Of a DNA stretch of 64,000 nucleotides, positions 1 through 64,000 are shown one piece after another. The notes under the pieces were generated by a model. That model saw nothing but the letters and a program-made list of their open reading frames with translations. It was not told the DNA's origin and ran no database searches. Source of the DNA: Erythrobacter ramosus (lineage in GTDB: Bacteria > Pseudomonadota > Alphaproteobacteria > Sphingomonadales > Sphingomonadaceae); assembly GCF_009828055.1 (NCBI RefSeq), contig NZ_WTYB01000002.1:62001-126000 (forward strand), given 5' to 3'. Made by a program: the position numbers and the translations under genes. Each line of letters starts with the position of its first letter. Position 1 is the first letter of the stretch.

Positions 1-288
1 GCGAGCGGGGTGGTGATCCTGTCGGGTGATCGCCACGCGGCCGGCATCTACAAGACCGCGCACAAAGGCGAGACGATGTGGGAGCTGACCAGTTCCTCAC
101 TCAACCTGTCATTTGGCAGCGACAATGATCGCAGCACCGCGCGCGAACCGGATGCTGCGCGGGTGACGAAGTTCTTCTCGGAGGAGAATTACGGCCTTGT
201 CGATATCGACTGGAAGGCCAAGGCGCTCACCATTACGCTCAAGAACAACACCAGCGCGACGCTGGCGGAGCAGCGCTTCACATGGTGA
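1..288 (+). CDS. PhoD-like alkaline phosphatase, 3' end only
   Basis: The reading frame is open from the first base of the window, so the start and most of the protein lie outside. The visible 95 residues begin with a hydrophobic strand followed by SGDRH, which matches the late metal-ligand motif of PhoD-type phosphodiesterases and alkaline phosphatases (SGD-x-H class). The rest reads as the closing beta strands of the domain. Members of this family are usually exported and release phosphate from phosphodiesters, but the signal peptide cannot be seen here. The gene converges on the SDR gene, with 21 bases between the stops. The family call rests on one motif and the C-terminal pattern, so it is good but not certain. 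Confidence 0.72.
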   Translation, partial: ASGVVILSGDRHAAGIYKTAHKGETMWELTSSSLNLSFGSDNDRSTAREPDAARVTKFFSEENYGLVDIDWKAKALTITLKNNTSATLAEQRFTW

Positions 289-309
289 GTGGCAGGAAAC
301 TCTGTAATA

Positions 310-1068
310 TCAGAGGGTAAACCCGCCGTCCGACACCATGACATGGCCGGTGATGTTGGAAGCGGCGTCGCTCAGCAGGTAAAGAATGCTGTCGGCCATT
401 TCCTCGGAAGAGGCGAAGCGGCCCAAGGGCGTGGTCTTGGCCATCGCCTTCAGGGTCGCCTCTCGCCCGATGGCGGCGACGGAGCGCTGGAAGTCCTCGC
501 CGCTTTCCCAGATCGCGGTATCGACTCCTCCGGGAGCTATCGCGTTGACGCGGATGTTGTGTTTGGCGTTCTCGACCGCCGCGATCCGCGCCATGTGGGC
601 GACGGCTGCCTTGGAGACGCCATAGGGACCGATTCCGGCAATCGGCTTCAGACCCGTTGTCGAAGCGACCACCACTGCGCTGCCTCCCTTCGCTTGCATC
701 GCCCGCAGCGATGAGGCGAGGGTCATGAATGCGCCGTCGAGATTGACCGCCATTACCTTGCGCCATTCGGCCAGAGAGACGCTTGCGATGGGTCCGCCCG
801 AACCGATCCCTGCGTTGACAATGGCGTGGTCGAGACCCGTCAAGCGGGGTTCGAGCGCCTGCCAAAGCGCCTCATCGGCCACGCTGCCGACAATGCGGTG
901 CACGTCGCCCGGAAGATCGAGCGCGTCGAGCCCAGCGCTGTCAACATCGACCAGAAACAGGGTCGTCGCACCGCGCGCTGCCAATGCCTTGGCGCAGGCC
1001 GCGCCGATCCCCGAAGCGGCACCGGTGACGAGCGCCGAGCGTCCGGCGAAATCCTGAATTGCTGTCAT
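310..1068 (-). CDS. SDR family NAD(P)-dependent oxidoreductase
   Basis: This is a 252-residue classical short-chain dehydrogenase/reductase. The cofactor-binding glycine motif TGAASGIG is at residues 15-22, NAG is at 85-87, the catalytic serine is Ser136, and YGVSK supplies Tyr149 and Lys153. The C-terminal half has the PGGVDT segment and an ITG-x-x-x-SDGG ending that are common in this family. The acidic residues after the second strand (VDVD) suggest a preference for NAD over NADP, which is an inference. The substrate cannot be read from the sequence. It is transcribed leftward downstream of the response regulator gene with a 33-base gap, so cotranscription is possible. Confidence 0.9.
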   Translation of the reverse strand: MTAIQDFAGRSALVTGAASGIGAACAKALAARGATTLFLVDVDSAGLDALDLPGDVHRIVGSVADEALWQALEPRLTGLDHAIVNAGIGSGGPIASVSLAEWRKVMAVNLDGAFMTLASSLRAMQAKGGSAVVVASTTGLKPIAGIGPYGVSKAAVAHMARIAAVENAKHNIRVNAIAPGGVDTAIWESGEDFQRSVAAIGREATLKAMAKTTPLGRFASSEEMADSILYLLSDAASNITGHVMVSDGGFTL

Positions 1069-1101
1069 GGGGTCAGCGGCTAGTCCCGCAAACCTCGCTG
1101 A

Positions 1102-2547
1102 TCAAGCCGCGTTGTCGATCCCGAGATCGGAAAGCTTGCGGTAGAGCGTGGAACGCCCGATCCCCAAGCGCCGAGCGACTTCGGTCATGCGGCCGCGATA
1201 ATGGCCGATGGCGAGGCGGATCACGTCGGCCTCGATCTCTTCCAGCGGACGCAGATTGCCATCGTCGGTGTAGAGCATGATGCCCACACCTTCATGCGCG
1301 CTTGCGACGGTGACGCTGCCCTGTTCGCCGAGCATTTCGGACAATTGCGGGAAGCTGTCGGCACCCAGCGAATTGCTCTCGCAATAGACCGCGGCACGGA
1401 ACAACACGGATTGAAGCTGGCGGACGTTACCAGGCCAATCATAGGCAGCTAGCAGCGCCAGCGCGCTGTCGGAGACGGAAAGGTGGTTCAGGCCTGGTTG
1501 CTCGCCGATGCGGGCGAGGAAATGGCGGGTCAGCGCCGGAATATCGCCGGTGCGGTCGCGCAGGGGTGGCAATACAATCCGGGTCGCACCCAGCTTTGCG
1601 GCGAGGCCTGCATCGAATTGCTTGGCCTGCACCATCCGGTCGAGCCCGACATTACTTGTCACGAGCAACCGCACATCGACGCGGAACCCGTAGCTTGCGC
1701 CGACCGGCCGGATGATCCCGCTTTCGAGCGCTTCGGCGAGGCGTTGTTGCAGCACCGGCGTCAGGCGGTCGATCTCGTCGAGGATCAGCGTCCCGCCGTC
1801 GCAATGCTGGAACGCGCCGATCTGACGGTCGAACGCGCCGGGGAAGCTGCCGGGTTCATGCCCGAACAGCACCGAATCGATGGATCCGGGTGGGACCGAG
1901 GCGAGGTTGATGGTCCGCAAGGGTTCTTTCGAGCGCGGGGATGCACCGTGCATCGCACGCATCAGCATTTCCTTGCCGGTGCCGGTTTCGCCCTCGATCA
2001 GCACATGACCGTGCCCACGCGCGGCCTTGGCGGCCTGCGCCAGTGCAGCGCGGAACTGCGGAGCAGTGCCGATCATCGCATCGAAATCGAGGCTGGCGGA
2101 CATCTTCTCGGTCAACGGGGCGAGTTCATCGCGCGGCGCTTCGCGGGTGGTGACCGTGCGCAGCGCTTCCATCAGGCGGTCGGGCGAGACCGGCTTAACG
2201 AGATAATCACTCGCACCTGCCCGCATGGCTTCCACCGCCAGCAGCGGCGAGGCGCTGGTGGTCAGCATCAGGATCGGCAAGGCTGGTCGGCGCGATTTGA
2301 GCTCAGCGATGAGCTGGCAGGCATCATCGCCCGGCACCCATTGATCGAGCAGAATCGCCGAAAGCTGCATCCCCTCACGCGTGCCGAGCATCGCGATCGC
2401 GGTCTCAGCATCCGAGGCGACGATCGTGCGCCAGCCATCACGCGCGGCAATCGCGGTGATGAGACGCGACTGCGCCGGCTCGTCATCGATGAGCATGACG
2501 ATTCGCGCGTCTTCCTGCACTTCGGGGTGGCAATCAATATCCGCCAT
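1102..2547 (-). CDS. NtrC-family response regulator with altered GAFTGA loop
   Basis: The 481-residue protein has three parts. The receiver domain (about 15-130) contains IDDE, the probable phospho-acceptor Asp68 in LLDQW, and Lys118 in LVKP. The AAA+ domain (about 155-385) has Walker A GETGTGKE at 186-193 and Walker B GGTLILDEID at 251-260. The C-terminus is a Fis-type helix-turn-helix ending in RSTLYRKL. I chose the ATG at 2547 because AGGA lies just upstream; the frame is open about 50 codons further but has no convincing start. The loop that normally reads GAFTGA and touches sigma-54 reads GSFPGA at 233-238. The partner kinase is not in the window. The target genes are unknown. Confidence 0.9.
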   Translation of the reverse strand: MADIDCHPEVQEDARIVMLIDDEPAQSRLITAIAARDGWRTIVASDAETAIAMLGTREGMQLSAILLDQWVPGDDACQLIAELKSRRPALPILMLTTSASPLLAVEAMRAGASDYLVKPVSPDRLMEALRTVTTREAPRDELAPLTEKMSASLDFDAMIGTAPQFRAALAQAAKAARGHGHVLIEGETGTGKEMLMRAMHGASPRSKEPLRTINLASVPPGSIDSVLFGHEPGSFPGAFDRQIGAFQHCDGGTLILDEIDRLTPVLQQRLAEALESGIIRPVGASYGFRVDVRLLVTSNVGLDRMVQAKQFDAGLAAKLGATRIVLPPLRDRTGDIPALTRHFLARIGEQPGLNHLSVSDSALALLAAYDWPGNVRQLQSVLFRAAVYCESNSLGADSFPQLSEMLGEQGSVTVASAHEGVGIMLYTDDGNLRPLEEIEADVIRLAIGHYRGRMTEVARRLGIGRSTLYRKLSDLGIDNAA

Positions 2548-2836
2548 CGGTCCTGCCGCTCGCTTTCCCTTGTCCTGCCGGGCCTTGCTGGGCTCGGTCC
2601 GACACAAGCCCTTTGCATAAGGCGGGGAGGTAAAAACGGGATTAAGACTGTGCCGCGGCGGGACAGATGGTGGTCGGGGCTGAAACGCGCCTCTCACTAA
2701 AGGTGACTTGAGATAGCGGGGCTGCTCCGATACGGGAGCTTCGCAGGGGCTTTGCGGTCCAACGCATTTTTAAGGCAACCATTCGGCAACCAATCGCACT
2801 TCGGTGCGTTCGATAGCCCAAGGGGAAATACGACCT
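2548..2836. promoter_or_regulatory. Divergent intergenic region with UUCG hairpin leader
   Basis: This 289-base gap separates the leftward response regulator from the rightward oxidase-subunit and transhydrogenase operon, so it should hold both promoters. I cannot place -35 and -10 boxes with confidence. Close to the rightward genes, 2795-2808 forms CGCAC-TTCG-GTGCG, a five-pair stem with the very stable UUCG tetraloop. It has no T-run after it and sits about 28 bases before the first start codon, so it looks like a leader structure rather than a terminator. AGGGGAAA at 2821-2828 is the ribosome binding site of the next gene. Confidence 0.5.
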
Positions 2837-2959
2837 ATGACTGTTCACGACATGGATAAGGCCACGGCCACCTACAGCGGGTTCATGGCGACGCTCAAAT
2901 GGGCTGTGCCGGTAATCGCGGTGATCGCGTTTGCCGTCGTCGCCGCGATCGCCAGCTAA
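2837..2959 (+). CDS. aa3-type cytochrome c oxidase subunit IV-like peptide
   Basis: This is a 40-residue single-span membrane peptide. A short polar N-terminus (TVHDMDKATATYSGF) is followed by one hydrophobic helix from about Lys21 to Ser40. That layout matches the bacterial aa3-type cytochrome oxidase subunit IV family, small peptides seen bound to alphaproteobacterial oxidases. A strong Shine-Dalgarno (AGGGGAAA) sits 8 bases before the ATG. The gene ends 12 bases before pntAA, so it probably heads the transhydrogenase operon and is not near any oxidase genes in this window. The peptide is too short for the family call to be more than likely. Confidence 0.75.
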   Translation: MTVHDMDKATATYSGFMATLKWAVPVIAVIAFAVVAAIAS

Positions 2960-2971
2960 GCCGGCGCCCAC

Positions 2972-4093
2972 GTGAAAATCGCCATCCTGAAAGAGCGCGC
3001 CTCAGGCGAGACGCGCGTCGCTGCTTCGCCGGAAACGGCCAAGAAGTTCGCAGCCTTGGGCTGTTCGGTCGCGGTAGAGGCCGGCGCGGGGGTGATCGCC
3101 TCGATCACCGACGCTGCCTATGCCGAAGCCGGTGCGACCATCGCTGACGCGGCGGCAACGGTGAAGGATGCCGATATCGTCCTCGGGATTCAGGCGCCCG
3201 AAGTAGCCCTGCTGGCTGGTGCCAAGCCCGGTGCTTGGGTTGCGGCGCTGTTCGATCCCTTTGCCAAGCGCGAAGTGGTCGATGCCTATGCCGCCGCCGG
3301 TTATGAGGCGCTGAGCATGGAGTTCATGCCGCGCATCACCCGCGCGCAATCGATGGACGTGCTGTCCTCGCAGTCGAACCTTGCCGGTTACAAGGCAGTG
3401 CTGGCAGCAGCCGATGCCTATGGCCGCGCCTTCCCGATGATGATGACCGCAGCTGGTACGGTGCAGGCCGCACGCGCCTTCATCATGGGCGTGGGTGTTG
3501 CGGGCCTTCAGGCGATTGCGACTGCTCGCCGTCTTGGCGCGCAGGTCTCGGCGACCGACGTGCGCTCGGCCACCAAGGAACAGATCCAGTCGCTGGGTGC
3601 CAAGCCGATCTTCGTTGAGAATGTCGCTGGGATCGAAGGCGAAGGCTCGGGCGGCTATGCCACCGAAATGAGCCCGGAGTACCAGAAGGCGCAGGCCGAA
3701 CTGGTCAGCTCGCACATCGCCAAGCAGGACATCGTTATTACAACCGCGCTGATCCCGGGCCGCGCTGCACCGCGCCTGATCACCGACGAACAGATTGCGA
3801 CGATGAAGCCGGGCAGCGTGATCTTCGACCTTGCGGTGGCGCAGGGCGGGAACGTCGAAGGCTCGGTGCCGGACGAGGTTGTGGTCAAGCACGGCGTCAA
3901 GATCATCGGCTATTCGAATACGCCCGCTCAGCTCCCCGCTGACGCTTCGGCACTGTTTGCCCGCAACCATTACAATTTCCTCAGTGCCTTTTGGGACAAG
4001 GAGCAGGGCAAGCCCGTTCTCGACGAGGAAATCGGCACTGCGATCCGCCTTACGCGGGGCGGCAAGGTTGTGAACGAGCGGCTGCTTGGTTAA
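2972..4093 (+). CDS. pntAA: NAD(P) transhydrogenase subunit alpha part 1 (NAD-binding)
   Basis: This 373-residue soluble subunit carries domain I of proton-translocating transhydrogenase, which binds NAD(H) at the cytoplasmic face. The N-terminus MKIAILKE and the RVAASPET segment are typical. The long conserved stretch FMPRITRAQSMDVLSSQ and the nucleotide-binding GVGVAGLQA near residue 175 are also present. The start is GTG, fixed by similarity of the N-terminus to the family; the Shine-Dalgarno is weak. The alpha subunit is split, as in Rhodospirillum: the membrane segment is encoded by pntAB at 4473. Unusually, a PH-domain gene lies between the two. The complex uses proton motive force to reduce NADP with NADH. 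Confidence 0.96.
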   Translation: MKIAILKERASGETRVAASPETAKKFAALGCSVAVEAGAGVIASITDAAYAEAGATIADAAATVKDADIVLGIQAPEVALLAGAKPGAWVAALFDPFAKREVVDAYAAAGYEALSMEFMPRITRAQSMDVLSSQSNLAGYKAVLAAADAYGRAFPMMMTAAGTVQAARAFIMGVGVAGLQAIATARRLGAQVSATDVRSATKEQIQSLGAKPIFVENVAGIEGEGSGGYATEMSPEYQKAQAELVSSHIAKQDIVITTALIPGRAAPRLITDEQIATMKPGSVIFDLAVAQGGNVEGSVPDEVVVKHGVKIIGYSNTPAQLPADASALFARNHYNFLSAFWDKEQGKPVLDEEIGTAIRLTRGGKVVNERLLG

Positions 4094-4097
4094 CCCG

Positions 4098-4463
4098 ATG
4101 GGTCTGATCAACGCCACGGTCTGGGATGTCGAAGACGCCGCCGAAGACCTCGCCTATGCGCTGGCGCATGGTGAGGTGGTGCGGTTCGCGTTCAAGCTGG
4201 TGCGGGATTCGATTATCTTCACCGATCGCCGGGTCCTGATGATCGACATTCAGGGGCTGACGGGATCGAAGAAGCGGTTCCTGACGATCCCCTATCGCGC
4301 GATCACCACCTTCACGCTGGAAAGCGCGGGCCACTTCGATCTTGATACCGAACTCACGCTGACCGTTTCGGGCAGTGCGCCGATTGCGTTCAATGTTAGC
4401 CGCGGCGCGGATGTGCCGGGACTGGTGACGCTGCTCACCGAATATCTTGCGCCGGGGAAATAG
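4098..4463 (+). CDS. Bacterial PH-domain protein inside the pnt operon
   Basis: This 121-residue protein has no signal peptide or membrane span. It looks like a single bacterial pleckstrin-homology domain of the YvbH-like type: an early GE-x-V-x-x-x-F segment, FTDRRVLMIDIQGLTG, then KRFLTIPYRAITTF and a closing amphipathic helix. The frame is open from a TTG at 4086, but the ATG at 4098, five bases after the pntAA stop, is the better start. It lies between pntAA and pntAB with gaps of 4 and 9 bases, so it must be cotranscribed with them. Its role is unknown. Proteins of this fold are widespread, and their ligands are mostly undefined. Confidence 0.8.
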   Translation: MGLINATVWDVEDAAEDLAYALAHGEVVRFAFKLVRDSIIFTDRRVLMIDIQGLTGSKKRFLTIPYRAITTFTLESAGHFDLDTELTLTVSGSAPIAFNVSRGADVPGLVTLLTEYLAPGK

Positions 4464-4472
4464 GGGCGATCC

Positions 4473-4754
4473 ATGGACTTCATTTCAATTCTCAGCATCT
4501 TCGTACTGGCCTGCTTCGTGGGCTATTACGTCGTCTGGTCGGTGACCCCGGCGCTGCACACCCCGCTGATGGCGGTGACCAATGCGATTTCGTCGGTGAT
4601 TATCGTCGGCGCGCTGATCGCGGCGGCTGAGGCGAACAGCCCGATTGCCAAATATCTCGGCCTGTTCGGGGTAGTGCTGGCGAGCATCAATATCTTCGGC
4701 GGCTTTGCAGTGACGCAGCGCATGCTCGCAATGTACAAGAAGAAGGGGAAGTAA
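4473..4754 (+). CDS. pntAB: NAD(P) transhydrogenase subunit alpha part 2 (membrane)
   Basis: The 93-residue protein is nearly all hydrophobic, with three predicted membrane helices (about 4-24, 33-52 and 58-80) and a basic tail ending KKKGK. The segments LSIFVLACFVGYYVVW, TPLMAVTNAISSVI and FGGFAVTQRML are family signatures. It supplies part of the proton channel (domain II) of transhydrogenase, together with the N-terminal half of PntB. It lies 9 bases after the PH-domain gene and 3 bases before pntB, which fits translational coupling. The call is secure. Confidence 0.96.
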   Translation: MDFISILSIFVLACFVGYYVVWSVTPALHTPLMAVTNAISSVIIVGALIAAAEANSPIAKYLGLFGVVLASINIFGGFAVTQRMLAMYKKKGK

Positions 4755-4757
4755 GAG

Positions 4758-6215
4758 ATGAGCTTCTCCATTCTTGCCGCAGGCGCGGCCCACGCCGGCG
4801 GAACGCCGGCTTGGGCAATGCTCGCCTACCTCGTTTCCGGCGTGTTCTTCATCCTCGCGCTGCGCGGATTGTCGAGCCCGGCCACCAGCCAAGCGGGCAA
4901 CCGCAATGGCATGATCGGCATGGCGATTGCGGTCTCCACGACGCTGGTCACCCACAACATCGCCAATATCGTCGAGATCCTGATCGCGGTCGGCATCGGT
5001 GGCGCGATTGGCGTGGTGGTTGCCCGCCGCATCGCCATGACCGCGATGCCGGAACTGGTTGCAGGTTTCCACTCGCTTGTCGGCCTCGCCGCGGTTGTGG
5101 TGGGCTTTGGTGCGTGGCTTGATCCGCAGTCGTTCGGGATTGTCGACGGCGCGAGTCAGATCATGGCGGTCAGCCGCGTTGAACTCGGCCTTGGTATCGC
5201 CATCGGGGCGATCACCTTCTCGGGTTCGATCATCGCCTTCCTCAAGCTGTCGGGCCGGATGAGCGGTTCGCCGATCATGCTGCCGGGGCGGCACGTGATC
5301 AACCTTGGTACGCTTGCGGCGATCATTGGCTTGATCGGCCTTTACACTGTCTCTCCAGATGGCGGCGCGGGTGAGGGCTGGATGGTTATCGCGGTCGCCG
5401 TGCTGGCCTTCATCATCGGCTTCCTGCTGATCATTCCGATCGGCGGCGCGGACATGCCGGTCGTGGTGTCGATGCTGAACAGCTACTCCGGCTGGGCGGC
5501 GGCGGCGATGGGCTTCACGCTGGGCAACAGCGCGATGATCATCACCGGCGCGCTGGTTGGCTCTTCGGGCGCGATCCTTAGCTACATCATGTGCCGCGCG
5601 ATGAACCGCAGCTTCATTTCGGTGATCGCAGGCGGCTTCGGCGCGGCCCCGGAAGCGGGCGGCTCCGGCGGGGCGCGCGAACAGCGGCCCTACAAGCAGG
5701 GCAGCGCGGAAGACGCGGCCTACATGCTCGAACAGGCCGAGAAGGTCATCATCATCCCCGGTTACGGCATGGCGGTCGCCCAGGCTCAGCACGCGCTGCG
5801 CGAAATGGGTGACAAGCTCAAGGAAAAGGGCGTGGAGGTGAAGTACGCCATCCACCCCGTCGCGGGTCGTATGCCGGGACACATGAACGTGCTGCTGGCC
5901 GAAGCCAGCGTGCCTTATGATGAAGTGTTCGAGCTCGAAGACATCAACTCCGAATTCGCCCAGTGCGACGTCGCGTTCATCATCGGCGCGAACGACGTGG
6001 TGAACCCGGCGGCCAAGACCGACAAGTCCTCGCCGATCTACGGGATGCCGGTGTTCGATGTCGACAAGGCCAAGCAGGTGTTCTTCATCAAGCGTTCGAT
6101 GGGCGGTGTCGGGTATGCCGGGGTCGATAACGACGTGTTTTACATGAACCAGACCGTCATGCTGCTGGCCGACGCCAAGAAGATGGTCGAGGAAATCGTC
6201 AAGTCGCTCGATTGA
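4758..6215 (+). CDS. pntB: NAD(P) transhydrogenase subunit beta
   Basis: This 485-residue protein joins the rest of membrane domain II (about 1-270, many hydrophobic helices) to the NADP(H)-binding domain III (about 300-485). Domain III shows the nucleotide fold start VIIIPGYGMAVAQAQ, then VKYAIHPVAGRMPGH, the FIIGANDVVNPAA loop and the late KRSMGGVGYAGV motif, all standard for PntB. It is the last subunit of the enzyme that makes NADPH at the expense of proton motive force. The stop overlaps the ATG of the next small gene by one base (TGATG), which suggests coupled translation. Confidence 0.97.
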   Translation: MSFSILAAGAAHAGGTPAWAMLAYLVSGVFFILALRGLSSPATSQAGNRNGMIGMAIAVSTTLVTHNIANIVEILIAVGIGGAIGVVVARRIAMTAMPELVAGFHSLVGLAAVVVGFGAWLDPQSFGIVDGASQIMAVSRVELGLGIAIGAITFSGSIIAFLKLSGRMSGSPIMLPGRHVINLGTLAAIIGLIGLYTVSPDGGAGEGWMVIAVAVLAFIIGFLLIIPIGGADMPVVVSMLNSYSGWAAAAMGFTLGNSAMIITGALVGSSGAILSYIMCRAMNRSFISVIAGGFGAAPEAGGSGGAREQRPYKQGSAEDAAYMLEQAEKVIIIPGYGMAVAQAQHALREMGDKLKEKGVEVKYAIHPVAGRMPGHMNVLLAEASVPYDEVFELEDINSEFAQCDVAFIIGANDVVNPAAKTDKSSPIYGMPVFDVDKAKQVFFIKRSMGGVGYAGVDNDVFYMNQTVMLLADAKKMVEEIVKSLD

Positions 6216-6556
6216 TGAAGAAGCTCATTATCGGCCTTCTGTTGATCATCCTGCTGACGGGCGGGGCGGTGTTCACCGGCCTTGCCAACCCGCTGGTCGA
6301 AATGCAGGTCAAATCGGCGCTCGTCGAATCCGGTATCGGCGAGAAGCGCGCCGCATGCATGGCCGAGCGCATGGTCGACCGTCTGACCATCCCGCAGCTG
6401 TGGAAGTTGCGCCAGGGCATGGCCGCGCTGGAAGGCGAGCCTGAGGAAGGCTACGGCCTCGGCGAGCTTATCAAGCGGCTTGACCGGGTGGACGATAGCG
6501 AGGCTGTCGCCGTGCTCACCACTTCTGCCGGCCTCTGCGCGATCGGTATCGGCTGA
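6215..6556 (+). CDS. Small anchored protein of unknown function after pntB
   Basis: I do not recognise this 113-residue protein. It has an N-terminal hydrophobic segment (about 3-24, KKLIIGLLLIILLTGG) that is either a membrane anchor or an uncleaved signal. The mature part is predicted to be mostly helical and exposed to the periplasm. The segment AACMAERMVDRLTIPQLWKL is helical and contains one cysteine; a second cysteine lies seven residues from the end, so a disulfide is possible. The ATG overlaps the pntB stop by one base. The position suggests cotranscription with transhydrogenase, but nothing in the sequence shows a functional link. Confidence 0.75.
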   Translation: MKKLIIGLLLIILLTGGAVFTGLANPLVEMQVKSALVESGIGEKRAACMAERMVDRLTIPQLWKLRQGMAALEGEPEEGYGLGELIKRLDRVDDSEAVAVLTTSAGLCAIGIG

Positions 6557-6612
6557 GGCTTGCAATTGCTCCCCCGCCTGCGCAACACTGCGCGGTGGAG
6601 AGGGAGAACATC

Positions 6613-7818
6613 ATGAACCGATTGGCACTTGCCGCCGTGTTGCTGGCCACAGCAGCGCCGCTCGCCGCCGAAACCCAACGGGTCGAACCGGGCGATGGTG
6701 CGGCGCAACGCTTGCAGGAAGCACTGATTCTTGCGGCGCCGGGCGATGTGGTTGAGTTGGGAGCGGGCCGCTTCGTCCTGACCGACGGGCTCAGCCTCGA
6801 CGTTGACGGCGTGACGCTGCGCGGCGCGGGCATGGATGGGGAGAACGCCAGCGTGCTGGACTTCACCGGTCAGCAAGGCGCAGGTGAGGGGCTGCTGGTC
6901 ACCTCCGACAACGTCACCTTGCGCGATTTCGCAGTTGAGAACCCCAAGGGCGACGGGATCAAGTCCAAGGGGGCGGACAACATCATCTACAGCGGCATCC
7001 GGGTCACATGGACTGGCGGGCCAAAGGCGACCAACGGTGCCTACGGCATCTACCCGGTTGAGAGCACCGGCGTGCTGGTGACGAACTCCAAGGTCTCGGG
7101 CGCGTCTGATGCGGGCATTTATGTCGGTCAGAGCCGCGACATCACGGTTCGCGGCAATCTCGTCGAATACAACGTGGCCGGGATCGAGATCGAGAACAGC
7201 CGCAACGCGCTCGTCACCGAAAACATCGCCACCCGCAACACCGGCGGACTGCTGGTGTTCGACCTTCCCGGCCTGCCAGTGATGAACGGCGGCAACGTGA
7301 TCCTGCGCCAGAACGTCGTGGCGGATAACGACACCCCGAACTTTGCGCCTCCCGGCAATATCGTCGCCAGCGTCCGCCGCGGCACGGGCGTACTGGTCAT
7401 GGCGAATGACGGGGTGCTGATCGAGGAAAACGCCTTCGAGAACAACCCGACCGCGCACATCATGGTGGTCGCTTACACCCAACCTTTCACCGACGAGCGC
7501 TACAATCCCTATGCCCGCAATGTGATCGTCGGCTTTAACGCCTTCGGGCGTGGCGGCGATGATCCGCAGCTTGATGGCAAGGAGCAATTGCTGGCGGCTT
7601 TCGGCGGCGCGCTTCCGCCGGTCCTGTGGGACGGGATCGTCGAGAAGGATAACGGGCTGAAGATTGCCAAGGGTGTGACCGGCTGGTCGCTCAATCTGTC
7701 AAAGCCGGGGCAGAGCCTTGCCGAAGCGCAGCCCGGGCCGCTGATGCTGACCCCGCTTGAAAGCTGGGAGTTTCCCGAAGTCGGTGCCCCCGCAGCGCTG
7801 GAGGCGCGGCTGAAGTGA
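6613..7818 (+). CDS. Secreted parallel beta-helix repeat protein (TIGR03805-like)
   Basis: This 401-residue protein starts with a signal peptide (about 1-20, cleavage after PLAA). It then carries repeated strands of the right-handed parallel beta-helix type, such as GILVTSDNVTLRD-like turns, SRDITVRGN, SRNALVTEN and NDGVLIEEN, between about 60 and 330. I chose the ATG at 6613, preceded by GAGAGGGAG, over an in-frame GTG at 6595. Beta-helix proteins of this kind are known to pair with SO2930-type diheme cytochromes, and that gene follows directly with a 4-base overlap. The substrate is unknown. Some beta-helix proteins cleave or bind polysaccharides, but I see no lyase signature. Confidence 0.85.
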   Translation: MNRLALAAVLLATAAPLAAETQRVEPGDGAAQRLQEALILAAPGDVVELGAGRFVLTDGLSLDVDGVTLRGAGMDGENASVLDFTGQQGAGEGLLVTSDNVTLRDFAVENPKGDGIKSKGADNIIYSGIRVTWTGGPKATNGAYGIYPVESTGVLVTNSKVSGASDAGIYVGQSRDITVRGNLVEYNVAGIEIENSRNALVTENIATRNTGGLLVFDLPGLPVMNGGNVILRQNVVADNDTPNFAPPGNIVASVRRGTGVLVMANDGVLIEENAFENNPTAHIMVVAYTQPFTDERYNPYARNVIVGFNAFGRGGDDPQLDGKEQLLAAFGGALPPVLWDGIVEKDNGLKIAKGVTGWSLNLSKPGQSLAEAQPGPLMLTPLESWEFPEVGAPAALEARLK

Positions 7819-8828
7819 AGCGGCCTGCCGCCGTCCTTGCGCTGTCGCTTGTCACGCTTGGCGGCGTGATGGCGAACGCGCGGCTGGTGGCCCCCACCAT
7901 TTCGGATGCTGCGATCACGGGGAGCGGCTTTCCGGCCAAGCTTTCTGACTACGGCTTCTTCATCCAGCCCGATGCGCAGGTGCCGAATCTCGGCGTTCAT
8001 CCCTATGCCCTCAACACCCCGTTGTGGTCCGACGGGGCGGAGAAGCTGCGCTTCATCTACCTGCCCGAAGGCACGCAGCTTGTGGCTGATGGCGAGGGGC
8101 TGCTGAAGTTCCCGGTCGGCGCAGCGATCATCAAGACATTCGCGTTCGGCGAAGGCGAGGCGCGGCGGTTGATCGAGACCCGCGTGCTGCTCCACCGCGC
8201 GGATGGCTGGGTGGCACTGCCATATCGCTGGAATGCCGAGCAAACCGAGGCGACGTTGGCTTTGGCGGGCGGCCGGCTCGATCTGGTCACTCCGGCAGGC
8301 GAGACGATTTCCTATGCTATTCCGAACAAGAACCAGTGCAAGGGCTGTCATGCCAAGGACGGGCAGGTGATCCCGATCGGCCCCAAGGCGCGTAATCTGT
8401 CGGTCAAGTGGATGGCACAGATGCTGGACAGCCGCGTACTCGACCGGCTGCCTCCGGGCGGGGCTACGATGCCAGTCTGGGCGGGTTACTCGGACAAGGG
8501 ACCGGTGGAGCCCTTCGCCCGCGCTTATCTCGATGTGAACTGCGCCCATTGCCACCAGCCCGGCGGCGGCGCGTCCAATTCAGGACTCGATCTGCGCTGG
8601 GAGCAAGCCGATCCCCACGCGATCGGAATCCTCAAGCGCCCGGTCGCGGCGGGCCGCGGGGCGGGGGGGCATGATTTCTCGGTGCTCCCCGGCCAGCCCG
8701 ATAAATCGATCCTGCTATTCCGAATGGATAGTGCGGAGCCCGGTATCGCCATGCCTGAACTGGGCAAGGCCAGCGTTGACAAACAAGGCGTCGCCGTCGT
8801 GCGGCGCTGGATTGCGGAGATGGAATGA
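7815..8828 (+). CDS. SO2930-family diheme c-type cytochrome
   Basis: The 337-residue protein has an N-terminal export signal (about 1-22) and two heme c attachment motifs, CKGCH at 175-179 and CAHCH at 243-247, so it should bind two hemes in the periplasm. The stretch between the signal and the first heme contains LWSDGAEKLRFIYLP and PVGAAIIKTF, and the block after the first heme contains NLSVKW. These fit the SO2930 (HNE_0200) family, which is recurrently paired with a beta-helix protein like the one upstream. The start is GTG, overlapping the previous stop as GTGA. Its electron partner is not known. A copy of the redox partner oxidase is not present nearby. Confidence 0.9.
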   Translation: MKRPAAVLALSLVTLGGVMANARLVAPTISDAAITGSGFPAKLSDYGFFIQPDAQVPNLGVHPYALNTPLWSDGAEKLRFIYLPEGTQLVADGEGLLKFPVGAAIIKTFAFGEGEARRLIETRVLLHRADGWVALPYRWNAEQTEATLALAGGRLDLVTPAGETISYAIPNKNQCKGCHAKDGQVIPIGPKARNLSVKWMAQMLDSRVLDRLPPGGATMPVWAGYSDKGPVEPFARAYLDVNCAHCHQPGGGASNSGLDLRWEQADPHAIGILKRPVAAGRGAGGHDFSVLPGQPDKSILLFRMDSAEPGIAMPELGKASVDKQGVAVVRRWIAEME

Positions 8829-9808
8829 TGAAATGGGTCTGGCGCGGTTTGCTCGCGCTCCTTGGCATCCTCGTGATCGCCTTCCTGATCTTCCGCACCC
8901 CCGATACGGACGCGGCCGAAATGCGCGCCAAGTATGGTGGGCGACCATCGCAATTCGTCGCGATCGGTGGGGGCGTGACCGTCCACCTGCGTGACGAGGG
9001 GCCGAAAGATGCGCCCGCGATTGTGCTGCTCCACGGCTCCAATGCCGATCTGCACACCTGGGAGCCCTGGGTCGCGGCGCTCAAGGGCCAGTACCGGGTG
9101 ATCCGGTTCGATCAGGTTGGTCATGGCCTCACCGGGCCTGACCCCAAGGACGATTACAGCCGCGACAATTACGTCGCCGATATCCTCGAAGTGGCGGACA
9201 CGCTGGGGCTGAAGCAGTTCATCCTCGGCGGCAATTCGATGGGCGGAAAGCACGCGCTAGCCTTTGCAGTCGCCCACCCTGAGCGGCTGACCGGTCTGGT
9301 GCTGGTCGATGGCAGCGGCGGGCCGATGCTGAAGCTGGATACCAAGAAAGACGACGACAGCGGCAATATCGGGTTCAAGATTGCCCAGACGCCGGGGATC
9401 AATCTGCTGGTCGAGCAGATCACCCCGCGCAGCTTGATCCAGCAAAGCCTCGAACAATCGGTCTCGGTGAAATCCGTCGCGAGCGAGGCGGCCGTGACGC
9501 GTTACTGGGAGCTGCTGCGCTACCCCGGCAACCGCCGTGCGACCTTGAAGCGGTTCGGCTATCCCTATGATCCGCTGGCCGAGGCGGATATTGCCAAGGT
9601 CACCACGCCGACGCTGATCCTGTGGGGCGAAGAAGATCGCGTGATCCCGGTCGAAGCGGGCAAGTGGCTCGCCAAGACCATGCCGAACAACACACTGGTG
9701 ATCTATCCAAAGATCGGCCACCAGCCGCACGAGGAAGCGCCTGACGCCACGCTTAGCGACTTGCAACCGTGGCTTGCCGAGCACGCCTTGACCGCAAAAC
9801 CGGAGTAA
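8825..9808 (+). CDS. Membrane-anchored alpha/beta hydrolase
   Basis: This 327-residue protein has an N-terminal membrane segment (about 8-24) and then an alpha/beta hydrolase fold. The oxyanion region is LLHGSNAD near 68-75, the nucleophile elbow is GGNSMGG with Ser138, the acid is Asp271 in EEDRVIP, and the base is His299 in KIGHQPHEE. Two in-frame ATGs (8825, 8828) are both possible, and the first overlaps the cytochrome stop by 4 bases. Translational coupling to the beta-helix and cytochrome genes suggests that it works on the same material in the periplasm. The substrate cannot be read from the sequence; an ester or similar bond is the default expectation. Confidence 0.88.
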   Translation: MMKWVWRGLLALLGILVIAFLIFRTPDTDAAEMRAKYGGRPSQFVAIGGGVTVHLRDEGPKDAPAIVLLHGSNADLHTWEPWVAALKGQYRVIRFDQVGHGLTGPDPKDDYSRDNYVADILEVADTLGLKQFILGGNSMGGKHALAFAVAHPERLTGLVLVDGSGGPMLKLDTKKDDDSGNIGFKIAQTPGINLLVEQITPRSLIQQSLEQSVSVKSVASEAAVTRYWELLRYPGNRRATLKRFGYPYDPLAEADIAKVTTPTLILWGEEDRVIPVEAGKWLAKTMPNNTLVIYPKIGHQPHEEAPDATLSDLQPWLAEHALTAKPE

Positions 9809-9901
9809 CCCCCGCCCGCACGCCCGGGCCCACTGGACGCCAAGGTTGCTTGCACCCTACACCCTTTCGCACTTGCACACAGAATCGAAAGGCTGGCGGC
9901 T

Positions 9902-10606
9902 TTGCGCAAACTCGGGATCATCGGCGGCAAGAGCTGGGTGTCGACCGCGACCTATTACGATCACATCAACCGCATCGTCCAGAAACGCGCAGCCCCGATG
10001 GCGAGCGCGCCGCTGCTGATTGAGAGCCTGGATTTTTGCCAGCTCTACGCCTTGCGCGAAGAACGTGACTGGCAGCGTGCGGCCAGCGTGCTGATCGAGA
10101 GTGCAAAGCGGCTTGAAGGTGCGGGTGCGGAGGGCCTCATCATCGGCGCCAATTCGATGCACCGGTTGTATGACGATGTGGCGGTCAGCGTGAACATCCC
10201 GATCCTGCACATCGCCGAATATGTCGGCCTCGCCATGAAGCTCGCCGGTGTGACCAGCGCGGCGCTGCTGGGCACCCGCAACGTGATGACCGAAAGCTTC
10301 TATCGCAAGCGGCTGGTTGCCCACGGGATCGATTTGCTGCCGCCCAACCTCGACTATGTCGAGATGCTCGACCGGATCATCTATGACGAGCTGATGGTCG
10401 GCAAGGTTACGCGCGAGGCCGAGCGGACGCTCAAGACGATCATCACCAACAAAGCCCAGGAAGGCGCTGGCGCAGTGGTGCTCGCATGCACCGAGCTGGA
10501 TTTGGTGGTCGATGTCGATGCCAACGTCCTGCCGATCTTTGACAGCACCCGCATCCATTGCGAAGCGGCTGCGGACTGGATTTTGCATCAGGAAGCCGGG
10601 GGATAG
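9902..10606 (+). CDS. Aspartate/glutamate racemase-family protein lacking first cysteine
   Basis: The 234-residue protein begins RKLGIIGGKSWVSTATYYDHI, typical of the aspartate/glutamate racemase superfamily. The start is TTG at 9902, with GAAAGG nine bases upstream; no ATG or GTG gives this conserved N-terminus. Family racemases use two cysteines on opposite sides of the substrate. The second is present (Cys196 in LACTELD). The first motif, usually C-x-N-T-M-H or CNT-x-H, reads GANSMH at 82-87, with glycine where cysteine is expected. The fold call is firm, but racemase activity is doubtful. The gene stands alone, 93 bases after the hydrolase. Confidence 0.85.
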   Translation: MRKLGIIGGKSWVSTATYYDHINRIVQKRAAPMASAPLLIESLDFCQLYALREERDWQRAASVLIESAKRLEGAGAEGLIIGANSMHRLYDDVAVSVNIPILHIAEYVGLAMKLAGVTSAALLGTRNVMTESFYRKRLVAHGIDLLPPNLDYVEMLDRIIYDELMVGKVTREAERTLKTIITNKAQEGAGAVVLACTELDLVVDVDANVLPIFDSTRIHCEAAADWILHQEAGG

Positions 10607-10903
10607 TCTTCGGCTCATCGGGCTGGACGTGCTGTTGGTCGATTAGCTGGGTTGCAAGGGGTGCAACCGATTAACTTTTACTCCTAAGGCGCGCTCGGAT
10701 TTTGTCGCGGAAACGTTTTGGCATTATCCGGGTCTTCGGGTCGCACCGATTGGCCCTTGGGGCCGCTTTCCTCCCCCCCAATCACCGGAAGGCGGCCCCA
10801 TAATTTTTCTTATCCAACCGTCTGTTTTCCCGCCATTTTTGCAGTGTTCTTGCCTCGTTCTGGTTGAGAACCCTGTCCGGCTCGCCTACGCGCTCGACCT
10901 GTG
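10607..10903. other. Intergenic region, two hairpins, no gene seen
   Basis: This stretch of about 297 bases between the racemase-like gene and dgt has no open frame with a plausible start and family resemblance. It holds a perfect seven-pair hairpin GGTTGCA-AGGGG-TGCAACC at 10650-10668. It also holds the terminator-like structure at 10759-10808, which is listed separately. The latter half is relatively T-rich (TTTTTCTT, TCTGTTTTCC) and may carry the dgt promoter, although I cannot place its boxes. Confidence 0.5.
10759..10808 (+). terminator. Rho-independent terminator-like hairpin
   Basis: GGGGCCGCTTTCC at 10759-10771 pairs with GGAAGGCGGCCCC about 14 bases later. The stem is 13 base pairs with a single wobble, and it is followed a few bases on by TTTTT at about 10804-10808. 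The geometry fits transcription ending on the plus strand. It lies about 150 bases after the racemase-like gene stop and 95 bases before dgt, so it may instead end a short untranslated transcript or act as an attenuator for dgt. Confidence 0.65.
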
Positions 10904-12067
10904 ATGACCCGCGCCCTCTATGCTGCCGACCCCGAGGCTCACGGGCCGCGCGAATTCGGCGGCGCTGGTGATGGCGAGCGGCGCGGTCCGCGCAGTGCTT
11001 TCCAGCGTGATCGTGACCGGATCATCCATTCGATGAGCTTCCGGCGGCTGAAATCCAAGACCCAGGTGTTTATCGCCCCTGATGGCGATCACTACCGCAC
11101 CCGCCTGACCCACAGCCTTGAAGTCGCGCAAATCGGACGGGTGATCGCCCGCGCGCTTGGGCTGGACGAGGACCTGACCGAAGCCCTGTGTCTTGCCCAT
11201 GATCTCGGCCATCCGCCTTTCGGTCATGCAGGGGAAGCGGCGCTTTCGGCTGCAATGGAGCGCCATGGCGGCTTCGATCACAATGCGCAGGCGCTGCGCA
11301 CAGTGATGCGGATCGAGTGCCCTTATCCCGCGCATGACGGGCTCAACCTCACCTGGGATCTGCTGGAAGGCCTAGCCAAGCACAACGGCCCGGTGACCGC
11401 GCCAAACTGGGCGCTGGCGGAATTGGACGAAGCTTTTCCGCTGATGCTCGGCACTTGGCCCTCGCTCGAGGCGCAAGTGGCGGCTGTGGCGGACGATATT
11501 GCCTATGACAATCACGACATCGACGATGGATTGCGCGCCGGATTTCTGAGCCTTGACGATTTGCTCGCTCTCGATTTCCTCGCAGATCAGTGGCGTAGCG
11601 TCGAAAAGCGCTTCCCCCATGCCCCGCGTGACCGTCTGCTGCGCGAGATGATACGCGACCAGATCGGGCTGATGGTGAATGATGTGATTGAGCACACTGC
11701 GGCGCAGGTGAAAGGCCTGCGTTCGGTGGCAGATGTGCGCGAAGCCGGGCGCCAGCTCGCCGGGTTCTCCCCCGCGATGGCCGCACAGGAACGGCGCCTG
11801 AAGACCTTCATGTACGAACGGCTCTACTACCACCCCGAACAGATCGCGGCGGCCGAGCGCGCGCGTGATGTCGTGGCGCGGCTCTACGCCGCTTACGCGC
11901 AGGACGCGCGCCTTATGCCGGACGACTGGCAGGCCCGCCTGCCGCAGCGCGATCCGAGCCGCGCGCGGGTGATCGCCGATTTCATCGCCGGCATGAGCGA
12001 CCGGTTTGCGATGCAGGCGGTGAGCAAGATCTACGGCGAGCGTCCCTCGGGTCTGATCAATGTCTGA
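10904..12067 (+). CDS. dgt: Deoxyguanosinetriphosphate triphosphohydrolase-like protein
   Basis: This 387-residue HD-domain enzyme belongs to the dNTP triphosphohydrolase family, which splits dNTPs to deoxynucleoside and tripolyphosphate. Family signatures include FQRDRDRIIHSMSFRRLKSK near the N-terminus, TRLTHSLEV and the HD motif in AHDLGHPPFGHAGE, followed by FDHNAQALR. A GTG three bases earlier is also possible; ATG at 10904 is the simpler choice. The stop overlaps the next gene (ATGTCTGA, 8 bases). The length fits the shorter alphaproteobacterial type rather than the E. coli enzyme, so the preferred nucleotide may differ from dGTP. Confidence 0.93.
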   Translation: MTRALYAADPEAHGPREFGGAGDGERRGPRSAFQRDRDRIIHSMSFRRLKSKTQVFIAPDGDHYRTRLTHSLEVAQIGRVIARALGLDEDLTEALCLAHDLGHPPFGHAGEAALSAAMERHGGFDHNAQALRTVMRIECPYPAHDGLNLTWDLLEGLAKHNGPVTAPNWALAELDEAFPLMLGTWPSLEAQVAAVADDIAYDNHDIDDGLRAGFLSLDDLLALDFLADQWRSVEKRFPHAPRDRLLREMIRDQIGLMVNDVIEHTAAQVKGLRSVADVREAGRQLAGFSPAMAAQERRLKTFMYERLYYHPEQIAAAERARDVVARLYAAYAQDARLMPDDWQARLPQRDPSRARVIADFIAGMSDRFAMQAVSKIYGERPSGLINV

Positions 12068-12782
12068 TCCGCGCAGCATGGGTCCGGTACGCATCGCTCT
12101 GGTCGGGGCAACAGGGCTGGTTGGCCGCCGCGTGATCGAGATTGCCAGCGCAGGCGATGAGGTGCGGATCGTCGGCATCGCCCGGCGCGAGGTTCCGCTG
12201 CCGCCCGGCGCGCGGATGGAGATGTTCGTGGCAGAGCCCGCCAAATGGGGCGAGGTCCTCGACGCGGTGCGCCCGCGCGCGCTGATCTGTGCGCTTGGCA
12301 CCACCTGGAAGAAGGCTGGGCGTGATGAAGCCGCGTTCCGCGCGGTCGATCATGATCTGGTGCTCGCCACCGCCGAAACGGCCAAACGGGCCGGGGTGCC
12401 CAACATGGTGGTGATCAGTGCCGCGGGAGCCGATGCCCGTTCCAAGAGCCTGTATATGCGCGTGAAGGGCGAGACCGAAGAAGCGCTGTCACGCGTCGGG
12501 TTCAAGCGGCTCGATATCCTCCATCCGGGCCTACTACGCGGGACACGCACCGACGACCTGCGCTTTGCCGAGCGGGCGGCGATCATCGCCGCGCCGCTGA
12601 TTGATCCGCTCTTGTCGGGTTCATGGCAGCGGTTCCGCTCGATCGATGCGGGGCTGGTGGCTGAGGCCGCGCTGGGGCTTGCGCTACGCCGGGCCGGTGG
12701 GCGCTTTACGCACGATAACGAGGCGATGCGCCGCGCCGCGCGTGAATGGCGTCGCTTGGGCGAGATGGGAGAGGCTCAATGA
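12060..12782 (+). CDS. NAD(P)-binding atypical SDR (TIP30/HIM1-like)
   Basis: The 240-residue protein has the Rossmann start RIALVGATGLVGRRVIE near residues 10-26, then ALICALGTTWKKAG and a VVISAAGADARS strand where classical SDRs carry their serine. It lacks a YxxxK motif in the normal place but has YMRVKGETE at about 137-145, as in HTATIP2-like atypical SDRs. A role in electron transfer or quinone-like reduction is possible but unproven. It overlaps dgt at its start and the ABA4-like gene at its end (ATGA), so the three genes are probably translated from one mRNA. Cytoplasmic, with no signal peptide. Confidence 0.85.
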   Translation: MSDPRSMGPVRIALVGATGLVGRRVIEIASAGDEVRIVGIARREVPLPPGARMEMFVAEPAKWGEVLDAVRPRALICALGTTWKKAGRDEAAFRAVDHDLVLATAETAKRAGVPNMVVISAAGADARSKSLYMRVKGETEEALSRVGFKRLDILHPGLLRGTRTDDLRFAERAAIIAAPLIDPLLSGSWQRFRSIDAGLVAEAALGLALRRAGGRFTHDNEAMRRAAREWRRLGEMGEAQ

Positions 12783-13231
12783 TCGACTGGAATGCGTGGT
12801 TCAGCATGGTCAACCTGCTGGCGCTGATCGCGTGGACGGGGTTGATCCTGCTGCCGCGCTGGCCAGCGCTCCTGTCCGGAATCCTCTATCTCGGCATTGG
12901 CCTGCTATGCTTGATCTACGCCACCGGGCTGATCGGCCTGTTGAGCGGGCTAATCCCCAATCCGCAAGGCGGCGGAGCGAATTTCACGACCATCGAAGGC
13001 GTCCGCTCGATCTTTGGTTCGGACGGCGGCGTCACCATCGGATGGACGCATTACCTCGCCTTCGATCTGTTCGTCGGCCTGTGGATCGCCCGCGATGGCG
13101 ATGCGAAGAACATCTCGCGCTTCATTCAGGCACCGGTATTGCTGGCGACCTTCATGGCCGGGCCGCTTGGCCTGCTGGTGTGGTTGGGCTTGCGCGAGCC
13201 GATTGCGCGGCGGCAGGGGCGCTTTCGCTAG
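12779..13231 (+). CDS. ABA4-like (DUF4281) membrane protein
   Basis: The 150-residue protein has four predicted membrane helices. It carries the hallmark loop of the ABA4-like family: FTTIEGVRSIFGS followed by GWTHYLAFDLFVGLWIARD. Plant ABA4 is needed for neoxanthin formation. The bacterial relatives are uncharacterised, so a carotenoid-related role here is only a suggestion. The ATG at 12779 overlaps the preceding stop as ATGA; an in-frame TTG or GTG start further upstream would place extra residues inside the previous gene. It is the last gene of the dgt cluster. Confidence 0.88.
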   Translation: MIDWNAWFSMVNLLALIAWTGLILLPRWPALLSGILYLGIGLLCLIYATGLIGLLSGLIPNPQGGGANFTTIEGVRSIFGSDGGVTIGWTHYLAFDLFVGLWIARDGDAKNISRFIQAPVLLATFMAGPLGLLVWLGLREPIARRQGRFR

Positions 13232-13254
13232 CTTTTGTGGTCGCATCGCTGGTG

Positions 13255-13291
13255 GCCGAAAACCGGTCACCACTTTTCGGCGCGATGCTCC
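13255..13291. repeat. Possible short interspersed repeat
   Basis: The non-coding sequence GCCGAAAACCGGTCACCAC followed by TTTTCGGCGCGATGCTCC resembles a short repeat often seen between genes in alphaproteobacteria (core ACCGGTT-CCACTTTT-CGATGCTC). GCCGAAAA and TTTTCGGC within it are an exact inverted pair of eight bases, so it can fold. Only one copy is visible here, so the assignment rests on memory of the pattern and needs a genome-wide count. Confidence 0.35.
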
Positions 13292-13364
13292 AAATCCCTG
13301 CTGGACCGTTACGTGACGTTGCGCTTAACCTCTCTCCACACAGCTTTTGGGAGAGAGCAGCGCC

Positions 13365-14927
13365 ATGGCGAGAAACGCCTATCACGACTTTTCGACCTTC
13401 GATGCGATCCTGCACTTCTGGGCCAAGGAGCGGCCTGACGGTCCGGCATTCGATCACGACGGGCGGGTCACGAGCTATTCCGAGGCTGATCTCCTCACCC
13501 GCCAGCTGATCGCATTGTTGCACGCCCGCGGGATCGGCGCGGGGGACCGGATCGCGTGGCTCGGCAAGAACCGCGATACCTATTTCCTGCTCTATATCGC
13601 CGCGGCACGGATGGGCGCGGTGATGGTGCCGATCGGCTGGAGGCTGGCCCCGCGAGAGATTGCCTATATCCTCGGCGATACCGAGGCGAAGCTGCTGTTC
13701 GCCGATGCGGAATTCATCGAGACGGCGCACAAGGTCGCGGGCGAAGTTTCCGCCAATCCCGAAGTGATCGAGGCGGAAACCGCGCGCACGGCAGCAGGGG
13801 GCTTCGAACCGGCGGACTATACGCCGCCGGGGCCGCATGATCCGGTGTTGCAGCTTTACACCTCGGGGACGACCGGCAACCCCAAGGGCGCGATGCTGAC
13901 CAACACCAATCTGCTCGGCCTGAGGAATGCGGGCAACGAAGCGGGGCTGGACTGGCAGTTCTACGAGCCCGGTGATTGCATGCTGATCGCCATGCCCTGC
14001 GCGCATATCGGCGGCACGGGGCTAGTGAACATCGCGATTGCCAATGGCGTGCGCAGCTTGGTGCAGGCGGAATTTTCCCCCGTCGGCGTGCTCGAAGCGA
14101 TCGAGGCTGGGGCGACGCATATGTTCATCGTGCCGGCGGCGCTCCAGATGGTGGTGCAGCACTCGCGCGCGGCGACCACGGATTTCAGCAACCTCAAATA
14201 CTTGATGTATGGCGCGGCGCCCATGCCGTTGGAATTGCTCAAGGAAGCGGTGCGGACTATGCCGACCACCCGGTTCCTGCAAGCCTATGGCATGACCGAA
14301 ACGTCCGGCACGATCTCGATCTTGCCGCCCGAGGATCACTCCTTGGAGGGCAATCAGCGGATGCGCTCAGCTGGCAAAGCCTGCCCCGGTGTCAGTATCG
14401 AAGTGCGCGGGCCGGATAATGTCGAGGTCCCGCGCGGCGAGATCGGCGAGGTCTGCATACTCTCACCCAGCAATACCCCGGGCTATTGGAAGCTGCCCGA
14501 CGCGACGACCAAGACCATCGACCCCGATGGCTGGCTCCACACCGGGGACGCGGGCGTGATGGACGCTGATGGCTATGTCTATATCCAGGACCGCATCAAG
14601 GACATGATCATCTCGGGCGGCGAGAACGTCTATCCCGCTGAAGTGGAAAGCGCGATTTACGGCCACCCCGCCATCGCTGAGGTCGCCGTGATCGGCGTGC
14701 CGAGCGCCAAGTGGGGTGAGGAGGTGAAGGCCTGCGTCGTCGCTAAACCTGGGCACGAAATCGACGAGGCTGATGTGATCGCCTGGACGCGTGAACGCAT
14801 CGCTGCCTTCAAGGCGCCCAAGAGCGTCGATGTGATCCCACTGATGCCGCGCAACGCGAGCGGCAAGATCCTGCGCCGCGAGCTGCGCGCGCCTTATTGG
14901 GAAGGCCAAGAAAGACAAGTGAGTTAG
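13365..14927 (+). CDS. AMP-dependent acyl-CoA synthetase (fatty acid--CoA ligase)
   Basis: This 520-residue ANL-superfamily enzyme adenylates a carboxylic acid and transfers it to CoA. The motifs are in order: the P-loop-like LYTSGTTGNPKGAM near 170, YGMTETSG near 312, GWLHTGDAG near 390, DRIKDMIISGGENVYP near 412, and the late MPRNASGKILRREL with the catalytic lysine. The start is the ATG at 13365, preceded by GGGAGAG; the frame is open to an earlier TTG. Long-chain fatty acid, cinnamate-like or other acid substrates are all possible. It stands alone downstream of the dgt cluster. Confidence 0.92.
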   Translation: MARNAYHDFSTFDAILHFWAKERPDGPAFDHDGRVTSYSEADLLTRQLIALLHARGIGAGDRIAWLGKNRDTYFLLYIAAARMGAVMVPIGWRLAPREIAYILGDTEAKLLFADAEFIETAHKVAGEVSANPEVIEAETARTAAGGFEPADYTPPGPHDPVLQLYTSGTTGNPKGAMLTNTNLLGLRNAGNEAGLDWQFYEPGDCMLIAMPCAHIGGTGLVNIAIANGVRSLVQAEFSPVGVLEAIEAGATHMFIVPAALQMVVQHSRAATTDFSNLKYLMYGAAPMPLELLKEAVRTMPTTRFLQAYGMTETSGTISILPPEDHSLEGNQRMRSAGKACPGVSIEVRGPDNVEVPRGEIGEVCILSPSNTPGYWKLPDATTKTIDPDGWLHTGDAGVMDADGYVYIQDRIKDMIISGGENVYPAEVESAIYGHPAIAEVAVIGVPSAKWGEEVKACVVAKPGHEIDEADVIAWTRERIAAFKAPKSVDVIPLMPRNASGKILRRELRAPYWEGQERQVS

Positions 14928-14943
14928 CGGCAGGTCTCCTGAC

Positions 14944-15543
14944 ATGAAACAGCACGCCCCCGCCACAGAGCGCAACCGCGCACCGATTGCCGAAGTGCTG
15001 GCGAGCGAGTTGCCCGCCAGCGGCACTGTGCTCGAAATTGCGGCAGGGACCGGAGAACACGCGGTGTTCTTCGCTGGGCAATTCCCTGCCCTGCAATGGC
15101 AGCCGACCGATCCCTCGCCCGAGGCGCTGGAGTCCATCGCAGCCTATCGCGCGGACTATCCCGGTGACAATCTCGCTGTCCCGCTGCTGCTTGATGCAGC
15201 GGCGCCAGAGGCGTGGCCGGTCGCCCAAGCTGCTGCTTTAGTGTGCATCAACATGGTTCACATCAGCCCTTGGGAAGCGACCCTCGGGCTTTTCCGGGGG
15301 GCTGCCCAAGTGTTGAGCTTCAGCGGTGCACCGCTGATCCTTTACGGCCCCTATATCGAACAGGGCGTGGAAACGGCGCCGTCAAACCTCGACTTCGATG
15401 CCAGCCTGAAAGCCCGCAATCCACTTTGGGGCCTGCGCGAGGTCGAGGCTCTGGATGCGCTCGCCGCCACGCATGGTATGCGGCGGACCGCGCGCCACGC
15501 GCTGCCCGCCAACAACATCATGCTGGTTTATCGCAAGATTTAA
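14944..15543 (+). CDS. DUF938 family methyltransferase-like protein
   Basis: The 199-residue protein begins ATERNRAPIAEVL, followed by VLEIAAGTGEHAVFFA, the SAM-binding loop typical of DUF938 proteins (related to human METTL26). Later blocks include INMVHISPWEAT, PLILYGPY and a final NNIMLVYRK strand. The substrate is unknown. It begins 16 bases after the acyl-CoA ligase stop, so the two may be cotranscribed. Its stop overlaps by four bases with the stop of the convergent entericidin gene. Confidence 0.9.
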   Translation: MKQHAPATERNRAPIAEVLASELPASGTVLEIAAGTGEHAVFFAGQFPALQWQPTDPSPEALESIAAYRADYPGDNLAVPLLLDAAAPEAWPVAQAAALVCINMVHISPWEATLGLFRGAAQVLSFSGAPLILYGPYIEQGVETAPSNLDFDASLKARNPLWGLREVEALDALAATHGMRRTARHALPANNIMLVYRKI

Positions 15544-15671
15544 TCGATTGCGCGCTTGCCGGCCTGCCCGACCGACTTGATATCGTCGCCAATGCCGTCA
15601 ACCGTATTGCACGCGGTAGCAGTCAGCGCGAGAGCGGCGAGGGCGGCGGCGGTCAATGCATTGCGAATCAT
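15540..15671 (-). CDS. Entericidin-like small lipoprotein, copy 1
   Basis: This 43-residue peptide is too short for routine gene calling but clear. A basic start (MIRN) and hydrophobic signal end in the lipobox TATAC, giving a lipidated Cys21. The mature part NTVDGIGDDIKSVGQAGK matches the entericidin A/B pattern (CNTVxGxGxDI). AAGGA lies 10 to 14 bases upstream of the ATG. Entericidins are small envelope lipoproteins linked to stress-induced lysis or antidote roles in enterobacteria; the function in this group is not established. It ends inside the last codon of the convergent DUF938 gene. Confidence 0.88.
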   Translation of the reverse strand: MIRNALTAAALAALALTATACNTVDGIGDDIKSVGQAGKRAID

Positions 15672-15768
15672 CAGATCACATCCTTTATGGGAAGGCATGG
15701 AAGCTCAACGCGCGACCCTGCATAAATATTCCTGACAATTCCATGAAGCATCCCGCCGCCGCGTCGGC

Positions 15769-15900
15769 TCAGATTTCTTCTTCGACCTCTTTCGATGCCG
15801 ATTTGAGGTCGTCGCCCATGCCGTCGACAGTGTTGCATGCGGTGGATGCCAACAGTGCCGGCACGGCGACGAGTGCGAGAAGCAGATTACGAGTGGTCAT
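15769..15900 (-). CDS. Entericidin-like small lipoprotein, copy 2
   Basis: This is a second 43-residue paralogue: MTTRN, a hydrophobic signal, lipobox ASTAC with Cys21, then NTVDGMGDDLKSASKEVEEE. The Cys-NTVDG core is identical to copy 1 while the tail is much more acidic. AAAGGAG lies seven bases upstream of the ATG, a near-perfect ribosome site. It precedes copy 1 in the leftward direction with 97 bases between them, enough for a separate promoter. The two may be an antidote and toxin style pair as in E. coli ecnAB, but that is an analogy only. Confidence 0.88.
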   Translation of the reverse strand: MTTRNLLLALVAVPALLASTACNTVDGMGDDLKSASKEVEEEI

Positions 15901-15964
15901 GGCGGGGTGCTCCTTTGAATGGACCCTACCTCGTGTACCGGCGCGAGTGTCCAAAAGGTCCATG

Positions 15965-16876
15965 CTATTCGCCAGAGTGCACCCGGGATCGGGCAAGCTG
16001 CCGCTCGCGCCAGGCAATCAACAGCCCGGCGGCGATGATCAATGGCGCGCCGAGCCACAGGCTGGCAGGCGCGGCGCGTTCGAAGATGGTGTAGCCGTAG
16101 AAGCTCGCCCATAGCAGCGCGGTGTAATCCATCAGCAGGATCACGGCGGCCGAACCGAACCTGAGCGAGGTGGTGAGCAGCATTTGTGCGGCCGCGCCAA
16201 CCAGTCCCATGCCGAGGATCAGCGCCCAGGTCACCGGATCATGGCCCGCTATCACGAAGGGAAGGGCAATGGCAGCAATGGGCGTGGTCAGCGCGCTGAA
16301 CCAGAAGACGATGCTCCACGGGTTCTCGGTGGTGTTGAGGTCCTGAAGCTGGAAGCTGATCAGCGCCACCATGAAAGGCGCGACCAGTCCGACCGCGACA
16401 CCGGCCAGTGTCACGCCTTCGTGCAGCCCGGAAAACGGCTGCATCACCATGATAACCCCGGCAAAGCCCATCGCCACCGCACCCCAGCGGTAAGGGCCGA
16501 TCCGTTCGCGGAATAACACGATGGCGATCAGCACGGCGAACACCGGTGCGGTAAAGCCGAGCGTCGTCGCCTCGGTCAGTGGCAGCAGCAAGACCGCGCC
16601 ATAGGTGAAGATCATGCCGAACAATCCGCTCGCCGCGCGCCGGGCGTGCGCGGGGAGGCGTTTGGTCCTGAGCAGCGCAAGCTTACCTGTCAGCGCCAAT
16701 CCCGCGCCGAGCAACACCACAGTGAGCAATTGCCGCCAGAAGATCAGCTCAATCAGATGCGCGCCGCGTGTCCCCGCCAGCTTGACCAGCATGCCCATCG
16801 TCGCCAGCGCAAACGCGGCCAGCAATCGGACGCCGAGCGCAAGCAAGGGGCGGGGGCGGGCGATCGAGCCATCCAT
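15965..16876 (-). CDS. DMT family transporter (EamA)
   Basis: This 303-residue integral membrane protein has about ten hydrophobic helices arranged as two EamA repeats. The segment LIELIFWRQLLTVVLL and the mid-chain GPYRWGAVAMGFAGVIMVM are typical of drug/metabolite exporters with an S-adenosylmethionine-carrier-like layout. The N-terminus is basic, favouring an inside location. I chose ATG at 16876; an in-frame GTG at 16930 would reach close to the divergent small gene at 16942. No Shine-Dalgarno is obvious at either. The substrate is unknown. Confidence 0.88.
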   Translation of the reverse strand: MDGSIARPRPLLALGVRLLAAFALATMGMLVKLAGTRGAHLIELIFWRQLLTVVLLGAGLALTGKLALLRTKRLPAHARRAASGLFGMIFTYGAVLLLPLTEATTLGFTAPVFAVLIAIVLFRERIGPYRWGAVAMGFAGVIMVMQPFSGLHEGVTLAGVAVGLVAPFMVALISFQLQDLNTTENPWSIVFWFSALTTPIAAIALPFVIAGHDPVTWALILGMGLVGAAAQMLLTTSLRFGSAAVILLMDYTALLWASFYGYTIFERAAPASLWLGAPLIIAAGLLIAWRERQLARSRVHSGE

Positions 16877-16941
16877 CGCGCGACGGCTTGGCCGAGGCGA
16901 GAGGGTTGCGCAAGCAGTGCGCGCACCCACATAGCTCGCCG

Positions 16942-17184
16942 ATGGACATTGTCGCCCAATTCGAACTGCTGAGCGATGCCGCGCAGCTTGCGTGGACGGG
17001 CGCGGCCTTGTGGGTGCTCGCTGGCATTGCGGCCGTCATGGAGCGGCGGCGGGCAAAGCGGCGCGATGTTGCGCGGCTGGAGCAGGTTGGTTGGGTACCG
17101 TGGACCAGCCTGTTCATGCTGGCAGCGATTGCGGGCGGCGGTTGCCTTGCGATGAGCCTGCCGGTCGTTCTGGGGGGACTTTAG
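16942..17184 (+). CDS. Small two-span membrane protein of unknown function
   Basis: I do not recognise this 80-residue protein. It shows one hydrophobic segment at about 12-31, a very basic loop (ERRRAKRRD) and a second hydrophobic segment at about 53-76. The charge pattern suggests that both ends face the periplasm and the loop faces the cytoplasm. It is divergent from the DMT transporter with about 65 bases between starts, and convergent with cpaF. Coding status is supported by the consistent hydrophobic pattern and typical codon use, not by a family match. Confidence 0.65.
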   Translation: MDIVAQFELLSDAAQLAWTGAALWVLAGIAAVMERRRAKRRDVARLEQVGWVPWTSLFMLAAIAGGGCLAMSLPVVLGGL

Positions 17185-17210
17185 GCCGTCAAATCAATGT
17201 CAGTGGCACA

Positions 17211-17306
17211 CGAACCCGTAAGGGTTCGCAAGGCCGACCGGCCGCCGGCCGGCTAGGCCGAACGCGCCTGGCCGGACGGCCCGGATCGGCGTGTCAGAGA
17301 CACGCC
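17211..17306. terminator. Hairpins between convergent genes, cpaF end
   Basis: Between the small membrane gene and cpaF are two strong hairpins. CGAACCC-GTAA-GGGTTCG at 17211-17228 has a seven-pair stem. GGCGTGTC-AGA-GACACGCC at 17288-17306 has an eight-pair stem and contains the stop codon of cpaF. Between them is a run of GGCC and CCGG palindromes. No T-run follows either, so these are better described as bidirectional end-of-transcript structures than as classical intrinsic terminators. Confidence 0.5.
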
Positions 17307-18817
17307 TCCAAATATGCCTGATCGAAGCCGAACTGCCGCGCCTTTTCCAGCGTGTAGGGACGCAGGCCGCTGGCGCGGAATTCGCCGAGGATCTTGCCGT
17401 CGTCGGTCTCGTCCAGGTATTCAAACTTGAACAATTCCTGCGTCACGATCACGTCGCCTTCCATCCCGATCACCTCGGTGATGTTGGTGGTGCGGCGTGA
17501 ACCATCGCGCAGACGCTTCACCTGCACGATCAGATCGACCGATTCGGCGATCTGGCGGCTGATGGCCTCCTTGGGGATCTTGATGTCGCCCATCAGGATC
17601 ATGTTTTCCATACGCCCAAGGCATTCGCGCGGGCTGTTGGCGTGGAGCGTACACATTGAACCATCGTGGCCGGTGTTCATCGCCGCCAGGAGATCGAAAC
17701 ACTCGGCGCCACGAATTTCCCCGAGGATAATGCGGTCAGGACGCATACGCAGAGCGTTCTTCACAAGGTCGCCGATGGTGATCGCGCCTTGCCCTTCAAG
17801 GTTCGGTGGGCGGGTTTCGAGCGGCAGCCAGTGCGGCTGCTGCAAGCGAAGTTCCGCGGCGTCTTCGATGGTCAGCACGCGCTCGCCCGGGTCGATCATC
17901 TTGGACAGGGCATTGAGCATGGTCGTCTTACCCGAACCGGTACCGCCCGAGATGACGATGTTCATCCGGCATGCGCCCGCGATCTTCAAGGCGGTACACA
18001 TCTTGTCCGACATCGAACCGAAGTCGCGCAGCATGTCGAGCGTGATCGGCTTTTCGGAGAACTTACGAATCGAGATCGCGGTGCCGCGTAACGACAGCGG
18101 CGGCACGATTACGTTCACACGGCTGCCGTCCTTGAGGCGGGCGTCAGCGAGCGGCGTGGTCTGGTCGACGCGGCGGCCGACCATGTTGACGATCCGCTGC
18201 GCAATCTGGAACAGGTGCTGTTCGTCACGGAAGCGGATCGGGGCGAGCACCAACTTGCCCTTCTTTTCGATGTAGGTCTGATCCGGCCCGTTGACCATGA
18301 TATCGGAAATGTCCGGATCGTTCAGCAGCTCTTCGAGCGGGCCGAAGCCGAGCAACTCGTCGATCAGCACCTTTTCCAGCGCGAACTGCTCGCGCCGGTT
18401 AAGCGTGACCTTCAGTTCGGCCAGCACTTCCATGATGATCGGGCGGAATTCCTCGGACAGTTCCTCCTTTGAGAGGGTCGCTGCCGCTTCGGGATCAACA
18501 CGTTCGAGCAGGCGCGGGAGCACCTGCTCCTTGATCTTGTGGACGCTGGCTTCAAAGCCCCCGACTTCGGAATTCGACTCATTGATCGCGGCCATGCGTT
18601 CATTGAGGCGATCCATCGCTTCGGCGGTGGAAGCAGGCTTGGCGAGCGAAGGCGCCGGTGCAGGACGCGGGGCAGGGGGCTCACCCGGAATGGGCGGGAA
18701 CTGTTCGCCCCCGCGCGGACCTGCGCCCCCACCCTTCATAGGCCGCGCGACACCGAAGGCAGGCCGTGAGCCCGGCTTCATTCCGCCAGCATTGCCCTTT
18801 TTTCCGAATGCGCTCAT
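17294..18817 (-). CDS. cpaF: CpaF-type secretion ATPase (Tad pilus)
   Basis: The 507-residue protein has a low-complexity proline- and glycine-rich N-terminus (about 1-65) and a helical region. The type II/IV secretion ATPase core follows, with GGTGSGKTT at 291-299, EDAAELRLQQPH, the RPDRIILGEIRG motif, and GHDGSMCTLHANSPRE. Spacing and the DLVKNALRMRP block mark the CpaF/TadA class, which powers Flp pilus assembly at the inner membrane. Other tad genes (cpaB, cpaC, cpaE, tadB, tadC, flp) are not in the window; the flanks are an exporter and glmS. The stop codon lies inside a hairpin. Confidence 0.93.
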   Translation of the reverse strand: MSAFGKKGNAGGMKPGSRPAFGVARPMKGGGAGPRGGEQFPPIPGEPPAPRPAPAPSLAKPASTAEAMDRLNERMAAINESNSEVGGFEASVHKIKEQVLPRLLERVDPEAAATLSKEELSEEFRPIIMEVLAELKVTLNRREQFALEKVLIDELLGFGPLEELLNDPDISDIMVNGPDQTYIEKKGKLVLAPIRFRDEQHLFQIAQRIVNMVGRRVDQTTPLADARLKDGSRVNVIVPPLSLRGTAISIRKFSEKPITLDMLRDFGSMSDKMCTALKIAGACRMNIVISGGTGSGKTTMLNALSKMIDPGERVLTIEDAAELRLQQPHWLPLETRPPNLEGQGAITIGDLVKNALRMRPDRIILGEIRGAECFDLLAAMNTGHDGSMCTLHANSPRECLGRMENMILMGDIKIPKEAISRQIAESVDLIVQVKRLRDGSRRTTNITEVIGMEGDVIVTQELFKFEYLDETDDGKILGEFRASGLRPYTLEKARQFGFDQAYLEACL

Positions 18818-19013
18818 TCCCAGCCCCCGAGGCTCTCTCTAAATCCTTGCGCACCTCGCCTGAAGGAAGCGAAGGGTGCGTCTCGAAGAATGGTGAATAG
18901 GTAGGAAAGGTTGTTTTTTTCCTAAGGCCGCCCTGCCTGCGCAATCGTGGGGCTTGCTGTTCACTTTCGGGCGGCTAGAGCGGCTGAAACGACAGCGAGG
19001 GAACAGCCAGGCA

Positions 19014-20849
19014 ATGTGCGGCATTATCGGGATCGTGGGAAGTGCCAGCGTCGCAGACCGGCTGCTCGATGGCCTGAAGCGGATGGAATATCGCGGCTAT
19101 GACAGCTCCGGGATTTGCACGCTGCATGATGGCGCCCTCGTGCGGCGGCGCGCGGAGGGGCGGCTTGCCAATCTGGTCGGCGTGCTCGCAAGCGATCCCG
19201 CGCCCGGCCATGTCGGCATTGCGCATACCCGCTGGGCGACCCACGGCGCACCAACCGCCGCCAACGCCCACCCCCATGCGACCGCCGAGGTCGCGATCGT
19301 GCACAACGGCATCATCGAAAACTTCAAGGAACTGCGCGCGGAACTCGCTGCAAAGGGCCGGGTGTTTGAGAGCGAGACCGATAGCGAAGTCGTTGCACAT
19401 CTGATTTCGGCAGAAGTCGAAGCAGGGGCCGATCCGGTCGCCGCCGTGCGCGCCGTGTTGCCGCGCCTGCGCGGTGCCTTTGCCTTGGCGATTGCCTTCC
19501 GCGCGCACCCTGAGCTGCTGATCGGCGCGCGATTGGGTTCGCCGCTGGTGCTGGGTTATGGGCCGGAGGGTGAAGACGCGGAGATGTATCTCGGCTCTGA
19601 CGCGCTGGCGCTCGCACCACTGACGCAGCGCATCACCTATCTTGAAGAGGGCGACTGGGTGGTCTTGCGGCGTGACGGCGCGCAGATTTACGATGTCCAC
19701 AACACCCCGGTCACCCGCGAAATCCGGCCTTCGGGCGCTTCTGCGGCGGCGGTGGAGAAGGGCAATTATCGTCACTTCATGCAGAAGGAGATTTACGAGC
19801 AGCCCACCGTGGTGGCGCAGACGCTCGCCTCCTATCTGCGGCGCTCGGACAATTCCGTGGCGCTGCCGCAGATCGACTTCGACCTGTCGAGCATCCGCCG
19901 CCTGACGATCGTCGCCTGCGGCACGTCCTACTATGCCGGGATGGTGGCGAAATACTGGTTCGAGCAATTTGCCCGCGTCCCGGTCGACATCGATGTCGCG
20001 TCTGAATTCCGTTACCGTGACCCGGTGCTGGAGGACGGCGGCCTTGCGCTGTTTATCTCGCAGAGCGGGGAGACGGCAGACACGCTGGCCGCCCTGCGTC
20101 ACTGCAAAGCCAATGGGCAGACCATCGGCGTGGTCGTCAACGTGCCGACCAGCACCATGGCGCGTGAGGCTGATCTGCTGCTGCCGACCCACGCCGGGCC
20201 GGAAATCGGCGTCGCCTCGACCAAGGCCTTCACCTGCCAACTGGCCGTGCTCGCTGCGCTTGCCGCGCATATGGCGGTGAAGAAGGGCCGCCTTACCCGC
20301 GAGCAGGAATCCGAGATCGTGCGCCACCTGCTGGAAGCGCCTGCCGCGCTCAATGCGGCGCTCGATCATGATGACGATATCGCCGCCATGGCACACCTGA
20401 TCGCCCCGGCGCGCGATGTGCTCTATCTGGGGCGCGGGCAGGATTATCCGCTGGCGCTTGAGGGCGCGTTGAAGCTCAAGGAAATCAGCTACATCCATGC
20501 CGAAGGCTATGCGGCGGGCGAAATGAAGCACGGGCCGATCGCGCTGATCGATGATGCGGTGCCCGTGGTGGTGATCGCGCCTTCGGGTCCGCTGTTCGAA
20601 AAGACCGTCTCCAACATGGAAGAGGTGCGCGCGCGCGGCGGGCAGGTGGTGCTGATCTCCGATGCCAAGGGCATTGCCGAGGCGGGCGAGGGTTGCATAG
20701 CCACGATCGAGATGCCGGTGGTCCACCCGCTGATTGTGCCGATGGTCTATGCCGTTCCGGTGCAGCTGCTCGCCTACCATGTCGCTGTGGTCAAAGGCAC
20801 GGATGTCGATCAGCCCCGCAACCTCGCTAAATCGGTGACGGTCGAATAG
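19014..20849 (+). CDS. glmS: Glutamine--fructose-6-phosphate aminotransferase (isomerizing)
   Basis: This 611-residue enzyme makes glucosamine-6-phosphate for peptidoglycan and lipopolysaccharide. The ATG at 19014 is set by the family: Met-Cys-GIIGIVG puts the glutaminase nucleophile Cys at position 2 after Met removal. The glutaminase domain shows RMEYRGYDSSG, HTRWATHG and HNGIIENF. The two SIS domains carry CGTSYYAG, SQSGETADTLA and the C-terminal HAEGYAAGEMKHGPIAL, ending in the usual AKSVTVE. It starts 196 bases from the divergent cpaF gene. There is no glmS ribozyme-like leader in this short upstream region. Confidence 0.97.
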   Translation: MCGIIGIVGSASVADRLLDGLKRMEYRGYDSSGICTLHDGALVRRRAEGRLANLVGVLASDPAPGHVGIAHTRWATHGAPTAANAHPHATAEVAIVHNGIIENFKELRAELAAKGRVFESETDSEVVAHLISAEVEAGADPVAAVRAVLPRLRGAFALAIAFRAHPELLIGARLGSPLVLGYGPEGEDAEMYLGSDALALAPLTQRITYLEEGDWVVLRRDGAQIYDVHNTPVTREIRPSGASAAAVEKGNYRHFMQKEIYEQPTVVAQTLASYLRRSDNSVALPQIDFDLSSIRRLTIVACGTSYYAGMVAKYWFEQFARVPVDIDVASEFRYRDPVLEDGGLALFISQSGETADTLAALRHCKANGQTIGVVVNVPTSTMAREADLLLPTHAGPEIGVASTKAFTCQLAVLAALAAHMAVKKGRLTREQESEIVRHLLEAPAALNAALDHDDDIAAMAHLIAPARDVLYLGRGQDYPLALEGALKLKEISYIHAEGYAAGEMKHGPIALIDDAVPVVVIAPSGPLFEKTVSNMEEVRARGGQVVLISDAKGIAEAGEGCIATIEMPVVHPLIVPMVYAVPVQLLAYHVAVVKGTDVDQPRNLAKSVTVE

Positions 20850-20955
20850 CCCCGTACAAGGGTACCGGTGCGAGCGTCGGGTTAACTATTGTCAGGCGGC
20901 AGTTTCTCGCGCCCCTTTACCGCAATCTAACCATTGGGCGTTAAGGCTGCTCTCA

Positions 20956-23310
20956 GTGGCCAAGCAATCCGCCTCCTTATCGCCGCCTCCTGCGGTCGAG
21001 TTACCGATGTCCGATGTTCTCGGACTGTCGAGTAATCCGGCGTTCGATCCCACGCGCCTGCGGGGCGACGAATATGCCGAACTGGCGCAGGCGAGCCGTA
21101 ACCGGATGCTGGCCAATGCACTGGTGGGGGCGTTCGTCGCCTCAATCTTCGCGCCACTGATCGGGTTGTTGATTGTCACCCCTTGGGCTGCGCTGCTCGC
21201 TTTCATTCTCTACCGGTCTCGGCAGACCGATCTGCTGCTGGTCGATCCGACTTACCGCGCCGGTCCCGCAGCCATTGCGCGCACGCAGAACGTCAACGCC
21301 ATTGCCTCAGCCTTCTGCTGGGTGGCCGCGCTGCTCGCCTTTCCGCTGTTGGCCGATGGGGCACAAGCGACCGCGATGCTGATGGTCGTGATGGTGATGA
21401 TGGTCTCCTCGACCTTCGTTTTTTCAACCTCGCCGCTGAGCGTACTGATCTACATCGCCATTCTCGGGTTCGGCGCGATTGTTTCGCTCGCTTTGCAGGG
21501 TGAGTGGCAGGCGGTCTGCGCGGCGATCTTGTTTACGATTGCGAGCCTCGTCGCGACGATTCAGGTCCGTTCGACCTTCGTCAAGGCGCGGCTGGCCGAA
21601 GCGGCCGTGATCGAAAAGGAGGCTGTGGTCTCCCTGCTGCTGCGCGAGTTCGAGGAGAACGAGGCTGACTGGCTGTGGGAAGTCGATCCAGCAAGGCGGC
21701 TTCGCTCTGTTTCGCCGCGCTTCGCTTTCGCGCTGGGCCGCTCGCAGCCTGATGTCGAAGGCAAGCCGCTGCTCGAGATGATCTCGGGCCGCAACTGGGA
21801 GAACGGGCAATTCCCGGCGAGCCTGCATGATCTGGCCGAGCGGCTGAAGAAGCGCGAGAATTTCTCGAACATACTGGTGCAGGTCCTGATCCTTGGTGAA
21901 GAGCGGTGGTGGGAGCTGTCCGGCACGCCGATGCGCGATGAGCAGGGGCGCTTCACCGGCTTCCGCGGGGTCGGCTCGGACGTGACCGAACAGCGCAAGT
22001 CCTCCGAAAAGATCGCTTATCTGGCGCGTTACGACACGCTGACGCAGCTGCCCAACCGCCTGCACTTGACCGAAGCACTGGGCGAGGCGCTGCGCTACTC
22101 GGTGCAGTGGCGTACGCGCTGCGCGCTGCTGATGGTCGACCTCGACCGGTTCAAGGCGATCAATGATTCGCTCGGCCACATGACCGGCGACAAACTGCTC
22201 GGCCAGGTCTCGGCCCGCCTGCAAGCGTTGATGGGTGAGAACCAGATGTGCGGACGCTTGGGCGGTGACGAATTTGCGATCGTGATCCGCGATGCGAGCA
22301 CGCCGGGCGTGATTCGCAATCTTGCCCGCCAAGTGATCGATCGCCTGTCCGAACCCTATCAGGTCGATCACCATACGCTCTATGTTGGCGCCAGCGTCGG
22401 TTCCGCCGAGGGGCCGCGCGATGGGAACAGCGTTGAGGAAATGATGCGCAACGCCGACCTTGCGCTCTATCGAGCGAAGGACATGGGCGGGGGCGAACAT
22501 TGCCGGTTCGAGCAGGAGCTCCACGCCTCGGCTGAGGAACGCCGCTCGCTCGAAGCGTCGCTGCGCAAGGCATTGGGCCGCGACGAGATGATCCTGCATT
22601 ATCAGCCTGTGGTCGATGCCCGCAGCGAGAAGGTGGTCGGCTTCGAGGCGCTGGTGCGCTGGAACAGTGCCGAGCATGGCTTTGTCAGCCCGGGCAAGTT
22701 CATTCCGCTTGCCGAAGACACCCGCCTGATCGTGCCCATCGGGCAGTGGGTGATGCGGCAGGCCTGCCACGAAGCGCGCAACTGGCCCGAAGACATCAAG
22801 GTCAATGTCAACGTCTCGCCCGAACAGCTGCTTGAGCCCGGCTTCCATGAGGAAGTGGTGCAGGCGCTCGCGGTGACCGGTCTCCGCCCCGAACGGCTTG
22901 AGATCGAGGTGACTGAAAGCATCTTCCTGCGTGATGCCAGCGTGGCGCGCAACGCGCTCGAACAGGTAATGGCGCTGGGTTGTTCGGTCGCGCTGGACGA
23001 TTTCGGGACCGGCTATTCCTCACTCGGCTACCTCCGCAAGCTGCGGTTCTCGACCATCAAGGTCGATCGCACGTTCGTGCAGGGCGCAGCGCAGGGCAGT
23101 GCGGAAAGCCTCGCGATCATTAATGCCGTGGTGGCGATGGCCCAGAGCCTCAAGATGACCACGACTGCGGAAGGCGTAGAAACGGTCGAAGAGGCCGAAC
23201 TCATTCGCAATCTGGGCTGCGACAAGATCCAGGGCTTCTACTTCGGCCGACCGATGACCGCCGATGATGCGCGTGGGCTGTTCCGCCACGTGAGCGAGCG
23301 TCGCGCCTGA
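20956..23310 (+). CDS. Membrane GGDEF-EAL protein with PAS-like domain
   Basis: The 784-residue protein has four or five hydrophobic spans (about 50-200), a PAS-like sensor segment (about 230-345, ending DVTEQRKSSEKI), a GGDEF domain with GGDEF intact at 436-440, and an EAL domain with EAL at 564-566 and DDFGTGYSS later. Both domains keep their signature residues, so synthesis and breakdown of cyclic di-GMP are both possible. The inhibitory RxxD site before GGDEF is not present. The GTG start at 20956 has AAGG nine bases upstream; ATG at 21007 is an alternative. CTAACCAT at 20927-20934 resembles a CtrA half-site. Confidence 0.93.
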   Translation: MAKQSASLSPPPAVELPMSDVLGLSSNPAFDPTRLRGDEYAELAQASRNRMLANALVGAFVASIFAPLIGLLIVTPWAALLAFILYRSRQTDLLLVDPTYRAGPAAIARTQNVNAIASAFCWVAALLAFPLLADGAQATAMLMVVMVMMVSSTFVFSTSPLSVLIYIAILGFGAIVSLALQGEWQAVCAAILFTIASLVATIQVRSTFVKARLAEAAVIEKEAVVSLLLREFEENEADWLWEVDPARRLRSVSPRFAFALGRSQPDVEGKPLLEMISGRNWENGQFPASLHDLAERLKKRENFSNILVQVLILGEERWWELSGTPMRDEQGRFTGFRGVGSDVTEQRKSSEKIAYLARYDTLTQLPNRLHLTEALGEALRYSVQWRTRCALLMVDLDRFKAINDSLGHMTGDKLLGQVSARLQALMGENQMCGRLGGDEFAIVIRDASTPGVIRNLARQVIDRLSEPYQVDHHTLYVGASVGSAEGPRDGNSVEEMMRNADLALYRAKDMGGGEHCRFEQELHASAEERRSLEASLRKALGRDEMILHYQPVVDARSEKVVGFEALVRWNSAEHGFVSPGKFIPLAEDTRLIVPIGQWVMRQACHEARNWPEDIKVNVNVSPEQLLEPGFHEEVVQALAVTGLRPERLEIEVTESIFLRDASVARNALEQVMALGCSVALDDFGTGYSSLGYLRKLRFSTIKVDRTFVQGAAQGSAESLAIINAVVAMAQSLKMTTTAEGVETVEEAELIRNLGCDKIQGFYFGRPMTADDARGLFRHVSERRA

Positions 23311-23319
23311 GGCACGGCG

Positions 23320-24009
23320 TTACGCGGTGGCGAAGTTCGCCAGAATATTCTCGAACAGGTGCCGCCCGTCAGCCCCGCCCAGCGCCGCCACTGCTGCGGG
23401 TTCGATCGCGCGCTCGGGGTGCGGCATCATGCCGAGCACGCGGCCATTGGCGCTGAGCACCCCGGCAATGTCGCGCGCCGAACCGTTGACAGCCTCGCCA
23501 TAGCGGAAGGCGACGCGGCCTTCGTTCTCCAGTTGGTCGAGGGTTTCGCTATCGGCGTAGTAGTTGCCGTCATGATGCGCGACCGGCACGCGGATCGTCT
23601 CGCCCGCGGTAAAGCCTGCGGTGAAAGGCGAGGCGGTGTTCTCTACCGTCAATGCCACGGTGCGGCAGACGAACCGCTGGCCGGCATTGCGCAGCAGCGC
23701 TCCCGGCAGCAGGCCGGCTTCGGTGAGCACCTGAAAGCCGTTGCAAACGCCGAGCACCGGCACACCGCGCTCCGCCGCAGCAATCACCGCTCGCATGATC
23801 GGGCTGGTCGCCGCCATCGCGCCTGAACGCAGATAGTCGCCATAGGAAAAACCGCCCGGTAGCGCGATCAGATCGATCCGGTCCGGCATATCGGCATCGG
23901 CATGCCACACCCGCAGCGCGGGCTGGCCCGACACCGCTTCGAATGCGCTGGCCATGTCCCGGTCGCAGTTGGAGCCGGGGAAGGTGATGACCGCCGCCCG
24001 GAACGCCAT
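23320..24009 (-). CDS. purQ: Phosphoribosylformylglycinamidine synthase subunit PurQ
   Basis: The 229-residue class I glutamine amidotransferase supplies ammonia to the FGAM synthase reaction of purine synthesis. The N-terminus [15 protein letters not shown], the [15 protein letters not shown] loop, the nucleophile Cys in GVCNGFQVL and the late His-Glu pair in [11 protein letters not shown] are all present. It works with PurS, encoded just upstream with a one-base overlap (TGATG), and the large subunit PurL, which is not in this window. The stop is nine bases from the end of the convergent GGDEF-EAL gene. Confidence 0.97.
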
Positions 24010-24251
24010 CAGCCTTGCGCTCCTGCGGTTTCAATCGTGAAGCTCTCGATCACAGTATTGGCGAGCAGCTTTTCGCACATGGCTTTGATTGTGTCGTGAT
24101 CGGTGCCGTCGGCCACATCGAGTTCGATCAACCGGCCGATCCGCACGTCTTCGACCCCGGTAAAGCCGAGGCCTTCGAGTGCGTGGTGCACGGCGCGGCC
24201 TTGTGGATCGAGCACGCCGGGCTTCAATCGGACGAGGACGCGCACTTGCAT
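24009..24251 (-). CDS. purS: Phosphoribosylformylglycinamidine synthase subunit PurS
   Basis: This 80-residue protein matches Pur[20 protein letters not shown] at the N-terminus, then [16 protein letters not shown] and a helix [14 protein letters not shown]. PurS bridges PurQ and PurL in the three-part FGAM synthase. It overlaps purQ by one base. In relatives I would expect purC immediately upstream, but here about 5.5 kb with a TonB receptor and an M16 protease intervene before purC at 29794. Confidence 0.96.
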
Positions 24252-24541
24252 GGCTGATGCTCCAATATGGGGGGCTGTCTAGGCGCCGCTATAGCGTTCC
24301 GGCCCGCACACGCAATCGCGCTGATCGGGCTTGTGCACTGCACGCGGATTCGAATCCCTGTCACAAACCGGTAGTCAATAGCCTAGGATTGTAACCTTGG
24401 TGCAACAACTCGCCAAAGAACGCCCAGCGAGCGTCGTTTTGACGCAACATTGACGGTCACTCGCCTCGCGCGAATCGGACAAAAATGTCACGGGCCAACC
24501 ACCCGCTCTCCATCCGATCAAACCAAAAAGGGGGTTGTTCG
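24252..24541. promoter_or_regulatory. Divergent upstream region of purS and TonB receptor
   Basis: This region of 290 bases must hold the promoters for purSQ (leftward) and the TonB receptor (rightward). Two copies of TTGACG at 24439-24444 and 24450-24455 are spaced 11 bases apart, one helical turn, about 90 to 100 bases before the receptor start. Either could be a -35 box or half of an operator. AAAAAGGGGG just before 24542 is the receptor ribosome site. No small gene is seen here. Confidence 0.45.
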
Positions 24542-26773
24542 ATGTCTCACCGTTACTCCGCATTTCGTGCTGTCTGGGCCGGTTCGACCGCGCTCGCTGC
24601 TGCCGCAGCCTTTAGCATTGCCGCTCCTGCCGCCGCGCAGGACAGCGAAACCGCCGATGCCACCGAAGGCCAGCTGGCGACCATCATCGTCACCGCCAAC
24701 CGCCGCGAGGAAAACCTTCAGGACGTGCCGGTGTCCGCCGACATTCTGGATCAGGAACGCATCGGCGCGATCTTCAGCGGAGCGGGTGACATCACCGCGC
24801 TGGCCGGCACCGCGCCGGGCCTCAATGTCGAAAGCTCGAACGGCCGCGTGGCGCCGCGCTTCTACATCCGCGGCCTTGGCAACACCGATTTCGATCTCGC
24901 CGCCTCGCAGCCCGTCTCGGTGTTGCTTGACGATGTCGTGATGGAAAACGTCACCCTCAAAAGCTTTCCGATCTTCGATGTCGAGCGGGTCGAAGTCCTG
25001 CGCGGCCCTCAGGGCACGCTGTTCGGCCGCAATACCCCGGCGGGCATCGTCAAGATCGATTCGATTAAGCCGAGCCACGACACGAGCGTCGCTGCCGGTC
25101 TGTCGTTCGGCAGCCTCGATACGATCTCGCTGAATGGCGCGGTCGGCGGATCGATTGCCAAGGATGTGCTGGCCTTCCGCGTCGCAGCGCAGATGCAGAA
25201 GCGGGGCGATTGGATCAGCAATGGCTTCACCAATCAGGAAAACGCGCTGGGCGGATATGCCGATTTCGCGGTGCGCGGTCAGTTGCTGTTCACGCCGAAC
25301 GACCGGACGAGCATCAATGCTGCGGTCAATTTCCGCGATCTCCAAGGCTCCTCCACCTTCTTCCGCGCCAATATCCTTGGCCCGGGTAACAACAAGCTCA
25401 ATGCCAACTACGACCGCGACACGGTGTTCTACGATGCAGGCGGCGGCAACCAGGCTGATTACCAGCAGTTCGGTGCGACGCTGACCGCGGCCTATGAATT
25501 CGACGGCGCGACACTGACGTCGATCACCAGCCACTGGACCAGCGAAGGCTCAAGCCGGGGCGATGTCGATGGCGGCTTCGGTGCGGTGTTTCTGCCGGGC
25601 GGGGGCGGCCCCGGCCTGATCCCGTTCCCCTCGGACACGCAGGATTCGATCGATCTGAAGCAGACCACGCAGGAAGTGCGACTGGCTTCGACCGGTGAAG
25701 GTCCGCTGAGCTGGCAGGTGGGCGGCTTCTACTTCGAAAGCGATTTCGACGTGACTACCGTTGGCTTTACCTTCCCGCCGCCGGTCACGGTCAACCACAC
25801 CAACGAAGCCTGGGCGCTGTTCGGGCAGGTCGGCTACCAGCTGACCGAAAAGCTGCGCGTCACCGGCGGCCTGCGCTACACCGACGACCAGAAGGATTTC
25901 TTCGTCCGTTCTGGCGCTGCCCCGCAGCCGCGCAGCGTGGGTGACGACCAGTTCGATTGGGATGTTAGCATCTTCGGGGACGTGTCGGATGATGCCAGCG
26001 TCTATGCCAAGATCGCCAACTCGTTCCGCGGGCCGACGATTCAGGGCCGCGATGTAGCCTTCTTCAACCCGCCCTCGGTCGCGCAGTCGGAGAATATCAC
26101 CTCCTACGAAGTCGGCTTCAAGAGCGAGCTGGCGGATCGCACCGTCCGGTTGAACGGGGCGGCCTATTACTACACGGTCGAAGACCCGCAGTTCACCGCT
26201 GTCGGCGGTGCTGGCAACCTCGTCCAGTTGATCAACGCCAACAAGGGCGAGGCCTGGGGGCTTGAATTCGACGGTGCGTTCCAAGTGTCGCCGCAGTTCC
26301 TCGTCACCCTTGGCGTGGCTTACAACAACACCGCGATCAAGGATTCGACCCTTGCAGTCGGCATCTGTGCGCAGTGCACCGTCACCGATCCGACCCGCGT
26401 GATCAGTGGCAGCACCCGCGCGCTGATCAACAACAATCCCTTCCCCAACGCACCGGAGTGGAGCGGCGATTTCACCGCCCGCTACAGCATCCCGGTGGGC
26501 AATTCGGGCGAGTTCTTCATCTTCACCGATTGGGTCTACCTCGGTGACACGAACTTCCTGCTTTACGAAAGCCGCGAATTCAACGCCAAGAGCCGCATCG
26601 AAGGCGGTCTCAAGGTCGGCTATTCGGGTGATGAGGGCCAGTGGGAAGTCGCTGCCTTCGCGCGCAACATCACTGATGAAGACAACGTCCTTGGCGTGGT
26701 CGACTTCAACAACAACACCGCCTTCGTCAACGATCCGCGCATCATCGGCGTGATGTTCGGCGTGAAGTACTGA
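24542..26773 (+). CDS. TonB-dependent outer membrane receptor
   Basis: The 743-residue protein has a signal peptide (about 1-33, ending APAAAQ), a TonB-box-like ATIIVTANRR, then a plug domain with DVPVSADILD, VSVLLDDVVMENV and VEVLRGPQGTLFGRNTPAG, and a long 22-strand-type barrel. It ends in an aromatic residue (GVMFGVKY), as outer membrane barrels do. The start at 24542 follows AAAGGGGG. The substrate is unknown; no siderophore-specific feature is visible. The next gene, an M16 protease, converges on it, and a terminator hairpin sits between them. It lies between purS and purC. Confidence 0.95.
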   Translation: MSHRYSAFRAVWAGSTALAAAAAFSIAAPAAAQDSETADATEGQLATIIVTANRREENLQDVPVSADILDQERIGAIFSGAGDITALAGTAPGLNVESSNGRVAPRFYIRGLGNTDFDLAASQPVSVLLDDVVMENVTLKSFPIFDVERVEVLRGPQGTLFGRNTPAGIVKIDSIKPSHDTSVAAGLSFGSLDTISLNGAVGGSIAKDVLAFRVAAQMQKRGDWISNGFTNQENALGGYADFAVRGQLLFTPNDRTSINAAVNFRDLQGSSTFFRANILGPGNNKLNANYDRDTVFYDAGGGNQADYQQFGATLTAAYEFDGATLTSITSHWTSEGSSRGDVDGGFGAVFLPGGGGPGLIPFPSDTQDSIDLKQTTQEVRLASTGEGPLSWQVGGFYFESDFDVTTVGFTFPPPVTVNHTNEAWALFGQVGYQLTEKLRVTGGLRYTDDQKDFFVRSGAAPQPRSVGDDQFDWDVSIFGDVSDDASVYAKIANSFRGPTIQGRDVAFFNPPSVAQSENITSYEVGFKSELADRTVRLNGAAYYYTVEDPQFTAVGGAGNLVQLINANKGEAWGLEFDGAFQVSPQFLVTLGVAYNNTAIKDSTLAVGICAQCTVTDPTRVISGSTRALINNNPFPNAPEWSGDFTARYSIPVGNSGEFFIFTDWVYLGDTNFLLYESREFNAKSRIEGGLKVGYSGDEGQWEVAAFARNITDEDNVLGVVDFNNNTAFVNDPRIIGVMFGVKY

Positions 26774-26818
26774 TAGGCTTTGCGTCCCCGCCGAGCGCGG
26801 GGCTTCGCCAAACAGAAA

Positions 26819-26854
26819 GGGGCTGGCAGGCGATGACCTGTCAGCTCCTTTTTT
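26819..26854 (+). terminator. Rho-independent terminator after TonB receptor
   Basis: GGGGCTGGCAGG at 26819-26830 and CCTGTCAGCTCC at 26837-26848 form a 12-pair stem with two G-T wobbles and a CGATGA loop, followed by TTTTTT at 26849-26854. This is a textbook intrinsic terminator for the rightward receptor gene. The end of its T-run overlaps the stop codon of the leftward M16 protease gene. Read on the other strand it has only three T residues after the stem, so it is weaker in that direction. Confidence 0.9.
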
Positions 26855-29723
26855 ATTTGGTGGCCACCGATGCTTCGGGCACCACCACAAACTCGACCGC
26901 GCCATCGGGGACGAGGTATTTCAGCGCCATCTGGTGGATGTCTTCGGGTGTGATGGCCCCCATGATCGCCGGCGCGTCGAAGTAATCATCCAGCTCATCC
27001 GGCTCGCTCTGGGCGTCTGCCGCCAAGGCCAGCCAGCCCCCCAGGTCTTTCAGGTAATTGTTATAGGCCTCGAAATACGGCTTGCGGGCGCGTTCGATGA
27101 TGTCGGTATCAAGGGGAGCCTGGCGTAGGTCAGCGACCAACTGCTTCAGCGCTTCGCGGCTGGGTTCGACCTGGTCGACCGCAACCGATGTGCTGATCGT
27201 AAACGTCCCGAACCCGGGATAGTCATCGCTGGTGTCTGACGCGGCCGAGGGCGAATAGGCCTGACCGAGCTTTTCGCGCAGACGGTCTGTGAGTTCGAGC
27301 CGCACGATCCGCGCCAGAAGGTTCAGACGCATCGACTCCGCCAGATCACTGTCATCGGTTGTCGGCCAGACCCAGTGTACCAATGCCTGATCGGGCTCAC
27401 CCTTGTGGGTCAGCACCCGCTGACCGCGTTCGGCGGTAAACGTCACCACCCGCGCCTCAGTGCGAGGATTGAATTCAGCCTCGCGCGCCGGGAGCGCGCC
27501 GAAGGTTGAGGCGACCGCCGCAATCGCTTCGGCTTCGTCCAGATCGCCGACCAGTGCGATCTCGATCGCGCCGGACGCCAGACGGTCTCCGATCACGTCG
27601 CGCAACTGCTGGAAGTCGAGCGCGAAGAACGCCTCCTTGGGCTGGAGCGCGAAGCGCGGGTCATTGTCGTGGATTATGCCGCCCTGCGCTGCCGCAAGTG
27701 CGCGGCCCGGAGTGGAATCGAGCGTCTTGTAGAAATTCTCGATGCCCTTGCGGAACTGCTCGACTGCCTCGGGGCGGTATCCCGGATCGGTTATCAGCGC
27801 GGCCATTACCTGCATCTGGAGCGTGAGGTCGCGCGGGGTGGTGACGGCGGACGCTGTGAAGGCATCAATGTCGCGCCCCAATCCAAACGCGACGCTGCGT
27901 CCGGCAAGCATTGTGGTGAGTTCGTCCCGGCTGTGTTTGCCAAGACCGCCGCCCTCCAGCGATCCGGCCAGATAGGTGCGGAGCGGCGCCTCCTTGGTGT
28001 TCATCAGATTGCCGCCGTCTAGCGCGAAGGAAAAGGCGATGCGATCCTTGCGCACATCGGTCTTTTTGAGCGTCAGCCGCACCCCGTTGGCGAAGCGGAT
28101 CAGCCGCAGGCTGAGGCGGGGCTCGACGGTATCTGACACCACAGTCCCGGCGGGCCCGAAGTCGGTGTAACCAAATACTAGCGGGCCTTTGTCGACCGGT
28201 GCGGTGATCGGCTGGGCCATCCCTTCGTCAAAGGCAGTGCGCAAAGCTGCTTCCCCGCCTTCGGGCGCGGTGCGGCCTTCGAAGCGGATCAACGGCTCGG
28301 TCAGCGGTGCGGCATCGGCTGTCACCGCTTGCCAAAGCGCCTGCGGGGTCATTTCCGGGGCGAGCCGCTCGAACTCGGCCTGCTGCCAGTCCGGCGTCGT
28401 CGGCACACGCTCGTCGCTGGCCAGCGCCAGAGCCGTACCGGCGAACACGGCATTGCTGCGGGTTTCGGCGGACTTTACCGCGTTCTCGAGCGATGTGCGG
28501 ATATTGGCGAGCTGCTCATCGACCTCGGCTTGCGTGAAGCCATAGGTGAGCGCCTGATTGACCTCACGGGTGGCGGCGAGCAGGCCTTTCTTCCACTCGC
28601 CATCGACGCTGCTGACGCTGAGGCTGGTAATCCGCGCTTCTTCGAAGATATCGCCGGAGCTGAAGCTCGCGCCCCGGAACGGCGCATCGGCGCTGCGGGT
28701 CAGCCGCGTGAGGCGGCGGTTGATGATGGCGTAGCCGACCCCGCGCAGGAACGCTGCCTTGCGGTTGGCGATAGTGTCGGGTTCATCGCGCCACGGGGCG
28801 AGGCGGCTGATGGTGACGCTCTCGCTCAATGCCGGATCGAGGTGGATGTCGGTCATCCCCTTGCGGGTCACGTCGATGGGCCCCGCCTCGGGCTCAGCCG
28901 GGGCGGGGGCAGGGGTCCAATCGGCAAAGCGGGTGCGGATTGCGGCCTCGACCACTTCGACCGGAAAGTCGCCCACCACCACCAGCACGGTGTTCGATGG
29001 CCTGTATGTGCGTTGGTAGAGCGCGCGGATCTGGTCTGCGGTTGCGCTTTCCAGCACCTCGATCGTTCCGATCGGGATGCGATCGCCATAGCGCGCGTCA
29101 GGGGCAAGGAAGTCGACATTGTCCTCGAAATTGCGCTGCTGGAAGCCTGCGCGATCACGCCGTTCGGCCAGAATTACCCCGCGCTCGCGCTCCACCGCGT
29201 CCTGCGAAATGGTCAGCTCGCTCGCCGTTTCGCGCATCAGCATCAGCGCGGTGCCCAGCAGCGTCTCGTCATTGCGGGGCAGGTTGAGCAGGTAGGTGAT
29301 CGCATCGAACCCGGTCGAAGCATTGGTGTCCGCGCCGAAGGCAAGGCCCTCGCGTTCGAGCAGCTTGATCATCTCGCCCTCGGGGATGCCCTTCGATCCA
29401 TTGAAAGCCATGTGTTCCAGATAGTGCGACAGGCCGAGCTCGGTATCGGTCTCCTCCAGCGCGCCGGAATCGATCCGCATCCGCACCAGTGCGGTGCCTG
29501 CGGGCGTGGCGTTTTGGCGGATGATGTAGCGCATCCCGTTGGGGAGCTGACCGAAGGTGTAGTCGGTATCAACCGGGACGTCGCTGTCCTCGAAGGCCCA
29601 GACAGGTGTGGGCGCTTCAGTGGTTGCTTCGGTAGCGGGGGCATCCTGCGCGGCGAGCGCGGTGGTGAAGGCAAGCGGCGACAGCGCCAGCAGCAGGCTG
29701 GCAGCAAGTGGGAAATTCCGCAT
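26853..29723 (-). CDS. Periplasmic M16 family zinc metalloprotease
   Basis: The 956-residue protein has a signal peptide (about 1-26, TALAAQD) and an insulinase-type peptidase layout of two M16A/M16C halves. The inverted zinc motif HYLEH is at residues 100-104 in GLSHYLEHMAFNGSKG, with the downstream glutamate expected in the AVERERGVIL region. The second half lacks HxxEH, as is normal for the inactive half. The length and export signal fit the PqqL/FusC-type periplasmic proteases, which degrade peptides or small proteins taken in by TonB receptors. It faces the TonB receptor gene directly and lies downstream of purC in the same direction. Confidence 0.93.
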   Translation of the reverse strand: MRNFPLAASLLLALSPLAFTTALAAQDAPATEATTEAPTPVWAFEDSDVPVDTDYTFGQLPNGMRYIIRQNATPAGTALVRMRIDSGALEETDTELGLSHYLEHMAFNGSKGIPEGEMIKLLEREGLAFGADTNASTGFDAITYLLNLPRNDETLLGTALMLMRETASELTISQDAVERERGVILAERRDRAGFQQRNFEDNVDFLAPDARYGDRIPIGTIEVLESATADQIRALYQRTYRPSNTVLVVVGDFPVEVVEAAIRTRFADWTPAPAPAEPEAGPIDVTRKGMTDIHLDPALSESVTISRLAPWRDEPDTIANRKAAFLRGVGYAIINRRLTRLTRSADAPFRGASFSSGDIFEEARITSLSVSSVDGEWKKGLLAATREVNQALTYGFTQAEVDEQLANIRTSLENAVKSAETRSNAVFAGTALALASDERVPTTPDWQQAEFERLAPEMTPQALWQAVTADAAPLTEPLIRFEGRTAPEGGEAALRTAFDEGMAQPITAPVDKGPLVFGYTDFGPAGTVVSDTVEPRLSLRLIRFANGVRLTLKKTDVRKDRIAFSFALDGGNLMNTKEAPLRTYLAGSLEGGGLGKHSRDELTTMLAGRSVAFGLGRDIDAFTASAVTTPRDLTLQMQVMAALITDPGYRPEAVEQFRKGIENFYKTLDSTPGRALAAAQGGIIHDNDPRFALQPKEAFFALDFQQLRDVIGDRLASGAIEIALVGDLDEAEAIAAVASTFGALPAREAEFNPRTEARVVTFTAERGQRVLTHKGEPDQALVHWVWPTTDDSDLAESMRLNLLARIVRLELTDRLREKLGQAYSPSAASDTSDDYPGFGTFTISTSVAVDQVEPSREALKQLVADLRQAPLDTDIIERARKPYFEAYNNYLKDLGGWLALAADAQSEPDELDDYFDAPAIMGAITPEDIHQMALKYLVPDGAVEFVVVPEASVATK

Positions 29724-29793
29724 CGAAATCAGGCGTCTCTCTCGGGTCGTTTACACGGGCCTCGAGACTAGCGCGTCAATCGGGGCTGTCAGC

Positions 29794-30597
29794 CTATTTC
29801 TTGAGCGGGGGCGGCCCACGCAGGCGCGAGCGGGCGTGCGACAGGTCGAACACTTCGCCCGGGCTATTGTCTTCACCATTAAGCAAGCCAAGCCGACGCG
29901 CGACTTCGCGGTAAGCTTCTTCCTCACCGCCCAGATCGCGGCGGAAGCGGTCCTTGTCGAGCTTTTCGCCGGTGGTCATGTCCCACAGGCGGCAGCCATC
30001 CGGGCTGATCTCGTCGGCGAGGATCACGCGGCTGTAATCGCCATCGTAAAGCCGCCCGAACTCCAGCTTGAAGTCCACTAGACGGATGTCGATCGCGGCG
30101 AACATCCCGCACAAGAAATCATTGATCCGGATCGCCATCGAGGAAATGTCATGCATCTCCTCGTTCGAGGCCCAGTTGAAGCAGGCGATGTGCTCTTCGG
30201 CTACCAGCGGGTCCCCCAAGGCATCGTCCTTGTAGTAATATTCGATCAGCGTGTGCGGCAGCGGCTCACCTTCCTCGATCCCGAGGCGCTTGCTGATGGA
30301 ACCTGCCGCAACATTGCGCAGCACCACTTCCAAGGGGATGATATCGACCTGCCGGATCAACTGCTCGCGCATGTTGAGGCGGCGGATAAAGTGGGTCGGG
30401 ATGCCGATGTGGGCGAGGCGGGTGAACACATGCTCGCTGATGCGATTGTTGATCACGCCCTTGCCGTTGATCGTGCCCTTCTTCTCGGCGTTGAAGGCAG
30501 TCGCGTCATCCTTGAAATACTGGATAAGCGTGCCCGGTTCGGGACCCTCATAGAGGATCTTGGCCTTGCCTTCGTAGATCTTGGTGCGGCGGGACAT
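29794..30597 (-). CDS. purC: Phosphoribosylaminoimidazolesuccinocarboxamide synthase (SAICAR synthetase)
   Basis: The 267-residue enzyme joins CAIR and aspartate with ATP to form SAICAR in purine synthesis. Signatures include the N-terminal [51 protein letters not shown], and the late [10 protein letters not shown] and [15 protein letters not shown]. The length and ending fit the family. It is separated from purS and purQ, which lie further along the same strand, by the M16 protease and the oppositely directed TonB receptor. The start ATG at 30597 is in the standard position for the family. Confidence 0.97.
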
Positions 30598-30637
30598 CAG
30601 GTCGGCACTCCCAGCTCGCCTTTAGGCCTTTAGCGAA

Positions 30638-30712
30638 TGGTGCCCGGGGGCGGATTTGAACCACCGACACGCGGATTTTCAATCCGCTGCTCTACCCCTG
30701 AGCTACCCGGGC
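30638..30712 (-). tRNA. tRNA-Phe (GAA)
   Basis: Read leftward, the sequence folds into a complete cloverleaf. The acceptor stem is GCCCGGG with CCCGGGC, the D-arm is GCTC-AGGGGTA-GAGC, the anticodon stem is GCGGA with TCCGC around loop TTGAAAA, and the T-arm is GGTGG-TTCAAAT-CCGCC. The anticodon is GAA, which reads phenylalanine codons UUC and UUU. The discriminator base is A and CCA is encoded in the DNA. It is a single gene between purC and yacG, with no other tRNA nearby. Confidence 0.97.
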
Positions 30713-30841
30713 ATTCGCTGCGAGCGACGGGATCGAGCCATGTGGCTGCCCCGGCGAGCAAATGAGAGCGGCCCTATGGCGAAGGCCGCGGGGGTTGGCA
30801 AGTAGGTTTTGTGAAAGCCGCGCAGGATTATTGCGCTGCCG

Positions 30842-31030
30842 TCAGTCCTGCTCGCGCCAGTCTTCGGACGCCAGCGTTTCCGGGTCCGCAGGTGCGCCGG
30901 GCAGGGCGTAGGAATCGGAGAACCAGCGCGCCAAATCTCGGTCCTTGCAGCGCTGCGAGCAGAAGGGGTGGAAAGTCTCCGACCTCGGCTTGCGGCAGAT
31001 CGGACAGGGCTTGCTGGCGGAGAAGGTCAT
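30842..31030 (-). CDS. yacG: DNA gyrase inhibitor YacG-like zinc protein
   Basis: This 62-residue protein has the four-cysteine zinc knuckle of YacG: CPICRKP near the start, then FCSQRCKDRDLARW. YacG in E. coli binds GyrB and inhibits supercoiling; here the assignment is by motif and length. The ATG at 31030 overlaps the stop of the RNase E/G-like gene by ATGA, so translation is coupled. It ends the leftward operon infA, maf, RNase-like, yacG, just before the tRNA. Confidence 0.92.
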   Translation of the reverse strand: MTFSASKPCPICRKPRSETFHPFCSQRCKDRDLARWFSDSYALPGAPADPETLASEDWREQD

Positions 31031-32010
31031 CGGACGATAAGTTGGGCATTGGCGGCCTCGATGGCAAGAGCCGGATCGACCGCGATCTCCACCACCCGCC
31101 CGGTTCGGCGCGCAAGTTCGTCTAACCATTCGGGCTTTAGCTTGGCCTTGAGTGCGGGATGCACGGTCAGTTGCAAGACACGGCCCGTACCCTCATCTGC
31201 CGCCAACTCCGCGCGGCGCAGTGCCATGCGGGCCGCTGCCCCTAGCCTGGCGGTTGCAAAGCGGTGGAGCAGCGAGGGGCCTTCGAGCCGAGCGACCAGT
31301 TGCACGAAGCCAAAGCCGTTCATTGCGGTGCGTTCATGGGGCCAGCCTTCCAGCGCGGCCTCCAGTGCCTCATCGACTGCACGGCGATCGGCCTTGGCGG
31401 CGACCGTGGGGAAGTCGATCCCGATATTCCCGCCGATCTCAAACCACGCCAGCGCGCGGGCAATCGCGGGCACTGCCGCCAGTGCCACGTCACGCGGGGA
31501 GCCGATGCCATCGATGTCGATCACGGTCATGGCGGGGGTGACGCTGACGAGTACCTCGCCATTCGGAAAGTCGAGGCTGGCCGATGAAGCCGCCTGCCAA
31601 ACCTCCTCCCACAGACCAGCCGGTAGGCGGCGGACAGTGCGGCCTTCAGCGAGGGATGAGGGCAAGGCGCTGTTGTCCGTTCCTGCCACCCGGGCCTGCG
31701 CGCGCTTCAACCGGCCCCGTTCGGCGAGGGGCGCGCGGGTAATGACGAGGTCGAGCATCTGACCCTCGGTCACTGCCTGTGGCAAATGATCGACCAGCGC
31801 CTCCCCGCCGCTTTCAAGCAGCGCCACACCGCGGCGGGAACCTTTGAGTTTGGCGGTGAGCTTGCCGCGCGCTGGCTGTCCGGCCCGCAACTCGCCCGGC
31901 CAGATCATCCGCGCTGCCAGCACCTGCTCGCCTGCGATCAGCAAGGCACGGGTTTCGCCGATGCCGTCCTCGATCAGCCAATCTGGCGATGCTGGCCTAG
32001 CCAATGGCAA
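31027..32010 (-). CDS. Divergent, short RNase E/G-like protein
   Basis: The 327-residue protein starts DWLIEDGIGETRALL and then has a degenerate S1-like stretch (about 30-105) before a core resembling the RNase E/G catalytic domain. The usual metal-binding SID-x-N-S-G strand appears as VIDIDG at 163-168, and the later IDFIDM block as IDFPTV at 198-203. The Zn-link cysteines (CPxCxG) are missing, and the chain is about 160 residues shorter than E. coli RNase G. There is no ATG near the start; TTG at 32010 or 32004 is used, overlapping the end of maf. RNA cleavage is possible but uncertain. Confidence 0.78.
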   Translation of the reverse strand: MPLARPASPDWLIEDGIGETRALLIAGEQVLAARMIWPGELRAGQPARGKLTAKLKGSRRGVALLESGGEALVDHLPQAVTEGQMLDLVITRAPLAERGRLKRAQARVAGTDNSALPSSLAEGRTVRRLPAGLWEEVWQAASSASLDFPNGEVLVSVTPAMTVIDIDGIGSPRDVALAAVPAIARALAWFEIGGNIGIDFPTVAAKADRRAVDEALEAALEGWPHERTAMNGFGFVQLVARLEGPSLLHRFATARLGAAARMALRRAELAADEGTGRVLQLTVHPALKAKLKPEWLDELARRTGRVVEIAVDPALAIEAANAQLIVR

Positions 32011-32569
32011 ACCCGGCGGCTTTCAAAAGCGCGCGCGTTTCATGGAGCGACAGGCCCATTATGCCAGAATGGCTGCCCCTAATCCATTCAATCAGGCCCT
32101 CTGCCGCGCCCTGAATGGCATAGCCACCCGCCTTGCCCTGCCATTCACCTCCGGCGAGGTAGGCGGCGATCTCCTCGGCGGAGAGGCGCTTGAAATGCAC
32201 CACGGTCTCGGACAATCGTTCGCGGATCGAGCCATCGGGCGCGCGCAGCACCACGCTGGTGAGCACCTGATGCCTCCGCCCGCTCATCAGATCGAGGCAG
32301 GCGCGCGCTTCGGCTTCGGTTTCGGTCTTGGGCAGGATGCGCCGCCCAACGGCCACCACCGTATCGCCCGCCAGCACATGGCCCGGCGCCGCCACGGCCA
32401 CCGCCTTTTCCCGCCCCATACGCAGGGCATAGGCGCGGGGGAGCTCGCCCTTTAGCGGGGTTTCGTCGATATCGGCAGGAGTGACAGCGTCAGGCACTAG
32501 CCCTAGCCGCCCAAGCAACTCGTGCCGCCGGGGCGATGCCGAAGCCAGTGTGAGGTGAAGCGCGCCCAT
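31997..32569 (-). CDS. maf: Maf-family nucleotide pyrophosphatase
   Basis: The 190-residue protein begins LHLTLASASPRRHELLGRLG, the signature phosphate-binding segment of Maf proteins. VLAGDTVVAVGRRILPKTET carries the catalytic aspartate and lysine region. Later are SGRRHQVLTSV and the AGGYAIQGAA loop. Family members hydrolyse non-canonical or modified nucleoside triphosphates (dTTP/UTP or m7GTP type). I chose ATG at 32569; a TTG at 32584, next to the infA stop, would add five residues. It overlaps the start of the RNase-like gene. Cytoplasmic. Confidence 0.93.
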   Translation of the reverse strand: MGALHLTLASASPRRHELLGRLGLVPDAVTPADIDETPLKGELPRAYALRMGREKAVAVAAPGHVLAGDTVVAVGRRILPKTETEAEARACLDLMSGRRHQVLTSVVLRAPDGSIRERLSETVVHFKRLSAEEIAAYLAGGEWQGKAGGYAIQGAAEGLIEWIRGSHSGIMGLSLHETRALLKAAGFAIG

Positions 32570-32584
32570 CAGGGCTGCCCGCAA

Positions 32585-32830
32585 TTACTGCGGGCCGGGG
32601 CCGCCGCGACCCGGCATGAAGCGATAGGTGATGCGCGCCTTGGTGAGGTCGTACGGCGTCAGCTCACACAGAACCTCGTCACCCACCAAGACGCGGATGC
32701 GATTCTTGCGCATCTTTCCTGCGGTGTGGCCGAGCACTTCATGGCCGTTTTCAAGCTCCACCCGGAACATCGCATTGGGCAGCAACTCAACCACGCGCCC
32801 GCGCATTTCGAGGAGTTCTTCCTTGGCCAT
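32585..32830 (-). CDS. infA: Translation initiation factor IF-1
   Basis: The protein has 81 residues, slightly longer than the common 72 because of a GRGGPGPQ tail. [40 protein letters not shown] and [20 protein letters not shown] are the invariant blocks of IF-1, an OB-fold protein that binds the ribosomal A site during initiation. AAGGAA lies six to eleven bases upstream of the ATG. It is the first gene of a leftward operon with maf, the RNase-like gene and yacG, a grouping that is common in this bacterial order. Confidence 0.97.
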
Positions 32831-33065
32831 GTAATTCCTTTTGTCCGTTGCGGCGCACAATACGCCCGTCGATGTGGGGCTGCGCTTTAGCGATGCGGGA
32901 ACCAAAAGGGAAGGCTCGTGCGTTAGGCCCACGAACTTCGGGAATTTGCAGGTTCGGTTCAGGGTGTATCGCGCATCCTTGGGCCGTTCGTCTGCGTAGT
33001 CAGTCTGCCCCCAAGGGAGCGGTAACAAGCCGCCCCGTCACAAGAATTGTAGTTAAAGGGACTCC

Positions 33066-36000
33066 ATGAACCTCTCCCCGCTCTCCCGCGCAGGCCTGCG
33101 CGCTGGCACCTGCGCTATTGCCCTTACCTTGTCCCTGCCGTTGGCAGCCAAGGAAACGGCGACCGCACAGCCGCAGCCCGAACCGGCCGCCCAGCCTGAA
33201 CAGGAAGACCTCGACAGCGCCAGCGACACCACCACGGACGGCGGCGAGATCGTTGTGCGCTCGGGGCGACTGCGGGGGCAGTTGTTTGTCGATCAGGCCC
33301 CGCTCCTTGAGCTGGATGAAACCGCAATTGCCGCGGAAGGCGTCACTTCGATCACCGACCTGATCGCCCAGATCAGCGCACGCACCGGTTCGGCCCGCGG
33401 GCGGGGCGGCGGCGGGCAGCCGGTGATTCTCGTCAACGGCATCCGCATCGGTTCCTTCCGGGAGTTTGCCAACTACCCGCCGGAAGCCCTTGCCCGGGTT
33501 GAGGTCTTTCCCGAGGAAGTCGCCCAGCGCTTCGGTTTTCCGCCTGATCGCCGGGTGATCAACCTCATCCTCAAGGACAATTATTCCAATCGCCAGGTCG
33601 ATCTGGAATACGAGATGCCGTCGCGCGGCGGCTATGCCCGCAACGAGCAGCAGCTCGGCATCCTCAAGATCGCCAATGGCGGGCGGATCAACGCCAATAT
33701 CGAGGTTCAGGACACCTCGATTCTGACCGAGGCGGAGCGCAATGTGCGGCAGACCGATGGCTCGCAGTCGCTGGTCGCGGGCGATCCCGATCAGGCCGAA
33801 TTCCGCAGCCTGCTGGCCGACACCTTCGGGGTCGACGCCAATGTCTCGTGGGCCAAGGCGATCGTCGAGAGCGGGACGTCGCTCAGCGCCAACCTCAATT
33901 ACGCGCGCGACGAGAGCCGCAGCCTCGACGGGCTCAACACCGTGACGCTGACCTCGCCCACCGGCACCAGCGCGCTGCGCACTTTCGGCGCGGACACTCC
34001 GCTCGCCCGGCGCTCCTCGAGCGACACGGTCTCGGCCGCCGGATCGATCAACCGGCCGATCAATGCCTTCCGTCTCACCACCACCTTCGACGGCTCCTTC
34101 AGCGAGACCGAGACCGAGATCGACCGGCGGCTGGGGACCGCGCAGCTCCAGGTCTTCCGCGATGCCGCGGCGGCAGGCACGCTGGCGATTACCGGTCCGC
34201 TGCCGACCAGCGCCGACAACGGCTTCGATGTCGCGCTGCGCCGGACGATTACCACCGAGACCCAGGCGACGCTCGAGGGCCCGCTCGCCGAGCTGCCTGC
34301 GGGCGAGGTGCTGGCGACCTTCGATCTCGGACTAGACTGGCGCAGGATCGAAAGCAGCGACACCCGCTCGCTCACGGGCGCCGAGCTGACCCGCCGCCGC
34401 CTGTCGACCGGCGCCAATCTGGTGGTGCCGCTGACCAGCGGGCGCGAGGAATTTCTAGACGGACTGGGCGACTTCACCCTGAACCTTCAGGCAGGGCTCG
34501 AGGACCTCAGCGATTTCGGCCTTCTCGGGGACTGGAACGCCGGGATCACGTGGAAGCCCACTGACGGTCTCGACCTGTCGGCGACCTATATCTTGCGCGA
34601 AGTCGCGCCCTCGCTCTCGGCGCTGGGCGATCCGCAGGTCACCAATTTCAACGTCCCCGTGTTCGATTTCGTGCGCGGCGAGACGGTGCTGGCCGAGGTG
34701 CTGACCGGGGGCAATCCGACCCTGCCGCCCGAGACCCAGCGCGATTGGAAGTTCTCGGCCAACTGGGAGCTTCCCTTCTGGAAGGACTCGCGCCTGACGG
34801 TCGACTACATCATGAACCGCTCGGATGACGTGGTGAGCAGCTTCCCGCAGATCACTACCGAGACCGAGGCGGCCTTCCCCGGCCGGGTGACGCGCGATGC
34901 GAGCGGCCGCGTGGTGCGGGTCGACCGGCGCTCGGTGAGCTTTACCGAGACGCGGGCGGACCGCCTCCAGTTCACCTTCTCAACCAATGGCAGCATCGGC
35001 GCTCCGGCTGAAGGTGCAGGCGGTCGTGGCGGCGGCGGCGGTGGTCGCTTTGGCGGTGGCGGTGGTGCTCCTGCTGCGGCCGCGCCTGCTGCGCCGACGA
35101 CCGGCCCGGCCCCACAGGCAGGCGCGGGTGGTCCTCCGGCGGGCGGCTTCGGCGCGCCGACAGCCGAACAGCGTGAGCAATTCATGGCCTTCCGTGCGCG
35201 CCTGTGCGCCGACGATGGTCAGGCCTTCCTCGAAAAGTTGGTGGCTGCGATCGACAGCGGCGCGGATATCTCGGCCGAGTTCCCCGGCATTGATCCTGCG
35301 CGTCTCGCGCCGATGCTGGCGCGCATCCGCGGTGCTGACGGCAAGGTCGATCCGGCGCGGCTGGCGCAATTCCGCACGCGGATTTGTAGCATCGATCCCG
35401 CTATGATGGGCGGCGGTGCACCGGGCGCTCCGGCCGGCACAGTTTCGGCGGCTATCCCGCCGCAGCTCGCCGCTTTCCGTGAGCGTGCTTGCGGCCCGGA
35501 CGGCACGGCTGCGATTGCCGAGCTGGTCGCCAAGATCGACCGCGGCGAAGATGTCTCGGCCGAGCTGCCGGGCGTCGACCCGGCTTTCATCAAGATGGCA
35601 CTCGACCGGTCGCGCCTGCCCGATGGCACCATCCCGCCCGAAGCGCTGGCGCAGTTCCAGCAGCGCTTCTGCGCGGCGGCTCCTCCGGCACAGACACCGG
35701 GCGGCGCTCCGGCGGCTGGTGGTGCACCTGCGGGTGGACCGGCCTTCAACCCGTTGGGAGGACGCAACTTCCAGGGCTGGCGGTATTTCTTCAACCTGAC
35801 CCACACGATCGAGCTCGCCAATGAGATCCTGATCGCCCCCGGCCTGCAACCGCTCGACCAGCTGGACGGTCAGGCAACAAGCGCCTTCGGCCAGCCCCGC
35901 CATTCGAGCCGCCTTGAAGCGGGTCTGTTCGGCAAGGGCGTCGGCTTCCGCCTGTCGGGCATCTACACCGGCACGACCCGCCTCGACGGGGGAGTCGGCA

Positions 36001-36245
36001 CCAGCGATCTGTTCTTCGACGACATCGCCACCTTCAACTTGCGCATCTTCGCCAACCTTGGCGAAGTGACGGGCAAGAACGAAGGCCTGCTCAAGGACTT
36101 CCGCGTCAGCCTCGTCGCCGACAACGTGTTCGACGCACAGCGCAAGGTGCGGGATTCGGCGGGTGAGACGCCGATCAATTACCAGCCTTTCGTGATCGAC
36201 CCGCTAGGGCTGTATCTGGGTATCGACCTTAGAAAGCTGTTCTAG
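33066..36245 (+). CDS. TonB-dependent receptor-like protein with internal two-Cys repeats
   Basis: The 1059-residue outer membrane protein has a signal peptide (about 1-30, SLPLAAKE), a TonB-box-like EIVVRSGRLR at 61-70, a plug domain (about 75-180, with PVILVNGIRIGSF and ALARVEVFPEEVAQRFG), and a beta-barrel rich in alternating hydrophobic strands. At about residues 650-895 the barrel is interrupted by an insert: a Gly/Ala/Pro-rich linker, a 69-residue module (706-774), a second linker, a second copy (801-869) and a third linker, after which barrel strands resume (FQGWRYFFNLTHTIEL) and run to the terminal IDLRKLF. AAAGGG precedes the ATG. The substrate is unknown. It stands alone, divergent from infA. 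Confidence 0.92.
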   Translation: MNLSPLSRAGLRAGTCAIALTLSLPLAAKETATAQPQPEPAAQPEQEDLDSASDTTTDGGEIVVRSGRLRGQLFVDQAPLLELDETAIAAEGVTSITDLIAQISARTGSARGRGGGGQPVILVNGIRIGSFREFANYPPEALARVEVFPEEVAQRFGFPPDRRVINLILKDNYSNRQVDLEYEMPSRGGYARNEQQLGILKIANGGRINANIEVQDTSILTEAERNVRQTDGSQSLVAGDPDQAEFRSLLADTFGVDANVSWAKAIVESGTSLSANLNYARDESRSLDGLNTVTLTSPTGTSALRTFGADTPLARRSSSDTVSAAGSINRPINAFRLTTTFDGSFSETETEIDRRLGTAQLQVFRDAAAAGTLAITGPLPTSADNGFDVALRRTITTETQATLEGPLAELPAGEVLATFDLGLDWRRIESSDTRSLTGAELTRRRLSTGANLVVPLTSGREEFLDGLGDFTLNLQAGLEDLSDFGLLGDWNAGITWKPTDGLDLSATYILREVAPSLSALGDPQVTNFNVPVFDFVRGETVLAEVLTGGNPTLPPETQRDWKFSANWELPFWKDSRLTVDYIMNRSDDVVSSFPQITTETEAAFPGRVTRDASGRVVRVDRRSVSFTETRADRLQFTFSTNGSIGAPAEGAGGRGGGGGGRFGGGGGAPAAAAPAAPTTGPAPQAGAGGPPAGGFGAPTAEQREQFMAFRARLCADDGQAFLEKLVAAIDSGADISAEFPGIDPARLAPMLARIRGADGKVDPARLAQFRTRICSIDPAMMGGGAPGAPAGTVSAAIPPQLAAFRERACGPDGTAAIAELVAKIDRGEDVSAELPGVDPAFIKMALDRSRLPDGTIPPEALAQFQQRFCAAAPPAQTPGGAPAAGGAPAGGPAFNPLGGRNFQGWRYFFNLTHTIELANEILIAPGLQPLDQLDGQATSAFGQPRHSSRLEAGLFGKGVGFRLSGIYTGTTRLDGGVGTSDLFFDDIATFNLRIFANLGEVTGKNEGLLKDFRVSLVADNVFDAQRKVRDSAGETPINYQPFVIDPLGLYLGIDLRKLF
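35181..35387 (+). repeat. Two-Cys module, copy 1, in TonB receptor (res. 706-774)
   Basis: This coding segment gives a 69-residue unit starting FMAFRARLC and ending QFRTRIC, with Cys714 and Cys774 near its ends. It aligns without gaps to the second copy 95 residues later, with 35 of 69 positions identical by my count. Shared blocks include LVA-x-ID-x-G-x-D, SAE-x-PG-x-DPA and LAQF. Predicted to be mainly helical. I do not recognise the module as a known domain. The paired cysteines could form a disulfide in the oxidising cell envelope. Confidence 0.85.
35466..35672 (+). repeat. Two-Cys module, copy 2, in TonB receptor (res. 801-869)
   Basis: This second copy of the 69-residue unit runs from LAAFRERAC to QFQQRFC, with Cys809 and Cys869 exactly 60 residues apart as in copy 1. 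The protein identity with copy 1 is about half, so the duplication is not very recent, yet no residue has been inserted or lost between the cysteines. It is flanked by Gly/Ala/Pro linkers on both sides (GGGAPGAPAG before, AQTPGGAPAAGG after), which suggests that the unit folds on its own. Confidence 0.85.
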
Positions 36246-36465
36246 TGATGGCTTCCCCGAGCACCCGAAGTTGACAAAGTTGACAGGGTGTCAAGCGCCA
36301 TTTCCGGGAAATTGTGTTTTATAAACATAAGCTTGCGACGAAAAATCGAAGTTGACACTTTGCCCCTCCCGGGGGGGGAGTGCACTTCGGTGGGCAACAA
36401 TGGGAAAGAGCCGGATCCGGCATATCAGGGCCGGCGGGAGTAGGAAAACGCGCGACCCGGCAAAA
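36246..36465. promoter_or_regulatory. AT-richer intergenic region with TTGACA repeats
   Basis: This 220-base gap between the convergent receptor gene and flavoprotein gene is unusually AT-rich in the middle (TTTTATAAACATAAG). It holds three copies of TTGACA at 36271, 36280 and 36352; the first and third sit in the longer shared string GAAGTTGACA. The second copy forms a hairpin TTGACA-GGG-TGTCAA at 36280-36294, and ATTTCC-G-GGAAAT follows at 36300-36312. As both flanking genes end here, promoters are not expected, so the pattern is unexplained. Confidence 0.45.
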
Positions 36466-37680
36466 TCAAGGCCGGAGCGCGCGGGCCTCGGCGAGCGCTT
36501 CAGCGCAAGCAAAACCGCTCGCCCAGGCCCATTGGAAGTTGTAGCCGCCGAGCCAGCCGGTGACGTCCACGGCCTCGCCAATGGCGTAGAGACCGGGAAA
36601 CTTGGCCGCTTCCATCGTTCGGCTGGAGAGTTCCGCCGTGGCGATCCCGCCAGCGGTGACTTCGGCCTTGGCGAGACCCTCGGTGCCGTTGGGGGCAAAG
36701 CGCCAATCGCCCAGCTTTGCCTGAGCGGCACGCAGGTCTTTGTCCGACACATTGCCAAGCTCGCGCTCCAACGCCAACCGATCCGCGAGCGCATCAGCCA
36801 ACCGCGCGGGTAGGCGTTCGCGCAGCAGCGTGCGCAAGTGCGTGCGGGGGCGGTCGCGCTTGGCTTCGACAAGCCAGTCGGTCGCAGCATCCGGCAGGAA
36901 AGTGATGCCGACCTCCTCGCCATGCCGCCAATAGGACGAGACTTGCAGGATCGCTGGGCCGGAGAGACCCTTGTGGGTGAACAGCGCCGCCTCAGCGAAC
37001 TCGGCCTTGCCTTTGCCGCTGCCAGCCCGAGCGCGCACGGGCGCTGCCACGCCGGAGAGCTCGCGGAACAAAGCATCCTCGCCCCCCAAGGTTAGCGGCA
37101 CCAGCGCTGGGCGCGGTTCGACCACCTTAAGCCCGAACTGCCGCGCCAGACCGTAGGCAAAGTCACTCGCGCCCATCTTGGGGATTGAGGGCCCGCCGGT
37201 GGCGATCACCAGCGCGGGCGCGTGCCACGCGCGGCCATCATCGGCTGTGACAGTGAAGACGCCGTCCGCACCGCGCGTAACGCTGGCCACATCGACCTCG
37301 CAGGTGAGGGTAACCTTTTCAGACGGGCATTCCTCTAACAGCATCGCCACGATCTGCTTGGCCGAACCGTCGCAGAACAGCTGACCCAGCGTCTTTTCGT
37401 GCCACGCGATCCCGTAGCGTTCCACCAGCGCGATGAAGTCCGCCGGAGTGTACCGCGCCAGCGCGCTCTTGGCGAAATGGGGATTGGCCGAGAGGTAATT
37501 GCCCGGCCCAGCACCCAGATTGGTGAAGTTGCAGCGCCCCCCGCCCGAGATCAGAATTTTCTTCCCCGGAGCTTCCGCCTTCTCCAGCAACGCCACACGC
37601 AGCCCGCGTTGCCCTGCCTGGCCTGCGCAAAACAGCCCGGCGGCGCCCGCGCCGAGAATGATGACGTCATGCTGATCCAT
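36466..37680 (-). CDS. HI0933-family NAD(P)/FAD-dependent oxidoreductase
   Basis: The 404-residue flavoprotein begins HDVIILGAGAAGLFCAGQAG, the FAD dinucleotide-binding motif, followed by ALLEKAEAPGKKILISGGGR and CNFTN, which are signatures of the HI0933/YhiN (BaiN-like) family. The middle has VIATGGPSIPKMGASDFAY and THKGLSGPAILQVSSYW. The C-terminus has AEVTAGGI and YAIGEAVDVTGWLGGYNFQWAWASG. Function in the cell is poorly defined; a gut homologue reduces bile acid intermediates. I used ATG at 37680, divergent from uvrC with 65 bases between starts. Confidence 0.92.
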   Translation of the reverse strand: MDQHDVIILGAGAAGLFCAGQAGQRGLRVALLEKAEAPGKKILISGGGRCNFTNLGAGPGNYLSANPHFAKSALARYTPADFIALVERYGIAWHEKTLGQLFCDGSAKQIVAMLLEECPSEKVTLTCEVDVASVTRGADGVFTVTADDGRAWHAPALVIATGGPSIPKMGASDFAYGLARQFGLKVVEPRPALVPLTLGGEDALFRELSGVAAPVRARAGSGKGKAEFAEAALFTHKGLSGPAILQVSSYWRHGEEVGITFLPDAATDWLVEAKRDRPRTHLRTLLRERLPARLADALADRLALERELGNVSDKDLRAAQAKLGDWRFAPNGTEGLAKAEVTAGGIATAELSSRTMEAAKFPGLYAIGEAVDVTGWLGGYNFQWAWASGFACAEALAEARALRP

Positions 37681-37745
37681 CCCGGTGCGGATAGGCGTGC
37701 TTGCGGGAATTGCCAATCGCCCCCCGCAGTCCCTATCTGCACCTG

Positions 37746-39707
37746 ATGTCAAAGACCCCCGCAGGTACCCCGCACGATCCGCGCGGCGGCGATCGCTTCA
37801 ACGAGGAGCGCGCCGCCTATACCGTGTCGAGCGCCAAGCCCGACCTGGAAGGCGGAGTGCAGGCGATCCGCGAGGTGGTGAAGGTGCTGAAGCCTTCGCC
37901 CGGCGTCTACCGGATGCTCGATGCACGCGGCGAGGTGCTGTATGTCGGCAAGGCGCGCAGCCTGAAAGCGCGGGTGGCGAATTACACCCAGATCGCCGGG
38001 CTGTCGGGCCGCTTGCAGCGCATGGTCAGCCAGACCCGCAGCATGGAGATCATCACCACCAATTCCGAGGCCGAGGCACTCCTGCTTGAAGCGCAGCTGA
38101 TCAAGCGCTTCCGCCCGCCGTTCAACGTGCTGCTGCGCGATGACAAGAGCTTCCCCTTCATCCTGCTGCGCGCCGATCACACCTTCCCGCGCATCCAGAA
38201 ACATCGCGGCGCGCGGCGGGCGAAGGGCAACTACTACGGGCCGTTTGCCAGCGCGGGCAGCGTCAATACGACGCTGAATGCGCTGCAAAAGCTGTTCTTG
38301 CTGCGCAGCTGCACCGACAGCTTCTTCAACAACCGCGACCGGCCGTGCCTGCTGTATCAGATCAAGCGCTGCTCGGCGCCGTGTGTCGGGCGCGTCAGCG
38401 AGACGGATTATGACGCGCTTGTCCGGCAGGCGAAGGATTTCCTCTCAGGCAAGTCGGGCGCGGTGCAGGCCGATCTTGAGCGGCAGATGGCCGAAGCGGC
38501 GGAGAACCTGCAATTCGAGACTGCGGCAATGCTGCGGGACCGGCTGCGGGCGGCGACCTTCATTCAGGGCTCGCAGGCGATCAACGCGCAAGGGCTGGGT
38601 GATGCGGATATCTTCGCGTTGGCAGCCAAGAACGGGCAGATGAGCGTCCAGTCCTTCTTCATCCGCGGCGGGCAGAACTGGGGCCACCGCGCGCTGTTCC
38701 CGCGCCACACCAATGAGGTGGAGGAAGCGCAGGTGCTCGCCGATGTGATGCTGCAATTCTACGAGGAAGTCCCGCCGCCAGCCACGATCCTCGTCGACCG
38801 TGAGCTGCCCGAAACCGAATTGATGGAGGCGGCGCTGTCCGAAGTTGCGGGCCGCAAGGTCCGCATCTCCGTTCCCGAACGCGGTGACCGGCGCAAGCTG
38901 ATGGCACAGGCGCAGCGCAATGCGATCGAAGCGCTGGAACGGCGGCTGGCCGAGACCGGCACCAAGGCCAAGCTCAACCGCGAATTGGCCGAGTTTCTGG
39001 AATTGGACGCCGCGCCGCAGCGGATCGAGGTTTACGATAACAGCCACATTCAGGGCACCAAGGCCGTTGGCGCGATGGTGGTCGCCGGGCCGGACGGGTT
39101 CGAGAAGGGCCAGTACCGCAAGTTCAACATCCGCGAGGCGCAGACCAATGATGACTTCGCGATGATGCGCGAGGTGATGGCGCGGCGGTTCCGCAACTTT
39201 GCGGAGGGCGAGGAGAACCCGGAGGCGAAGCAGGGCGGCCACGAAACCGTGCTTCCCGATCTGATCCTGATCGACGGCGGCAAGGGGCAGCTCTCCAGCG
39301 TGATGCGCGTGCTCACGGAAATCGGCATTGCCGACGAGATCGTTGTCGTCGGCGTCGCCAAGGGGCCGCATCACGGGCGCGATGGGCGGGAAGTGTTCCA
39401 CTTCCCGGACGGACGCGAGAAGATGTTGCCGGTCAACTCGCCGCTGCTGTTCCACTTGCAGAACCTGCGCGACGAGGTGCACCGCTATGTCATCGGCGCG
39501 CACCGGGCGAAGCGGTCCAAGGCGATCACCGCGTCTCCGCTGGATGAAATCGCGGGTATCGGTCCGGCGCGAAAGCGCGCGCTGCTGCTGCATTTCGGCA
39601 CGGCATCGAAGGTGCGTGCGGCATCACTGGAAGACCTCCAGCGTGCCCCCGGCGTCAGCGCCACGGTGGCGCGCAAGGTCTATGACTTCTACCATGCGGG
39701 CGGTTAG
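37746..39707 (+). CDS. uvrC: Excinuclease ABC subunit C
   Basis: This 653-residue nucleotide-excision repair nuclease makes both incisions next to lesions marked by UvrAB. The GIY-YIG domain is near 55-140 (PGVYRMLDARGEVLYVGKA), followed by CLLYQIKRCSAPCVG, the UvrB-binding UVR helix (about 240-275), the RNase H-like C-terminal nuclease with IEVYDNSHIQGT and LILIDGGKGQLSS, and tandem helix-hairpin-helix motifs near IAGIGPARKRALLLHFG. The N-terminus is about 40 residues longer than in E. coli. ATG at 37746 was chosen; no strong Shine-Dalgarno is visible. Confidence 0.97.
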   Translation: MSKTPAGTPHDPRGGDRFNEERAAYTVSSAKPDLEGGVQAIREVVKVLKPSPGVYRMLDARGEVLYVGKARSLKARVANYTQIAGLSGRLQRMVSQTRSMEIITTNSEAEALLLEAQLIKRFRPPFNVLLRDDKSFPFILLRADHTFPRIQKHRGARRAKGNYYGPFASAGSVNTTLNALQKLFLLRSCTDSFFNNRDRPCLLYQIKRCSAPCVGRVSETDYDALVRQAKDFLSGKSGAVQADLERQMAEAAENLQFETAAMLRDRLRAATFIQGSQAINAQGLGDADIFALAAKNGQMSVQSFFIRGGQNWGHRALFPRHTNEVEEAQVLADVMLQFYEEVPPPATILVDRELPETELMEAALSEVAGRKVRISVPERGDRRKLMAQAQRNAIEALERRLAETGTKAKLNRELAEFLELDAAPQRIEVYDNSHIQGTKAVGAMVVAGPDGFEKGQYRKFNIREAQTNDDFAMMREVMARRFRNFAEGEENPEAKQGGHETVLPDLILIDGGKGQLSSVMRVLTEIGIADEIVVVGVAKGPHHGRDGREVFHFPDGREKMLPVNSPLLFHLQNLRDEVHRYVIGAHRAKRSKAITASPLDEIAGIGPARKRALLLHFGTASKVRAASLEDLQRAPGVSATVARKVYDFYHAGG

Positions 39708-39717
39708 GGGGGGAGGC

Positions 39718-40401
39718 ATGATCCTCCCGGATGCCTCCATCACTGTCGAACGGCTGGGCCGTGAGGGCGAGCCGCTGGTCATTATCGACAACTTTACCGG
39801 CCAGCCCGAGAGGCTGCGGGCGATGGGGTTGGCGGCTCAGTATTACCCCGCAGGGGTCGATTATCCGGGCAGACGCGCGCTGGCCGATCCGTCCTATCTC
39901 AGCCTCAGGCGCGAGCTGATGATGCAGGTCATGGGACGGGTGTTCGGCCTGACGCGCAATATCAGTTGCGAAATCGCCGCGTTCTCGCTGGTGACGCTGC
40001 CCCCAGAGCTGCTCTCACCCCGCCAGCGCATCCCGCATCACGATCATTCGGACGCGGGGCGGGTCGCGATCATGCACTACCTTGATGGACCGGAGAGCGG
40101 CGGAACCGCATTTTACCGTCACCGCCGCACCGGGTTCGAAGCAATCACGCCTGAGCGAGAGGTCGCCTATGCCGCGGCGCTGGTGGAGGACGAGCGCGAA
40201 TTTGGCCCGCCGCCCGCCGGCTATCCGCTGGGGAACAGCGACGCCTTCGAACAGATCGGCGCGGTCGAGGCGCGGCCTGACCGGATGGCGCTGTATCGCG
40301 GGCGGCAGCTCCATTCGGGCATCATCCCCGATCCCGCGGCCCTGTCCGAAGATCCGGCCAAGGGGCGGCTGACGGTCAACATGTTCCTGTTCGGCAGCTG
40401 A
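39718..40401 (+). CDS. DUF6445 family protein, possible oxygenase fold
   Basis: The 227-residue protein is preceded by GGGGGGAGG and starts 10 bases after uvrC, so it is probably cotranscribed. It matches the DUF6445 pattern: IDNFTGQPERLR, YPGRRA, a metal-ligand-like PHHDHSD at about 106-112, IMHYLDGPESGGTAFYRH, and a late RLTVNMFLFG strand. The H-x-D and later histidine arrangement suggests a 2-oxoglutarate/iron oxygenase-like fold, but no activity is established. DUF6445 genes are often near tryptophan halogenase-like and TonB genes, which are not adjacent here. Confidence 0.85.
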   Translation: MILPDASITVERLGREGEPLVIIDNFTGQPERLRAMGLAAQYYPAGVDYPGRRALADPSYLSLRRELMMQVMGRVFGLTRNISCEIAAFSLVTLPPELLSPRQRIPHHDHSDAGRVAIMHYLDGPESGGTAFYRHRRTGFEAITPEREVAYAAALVEDEREFGPPPAGYPLGNSDAFEQIGAVEARPDRMALYRGRQLHSGIIPDPAALSEDPAKGRLTVNMFLFGS

Positions 40402-40455
40402 GGGCGCGGGGGACGGTTTACGAATTCTAGGCAGCCGGCCTGTTACACCGACCAC

Positions 40456-41280
40456 ATGACCGGCTTCACGTTCGCCTTGCTGTCCAAGCTCGGGGTGCCC
40501 GCTGCGGTGCTCGCTCTGCTGATTCTGGCCCACCGGCTGACCCCGGCGGCGGTGTGGAAAACGCTTCCGGTTCAGGTGCTGGCCACGCTGGCGTTCCTGT
40601 CCTGCATCGGCCTGCCGATCCTGATCCTCAACATCGATAGTCAAGGCGATTACTTCGACGATGAAACCGCGCTGGTGAGTGAGGCCTTCGCCCTGCCCGA
40701 AGGCGTGACGGTTGACCGTCAGGGCGACAAGACCGTGCGGCTGGGCGATTGCTGGCGCAATGCGGTGAACTGGCGGTCAGAGGTAACGTTTCCCCGTGCC
40801 GCCGCCTTTGATCAATGGTATGCGGGACAAGGCTTTCAGCAGGGGATTGTCCGGCAGGTTGCGGGATATTTCGGGCAACCGCCTGCAACAGTGGGCGTGG
40901 CGCCGGGTGCGCTCGATTTGCTTCCCCGCGATCCACAATATGTGCTGTCGGACGGAAGAGACTCCTACCAGCGCAACACCCGCATCTTGCAATTCTACCA
41001 GCCGTTCGTCTGCACCGCGATTGACCGAGCGGCGGATGGCAGCATCACCCTGCGCCGCTGCGATCCCATTGCCGATGGCGGGGATACAGGCAACGCCGGG
41101 CAGGTGATCGTCAATCCCGATGCGAAGAAACGTACGCTCGAAGGGCGGATCTATTACGCGCAGGGGCCTTCATACTGCACCAATCCGCTGCGCCGGGCGG
41201 TGAACGGGGCGCTGGGTCTGCCGCATCCCGCAGGCGGGCTACCCAACACCGCGATCGGCGGAGTTCTGCCGATCATGTAA
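40456..41280 (+). CDS. Membrane-anchored protein of unknown function
   Basis: I do not recognise this 274-residue protein. It has two N-terminal hydrophobic segments (about 8-26 and 37-58, the second reading LATLAFLSCIGLPILIL) and then a long soluble part of about 215 residues, most likely periplasmic. The soluble part has four cysteines (in GDCWRN, PFVCTAI, LRRCDP and SYCTNPL), so two disulfides are possible. It ends in a glycine-rich tail (GGLPNTAIGG). It starts 54 bases after the DUF6445 gene and converges on the OmpA-like gene, with a strong hairpin between the stops. Confidence 0.7.
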   Translation: MTGFTFALLSKLGVPAAVLALLILAHRLTPAAVWKTLPVQVLATLAFLSCIGLPILILNIDSQGDYFDDETALVSEAFALPEGVTVDRQGDKTVRLGDCWRNAVNWRSEVTFPRAAAFDQWYAGQGFQQGIVRQVAGYFGQPPATVGVAPGALDLLPRDPQYVLSDGRDSYQRNTRILQFYQPFVCTAIDRAADGSITLRRCDPIADGGDTGNAGQVIVNPDAKKRTLEGRIYYAQGPSYCTNPLRRAVNGALGLPHPAGGLPNTAIGGVLPIM

Positions 41281-41284
41281 GTGT

Positions 41285-41314
41285 GCTGCGGCGACGCATC
41301 ATCGTCGCCGCAGC
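41285..41314. terminator. Hairpin between convergent genes
   Basis: GCTGCGGCGACG at 41285-41296, loop CATCAT, and CGTCGCCGCAGC at 41303-41314 form a perfect 12-pair stem. It sits 4 bases after the stop of the anchored protein gene and 8 bases before the stop of the OmpA-like gene. There is no T-run on either side, so it is likely a bidirectional end-of-transcript or mRNA-stabilising hairpin rather than a classical intrinsic terminator. Confidence 0.65.
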
Positions 41315-41322
41315 CGTATCGC

Positions 41323-42228
41323 TTACTGCCCGTCGAGCGCCTTGCTCACCAGCACATTGACCGACACGCGGCGGTTCTGCGCGCGCCCGGCTGCGGTGGT
41401 GTTGTCGGCGGCCGGATCGGATGTTGCCATACCGGTCGGGGTGAGCATCCGATAGGGCTTCCACTTGCACACCTGCTGGAGGTGGTTGACCACTGCCGCC
41501 GCGCGCTTTTCCGACAGCGTCTGGTTCACTTCCTGAGACCCGGTCGAATCGGTGTAGCCCAGCACCAGCATCAGCGAATTTTCGTTGGCGCCCGCGGTTT
41601 GCGCTGCGGCGCAGAGTTCCGACTTGGCACCGGGCGTGAGCACGGACTTGCCGGTGTCGAAATACACATTGGTGGTGCTCTTGAGGTTGTACTTGTCGAT
41701 ATCGCCAAGGCGGCCGCGCAGCGCTTCAGTGGCGGCGGCGTTCTGCTTGATCGCAGCGCCCTGCTCGCCGAACTGCTGCTGGGTGCCGCCGCGGATCATC
41801 GCCGCAATCTGGCGGTCATCGCTGGTAAAGCGGACTTCGCTGGCAACCAGACCTTCGCCGTACTGGCCGGTCTTCACAATCACCGGCAAGCCGTTGATCA
41901 GCGCGCTCTGATCGAACGCCTTGTTGCCGATGCCGAGGAACCCGCCGCGGGTGCGGATTTCGGTTTCGGGGTGGAGCGTGATCATGGTGGTGGTGCCATC
42001 TTCGGTGGTCACCTGGAGGCGGGAGCCCTTGCGTGCCGAGATAATGCCGGTGACCTTGGGCCCTTCGGTCATTTCGGCAAGCGGCGGCAGCGAACCATAG
42101 ACGGTGGTCAGCACCTCGCCCTGGTCTTCGACGGGAACCTGCGTCTGGGCGGCAAGGCCGGTGGCAGAAACAGCGCCCAAAAGGGCGATCAGCGCGAAGT
42201 TGCGCGCCTTATGCTTAGTGGTGGTCAC
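41323..42228 (-). CDS. OmpA family envelope protein
   Basis: The 301-residue protein has an export signal (about 8-26, NFALIALLGAVSATGLAAQ), a central beta-rich region (about 40-135) and a C-terminal OmpA-like peptidoglycan-binding domain with VYFDTGKSVLTPGAKSEL, LVLGYTDSTGS and NQTLSEKRAAAVVNHL. The domain should tether the envelope to peptidoglycan. The start is a GTG at 42228 with AGGAG upstream; the frame stays open 29 codons further but without a better signal. The central region does not look like the eight-strand OmpA barrel. It may be a periplasmic or lipidless protein. Confidence 0.88.
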   Translation of the reverse strand: MTTTKHKARNFALIALLGAVSATGLAAQTQVPVEDQGEVLTTVYGSLPPLAEMTEGPKVTGIISARKGSRLQVTTEDGTTTMITLHPETEIRTRGGFLGIGNKAFDQSALINGLPVIVKTGQYGEGLVASEVRFTSDDRQIAAMIRGGTQQQFGEQGAAIKQNAAATEALRGRLGDIDKYNLKSTTNVYFDTGKSVLTPGAKSELCAAAQTAGANENSLMLVLGYTDSTGSQEVNQTLSEKRAAAVVNHLQQVCKWKPYRMLTPTGMATSDPAADNTTAAGRAQNRRVSVNVLVSKALDGQ

Positions 42229-42415
42229 AGTGGTATTGCTCCTGTGGTGCGGGCCGCGATCCCGTGCGGTGCCTTTGTTGAATTGAGTGCGCGAGGCGTG
42301 GTTGTTCAGCCACACCTTGCTCGCAGGTTAACGTCAATTCCCCGGCTGCCACAGGAGCGGGCAACCGGGGATAGGATGCGGTGAGTTGAGGCGCGAGGGG
42401 CTTTCGCGCGCTCGA

Positions 42416-44239
42416 TCAGTTACCGGATTGGGATGCGATCCAGCGGTCAATCTTCGCTTCGAGCACCGCCAGCGGCAGGCCGCCGGTGTTCAAAACCTGC
42501 TCGTGGAAAGCCTTGATGTCGAACTTTCCGCCCAGCTTGGTCTCGGCCCGCTGGCGCAGTTTCTGGATTGTCAGCGCACCGATCTTGTAGGCCAGCGCCT
42601 GCGAAGGGATGGCGATGTAGCGGTCAACTTCGGCCACCACTTCGGTGCGGGTCATGCCCGAATTGTCCATCATGAAGTCGATCGCCTGATCGCGGGTCCA
42701 GCCCTTGGCGTGGATGCCGGTATCCACCACCAACCGCATGGCGCGCAGCTGTTCGTCCTGCAAGGTGCCGTAACGGTTCCACGGGTCCTTGTAGAAGCCC
42801 ATCTCGTAGCCCAGCGTCTCGGCATAGAGCGCCCAGCCTTCGACATAGGCGGTCGTGCCGCCATACCGCATGAAGGCGGGCAGTGCCTCGTTCTCCTGGG
42901 CCAGACTGATCTGGAAGTGGTGGCCCGGTGCGCCTTCATGTAGGTACAGGGTGACATTGCCCGGCGTCAGGCGGCTCGGCAGGTCATAGGCGTTGAAGTA
43001 GAACACGCCCGGACGCGCCCCGTCAGCCGAGCCGGACTGGTACGAGCCACCCGCCTCGAACTCCTCGGTAGAGGTGTCGTAGGGGCGGATTTCCAGCGGC
43101 GACTTGGGGATCAGCGAGAAGTAATCCCCGATCTTGGCGTCCACCTGCTTGCCGATGTCATAATAGGACTGGGTCAGCCCCTCGCGGGTCTTAGGCTGGA
43201 ACTTGGGGTCGGTGCGGACATAGTCGAAGAACTGGGTCAGCGTGCCCTTGAACTTCACTTCCTTCTTGAGCTTTTCCAGATCCGCCTTGATCCGCGCGAC
43301 TTCCGACAGGCCGAGCTGGTGGATCGTCTCGGGGTCCATCGGCAGGGTGGTCGAATCCTCGACCAGACGGGCATAAAGCTTGTCGCCGCCCTTCATCTGG
43401 GAAAGCCCTATGCTGTCGCGCGCGGCGGGGAGATATTCGTCGCGCAGGAAATCGCGCAGCCGCGTGTTGGCGGCGTAGAGTTCGGTGGTCTTGGCCTCGT
43501 AGGCAGCGGCGAGGCGGGTGCGGTCAGCCTCGGCGATGGTGTCGGGGAATGTCTTCACCGGGGCCATGAACATCGAATCCGCCAGCGGGGTCTTCAGTTG
43601 CGTATCGAGCTGGGTGACCATGATGCCGACGGTTAGCTTGGTTTCGACCACGCCGCTCGCCATGCCTTCGCGGAACTTGGCAATCGCGCGGTCGATGAAG
43701 TCGATATAGTCATTGTGGCGTGAGAGGTTGTCCTCGTAATTCGCGAGCGTCTTGAACGGGGCGACCCCGGTGCCGCTGGCGAATTGCGGGTAGAAGGTGT
43801 GCAGGCCGAAGAAGTGGTTGAGCGGGCGCACTTCGGTCAGCGCGCGCATCTCGTCACTCACACCGTCGAGCGCGCGCTGCTGTGTGTACTGAAACACATC
43901 ATAGGCGAGCTGATCGGTTTCGGAAAGCTTGCTACGGTCGATCTGGGCCAGCAGCGCAAGGTTCAGCTTGATGTCGGTGCGGCTGGCCAGAAAGCTGGAA
44001 TCGGTCAACAGATCGCCGAGCCGCCCGGCATTTTCTTCCTCGCCGCGGAACAGGCGGCTGAGCGGATTGAGCGCCAGCTCGCGCGCGTCGGCATCCGCGA
44101 ACAGGCCGAACAGCTTGTCGTGTTCGGACTGCTCGGCAGAGGCGGTGGCTGCGGCAGGCGCAGCAGCCGTCTGAGCGAGCGCCGGGGCAGCCGTCAGGAA
44201 CAGCGCGGTCGAAGCGGCAAGGGCAAGGCGAAAGGTCAT
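42416..44239 (-). CDS. DUF885 family secreted metallopeptidase-like protein
   Basis: The 607-residue protein has a signal peptide (about 1-22, APALAQ) and a long helical body. The DUF885 core contains the zinc-protease-like motif HEGAPGHH at residues 434-441, with the second glutamate expected in TAYVEGWALYAE. Family members resemble M3/M32-type peptidases, and a few are known to act on small peptides; no activity is proven for most. It lies 187 bases upstream of the OmpA-like gene on the same strand. The C-terminus has the conserved YIAIPSQALAYKIGALTI block. Probably periplasmic. Confidence 0.92.
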   Translation of the reverse strand: MTFRLALAASTALFLTAAPALAQTAAAPAAATASAEQSEHDKLFGLFADADARELALNPLSRLFRGEEENAGRLGDLLTDSSFLASRTDIKLNLALLAQIDRSKLSETDQLAYDVFQYTQQRALDGVSDEMRALTEVRPLNHFFGLHTFYPQFASGTGVAPFKTLANYEDNLSRHNDYIDFIDRAIAKFREGMASGVVETKLTVGIMVTQLDTQLKTPLADSMFMAPVKTFPDTIAEADRTRLAAAYEAKTTELYAANTRLRDFLRDEYLPAARDSIGLSQMKGGDKLYARLVEDSTTLPMDPETIHQLGLSEVARIKADLEKLKKEVKFKGTLTQFFDYVRTDPKFQPKTREGLTQSYYDIGKQVDAKIGDYFSLIPKSPLEIRPYDTSTEEFEAGGSYQSGSADGARPGVFYFNAYDLPSRLTPGNVTLYLHEGAPGHHFQISLAQENEALPAFMRYGGTTAYVEGWALYAETLGYEMGFYKDPWNRYGTLQDEQLRAMRLVVDTGIHAKGWTRDQAIDFMMDNSGMTRTEVVAEVDRYIAIPSQALAYKIGALTIQKLRQRAETKLGGKFDIKAFHEQVLNTGGLPLAVLEAKIDRWIASQSGN

Positions 44240-44346
44240 ATGAGGAGTCCCCGGAAGCAGTAATTCAAGCCCGGGGCGCTAGGCGTGGGGGCGGTCAGGC
44301 GCAAGCGCGCTTGTGACGAGCGTTCAAGCCACCTCGACCGGTGACG

Positions 44347-45843
44347 TCATGCCACCGCGAAACGCTGCGCGTGGAACGCCGCGTCAGCGCGCAGTTGATC
44401 ATGTTCAACCCACACCGAGTGGGTGCCTGAACAGATCTTGTGCGGCAGAGCGAGGCGGCAAATCGGGCCTTTGGTCACGTCGGCCGCATCCATGATCGCA
44501 CATTCGGAGGTGCCGCTGTTCTCGTCGATCAGGAACGTCACGAGGTAGCCGTCATCCTCCGATGTTGCACCCTTTCTCGGGATCATCGGACTTTCGCTGG
44601 CATAGACGCCTTCGGGAAGCTGGAAAACTTGCTCCTCGCCCGTCTGAGTATCGTGCTGGACATAGCCGTTGAACAGGAACCAGCCGGGCCGGGTGGTGGT
44701 GGACCAGACGTAGCGGCTCTTGCGCATCGCATAGGCCGGGTTGATCATCCCGAATTCGACGATGCGGTCGGTCAGCCGCTCCTCGCGCGTCTCGCCGGTC
44801 TTCAGGTTAAAGCGCCAGCGGTGCAGGCGGGACTGGAACGAGTGTTCGTCCACGTAAGCCATCATGTGGCTGTAGCGGCCCATTTCCTCCAGAGGATCGG
44901 GCATCGGCTTGGCCTGATGATAGCCTTCGAGAATGACCTCGTCGCCATCTTCCCAAGCGTTGGTCCAGTGCAGAACATAGGTCGGCGCGGCCTCGAACCA
45001 GCGGATGTCTTGCGGCTGACCATGGCGCGGGATCAGGGCAAAGCGGGTCGGCACGCCATCGTGAATGCGCGCGGCGTGAATGTTCCGCCCGAGCAATTCC
45101 TCGTCCCAATAGAGCGGCATATCGTTGAGGATCGACCAATTCGGTGTGATCGCCATGTCATGCGGCAGGCGCGGGCCGGGCAGGGGGATGGGGACATAGT
45201 GAACCAATTGGCCAGTGCGATCGACCACGCCGTAATGCATGAAAGGGGCGTGCTTGGAGTAGTTGAAGAACATCAACTCGCCGGTCGCTTCGTCCACCTT
45301 GGGATGGGCCGAAATGCCGTCGAGCGGCACCCACGGCGCCTTGCCCCGGCTGCCGAGCGTCACAGGGTCCAGCATCCACGCCTCGCCGCACTGGTAAAGC
45401 GTGGCATAGGCCGTCCCGGCATGAACGATGATGTCGGTCGAGCCGGTATCCTTCAGCCCGCCATGCGCGCCAAAGCCGGGCCGTACGCTGGTGCCCCACG
45501 GGTCCATCAGCCCGCCCCACAGGCTACGCCCGGCGATCTGCTCGGCCTCGAAGCAATGGGTGCGCACGAAGCGGTTGCGATAGCTCGCCTTGCCGCCCGA
45601 AATGTTGACCTGATGGATCATCGCGTCGCCATCGAACGGGTGATGTCGGCCTAGCGGCTGGTGCACCTGATTCTCGGTATTGCGCAGGTAGATGCCGTCG
45701 ATGTCGTCAGGGATTGCGCCTTCAATCACCCGCAATTCGGCGACGTCCGTCTCTTCGTGCAGCGGCGTCCACGGCCCGGTGAGGTAGGGGTGGTTGGATG
45801 GCTCCAGCGACGTCTTCACCGGCGGATGGCGCGTGATCTGCAT
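44347..45843 (-). CDS. Carotenoid cleavage oxygenase family protein
   Basis: The 498-residue non-heme iron enzyme belongs to the carotenoid/stilbene oxygenase family. It shows PDDIDGIYLRNTENQ, the HHPFDGDAMIHQV strand, and histidine ligand regions ISAHPKVDE, LPHDMAITPNW and the closing SGTHSVWVEHD. The ATG at 45843 follows GGGAGAG; an upstream in-frame extension runs into the divergent stress-protein gene and is not credible. Lignostilbene, apocarotenoid and carotenoid cleavage are all possible. It has no signal peptide and is divergent from the universal stress protein gene, with about 150 bases between starts. Confidence 0.93.
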   Translation of the reverse strand: MQITRHPPVKTSLEPSNHPYLTGPWTPLHEETDVAELRVIEGAIPDDIDGIYLRNTENQVHQPLGRHHPFDGDAMIHQVNISGGKASYRNRFVRTHCFEAEQIAGRSLWGGLMDPWGTSVRPGFGAHGGLKDTGSTDIIVHAGTAYATLYQCGEAWMLDPVTLGSRGKAPWVPLDGISAHPKVDEATGELMFFNYSKHAPFMHYGVVDRTGQLVHYVPIPLPGPRLPHDMAITPNWSILNDMPLYWDEELLGRNIHAARIHDGVPTRFALIPRHGQPQDIRWFEAAPTYVLHWTNAWEDGDEVILEGYHQAKPMPDPLEEMGRYSHMMAYVDEHSFQSRLHRWRFNLKTGETREERLTDRIVEFGMINPAYAMRKSRYVWSTTTRPGWFLFNGYVQHDTQTGEEQVFQLPEGVYASESPMIPRKGATSEDDGYLVTFLIDENSGTSECAIMDAADVTKGPICRLALPHKICSGTHSVWVEHDQLRADAAFHAQRFAVA

Positions 45844-45994
45844 GATAGTCTCTCCCTGTCCGCAGAATGAGCGCGCGCCTTGGCTAAGGCAAGATGGTAT
45901 GGAGACCGGAGGCGTGCAGGCCAAAAATTGATCCCTGTCAAAGCCAGTCGCGACAATCGGGGCGATAATCCTCATCATGAATGGGAGACACGTC

Positions 45995-46810
45995 ATGAAA
46001 TCGATTTTGCTGCACATTGACCATGACCGCGCCATGACCGCGCGCCTGCAAGTTGCGCTGGATATTGCCCGCGCGACCAACGGGCACCTCACCTGTCTTC
46101 AGGCGGTCAGTTACGAGGTCTTCGCGCCGGGCGATTTCTACGGCTCAGCCATTGCGGCCGCGATGCCCGTGATCAAGGAAAACGCCGAGAACCTGCGCGC
46201 ACAGATCGAGAAGGAATTGGAGCACGAAGGCGTGCCGTGGGATTGGCGCTTTGTCTATGGCATCGCCCCGCACCGCCTGCTCGAAGCTTCGCCCCTGGCC
46301 GATATCGTGATCCTCGGCCCGGCCGAGGCTGGCACGGATGGGCGCGGGCCTTCGGCCTTGGTGGGCGATGTGGTGATGAAGGCGCCGGTGCCAGTATTGG
46401 TGGTGCCGGAGAGCGCCAAGAGTTTCGATATCGGGGCGCCCATGTTGGTGGCGTGGAACGGTTCGTCCGAAGGCGCACACGCACTGCGCGCAGCGGTGCC
46501 GCTGCTCGCATGCTCGTGCAAGGTCACGTTGGCGAGCGTGGTCGAGGAATCGGACAAGGCACGCTTTGACCTGCCTTCGACCGAGGGGGCCAATTATCTC
46601 AGCCGCCACGGGATCGAATGCGAGATCGTCGAACTTCCGCGCGGGGAGGCCAGCATCGCCGACACGCTGTTTTCAGCGGCGCAAATGCGCGATTGTTCGC
46701 TGATGGTGATGGGTGCCTATGGCCACTCGCGCCTCGCCCAGCTGCTGCTGGGCGGGGTAACGCGGCGGATGCTGAGCGAACCGCAGATGCCGGTTTTTCT
46801 CGCCCACTAA
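45995..46810 (+). CDS. Universal stress protein with tandem Usp domains
   Basis: The 271-residue protein contains two Usp folds. The first (about 1-140) starts KSILLHIDHDRAMTARLQVAL. The second (about 145-271) ends with the ATP-binding motif MGAYGHSRLAQLLLGGVTRR, which has the spacing G-x2-G-x9-G expected for ATP-binding Usp proteins. An ATG at 45977 is in frame, but ATG at 45995 has GGGAGA at ideal spacing. It may respond to stress or growth arrest. A palindromic repeat follows directly after the stop. Confidence 0.92.
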   Translation: MKSILLHIDHDRAMTARLQVALDIARATNGHLTCLQAVSYEVFAPGDFYGSAIAAAMPVIKENAENLRAQIEKELEHEGVPWDWRFVYGIAPHRLLEASPLADIVILGPAEAGTDGRGPSALVGDVVMKAPVPVLVVPESAKSFDIGAPMLVAWNGSSEGAHALRAAVPLLACSCKVTLASVVEESDKARFDLPSTEGANYLSRHGIECEIVELPRGEASIADTLFSAAQMRDCSLMVMGAYGHSRLAQLLLGGVTRRMLSEPQMPVFLAH

Positions 46811-46813
46811 ACT

Positions 46814-46913
46814 CGTCATTGCGAGCGTAGCGAAGCAATCCAAGGACTGACTGGCCCACCAGTGGCGTCGGCGGTTCTTGGATTGCCGCGTCGCTGCGCT
46901 CCTCGCAATGACG
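46814..46913. repeat. Palindromic intergenic repeat element
   Basis: The ends CGTCATTGCGAG (46814-46825) and CTCGCAATGACG (46902-46913) are exact inverted copies. The arms extend inward to GCAATCCAAG and CTTGGATTGC (left arm ending at 46844, right arm starting at 46877), with a six-base gap in the left arm. ACTGG-CCCA-CCAGT forms an inner hairpin at 46850-46863. The end sequence resembles widely dispersed intergenic palindromes of alphaproteobacteria. It lies between the convergent Usp and tesB genes and fills almost the whole gap. Confidence 0.8.
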
Positions 46914-46923
46914 AAGTCGGGGG

Positions 46924-47847
46924 TTAACCCTTCACCCGCTTCCGCATCATCCCCTCTTGCGCGACGCTGGCCACCAGCTCGCCTGCGAGGTTGAAGATCC
47001 GCCCGCGGTTGAACCCGCGACCGCCCCCGCTCCATGGCGCGTCGGTGGCGTAGAGCAGCCATTCGTCGGCGCGCGCGTCACGATGGAACCAGAGCGCATG
47101 ATCGAGGCTCGCGCCGACCAGCTCGTTGCGCATCCAGCTGAGCCCATGCGGAAGCGCGCTGGTGCCGAGCAGGGTGTAATCGCTGGCATAGGTGATGATC
47201 GCGCGGTGGAGTTCGGGCGTGTCGTCCGCGCCGGTGATCGGTGCGCAGACGCGGAACCACGAATGCGCGCGCGGCTCGCGCGGTTCGCTGCTCATCCAGT
47301 GCAGGCGATCAGTGGTGCGCATCTCGATCGGGCGCGGGCGCAGCATCATACGGCGCTGCTGATCGTTCAAACGGTCAGCCCATGCCTCGGCAATTTCCCG
47401 GCGCTGCTCCATGTCGGAGCGCAGATCACCGGGGAAGGGCACATCGGGCATCGGCGAATCGATATGTTCAAGGCCGTCTTCCGGCTGCTGGAAGCTGGCG
47501 GTGAGGTTGAGGATCGGCACAGCGATGCCCTCCTCGTTTTCCTGCGCGGCGACCACCCTGCGGTTGGCGAAACTGCGCCCGTCGAAGTCGCGTTCGATCC
47601 GGTATTCGATCGGCACGCCTTCGCGCCCGCCCCGCAGGAAATAGGCGTGAAGCGAGTGCGCGCGCTTGCCGTCGGTGACGCTGGCTTGCGCCGCCTGAAG
47701 CGCTTGGGCAAGCACCTGTCCGCCAAACACGCGCCCGATGCCATCAGCCTGCGGAGGCCCGGCGTAAACGTCGGCAGCGCGCTTTTCGACCGTCAGCAGC
47801 CGGATCAGGCTGGCGACCAGTTGCTCGGGGGTGGGTGTCTCACTCAT
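46924..47847 (-). CDS. tesB: Acyl-CoA thioesterase II
   Basis: The 307-residue double hotdog enzyme hydrolyses medium- and long-chain acyl-CoA. Typical blocks are RVFGGQVLAQALQAAQASV, LHAYFLRGG in the first domain, SFANRRVVAAQ, and the second-domain SLDHALWFHRDARADEWLLY with the GRGFNRGRIF closing segment carrying expected active-site residues. The start ATG at 47847 is in the usual family position. It begins after the end of the cupin-like gene on the same strand, with a 22-base gap, and ends next to the palindromic repeat. Confidence 0.95.
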   Translation of the reverse strand: MSETPTPEQLVASLIRLLTVEKRAADVYAGPPQADGIGRVFGGQVLAQALQAAQASVTDGKRAHSLHAYFLRGGREGVPIEYRIERDFDGRSFANRRVVAAQENEEGIAVPILNLTASFQQPEDGLEHIDSPMPDVPFPGDLRSDMEQRREIAEAWADRLNDQQRRMMLRPRPIEMRTTDRLHWMSSEPREPRAHSWFRVCAPITGADDTPELHRAIITYASDYTLLGTSALPHGLSWMRNELVGASLDHALWFHRDARADEWLLYATDAPWSGGGRGFNRGRIFNLAGELVASVAQEGMMRKRVKG

Positions 47848-47869
47848 GGCGCAGGGCCATGCGAGGCGC

Positions 47870-48748
47870 TTACGAACCCGTCAAGCCAAGCTTGCGCATG
47901 ATGCGGAAGGCATAGGCCTTGCCATAGTTCTGATGCGGCCAGCGACCTGGCGCTGCGGGCTTGAACCCGCGCTCGCGCAGGATCGCGTTGAAGATGCGCG
48001 CGTCGCTTTCGCGGTAGCTCCATTCACTCCGCCAGGTGATCGACAGCGACACCGACGGGGCGGGGCCGTTCTTGACGAAATGCGGCGCCATCACCGGCAC
48101 GAACAGAGCTTCGCCCGGGCTGAGGGGGAATTCACGGCCCTGCGCCAAGAAGCTGTCATCCCACTTCAATTCGCGCGGGCCGCCCGAATGGTAGGTCTCA
48201 TGTGCCTCGTCTGGCACGAAGCGGGTGTCGCCTGCGGCAAACTGGGTCATTACCTTGCTGCCGCGGATCTGGAGCAGGATGTTGTGTTCCGGATCGAAGT
48301 GATAGGGCGTGACCGAATTGGGGCTGGAGACGAAGATGAAGCCCTGCGGCGTCAGCATCGCGCCGGTCGCGGCTTCGATTTCGGAGCGGATTTCTTCAAG
48401 CAGGCCCAGCAGCAGGTCTTCATAGGCGGGCACCTGCTCGATGTTCTTGAGCACCGCCCAGCTTTCCGCCTCGGCCACTTTGCGGATCGTTTCGGCGATG
48501 GTCATGCCGTTCGATCCCGGCTTCGCATCGACGCCAATCGGCAGATCGCCGCGGTTATACTCCACCGAAGTGATCGGCAGCCGCTCCGCCAGCCCGGCCA
48601 GCGCCTCGATCTCCAGCAGCGGGTGGCTGGTGAGGCTGTGGGTGAGAATATGCGGCTTTTCCGGATAATGCGCGGCAAACCGGGTGCGCGATGCCTGCGC
48701 GAAGACGGGTGCGGACAGCGCGTCGGCAAAGTGGGCGGGGGCGTTCAT
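47870..48748 (-). CDS. Cupin-like (JmjC-type) dioxygenase fold protein
   Basis: The 292-residue protein has a double-stranded beta-helix core with TPYHFDPEHNILLQIRG, where His-x-Asp gives two iron ligands, followed by a beta hairpin with DSFLAQGREFPLSPGEALF and the third histidine in VMAPHFVKNG. This is the JmjC/cupin-8 style of 2-oxoglutarate oxygenase. The N-terminal half is helical (SEIEAATGAM, AESWAVLKN). The substrate is unknown; relatives hydroxylate proteins or small molecules. ATG at 48748 overlaps the stop of the FemAB-like gene as ATGA, so the two are co-translated. Confidence 0.88.
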   Translation of the reverse strand: MNAPAHFADALSAPVFAQASRTRFAAHYPEKPHILTHSLTSHPLLEIEALAGLAERLPITSVEYNRGDLPIGVDAKPGSNGMTIAETIRKVAEAESWAVLKNIEQVPAYEDLLLGLLEEIRSEIEAATGAMLTPQGFIFVSSPNSVTPYHFDPEHNILLQIRGSKVMTQFAAGDTRFVPDEAHETYHSGGPRELKWDDSFLAQGREFPLSPGEALFVPVMAPHFVKNGPAPSVSLSITWRSEWSYRESDARIFNAILRERGFKPAAPGRWPHQNYGKAYAFRIMRKLGLTGS

Positions 48749-49923
48749 GCGGTGCTTGTCCCTTTGGCGTTTCGGGGGCGGGTTTCGTAAGCCATCAGCA
48801 GGCGGAACAGACTGCGCCGCATCGGTCCGCCGATGGCGATGTTGCGGCTGATCATGCGGCGCTTGTCGCGCCACAGGCGTTCAATCATCGGGTGGCCTTC
48901 TACCGCGCAGCTATCGGCCCACTGGATCTCGGGCCGTTCCAGCAGAGCGAGGTTTTCGAGCTGCAACAGCATCCCGGGCGAAAAGCGCGCATAGGCTTCG
49001 TCAAAGGCAGTCTTGAAGCTGTAGACCCCCGGCGCGGTAACGAAGTTCACCAGCATCGCAATCGCCCGGCCATTGAGCCGGAGCGCGAGCCGTTCCAGCC
49101 GCTCCGCCGCCGCAGCGCCTGCGAGCGATTGTTCGAACAGCGTGCGGGTGTCCGGCGCGCTGGAAAGGGCCGAACCAGCCTCGCCCTTCCATCCGGCCGC
49201 TTCCAGCGCGAGGAATTCGGCGGTCCATTCCGCCAGTCCGGTGTCGTCTTCCACCCGCTCAAACACGAGCCTGCCTTCCTCGGCGAGGCGGTTGTGCTGG
49301 CGGCGCAGTTCCTTGCGCTTCTTGGCGCTCATTGCGCCTTCGAGATAGGTTTCGGCCGAGACCTCGCCGGTTAGTAGCGCGCGGTTTTCCTCGGCGACGG
49401 TGTAATGCGCGCGGGGCCAGGCGGCGAGTACGCGTTCAAGCGCGGCGTTGGCGGGGCCTTCTGCGGGCATCATCGGCAGGTGCAAGAACAGCGCACGCCG
49501 CGCCCGGCGGTCAAAATGGGCGAGCATATCGCGCCAAAAGGCGTCCTCGCTCCCGGCAGCAATCAGCGGCACGCCGCAGAAGGCATTGTCGTGGAGCCAC
49601 CCGGTCGCATGGGTGATGATGTGGCTGTAATATTTGGCGCTGCGCACCACCGGCAGCAGGCCTGCGAGCCGCCCGTCATGGAACCACGCCTTGGTGATGA
49701 CGCGGTCAGTTCCGCCCCACTGACGGAGGGCTGGGAGCAGGAACCACGGTTCAAAGAAGGGATTGGGCTCGGCGGCGCGGGCGACGAGGCGCTCCCACGC
49801 GGTGAGGAAGGCGGGATCAGCCAATTCCTCGGTGGTGAGCAGTTGCAATCGGCCATGCGGAAGCGCAGCGGGCGCAAAGCCCGTTTCGCTGGTGCGAAAG
49901 CTGTCCGCACGTGCCATGTCCAT
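48745..49923 (-). CDS. FemAB/BioF2-like GNAT acetyltransferase
   Basis: The 392-residue protein resembles GNAT proteins of the BioF2/FemAB type. It has an N-terminal half with NPFFEPWFLLPAL and GLLPVV strands, a basic AKKRKELRRQHNRL helix, the WTAEFLALEAAGWKGEAGSAL motif and a second domain with AMLVNFVTAPGVYSFKTAFDEAYARFSPGMLLQ. Members transfer acyl or aminoacyl groups in cell wall, polysaccharide or lipid modification. The ATG at 49923 has AGGG nine bases upstream; an ATG at 49974 lacks a Shine-Dalgarno. It is coupled to the cupin-like gene by an ATGA overlap. Confidence 0.87.
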   Translation of the reverse strand: MDMARADSFRTSETGFAPAALPHGRLQLLTTEELADPAFLTAWERLVARAAEPNPFFEPWFLLPALRQWGGTDRVITKAWFHDGRLAGLLPVVRSAKYYSHIITHATGWLHDNAFCGVPLIAAGSEDAFWRDMLAHFDRRARRALFLHLPMMPAEGPANAALERVLAAWPRAHYTVAEENRALLTGEVSAETYLEGAMSAKKRKELRRQHNRLAEEGRLVFERVEDDTGLAEWTAEFLALEAAGWKGEAGSALSSAPDTRTLFEQSLAGAAAAERLERLALRLNGRAIAMLVNFVTAPGVYSFKTAFDEAYARFSPGMLLQLENLALLERPEIQWADSCAVEGHPMIERLWRDKRRMISRNIAIGGPMRRSLFRLLMAYETRPRNAKGTSTA

Positions 49924-50048
49924 CGCCGTTAACCCTGCCTTGCCGCGCCGATCCGGGCGCTTTGGCACGGTCATGCCACAGGGCCGTTAAGAAAGCCTCA
50001 GCGCGAGGCGCGGCTGTCCGATGCGGGGACAGGGCGCCGGGCAAAATT

Positions 50049-50080
50049 AAACCCCGCCGGAATTGCTCCCGGCGGGGTTT
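50049..50080 (-). terminator. Rho-independent terminator of hppA
   Basis: Read leftward, AAACCCCGCCGG and CCGGCGGGGTTT form a perfect 12-pair stem around an eight-base loop (GAGCAATT), followed by AATTTTG. It lies 30 to 60 bases after the hppA stop. The outer A-T pairs and inner G-C pairs give the usual intrinsic terminator, although the T-run is short and interrupted. In the other direction it is a stem without a good T-run. Confidence 0.85.
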
Positions 50081-50110
50081 ATGATGTTCAACGATTAGGC
50101 TGGATCAGGT

Positions 50111-52204
50111 TCAGCCCGCCGCCAGCGCCGCCAACAGCAGCAAGGCAACGATGTTGGTGATCTTGATCATCGGGTTGACGGCCGGGCCAGCGGTATCCTT
50201 GTAAGGATCGCCGACCGTATCGCCGGTCACTGCCGCCTTGTGAGCGTCAGAGCCCTTGCCGCCGTGATGGCCGTCTTCGATGTACTTCTTCGCATTGTCC
50301 CATGCGCCGCCGCCCGAGGTCATCGAGATCGCGACGAACAGACCGCCAACGATCACGCCGAGCAGCAGTGCGCCGAGCGCGGCAAAGCCATTGGCTTGAC
50401 CCGCAACAGCAGTGATCACGAAGTAGACCACGATCGGTGCCGCCACCGGCAGCAGCGAGGGGATGATCATCTCCTTGATCGCGGCCTTGGTGACGAGGTC
50501 GACGGTGCGGGCGTAATCGGGCTTCACTTCGTAGGTCATGATGCCCGGGTTCTTGGCGAACTGGTCGCGCACGTCCTTCACCACTTCGCCCGCAGCCCGG
50601 CCCACTGCCGTCATGCCCATCGCGCCGAACAGGTACGGCAGCAACGCGCCGAGCAGCAGCCCGACGATGACATAGGGGTTTTCGAGGCTGAAATCGACCG
50701 TCACACCCTCGAACAGCTCACGCAGATCGGCGGTGTAAGTGGCGAATAGCACCAGTGCGGCAAGACCGGCCGAACCGATGGCGTAGCCCTTGGTCACGGC
50801 CTTGGTGGTGTTGCCCACGGCGTCGAGCGCATCGGTCTTTTCGCGCACGCTATCGTCCAGCCCCGCCATTTCGGCGATGCCGCCAGCATTGTCGGTCACC
50901 GGGCCATAAGCGTCGAGCGCGACGACCATCCCTGCCAGAGCCAGCATCGATGTGGCCGCATAGGCGATCCCCATCAGCCCAGCGAGCTGGAAGGCGATGA
51001 TGATCCCTGCGCAGATCACCAGCGTCGGCAGCGCAGTCGATTCCATGCTGATCGCAAGGCCCTGGATCACGTTGGTGCCGTGGCCCGTCTCCGAAGCCTT
51101 GGCGATCGAGCGCACCGGGCGGTAATTGGTGCCGGTGTAATACTCGGTGATCCAGATGATCAGCCCGGTGATGACCAGGCCGAGGAACCCGCAATAGAAC
51201 AGGGTGCGACCATTATAGGCCTGCCCTGCAATCGCGCTTTCCATGTTGCCCAGCGTGGCGCTGATCGCGAACCAGATCGCCGGAACCGAAAGGACGGCGG
51301 TGACAAGGAAGCCCTTGTACATCGCGCCCATGATGTTGGTCCCGCCGCCAAGGCGCACGAAATAGGTGCCGATGATCGAGGTGACGATACACACGCCGCC
51401 GATCAGCAGCGGCAGCACCATCAGCGCGAAGAGGTTCTCCGCCCCGCTCAGCAGCAACGCAGTCAGCACCATGGTGGCGCCCACGGTAACGACGTAGGTT
51501 TCGAACAAATCGGCAGCCATCCCGGCGCAGTCACCCACGTTGTCGCCGACGTTATCGGCAATCACGGCGGGGTTGCGTGGGTCATCTTCGGGGATTCCAG
51601 CTTCGACCTTGCCGACAAGGTCCGCGCCGACGTCAGCCGCCTTGGTGAAGATCCCGCCGCCAAGGCGCGCGAAGATCGACACGAGCGAAGCGCCGAGCGC
51701 CAGCGAGGTGAGGCCGATCACCACTGGACGGCTATCAGGAGCCAATCCCGCAGGTCCGGTGAGGTAATAGAAGAAACACGCAATCGCGAGCAGTGCGAGG
51801 CCGGCCACCAGCATCCCGGTGATGGCACCGGCGCGGAAAGCGAGTGTCAGGCCCTCTTGCAGACCCTTCATCGCGGCAGCGGCGGTGCGCACGTTGGAGC
51901 GCACCGACACGTTCATGCCGATGAAGCCCGCCACGCCCGAAAGCACGGCGCCGATTACAAAGCCGACCGCCGGGATCGCGCCCAGCGTGACCGCGACGAT
52001 CACCGCGACAATCACGCCGACAATCGCAATCGCGGTGTACTGGCGCTTCAAATAAGCCTGCGCGCCTTCCTGAATGGCGGCGGCAATTTCCTGCATTTTG
52101 GCATTCCCGGCGTCCGCGCCGAGCACCTGCCGACTGGTGATGAAGCCATAAACAATGGCAAGCAGCCCCAGCCCAATTGAAATGAGCAATAAATTCACGA
52201 GCAA
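50111..52204 (-). CDS. hppA: Proton-translocating pyrophosphatase, K+-insensitive type
   Basis: The 697-residue membrane pump couples pyrophosphate hydrolysis to proton export from the cytoplasm, with about 16 helices. The substrate site shows [33 protein letters not shown] and [14 protein letters not shown]. The motif GNTTKA puts a lysine at residue 468, where potassium-dependent enzymes have alanine, so this should be a K+-independent proton pump. It lies alone between the FemAB-like gene and thiL with its own terminator. It can save energy when the cell is short of ATP, which is inference from the family. Confidence 0.97.
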
Positions 52205-52374
52205 TCCCCTCTCGTCTTATTTAGCTTCCCCTTGCGGGGCGCGTGCGCCTCGTTTTGATCCCGTGGGCGCAGGGGTGCCAGTCATAGGCGCTCGCAGGGT
52301 GCTGGCAAGCCTCCCGCCCGCCGGAGGCACGGTTTTGCGCCACTTTCAGCAGTTTTGGCAGGCGGAACGGGGTG

Positions 52375-53232
52375 TCAGCCGTGCTGGTAGCCGAGGGATG
52401 CGGGGTCGGTGAGCGGCTCATCACCTAGCGTCAGCGGTGCATCTGCGCGTTCGATGACGGTGCCGATGCGGTACGCTGCAACCGGCAAGCGGACAGCGGG
52501 CGCGGCGGTGAACAGCAGCTCGTAATCGTCACCCCAGCGGATGCAGTCGGCCAGCCGCGACGGGTCAGCGACCGGGATGGCGTCGGTTTCAAGCGCAAAG
52601 GTCACGCCGCTTGCCTGCCCCATGCGCCAGCTATCGAGCAGCAACCCGTCCGACACATCCATCATCGCGCTGACATGGGGGGCGAGGGCTTGTCCTTCGG
52701 CAAGGCGCGGCTGAGGGCGATTGAAAGCGGTGAGGTGCTCGGCATCGCCTGCGAAGCCGAGCATCGCGCGCCCGACCGGGCCGGTGAGGTAGATGGAATC
52801 GCCCGGTCGTGCACCAGAGCGCGACGGGACTGGTTGGTGGGTTGCCCGACCGATCGCGGTCAGTCCGAAACTGCGCGCACCTTGCGCCGCGACCGTGTCC
52901 CCGCCCAGCAGCGGCGCGCCAAAGGCAGCGAGCGCTTCGTGCAGTCCTACCAGAAAGCGCGCATCGTCGCGGCCCAGCATATGTCCGAGCAGCACGCCGA
53001 CCGGTTCCGCTCCCTTGGCGGCAAGGTCCGAAATGTTCGACGCGACCAGCTTCCACGCCACATCGGCCATGTCGGCATCGGGTCGGAAATGCGTGCCCTC
53101 GGCCATCATGTCGTGGGTAATGACGAGGGTCTCACCGCCGATGGTCAGAACTGCGCAATCATCCTGCAATCCGCGTGCACCGGGGTGGAGCGGCAGGTCG
53201 CGCAGCGCGGCGATGAAATCGGCTTCGTTCAT
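52375..53232 (-). CDS. thiL: Thiamine-monophosphate kinase
   Basis: The 285-residue enzyme of the PurM/ThiL superfamily phosphorylates thiamine monophosphate to thiamine diphosphate. Signatures are LQDDCAVL near the N-terminus, THDMMAEGTHF, ASNISDLAAKGAEPVGVLLG, GGDTVAA and the late MMDVSDGLLLDSW and WGDDYELLFTA. The C-terminus is about 30 residues shorter than in E. coli. It follows nusB with a 15-base gap, ending the leftward operon hisG, hisD, nusB, thiL. No thiamine riboswitch is visible upstream. Confidence 0.96.
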   Translation of the reverse strand: MNEADFIAALRDLPLHPGARGLQDDCAVLTIGGETLVITHDMMAEGTHFRPDADMADVAWKLVASNISDLAAKGAEPVGVLLGHMLGRDDARFLVGLHEALAAFGAPLLGGDTVAAQGARSFGLTAIGRATHQPVPSRSGARPGDSIYLTGPVGRAMLGFAGDAEHLTAFNRPQPRLAEGQALAPHVSAMMDVSDGLLLDSWRMGQASGVTFALETDAIPVADPSRLADCIRWGDDYELLFTAAPAVRLPVAAYRIGTVIERADAPLTLGDEPLTDPASLGYQHG

Positions 53233-53247
53233 GGTTCGGGCGATTGT

Positions 53248-53718
53248 CTACCCCGAGCGCGCATCCCTCGCCACAGCATCCAGAATGCCATTGACGAATT
53301 TCGCCTGCCCATCATCGAAGAACGCCTTGGCGACCTCGACATATTCGTTGATCGTAACCGCTGCGGGCACATCGACGCGGGCGATCAGTTCATAGGTGCC
53401 GGCGCGCAGCACTTGCAGCATGGTCTTGTCCAGCCGTGCAATGCTCCATCCAGCTGCCAGCTTGCCCGCCACCAGCGCGTCGATCTCGTCCCTTCGGGCG
53501 TCCACACCGCGCACCACATCATCGAAGAACGGCACTTCGGCGTCGGCATATTCGGCGTCGTCGAAATCATCGTCGTCGATGGTGCGGCCGAGCCGGTGCT
53601 GGTGGAATTCATCGAGCAGCCGCACGAGTGCGGTGCCTTCCATATGCTGCTGATACAGCGCCTGCACGGCGGCGAGACGCGCAGCCGAGCGGGCTTTTGA
53701 GCGGGCGGGATGGTTCAT
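53248..53718 (-). CDS. nusB: Transcription antitermination factor NusB
   Basis: This 156-residue all-helical protein binds boxA RNA together with NusE and supports rRNA antitermination. RSAARLAAVQALYQQHMEGT at the start, AGKLAAGWSIARLDKTMLQVLRAG and the final NEYVEVAKAFFDDGQAKFVNGILDAV are family blocks. An acidic insert (DDDDFDDAEYADAE) about residues 48-61 is typical of sphingomonads. It starts within the hisD stop (ATGA overlap). Gene order hisD, nusB, thiL is unremarkable for the group. Confidence 0.96.
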   Translation of the reverse strand: MNHPARSKARSAARLAAVQALYQQHMEGTALVRLLDEFHQHRLGRTIDDDDFDDAEYADAEVPFFDDVVRGVDARRDEIDALVAGKLAAGWSIARLDKTMLQVLRAGTYELIARVDVPAAVTINEYVEVAKAFFDDGQAKFVNGILDAVARDARSG

Positions 53719-55010
53719 TTGATCCTCAGTTCCACGGACTTGGCGTGGGCAGGCAGCCCCTCGGCATGGGCGAGGGTTGCGGCGGCGGGGCCGATCGCGG
53801 CGAAGGACGCCGCATCAAGCCCCAGAAAGCTGGTGCGCTTCATGAAATCGAGCACCGACAGCCCGCTCGAAAAGCGCGCGCGGCGACCGGTGGGCAGCAC
53901 GTGGTTTGGCCCGGCGACATAATCGCCGACCGCCTCGGGCGTCATCCGACCGAGGAAGATGCTCCCGGCGTGACGGATCGCCTTCAAGTAAGGCTCGGGA
54001 TCATCGACCGCGATCTCGACGTGTTCCGCTGCCAGCCGGTTGGCCAGCGCAGGAGCCTCCGCGAGAAGGTCGTTGACCACGATCATCACGCCGTGCGCAT
54101 CCCAACTGGCGCGCGCGGTCTTGGCGGTCGAGAGCTGGGTGATCTGCAAGTCGATGCAGTCCTCCACCTGCCGCGCAAACCCGGCATCATCGGTGATGAG
54201 GATCGACTGCGAGGTCGGGTCGTGCTCGGCCTGGCTGAGCAGGTCGGCGGCGATCCAGTCGGGATCGTTCTTGCCGTCAGCGATCACGAGAATTTCGGAC
54301 GGCCCGGCCACCATGTCGATCCCGACGACGCCGTAAAGCTGGCGCTTGGCTTCAGCGACCCAGGCATTGCCGGGGCCGGTGATGACATCGACCGGGCGGA
54401 TGCGCTTGGTGCCATAGGCCAGCGCGCCCACCGCCTGCGCCCCGCCGACGCGCCAGATCTCGTCCACGCCGGCGATGTGGGCTGCGGCGAGCACCATCGG
54501 ATTCGACTGACCCTTGGGCGTGGGCGTAACCACCACCAACCGCTCGACCCCAGCAACCCGCGCCGGGATGGCGTTCATCAGCAGCGAGGAGGGATAGGCC
54601 GCACGGCCCCCCGGAACATACAACCCCGCCGCATCCACTGGCCGCCAGATCGCGCCAAGGCGCACACCCGCCGCGTCCACATAGTCGCGGTTCTCGGGCA
54701 GCTGCGCCTCGTGATAGGCGCGAATGCGCGCCGCTGCGAGTTCGAGCGCATCGCGCAGATCGGGGGCGAGTTCGTGATAGGCCTGCTCGCACCGCTCGCG
54801 CGTGATCAGCCAGTCGCCATCATCCGCCAGCGTGTAGCCATCGAAGCGCTGGGTGTAATCCGACAGCGCCGCATCGCCGCGCAGCTTCACCGTCTGGAGA
54901 ATATCGGCGACTTGCCCTGCGACTTCGCTGTCGGATTCGCGCCGGGCATCGACGATGCGGTCGAACACTTTCGCGAAATCGGGCTGGAGGGTGGAGAGGA
55001 TCGGGGTCAT
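53715..55010 (-). CDS. hisD: Histidinol dehydrogenase
   Basis: The 431-residue enzyme performs the last two oxidations in histidine synthesis with NAD and zinc. It shows [21 protein letters not shown], the [19 protein letters not shown] block, the zinc-site [27 protein letters not shown] with its histidine, and a late [20 protein letters not shown]. The ATG at 55010 overlaps the hisG stop by four bases (ATGA). The frame is open upstream but overlaps hisG and is a shadow. It is coupled to nusB on the downstream side. Confidence 0.97.
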
Positions 55011-55699
55011 GCGGCGGCGGCCTTCTCGCTGCGGTCCTGCGCCTCGCGCCGGAAAGCATCCACCAGCGCGGCCACCCGGGCGTCGGTTTTGAGCGCGGTG
55101 CGGTTGACGATCAGGCGGGCCGAAATGTCGAGGATCACGTCGGTTTCGACCAGCCCGTTTTCCTTCAGTGTCTTGCCGGTTGAAACGAGGTCGACGATCT
55201 GGCGCGCCAGGCCAAGCGAGGGGGCAAGCTCCATCGCACCGTTGAGTTTGACACATTCGGCCTGCACGCCAGCAGCCTCGAAATGGCGGCGGGTGAGGCT
55301 GGGATATTTGGTCGCGACGCGCAGGTGGCTGGCGCTGCCCGGCTCGTCGAGGTCCGAGGCGAGGCGGGCCACTGAAAGGCGGCACAGCCCGATCCCGAGA
55401 TCGACCGGCGCGTAAAGATCGGCGTAGTCGAATTCCTCGATCACGTCCGAGCCGACGATCCCGATCTGCGCCGCGCCATGGGCGACGAAGGTCGCGACGT
55501 CGAAGGCGCGTACGCGGATCATCCGCATGTCATCGCGCGTTGTGGCAAAGGCCAGCGCGCGGCTCTTGGGATCGTGGAACTCGGCGTCGGGCTCCACCCC
55601 GGCGCGCGCCATCACCGGCAGCGCTTCATCCAGGATGCGCCCCTTGGGGACAGCGAAGGTCAGCTGTCCGGGATTGTCGTGAGTGCCGTTGATGGTCAT
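55007..55699 (-). CDS. hisG: ATP phosphoribosyltransferase, short form
   Basis: The 230-residue catalytic subunit starts histidine synthesis by joining ATP and PRPP. It lacks the C-terminal regulatory domain of the long form, so it belongs to the HisG-short class that needs HisZ. Signatures are [42 protein letters not shown] and [15 protein letters not shown]. HisZ is not in this window. ATG at 55699 gives the canonical N-terminus; the frame is open upstream but runs through the next gene. It overlaps hisD and probably begins the operon, which is divergent from the DUF2332 gene. Confidence 0.96.
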
Positions 55700-55744
55700 G
55701 ATTGGCCGCGCACTTAAGGACGAGCGGGCAAAAGGGCAATGGTG

Positions 55745-56827
55745 ATGGCGACAAGCGAGCCTGGAATCATGGGGCTGGAAGACTTTACCACGGCGCTCGA
55801 CTGGCAGGCCCGCCATGCCGAGGAAAATGGCGCGCCCGCCACCGCCCGCGTGATCCGGGCGCTGGCAGGGGTCCGTGCTAGCGATACGGCCACAGGACGG
55901 CGGATTGCGGCTTGGCCGGGCCTGACGCTGAAGGATGCGATGCCCTTGCGGCTGGCCGGGGGCTTTCATCACCTGTTGCTGACCGGGGCGGATGACCGGC
56001 TGGCTGAGGTTTACGCCGGAACGATCACCGATCAGTCGGCGGTAGACGCTATGGTGCTCGACCTGACGCACAAGTTCGATGCGCTTCTGGTTCCGTGGCT
56101 CGATGGCCCGCCGCAGACCAACGAAGCGGGCCGCTCTGCCAGCATTATGGCAGGATTGCTGTGGCTGGCGCAGCGGGTGCGGGCTCCGCGGTTCGATCTG
56201 TTCGAGCTGGGAGCAAGCGCCGGGGTCAACACGATGATTGATCGCTATTTCTTCCGGCTGGGCGATACCGAGGTTGGGCCGTCGGACTCGCCGATGCGGA
56301 TCATTCCGGAGTGGCGTGGAGCCTCACCGCCTGCGCCGCCTGCCGCGTTCGGGATTGCCTCCGTGAAGGGCTGCGACATTGCCCCAATCAATCTCGCCGA
56401 TCCTGAACCCGCTCTGCGCCTCAAGGCCTATGTCTGGCCTGATGCGGGGGAACGCATGGCGCGGATCGATGCGGCGATTGCTCTGGCGGGCGTGCAACCT
56501 CCTGATCTCGTGGCCGCCGACGCCGGTGACTTTGCCGCCGCGATGCTCGCCCGCCCTGCGCAGGCGGGCAGGGCGCGGGTGATGTTCCATTCGATCATGT
56601 GGCAATATATGCCCGCTGCAACGCAAGCGCTGATCACCGCTGCGTTTGAAGCGGCGGGTGCCGAGGCGACGCCTGAGACCCCGCTCGGCTGGATCGCGCT
56701 CGAGACGGACCCCGCCACCTTCCGCCACGAATTGCGGGTGCGGCTGTGGGATAGTGACGCCCACCAAGGTGAGGAACACCTGCTGTCCCAAGCGCACCCC
56801 CACGGCGCATGGGTGGAGTGGCTTTAG
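55745..56827 (+). CDS. DUF2332 family protein
   Basis: The 360-residue protein matches DUF2332: [21 protein letters not shown] at the start, [10 protein letters not shown], and [12 protein letters not shown] followed by HGAWVEWL at the end, with [15 protein letters not shown] resembling an AdoMet-type glycine loop. This suggests a methyltransferase-like fold, but no function is known. The ATG at 55745 has AAAGGG at eight bases; the ATG at 55739 would leave only two bases. Its stop codon lies inside the first copy of the 16-base direct repeat at 56823. Confidence 0.88.
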
Positions 56828-56982
56828 GTTCGCGCCAATTTAGGTTCGCGCCAAGCCGCCAAAAGGCCAAGATGTAGCGCTTGCGGCGGAGCCGCCCCAC
56901 ACATCGCTGCGCACTCGGTTCGGATTCGAGGGCCTGCGGCGCGGAACTGCCCTCTTGGCCTCTTGGCGGCTTGGCGCGAACC
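56823..56982. repeat. Inverted repeat element with tandem 16-base repeat
   Basis: TTTAGGTTCGCGCCAA occurs twice head to tail at 56823-56838 and 56839-56854. The second copy continues into a 30-base arm (56843-56872) whose inverted partner is at 56953-56982, with 29 of 30 positions matching. The arms enclose about 80 bases with further G-C rich palindromes. The first 16-base copy contains the DUF2332 stop codon. It sits between convergent genes. Terminal inverted repeats and a duplicated end suggest a non-autonomous mobile or dispersed element, but no target duplication is clear. Confidence 0.75.
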
Positions 56983-56986
56983 AAGC

Positions 56987-57880
56987 CTAACCCGCCAGAA
57001 ACGCCTCCATCGCCGCATTCACCGCCGCCGGGGCTTCCCACGGGACGAAATGCCCGCAATCGGGCACGCGCACGATAGTGAGCGGGTCGATGATGTTCTC
57101 CAGCCCGTCAAGGTTTTCGGGCGGCAGGGCGAGGTCATCCAACCCCCAGATCACCAATGTCGGGATCGTCAGCTTGGGCAGGGCTGGCGGCGACCAGCCT
57201 TCGGGGATTTCGAACGGCGCGTCCATTGTCGGCACGTCGATCGGGCTGGCGCGGTAGTAGTTGAGCATCCCGAAGGCCGCATCGCGGTTCTGCCAATCGA
57301 GCAGCAGGGCATCGCGTTCCTCGGGCTCCATTGCGCTGGGGCGATCCCACTTGACCTCCTTCAGCAGCAGCGCGGTGAGGCCATGTTCCTTGACCAGCGC
57401 GTCGTTGGCCGGATCGCGGAAACCGCGGATATATTGGCTCGCCTCACGCTGGCCGGGGTGGGTGTAGAGCAGGCGCTGGAAGGTCACGGGGTGCGGGGCG
57501 TTGGCGATGATCGCCTTGTTCACCCGCGCATGTTGCCCGCCCAGCGCCACGCCCCACGCAATCGCGCCGCCCCAATCGTGGCCGACGATGGAGAAATGGG
57601 CGATCCCCAAGGCATCGGCGAGCAGGAACACATCTCCGATCAGCTTGTCGGGGGTGTAGGCGGCAACTTCCTGAGGCTTGGACGACCCGCGATAGCCGCG
57701 CTGGTCGGGTGCGATGCAGCGGTAGCGGTCCTTGAAATGCGCAATCTGGTGGCGCCACGTCCGGTGGCTTTCGGGAAAGCCGTGGAGGAAGATCAGCACC
57801 GGCGCATCGACCGGGCCTTCATCAACGATGTTGAGGCTGATGCCGTTGGGCAATTGCACCCGCTTGAGATCGAAGCTCAT
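56987..57880 (-). CDS. Epoxide hydrolase-like alpha/beta hydrolase
   Basis: The 297-residue protein has the epoxide hydrolase/haloalkane dehalogenase layout. LIFLHGFPESHRTWRHQI gives the oxyanion loop (HGFPES is typical of epoxide hydrolases), IVGHDWGGAIAW gives the nucleophilic Asp, and VPDCGHFVPWEAP gives the catalytic His. The cap domain has two or three Tyr residues, including NYYRASP, of the kind used to activate epoxides. ATG at 57880 overlaps the SDR stop (TGATG). The pairing with an SDR suggests a catabolic step on a lipid-like compound, but the substrate is unknown. Confidence 0.9.
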   Translation of the reverse strand: MSFDLKRVQLPNGISLNIVDEGPVDAPVLIFLHGFPESHRTWRHQIAHFKDRYRCIAPDQRGYRGSSKPQEVAAYTPDKLIGDVFLLADALGIAHFSIVGHDWGGAIAWGVALGGQHARVNKAIIANAPHPVTFQRLLYTHPGQREASQYIRGFRDPANDALVKEHGLTALLLKEVKWDRPSAMEPEERDALLLDWQNRDAAFGMLNYYRASPIDVPTMDAPFEIPEGWSPPALPKLTIPTLVIWGLDDLALPPENLDGLENIIDPLTIVRVPDCGHFVPWEAPAAVNAAMEAFLAG

Positions 57881-58689
57881 CACTGCTGCTCCAGCTTGTC
57901 CATGTAGCCATTGGCGACCATGCCCGCGATCTGATCGAACAGCGCATCAGGCGTGCGGCGCAGCTCGCCCATCGCCTTCTCGCCGCCCTCTGCCACGATG
58001 ATCTCGCGCGCCCCTGCCGCAATCCCGTCAAGCATGGCCTTGGCCGCGATGTCGGCCGGGATGCCCTCGTCGATGGCCTTGTCCGAGCGGCCGCGCTTGG
58101 TACCATCAGCGGTCAGCGCATTGCGCGAAACTCCGGTAGCGACCGAACCGGGGTAGATCGTGTGGACGCTGACGCCGCTCTGCGACAATTCGCCCCGCAG
58201 CGCGTCGGCATAGCCCGCCAGCCCGAACTTGGCAGCGCAATAGGCAGTGCGCATCGGCACGCCGACCTTGCCCGCGATCGAGGAGATGAACCCGAGCGCG
58301 CCCGAGCCGCGCTCTGCCATGTGGCCGATCAAGCCTTGGGAGAACGCAATCTGCGCGGTGAGATCAACGGCGATAATGTCGCGATAGACCTGCATCGAAG
58401 TCTTCAATGCGCGGCTGCGCTGCGAAATGCCCGCATTGGCAAAAGCGATATCGACCCCGCCTTTCCACGCAATCGCCTTGGCCGTGGCATCGGCCAGCGC
58501 GGCGTCATCGCGAACGTCGAAAGCGAGGATCAGCGTCTCGCCGCAAGTCGCCGCCACTTCGGCCAGCCGGGCTTCATCCCGACCCGACAGCACCACATGC
58601 GCGCCGCGTGCCGCCAATTCCTGCGCCAGCGCGGCACCGATGCCCGATGAAGCCCCGGTGATCCAAGCCACCTTGCCTGCGTAATCCAT
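57880..58689 (-). CDS. SDR family NAD(P)-dependent oxidoreductase
   Basis: The 269-residue classical SDR has TGASSGIG near residues 11-18, a NAG motif in ANAGISQRS, the catalytic SS of FISSIAG and the YCAAK pair. The SGRDEARL segment after the second strand suggests preference for NADP. The C-terminal third is longer than in minimal SDRs and includes TDALFDQI-like helices near the end. The stop overlaps the epoxide hydrolase-like ATG by one base, so the two genes form a two-gene operon. The substrate is unknown. Confidence 0.9.
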   Translation of the reverse strand: MDYAGKVAWITGASSGIGAALAQELAARGAHVVLSGRDEARLAEVAATCGETLILAFDVRDDAALADATAKAIAWKGGVDIAFANAGISQRSRALKTSMQVYRDIIAVDLTAQIAFSQGLIGHMAERGSGALGFISSIAGKVGVPMRTAYCAAKFGLAGYADALRGELSQSGVSVHTIYPGSVATGVSRNALTADGTKRGRSDKAIDEGIPADIAAKAMLDGIAAGAREIIVAEGGEKAMGELRRTPDALFDQIAGMVANGYMDKLEQQ

Positions 58690-58738
58690 TGCTCTCTCCC
58701 TTTTGGCGAGAGGTAGCGGGCGGGCGGGGGCTGCGCAA

Positions 58739-59194
58739 TCAGGTTGCGATTGCAGACCGGATCATGTCGGCAAGCTCGACCGGGAAGATCGCTTCATGCC
58801 AGCTTTCCAGTTCGTCGAGCGTGAACCAACGGTGCTGCGTCATCAGCGCCAGTTCGGTTTCGGTATGGCGGCTGGTGTCAATGGCTGCCTCGGCAACGCG
58901 CACGAGAAAGAAGCGTTCATCCGCTTGCACTGGTTCGCCTTGGACAGTGATGAACTCCGGCGTCATGCGGGCAATCTGCGGCCCCGGATCGGCGGTAAAG
59001 CCCGTCTCCTCCAGCAATTCGCGCCGCGCGGCTTCCTCGAAGCTTTCGTCCGGCTCGCATTCGCCGCCCGCTGTCACCCAGAACGGATCGCGCCCCGGCA
59101 CGTCATAGCGGAACATCAGCGCGCGGCCTTCCGGGTCGAGCACGATCAGCCGCGCCGCGCGGCGCAGGCGTAGTGCGGGATTGAGCGTGTTCAC
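58739..59194 (-). CDS. NUDIX hydrolase
   Basis: The 151-residue protein carries the complete Nudix box, GGECEPDESF to RRELLEETGF (G-x5-E-x7-REL-x-EE-x-GF). It is preceded by ARLIVLDPEGRALMFRY and followed by the HRWFTLDELESWHEAIFPVEL ending. Nudix enzymes cleave nucleoside diphosphates linked to another moiety; the substrate is not set by the motif. The start is GTG at 59194, overlapping the bolA stop as GTGA. Cytoplasmic. Confidence 0.93.
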   Translation of the reverse strand: MNTLNPALRLRRAARLIVLDPEGRALMFRYDVPGRDPFWVTAGGECEPDESFEEAARRELLEETGFTADPGPQIARMTPEFITVQGEPVQADERFFLVRVAEAAIDTSRHTETELALMTQHRWFTLDELESWHEAIFPVELADMIRSAIAT

Positions 59195-59457
59195 GCCTCC
59201 GGTACGCCCGCTTTGATCGCCACGGCATGGACCCGCTGGCCGACGATATCGCCCAGCACCGCAATCACCGCGCGCTGGCGGGCGAGGCGGTTCATGTCGG
59301 CAAAGGCCGCCGCGTCGATCTCGATGGTGAAGTGCGATTCGCCCGAGCCATCGTCGCCCATATGGCCCGAGTGCTTGTCGCTATCATTGATGATCGCGAG
59401 CCGTGCGGGCGCGAAGGCCTCGGTCAGCAGGACATGCATTTCCTCGGCGACACTCAT
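59191..59457 (-). CDS. bolA: BolA family protein
   Basis: The 88-residue protein has the BolA fold: a short helix, LAIINDSDKHSGHM with a histidine that can help bind an Fe-S cluster with a monothiol glutaredoxin, GESHFTIEIDAAAF, and RLARQRAVIAVLGDIVGQRVHAVAIKA. BolA proteins take part in iron-sulfur handling and stress response. AAGGAAAG precedes the ATG at 59457. It overlaps the Nudix gene by four bases and is divergent from the J-domain gene, with 79 bases between starts. Confidence 0.94.
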   Translation of the reverse strand: MSVAEEMHVLLTEAFAPARLAIINDSDKHSGHMGDDGSGESHFTIEIDAAAFADMNRLARQRAVIAVLGDIVGQRVHAVAIKAGVPEA

Positions 59458-59536
59458 CGGGACTTTCCTTCTTTGCAAGCTGATCGGCCAAATTCCGGCT
59501 TGGAACTTGGGATCCCAATCGCCATTCTCGAGGGCT

Positions 59537-60133
59537 ATGCCTTCACCACGATTTCACGGCCGCGTCGAGAGCAAGGGACGCACATGCGAAGCGCCCGGCT
59601 GCCGCGAGGCGGGTGAATTCCGTGCGCCCGGACGCCGCCCCAACGGGTTTGACGGGCCGGGCGAGTGGCGCTGGTTCTGCCTTCAACATGTGCGCGAATT
59701 CAACGCAGGCTATGACTGGTTCGAAGGCATGAGCGCAGAAGAAATCATCGCCGCGCAGTCGCCCATTGCCGGGTGGCGCACCGAAACCCGCGCCTTCCGG
59801 CCCGATGCGGGCGTGGACGGCGTGCCGCGTTGGGCCGATTACGCCGACCCGCTGGATGCCATCGCTGCCCGTGCGCGCGGTATCCGCAGCCGGGCTGAGG
59901 CGCGCGCGCGGGAAGCGGCGGCGCAGGTGCGCTTCTCGGCCGATGAAGCCCGTGCGCTCGAAGTAATGGGGCTGGGCAGTGACATTGATCGCACCCGGCT
60001 GCGGCGCCGGTATTCCGAGCTGGTGCGGCGCTATCACCCCGACCGGAACGGCGGGGATCGGCAGCATGAGGCCAAGCTGGGCGCGGTGGTCGAAGCCTAT
60101 CAGCTGCTCAAGGGCAGCGCCGCGCTGACTTAG
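59537..60133 (+). CDS. J-domain protein with N-terminal zinc-like motif
   Basis: The 198-residue protein has a C-terminal J domain (about 135-195) with HPD at 167-169 in RRYHPDRNGG, the signature for contact with DnaK. The N-terminal third holds Cys17, Cys22, Cys48 and His51 (in TCEAPGC and WFCLQHVRE), which could bind zinc. It lacks the G/F region and the DnaJ zinc fingers, so it is a specialised co-chaperone rather than DnaJ. ATG at 59537 has GAGGG close upstream. Adjacent bolA is divergent. In many alphaproteobacteria such a gene neighbours cobS. Confidence 0.88.
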   Translation: MPSPRFHGRVESKGRTCEAPGCREAGEFRAPGRRPNGFDGPGEWRWFCLQHVREFNAGYDWFEGMSAEEIIAAQSPIAGWRTETRAFRPDAGVDGVPRWADYADPLDAIAARARGIRSRAEARAREAAAQVRFSADEARALEVMGLGSDIDRTRLRRRYSELVRRYHPDRNGGDRQHEAKLGAVVEAYQLLKGSAALT

Positions 60134-60136
60134 GCG

Positions 60137-60811
60137 CTACCAGCTGCCCGCTTCAATCCGCGCTTGCCGCGCCAATTCGCGTTCGCTGATAATCGGGATC
60201 GGCGCTTCGGACGGATAGGGCGGCAGCGCGCCGCCGGGCGCGTAGCTTGCGATCACCGTGCCCTTGGCCGTCACCCGGTGATCGGTCATCGTCAGGGCTG
60301 CAACCGGGGTGCCTTCGCCGAAGATGCGTTTGCCAGCTCCGATGATCACCGGATAGGTCATGGTGATCAGCTCGTCGATCAACCCGGCGGCGAGCAAGGC
60401 GGGGTAGAGCGTGCTCGATCCCTGAATGATCATCTTCGGCCCGTCACCGGCCTTCAGCGCAGCGACATCCTCCACCGAGGACACCCGGTGGCTGTTCTCC
60501 CAATCGAGCGGCCGGTCACCGCGCGTCAGGACATATTTGTTCGCAGCATTGAAAGCGTCGCGCATCGGGGCATTGTCGCCCTCGGCATAGGGCCAGTAGG
60601 CGGCGAAGATGTCATAGGTTCGCCGCCCCAACAGCAAATCGTAATCTCCCGCAAACAGCGTGCCGAGCGTTGCCTCGACCCCTTCATCCCATACGCTGAA
60701 CACCCAGCCGCCCTGATCGAACCCGCCGGTCGGGTCTTCGGTCGGGCCACCGGGGGCCTGCATCACCCCGTCGAGTGACAGGAAAGCGGAAGCGACGATG
60801 TGGCGAGCCAT
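60137..60811 (-). CDS. RibD-C/dihydrofolate reductase-like oxidoreductase
   Basis: The 224-residue protein has the RibD C-terminal/DHFR-like fold seen in many uncharacterised reductases: HIVASAFLSLDGVMQAPGG at the start, YDLLLGRRTYDIFAAYWP, MIIQGSSTLYPALLAAGLIDEL and a TMTYPVIIGAGKRIFGEG strand. NADPH-dependent reduction of a small molecule is likely, but the substrate is unknown. The ATG at 60811 has GAGGGTTAAGG upstream. It lies four bases from the GST gene on the same strand and converges on the J-domain gene. Confidence 0.9.
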   Translation of the reverse strand: MARHIVASAFLSLDGVMQAPGGPTEDPTGGFDQGGWVFSVWDEGVEATLGTLFAGDYDLLLGRRTYDIFAAYWPYAEGDNAPMRDAFNAANKYVLTRGDRPLDWENSHRVSSVEDVAALKAGDGPKMIIQGSSTLYPALLAAGLIDELITMTYPVIIGAGKRIFGEGTPVAALTMTDHRVTAKGTVIASYAPGGALPPYPSEAPIPIISERELARQARIEAGSW

Positions 60812-60815
60812 AGCC

Positions 60816-61445
60816 TTAACCCTCCTGTGCCGCCTTGATGATCGCTGCGTCGATCGCGTTGGCCTCAATGTAGGCTGTGCGCTGGGTGATCCGATCGACA
60901 TAGGCGCGGAACGAGGGCCGTTCGGGGATCGAACCGAAGCGCAGGCCCCACACGAACTGGCTACCGACATAAGTATCGGCCATCGTGAATCGGCTGCCGG
61001 CGATGAAGTCGTTGGCCGAAAGCCAGCCGTCGAGCGCGTCGAGCGCCAATCCAAGGCTGCCAAAGCCCGCCATGCCGGTCTTGCCTTCGGGTACTTCCCA
61101 GCCCATCGCCTTGCCGACCACCGCCTGTTCCAGCGGCCCGGCAGCGAAGAACAGCCAGCGGAAATAGGACGCCTTTTCGTGTACGTCGGGCAGCAGGCCT
61201 TTATCGGGGTGGGTCTCGGCGAGGTAGTGATTAATCGCGGCGCACTCGGTGATCACATGGTCATGGCCGTCATGGTGATGCACTAAGGTGGGCACCTTGT
61301 TCATCGGGTTGATGGTCTTGAACGTGTCTGGCCGGGTCGCCCAATCGAACACCACATGTTCGTAATCCGCGCCGGCTTCATGAAGCGCCCAGCGCGCAAT
61401 CTGCCCGCGGCTCATGGCAACGGTGTAGAAGGTGAATTCGGCCAT
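60816..61445 (-). CDS. Glutathione S-transferase family protein
   Basis: The 209-residue protein has an N-terminal thioredoxin-like half with FTFYTVAMSRGQIARWALHE and the conserved cis-proline and acidic region in NPMNKVPTLV to VITECAAINHYL, followed by a helical C-terminal half (MADTYVGSQF). AGGGAGA precedes the ATG at 61445. The active-site residue of the first half is likely Ser18 or Tyr8 in this subgroup. The glutathione acceptor is unknown. It is four bases from the DHFR-like gene, so cotranscription is likely. Confidence 0.9.
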   Translation of the reverse strand: MAEFTFYTVAMSRGQIARWALHEAGADYEHVVFDWATRPDTFKTINPMNKVPTLVHHHDGHDHVITECAAINHYLAETHPDKGLLPDVHEKASYFRWLFFAAGPLEQAVVGKAMGWEVPEGKTGMAGFGSLGLALDALDGWLSANDFIAGSRFTMADTYVGSQFVWGLRFGSIPERPSFRAYVDRITQRTAYIEANAIDAAIIKAAQEG

Positions 61446-61465
61446 TGATGCTCTCCCTTGAATTT

Positions 61466-62317
61466 TTACGGCCGCGCGGTCGGCTGGCGGAATGCCCAGC
61501 GCAGGGTGCGGCCCATGCCCCAAGTCGCTGCGCGCGCGGGCAGGGCGGTCAATATCGGTCGTTGCAACCGCAGCATTTGTCTCGCCCAGTCGGGCAGCAT
61601 CGCGACGGCATCGGCGGTGACCATGGTCTGCACTGCCTGCGGCGTTCCCTGCGGACGCTGGCTGAGCACCAGCTGCGCCACCTCGCGCGCGGCGGGTGAA
61701 GCGCTGAGATCATGGCGCAGCTCACGGAAGATCGCGTCTGCCTCGGCGCGGGTCTCAGGCACCGGATCGGCCCCCAGCGCGCGGGCAATAACGGCGAACT
61801 GGCGGTAATATTCGTCCTGCTCGGCGCCCGGCATATTGGGCCGTACGTGCCGTAAGTAGCCTGCAAGGAAGCTCTGCGCTTCAGTGACATGGACCCAGGC
61901 GAGGGTGCGCGGATTGGTCGCCTGATAGGCCGAATCGTCAGGCAGCGTCCCGCCGACCTTGGCGTGGATACGGTTGACACGGTCAATCGCCTTCATGGCC
62001 TCCTCGTGGTGGCCGAAGGTCGTCACCGCAATGAAGCGCGCGGTGCGCCGCAGCCGCCCGTGCATATCCTCGCGGAAATTGGAGTGGTCGAGCACGCCTT
62101 GCAGCGCGTGGGGGTGGAGCATTTGCAGCAGCAGCGCGCGCACCCCGCCGGTCATCATGCCCACGATATCGGCGTGCACCTGCCGGATCGGCGTATCGCG
62201 TTCAAACAGCGCTTCGTCCGACGGCGGGGTCGGCGTCTGGCCTTGGCTCGCATCGTGAAACACGCCGCGCACCTGAGAGACCAGTTTGAGGCGCAGCGAT
62301 TCGACGGGATCTGGCAT
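61466..62317 (-). CDS. MpaB/DUF2236 family protein
   Basis: The 283-residue protein matches the DUF2236 (oxygenase MpaB, rubber oxygenase-like) pattern: PIRQVHADIVGMMTGGVRALLLQMLHP-like segments, NFREDMHGRLRRTARFIAVTTFG, RVNRIHAKVGG, and WVHVTEAQSFLAGY with histidines that could bind heme. Relatives include latex-clearing oxygenases and MpaB monooxygenases. No signal peptide is seen. ATG at 62317 is one of several possible starts and its Shine-Dalgarno is weak. It lies 20 bases after the GST gene start, in the same direction. Confidence 0.88.
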   Translation of the reverse strand: MPDPVESLRLKLVSQVRGVFHDASQGQTPTPPSDEALFERDTPIRQVHADIVGMMTGGVRALLLQMLHPHALQGVLDHSNFREDMHGRLRRTARFIAVTTFGHHEEAMKAIDRVNRIHAKVGGTLPDDSAYQATNPRTLAWVHVTEAQSFLAGYLRHVRPNMPGAEQDEYYRQFAVIARALGADPVPETRAEADAIFRELRHDLSASPAAREVAQLVLSQRPQGTPQAVQTMVTADAVAMLPDWARQMLRLQRPILTALPARAATWGMGRTLRWAFRQPTARP

Positions 62318-62432
62318 TGGGGAGATATAGGCGTGCAGCGGGCCTGAGGGAAACGGACTCGCCAAATTGCCAGCCTTCGCAGCCAAACCACTGCTTGCAG
62401 GCGGGCGAGGCCTGTTCTAACCGAACCCCACG

Positions 62433-63422
62433 ATGACTGCACCCTCCAAGAACAATGTCACCGGCGATAGCGCCATGCCCAATCAGCCCGACATCACCGT
62501 CGACGTCCGCGAGATGTTCGGCATCGATGTCGATTGGCAAGTGCCCGCCTTCTCGAAGATTGACGAGCATGTGCCCGAGATTGACGGCGCCTATGTGTTC
62601 GATCCGGACACTACGCTGGCGATTCTGGCGGGTTTTGCGCACAACCGCCGCGTGATGGTGCAAGGCTACCACGGTACGGGCAAGTCGACCCATATTGAAC
62701 AGGTCGCCGCGCGGCTCGGCTGGCCCAGCATCCGGGTGAACCTTGATGCACACATCAGCCGTATCGACCTGATCGGGCGCGATGCGATCGTGCTGAAGGA
62801 CGGCTTGCAGGTCACCGAGTTCAAGGAAGGCATCCTGCCCTGGGCGCTACAGCACCCGGTGGCGCTGACATTCGACGAATATGACGCAGGCCGGCCGGAC
62901 GTGATGTTCGTGATCCAGCGCATTCTCGAATTCGATGGCCGCCTGACCCTTCTCGACCAGAACCGCGTCATCACGCCCAACCCGTGGTTCCGCCTGTTCG
63001 CCACCACCAACACCGTCGGCCTCGGCGACACCTCGGGCCTGTATCACGGCACGCAGGCGATCAACCAAGCGCAGATGGACCGCTGGAACATCGTCGTGGC
63101 GCTCAATTACCTCGCCCCCGCGGTTGAACAGCAGATCGTCAAGTCCAAGACCCCGGCGACCGATGACAAGCTGATCGCCGACATGGTCAAGGTGGCTGAG
63201 CTGACCCGCCAAGGTTTCATCAACGGCGATATCTCGACCGTGATGAGCCCGCGCACGGTCATCACCTGGGCCCAGAACGCGAGCATCTTCGGTTCGACCG
63301 GCTTCGCCTTCCGCCTCAGCTTCCTCAACAAGTGCGATGAAGCGGAGCGCACGCTGGTGGCAGAATACTACCAGCGCGTGTTTGGCGAAGACCTGCCCGA
63401 AGGCGCAGCGAAGAAGCGGTAA
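62433..63422 (+). CDS. cobS: Cobaltochelatase subunit CobS
   Basis: The 329-residue AAA+ ATPase carries the CobS N-terminus ([10 protein letters not shown] to [18 protein letters not shown]-like), Walker [10 protein letters not shown] near 90, Walker B ALTFDEYD near 150, the [18 protein letters not shown] block and a C-terminal [15 protein letters not shown]. With CobN and CobT it inserts cobalt into hydrogenobyrinic acid diamide in the aerobic cobalamin pathway. CobT is not the next gene, which is an outer-edge penicillin-binding protein. It is divergent from the MpaB gene. The start ATG could also be at 62475. Confidence 0.94.
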
Positions 63423-63472
63423 GCAAGTCGCTTGCAGGCCAGTGTCCTAGGCTGGTAACACAGCCGCTAAGA

Positions 63473-64000
63473 TGGCGCTGTTCGACCGATTCTGGAAAGG
63501 CTCACGCTCCGGTGCTCCGGAGGGGGAAGGCACGCCTGCGGGGTTCTTTCCGCTCTACGAATCGACCCGTCCGCTGGACGACGATGAGGACGACGAACCG
63601 CGCCCGCGCGCCTCTGCCACGCCCGCATTTGATGAATGGGACGCGAAGCTCGCCAGCATCGATGACGCGCTGGTCGTTGAAGAGAAGCGCCGCCTGCGCT
63701 GGTGGCAGCGCGACTATTGGCGCGCGCGCTCGAAATGGTGGTGGACCGGGCGCAGTGTCATGGCGACGTTGGCGGTGCTCACGCTGCTGATCGGCTGGCT
63801 GACTATCACCGCGCCGCTGTCCAAAAGCCTTGAGCCGATCGCTCCGCCGCAAGTCACTCTGCTCGCCAGCGACGGCACGCCGATTGCGCGGCAGGGCGCG
63901 GTGGTGGAGGCGCCGGTCAAGGTCGCCGACCTCCCCCCGCATGTCACTCAGGCCTTCCTCGCGATCGAGGACCGGCGGTTCTATTCCCATTGGGGGATCG
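63473..64000 (+). CDS. Class A penicillin-binding protein, 5' part
   Basis: The frame starts at ATG 63473 and runs past the window end; 176 residues are visible. There is a polar, acidic cytoplasmic tail (DDDEDDE), a basic and Trp-rich region (WWQRDYWRARSKWWW), a membrane helix (about 90-112), and then the start of the transglycosylase GT51 domain: VTLLASDGTPIARQGA and PPHVTQAFLAIEDRRFYSHWGI, which is the classic PBP1A entry motif with its catalytic glutamate. The tail is longer than usual. The transpeptidase part lies outside, so monofunctional transglycosylase is not excluded. Confidence 0.92.

Follow-up and report, generated by a model that had tools for sequence, protein, structure and literature searches.

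In BtuB, FepA, FhuA, Cir and PirA, T8 is a short turn of the barrel, and the internal periplasmic turns of TonB-dependent transporters are regarded as short connectors. The last strand of barrels of this type ends in the periplasm. To our knowledge, the extra periplasmic domains of TonB-dependent receptors (TBDRs) are N-terminal, and FpvA, with its N-terminal periplasmic signalling extension, is an example. FecA and FoxA also carry N-terminal periplasmic extensions, which can serve as a partner-docking part, as described in PMC11658791.

The locus described here lies within the window, the whole stretch of 64,000 nucleotides of DNA that was analysed, and encodes an outer-membrane receptor in whose predicted structure an internal turn of the barrel is expanded to 260 residues and holds a duplicated two-cysteine module. 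The features of the gene and of its product are collected in Table 1.

Table 1. Position of the receptor gene, its barrel strands, modules and linkers in the window
Feature	Residues	Window position	Strand	Basis or remark
TBDR gene, 1,059 aa		33066..36245	+	Open frame; divergent from the gene read as infA
TonB box candidate EIVV	61-64	33246..33257	+	I62 and V64 invariant in 37/37 alignment rows
Barrel strand 16	624-644	34935..34997	+	DSSP on full-length model; our numbering
T8 insert between strands 16 and 17, 260 aa	645-904	34998..35777	+	DSSP on model
Gly/Ala/Pro-rich linker, predicted disordered	648-697	35007..35156	+	pLDDT <50; composition
Module 1, Cys 714 and 774	706-774	35181..35387	+	Self-alignment, AlphaFold2
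Inter-module linker, predicted disordered	782-796	35409..35453	+	pLDDT <50
Module 2, Cys 809 and 869	801-869	35466..35672	+	Self-alignment, AlphaFold2
Linker after the modules, predicted disordered	873-902	35682..35771	+	pLDDT <50
Barrel strand 17	905-922	35778..35831	+	DSSP on full-length model

The receptor and its turn T8

The window protein is a TonB-dependent receptor. Its barrel is recognised by the Pfam family TonB_dep_Rec_b-barrel (E 2.9e-06, 27.9 bits versus a cut-off of 27), and the Pfam Plug family matches below its cut-off (E 0.0034, 18.3 bits versus 23.9). The AlphaFold2 model of the full-length receptor, computed from an input alignment of 37 receptors (pLDDT 76, pTM 0.65), contains 22 barrel strands by DSSP in our numbering, the number that characterises TBDR barrels. 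Among solved TBDRs its best match is 5fp2_A (Z 23.3, rmsd 3.4, 456 aligned), and the top 50 structural matches range from Z 18.5 to 23.3. At E <= 0.001, 187 PDB chains were matched, and the best 50 of the 187 are TBDRs or SusC-type kin. The profile of the 37-receptor alignment found BtuB (best chain E 4.8e-07) mainly through a single part of the barrel; the segment that pairs with BtuB 3-142 and takes in the TonB box and the plug is weak alone (i-E 2.6), and within it the TonB box candidate lies opposite the start of mature BtuB. A Pfam scan of the whole protein gave two families at E <= 1, and a signalling domain ahead of the TonB box is not among them.

The names of the neighbouring genes (infA, Maf, RNase G, uvrC, purC and FAD oxidoreductase) were read by eye from their frames. 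The receptor gene adjoins the gene read as infA in many loci (window 32585-36245), including most of the short-module loci fetched with their flanks, and receptors beside an infA-like gene were therefore taken as orthologues, those with short modules included. Maf-like and RNase G-like genes often accompany infA on its side, and a gene resembling FAD oxidoreductases often lies on the other side, in many genera. The genomic place kept across many genera suggests a core role for the receptor, and the neighbours, which look like housekeeping genes, indicate no substrate or partner. An antisense open frame of 307 aa runs over the modules (window 34980-35903, minus strand) and may be a matter of chance in such DNA.

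The preliminary description placed the duplicated module between two barrel strands that are normally joined by a short turn or loop, and left its side of the membrane undecided between the surface and the periplasm. The placement between such strands was borne out by the model, in which strands 16 and 17 flank the insert and the other T turns hold 2-14 residues (in order, 2, 4, 2, 2, 11, 2, 6, 260, 2 and 14 residues for all ten). The eleven L loops hold 3-42 residues, with short strand stretches within L3, L7, L8 and L10 counted as loop and not as barrel strands. Mapped on the barrel, the insert is predicted to consist of helical modules and disordered linkers. Six strands follow it in the model (905-922, 946-956, 959-968, 987-997, 1012-1019 and 1050-1058), and since this number is even and the chain end is periplasmic, the insert corresponds to the periplasmic turn T8; the placement also fits the alternation of short T turns and long L loops. 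In the model, then, both modules probably hang on the inner, periplasmic side, so that the periplasmic half of the earlier alternative is supported and the surface half is not.

The duplicated module and its cysteines

The two modules align without a gap and are identical at 35 of 69 residues; the coordinates, residue numbers, identity and cysteine positions reported in the preliminary description were all exact on recount. Their BLOSUM62 score is 171, whereas shuffling the second copy 20,000 times gave a mean of -60.6 (SD 17.9, maximum 13). An ungapped self-match of 69 residues scores no better on any other diagonal of the receptor. The DNA of the two copies is identical at 119 of 207 positions, which indicates that the duplication is not recent.

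The model of a single module, folded by AlphaFold2 from 39 aligned modules, contains four helices with a mean pLDDT of 81, a middling confidence (77 of 84 residues at pLDDT 70-90, and one of the 84 at 90 or above). In the full-length model each copy likewise has four longer helices, with ten-residue blocks at pLDDT 75-90 and linkers below 50. An independent fold of each copy, one of the supports named beforehand, is thus what the models predict, namely a four-helix unit between disordered linkers, and a helical fold has good support from them.

The profile searches agree with the earlier remark that the unit was not recognisable, as no known family in Pfam, NCBIfam, PHROGs or the PDB sequences convincingly matched the module. 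The best E-values were 0.00043 (PF23191), 0.0024 (PF14179), 0.0059 (phrog_28455) and 0.03 (NF041705). PF23191 reached 13.5 and 13.9 bits versus a cut-off of 27 in the first members scanned, and it matched 2 of 47 members; the commonest family matched 4 of 39 or 2 of 47 members in the two scans. The best PDB sequence was a calmodulin (E 0.62), and the best PDB folds had E 1.5 in Foldseek and Z 3.5 in VIA; an empty result in such fold lists is not counted here as proof of a new fold. The matches to the winged-helix MCM3_C, YppG, calmodulin and gasdermin, weak and confined to few members, were set aside.

Apart from C16 in the putative signal peptide, the receptor has no cysteines other than the two in each module. 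The spacing of these pairs was followed in 90 modules from home-genus loci and from records titled Erythrobacter, Porphyrobacter or uncultured relatives, a set from which 13 duplicate loci were excluded and in which near copies may remain. The Cys-to-Cys distance is 60 in all 90, and seven positions of their ungapped 76-residue alignment are invariant (R9, C13, G17, G31, P39, G58 and C73). In a wider set of 150 modules from more genera the distance varies from 37 to 64 and equals 60 in 114.

The same pairing is seen at the level of whole receptors. After 26 of the 106 receptor sequences gathered had been dropped as fragments, near copies or distant rows, the number of T8 cysteines was twice the number of modules in all 80 rows kept, provided that L118 is taken as two-copy; its third module match was treated as partial because its T8 holds four cysteines. 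Counted from residue 60 on, 78 of the 80 rows have no cysteine outside T8 and two have one, and the 24 module-less rows have none at all; the stretches before residue 60 (signal peptide, upstream read-through), where some rows do have cysteines, were left out of these counts. The home genome contains four DsbA-family matches, three strong and one weak. With cysteines that are paired and nearly exclusive to the modules, and with DsbA-family proteins at hand, one disulfide per module is the natural reading, and each module is very probably closed in this way.

Distribution, copy number and constraint

The named genome collection yielded 34 loci, of which 25 have two modules (the receptor being interrupted by a contig end in 3 of them) and 9 have one. 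Many belong to records titled Erythrobacter or Porphyrobacter, and the others are metagenome-assembled genomes; the nearest, Porphyrobacter sp. SLTP, shows 99% identity across the modules. The homologues with varying copies that the preliminary description looked for do exist, as orthologues carry none, one or two modules. A search with the whole receptor matched 45 of 61 genomes at E <= 0.001, and among these 61 the matches at E 1e-13 or better are confined to the home genus.

In the order sample of 296 genomes, the profiles of the long and the short module matched 80 and 79 genomes, respectively (E <= 0.01), and 78 each once the lone weak matches in G204 and G256 (long profile) and G118 (short profile) were removed. 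Every match at E 1e-4 or better falls in the home family, which we take to be Sphingomonadaceae sensu GTDB. The class sample gave matches in 7 of 289 genomes, four of them weak and outside the home family (E 0.0025-0.0097), and the phylum sample in 16 of 299, ten of them weak and outside it (E 8.7e-4 to 0.0096); below E 8e-4 both samples contain matches only in the home family. Several of the weak matches were read. The one in G204 (locus L143) lies at a frame that by eye resembles a sensor kinase, and the second match of G164 (L144) was also read. Of the 14 weak class and phylum matches, seven loci were read (L136-L139, L152, L153 and L155), and none of their frames looks like a receptor; L152 and L153 have the look of SurA-type chaperones, whereas in L138, L139 and L155 the lengths of the frame read and the frame matched disagree, so that another frame may be the right one. 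A weak match in the home genome itself (contig C1, locus L142) has a longest frame that looks like a DNA helicase. We judge the weak matches outside the home family to be due to chance. A search beyond TonB receptors, proposed at the outset, thus gave no convincing case of the module outside these receptors in the genomes sampled from the order, class and phylum.

Other genera of the home family carry a shorter form of the module with a cysteine spacing of 37-50, and the stretch of helix 2 is missing in the modules of several of them. In two loci of one genus (L109 and L110) a module of middle spacing adjoins one of long spacing (50 and 64, 50 and 59), and these modules are possibly intermediates between the short and long forms.

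The history of the insert can be followed further in receptors that lack the module. A search with the plug and barrel in 27 genomes without an earlier module or receptor found a relative at E <= 1e-30 in 21 of them (L156-L176). No module was detected in these 21 receptors by the long profile, nor by a mixed profile in the 19 kept for the tree. Their T8 is nevertheless long and rich in Gly, Arg and Pro; across the 24 module-less rows its length varies from 20 to 104 residues around a median of 68, and Gly, Arg and Pro make up 33%, 13% and 12.5% of it. Such a module-less T8 is an RGG-like stretch on the periplasmic side and is probably disordered. In a tree of 80 receptors from which T8 was left out (LG+G4, quick search), a branch with an SH-aLRT support of 100 has on one side the 56 receptors with modules together with the module-less L068, L069 and L158, and copy number changes 15 times, one of these changes being the spurious third copy of L118. 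This pattern suggests a single origin of the module within an already long, disordered turn. On a simple reading, L068, L069 and L158 lost their modules later, and the second copy was repeatedly lost or gained. The module tree has 7 of 92 forks starred as supported, and its copies group by position (17 changes versus 43.8 in shuffles), but this weak support means that the doubling cannot be dated.

Measured by medians, the modules look more constrained than the barrel. The median dN/dS is 0.081 for module 1 (33 pairs) and 0.109 for module 2 (25 pairs), versus 0.171 for barrel plus plug (34 pairs) and 0.163 for the linkers (33 pairs). These are Nei-Gojobori counts against the window gene, so that all pairs share the window sequence, and as dS often lies around 1, the medians are to be trusted for their order alone. 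Some pairs do not show the stronger constraint on the module, namely those with L009 and L024 (module 2) and L033 (module 1).

The possible role of the T8 arm

The anatomy and location proposed here, an arm in T8 made of two four-helix, disulfide-closed modules on flexible linkers, are very probably right. Sequence alone establishes the duplication, the varying copy number at a single site, the paired cysteines and the stronger conservation of the modules; the helices, the periplasmic side and the disulfides are well-supported predictions. The 260-residue arm, with its two compact modules and Gly/Ala/Pro linkers, would hang at the periplasmic mouth of the barrel, close to where TonB grips the TonB box of the receptor. 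There it may bind TonB, or else a partner in the periplasm to which the substrate passes; a pair of modules would bind more strongly than one or offer two sites, so that the second module could be lost and regained. According to a figure legend in a review (PMC11658791), the drawing of the sheet that TonB makes with the FhuA TonB box has turns T8 and T9 of FhuA marked as reference points; we infer from it that bound TonB sits close to T8. For a module in this place that is constrained, stapled and flexibly hung, a docking arm is the easiest reading. The home genome contains four TonB_C matches above cut-off. Docking as the function is put forward more tentatively than the anatomy, and the full statement of anatomy, location and a protein-docking arm is conceivable at somewhat less than even chances. 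The module-less orthologues L068, L069 and L158 indicate that basic transport can probably proceed without the arm.

Tethering to the wall and handing over of substrate fit nearly as well as docking. Much as the C-terminal domain of OmpA tethers its protein to peptidoglycan or another envelope structure, the arm could fix the receptor in place and handle neither TonB nor substrate. Its periplasmic position in the model agrees with this, as do linkers long and flexible enough to span to the wall and the identity of R9, G17, G31, P39 and G58 throughout the 90 modules, but peptidoglycan-binding families are absent among the Pfam matches of the module and the copy number falls to zero in close relatives, so that a tether seems unlikely. 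If the modules instead captured imported ligand where the barrel opens to the periplasm and relayed it, their place beneath the barrel and the constraint on their sequence would be accounted for; the cysteines, however, look used as staples, which leaves no obvious metal site, and we regard such a hand-over as rather improbable.

Neutral expansion of a low-complexity turn, with the modules as tolerated filler devoid of function, would explain the frequent changes in copy number and the Gly/Arg/Pro-rich T8 of the module-less relatives. It is hard to square with modules whose median dN/dS lies below that of the barrel and whose cysteine spacing is exact in the 90-module set, and we give it little credence. 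An extracellular ligand-binding or interaction module would suit the surface loops of TBDRs, which are highly variable and can bear inserts, yet strand parity in the model speaks against a surface-loop placement and makes this reading very improbable. Least probable is a degenerate pair of EF-hands that senses or binds calcium. A DGxI motif ahead of the last helix, the calmodulin match mentioned above and the EF-hand proteins among the structural matches (best Z 3.5, rmsd 2.9, 58 aligned, 6psd_A) point that way, but such Z values may reflect only a common arrangement, and a canonical or relaxed loop with acidic ligands at 1, 3, 5 and 12 occurs in none of the 150 modules; with the calcium ligands missing throughout, the EF-hand identity was dropped.

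Taken together with docking, the evolutionary evidence allows a wider and still more tentative proposal. The modules may belong to an undescribed periplasmic domain family that arose once in a disordered Gly/Arg/Pro turn, was stapled by a disulfide, gained a helix in one lineage, was repeatedly doubled or lost, and would now give the receptor an arm devoted to docking on the face where TonB binds. A conserved, copy-variable and probably disulfide-closed domain in T8, in a receptor whose genomic position is retained across many genera of one family, would imply that functions can reside in this turn, and what it predicts about the neighbour of TonB during transport can be tested. The natural series, which leads from a disordered turn through short, long and paired modules to loss, would make the birth of a domain from a low-complexity stretch traceable.

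The window protein is a known kind of transporter with an addition absent from the libraries and literature searched. The coverage of that literature was partial; no description of a domain in T8 was found in it, PMC11345257 is not on such an insert, and a word search of PMC10746277 was negative. With BtuB, which its profile matches, and with FepA, FhuA, Cir and PirA, the receptor shares the 22-strand barrel and a probable plug, and it differs from these classical transporters in a T8 of 260 aa with two predicted modules. Its module-less relatives (L156-L176) are receptors of the same type and have a long Gly/Arg/Pro-rich T8, but no module. An extra periplasmic part is what it has in common with receptors of the FecA and FoxA type, whose extension is N-terminal and stands ahead of the TonB box, whereas that of the window receptor lies inside an internal turn. 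If the proposed reading is true, TonB-dependent receptors would have an unrecognised route for adding a periplasmic partner domain, via T8 and not via the N-terminus.
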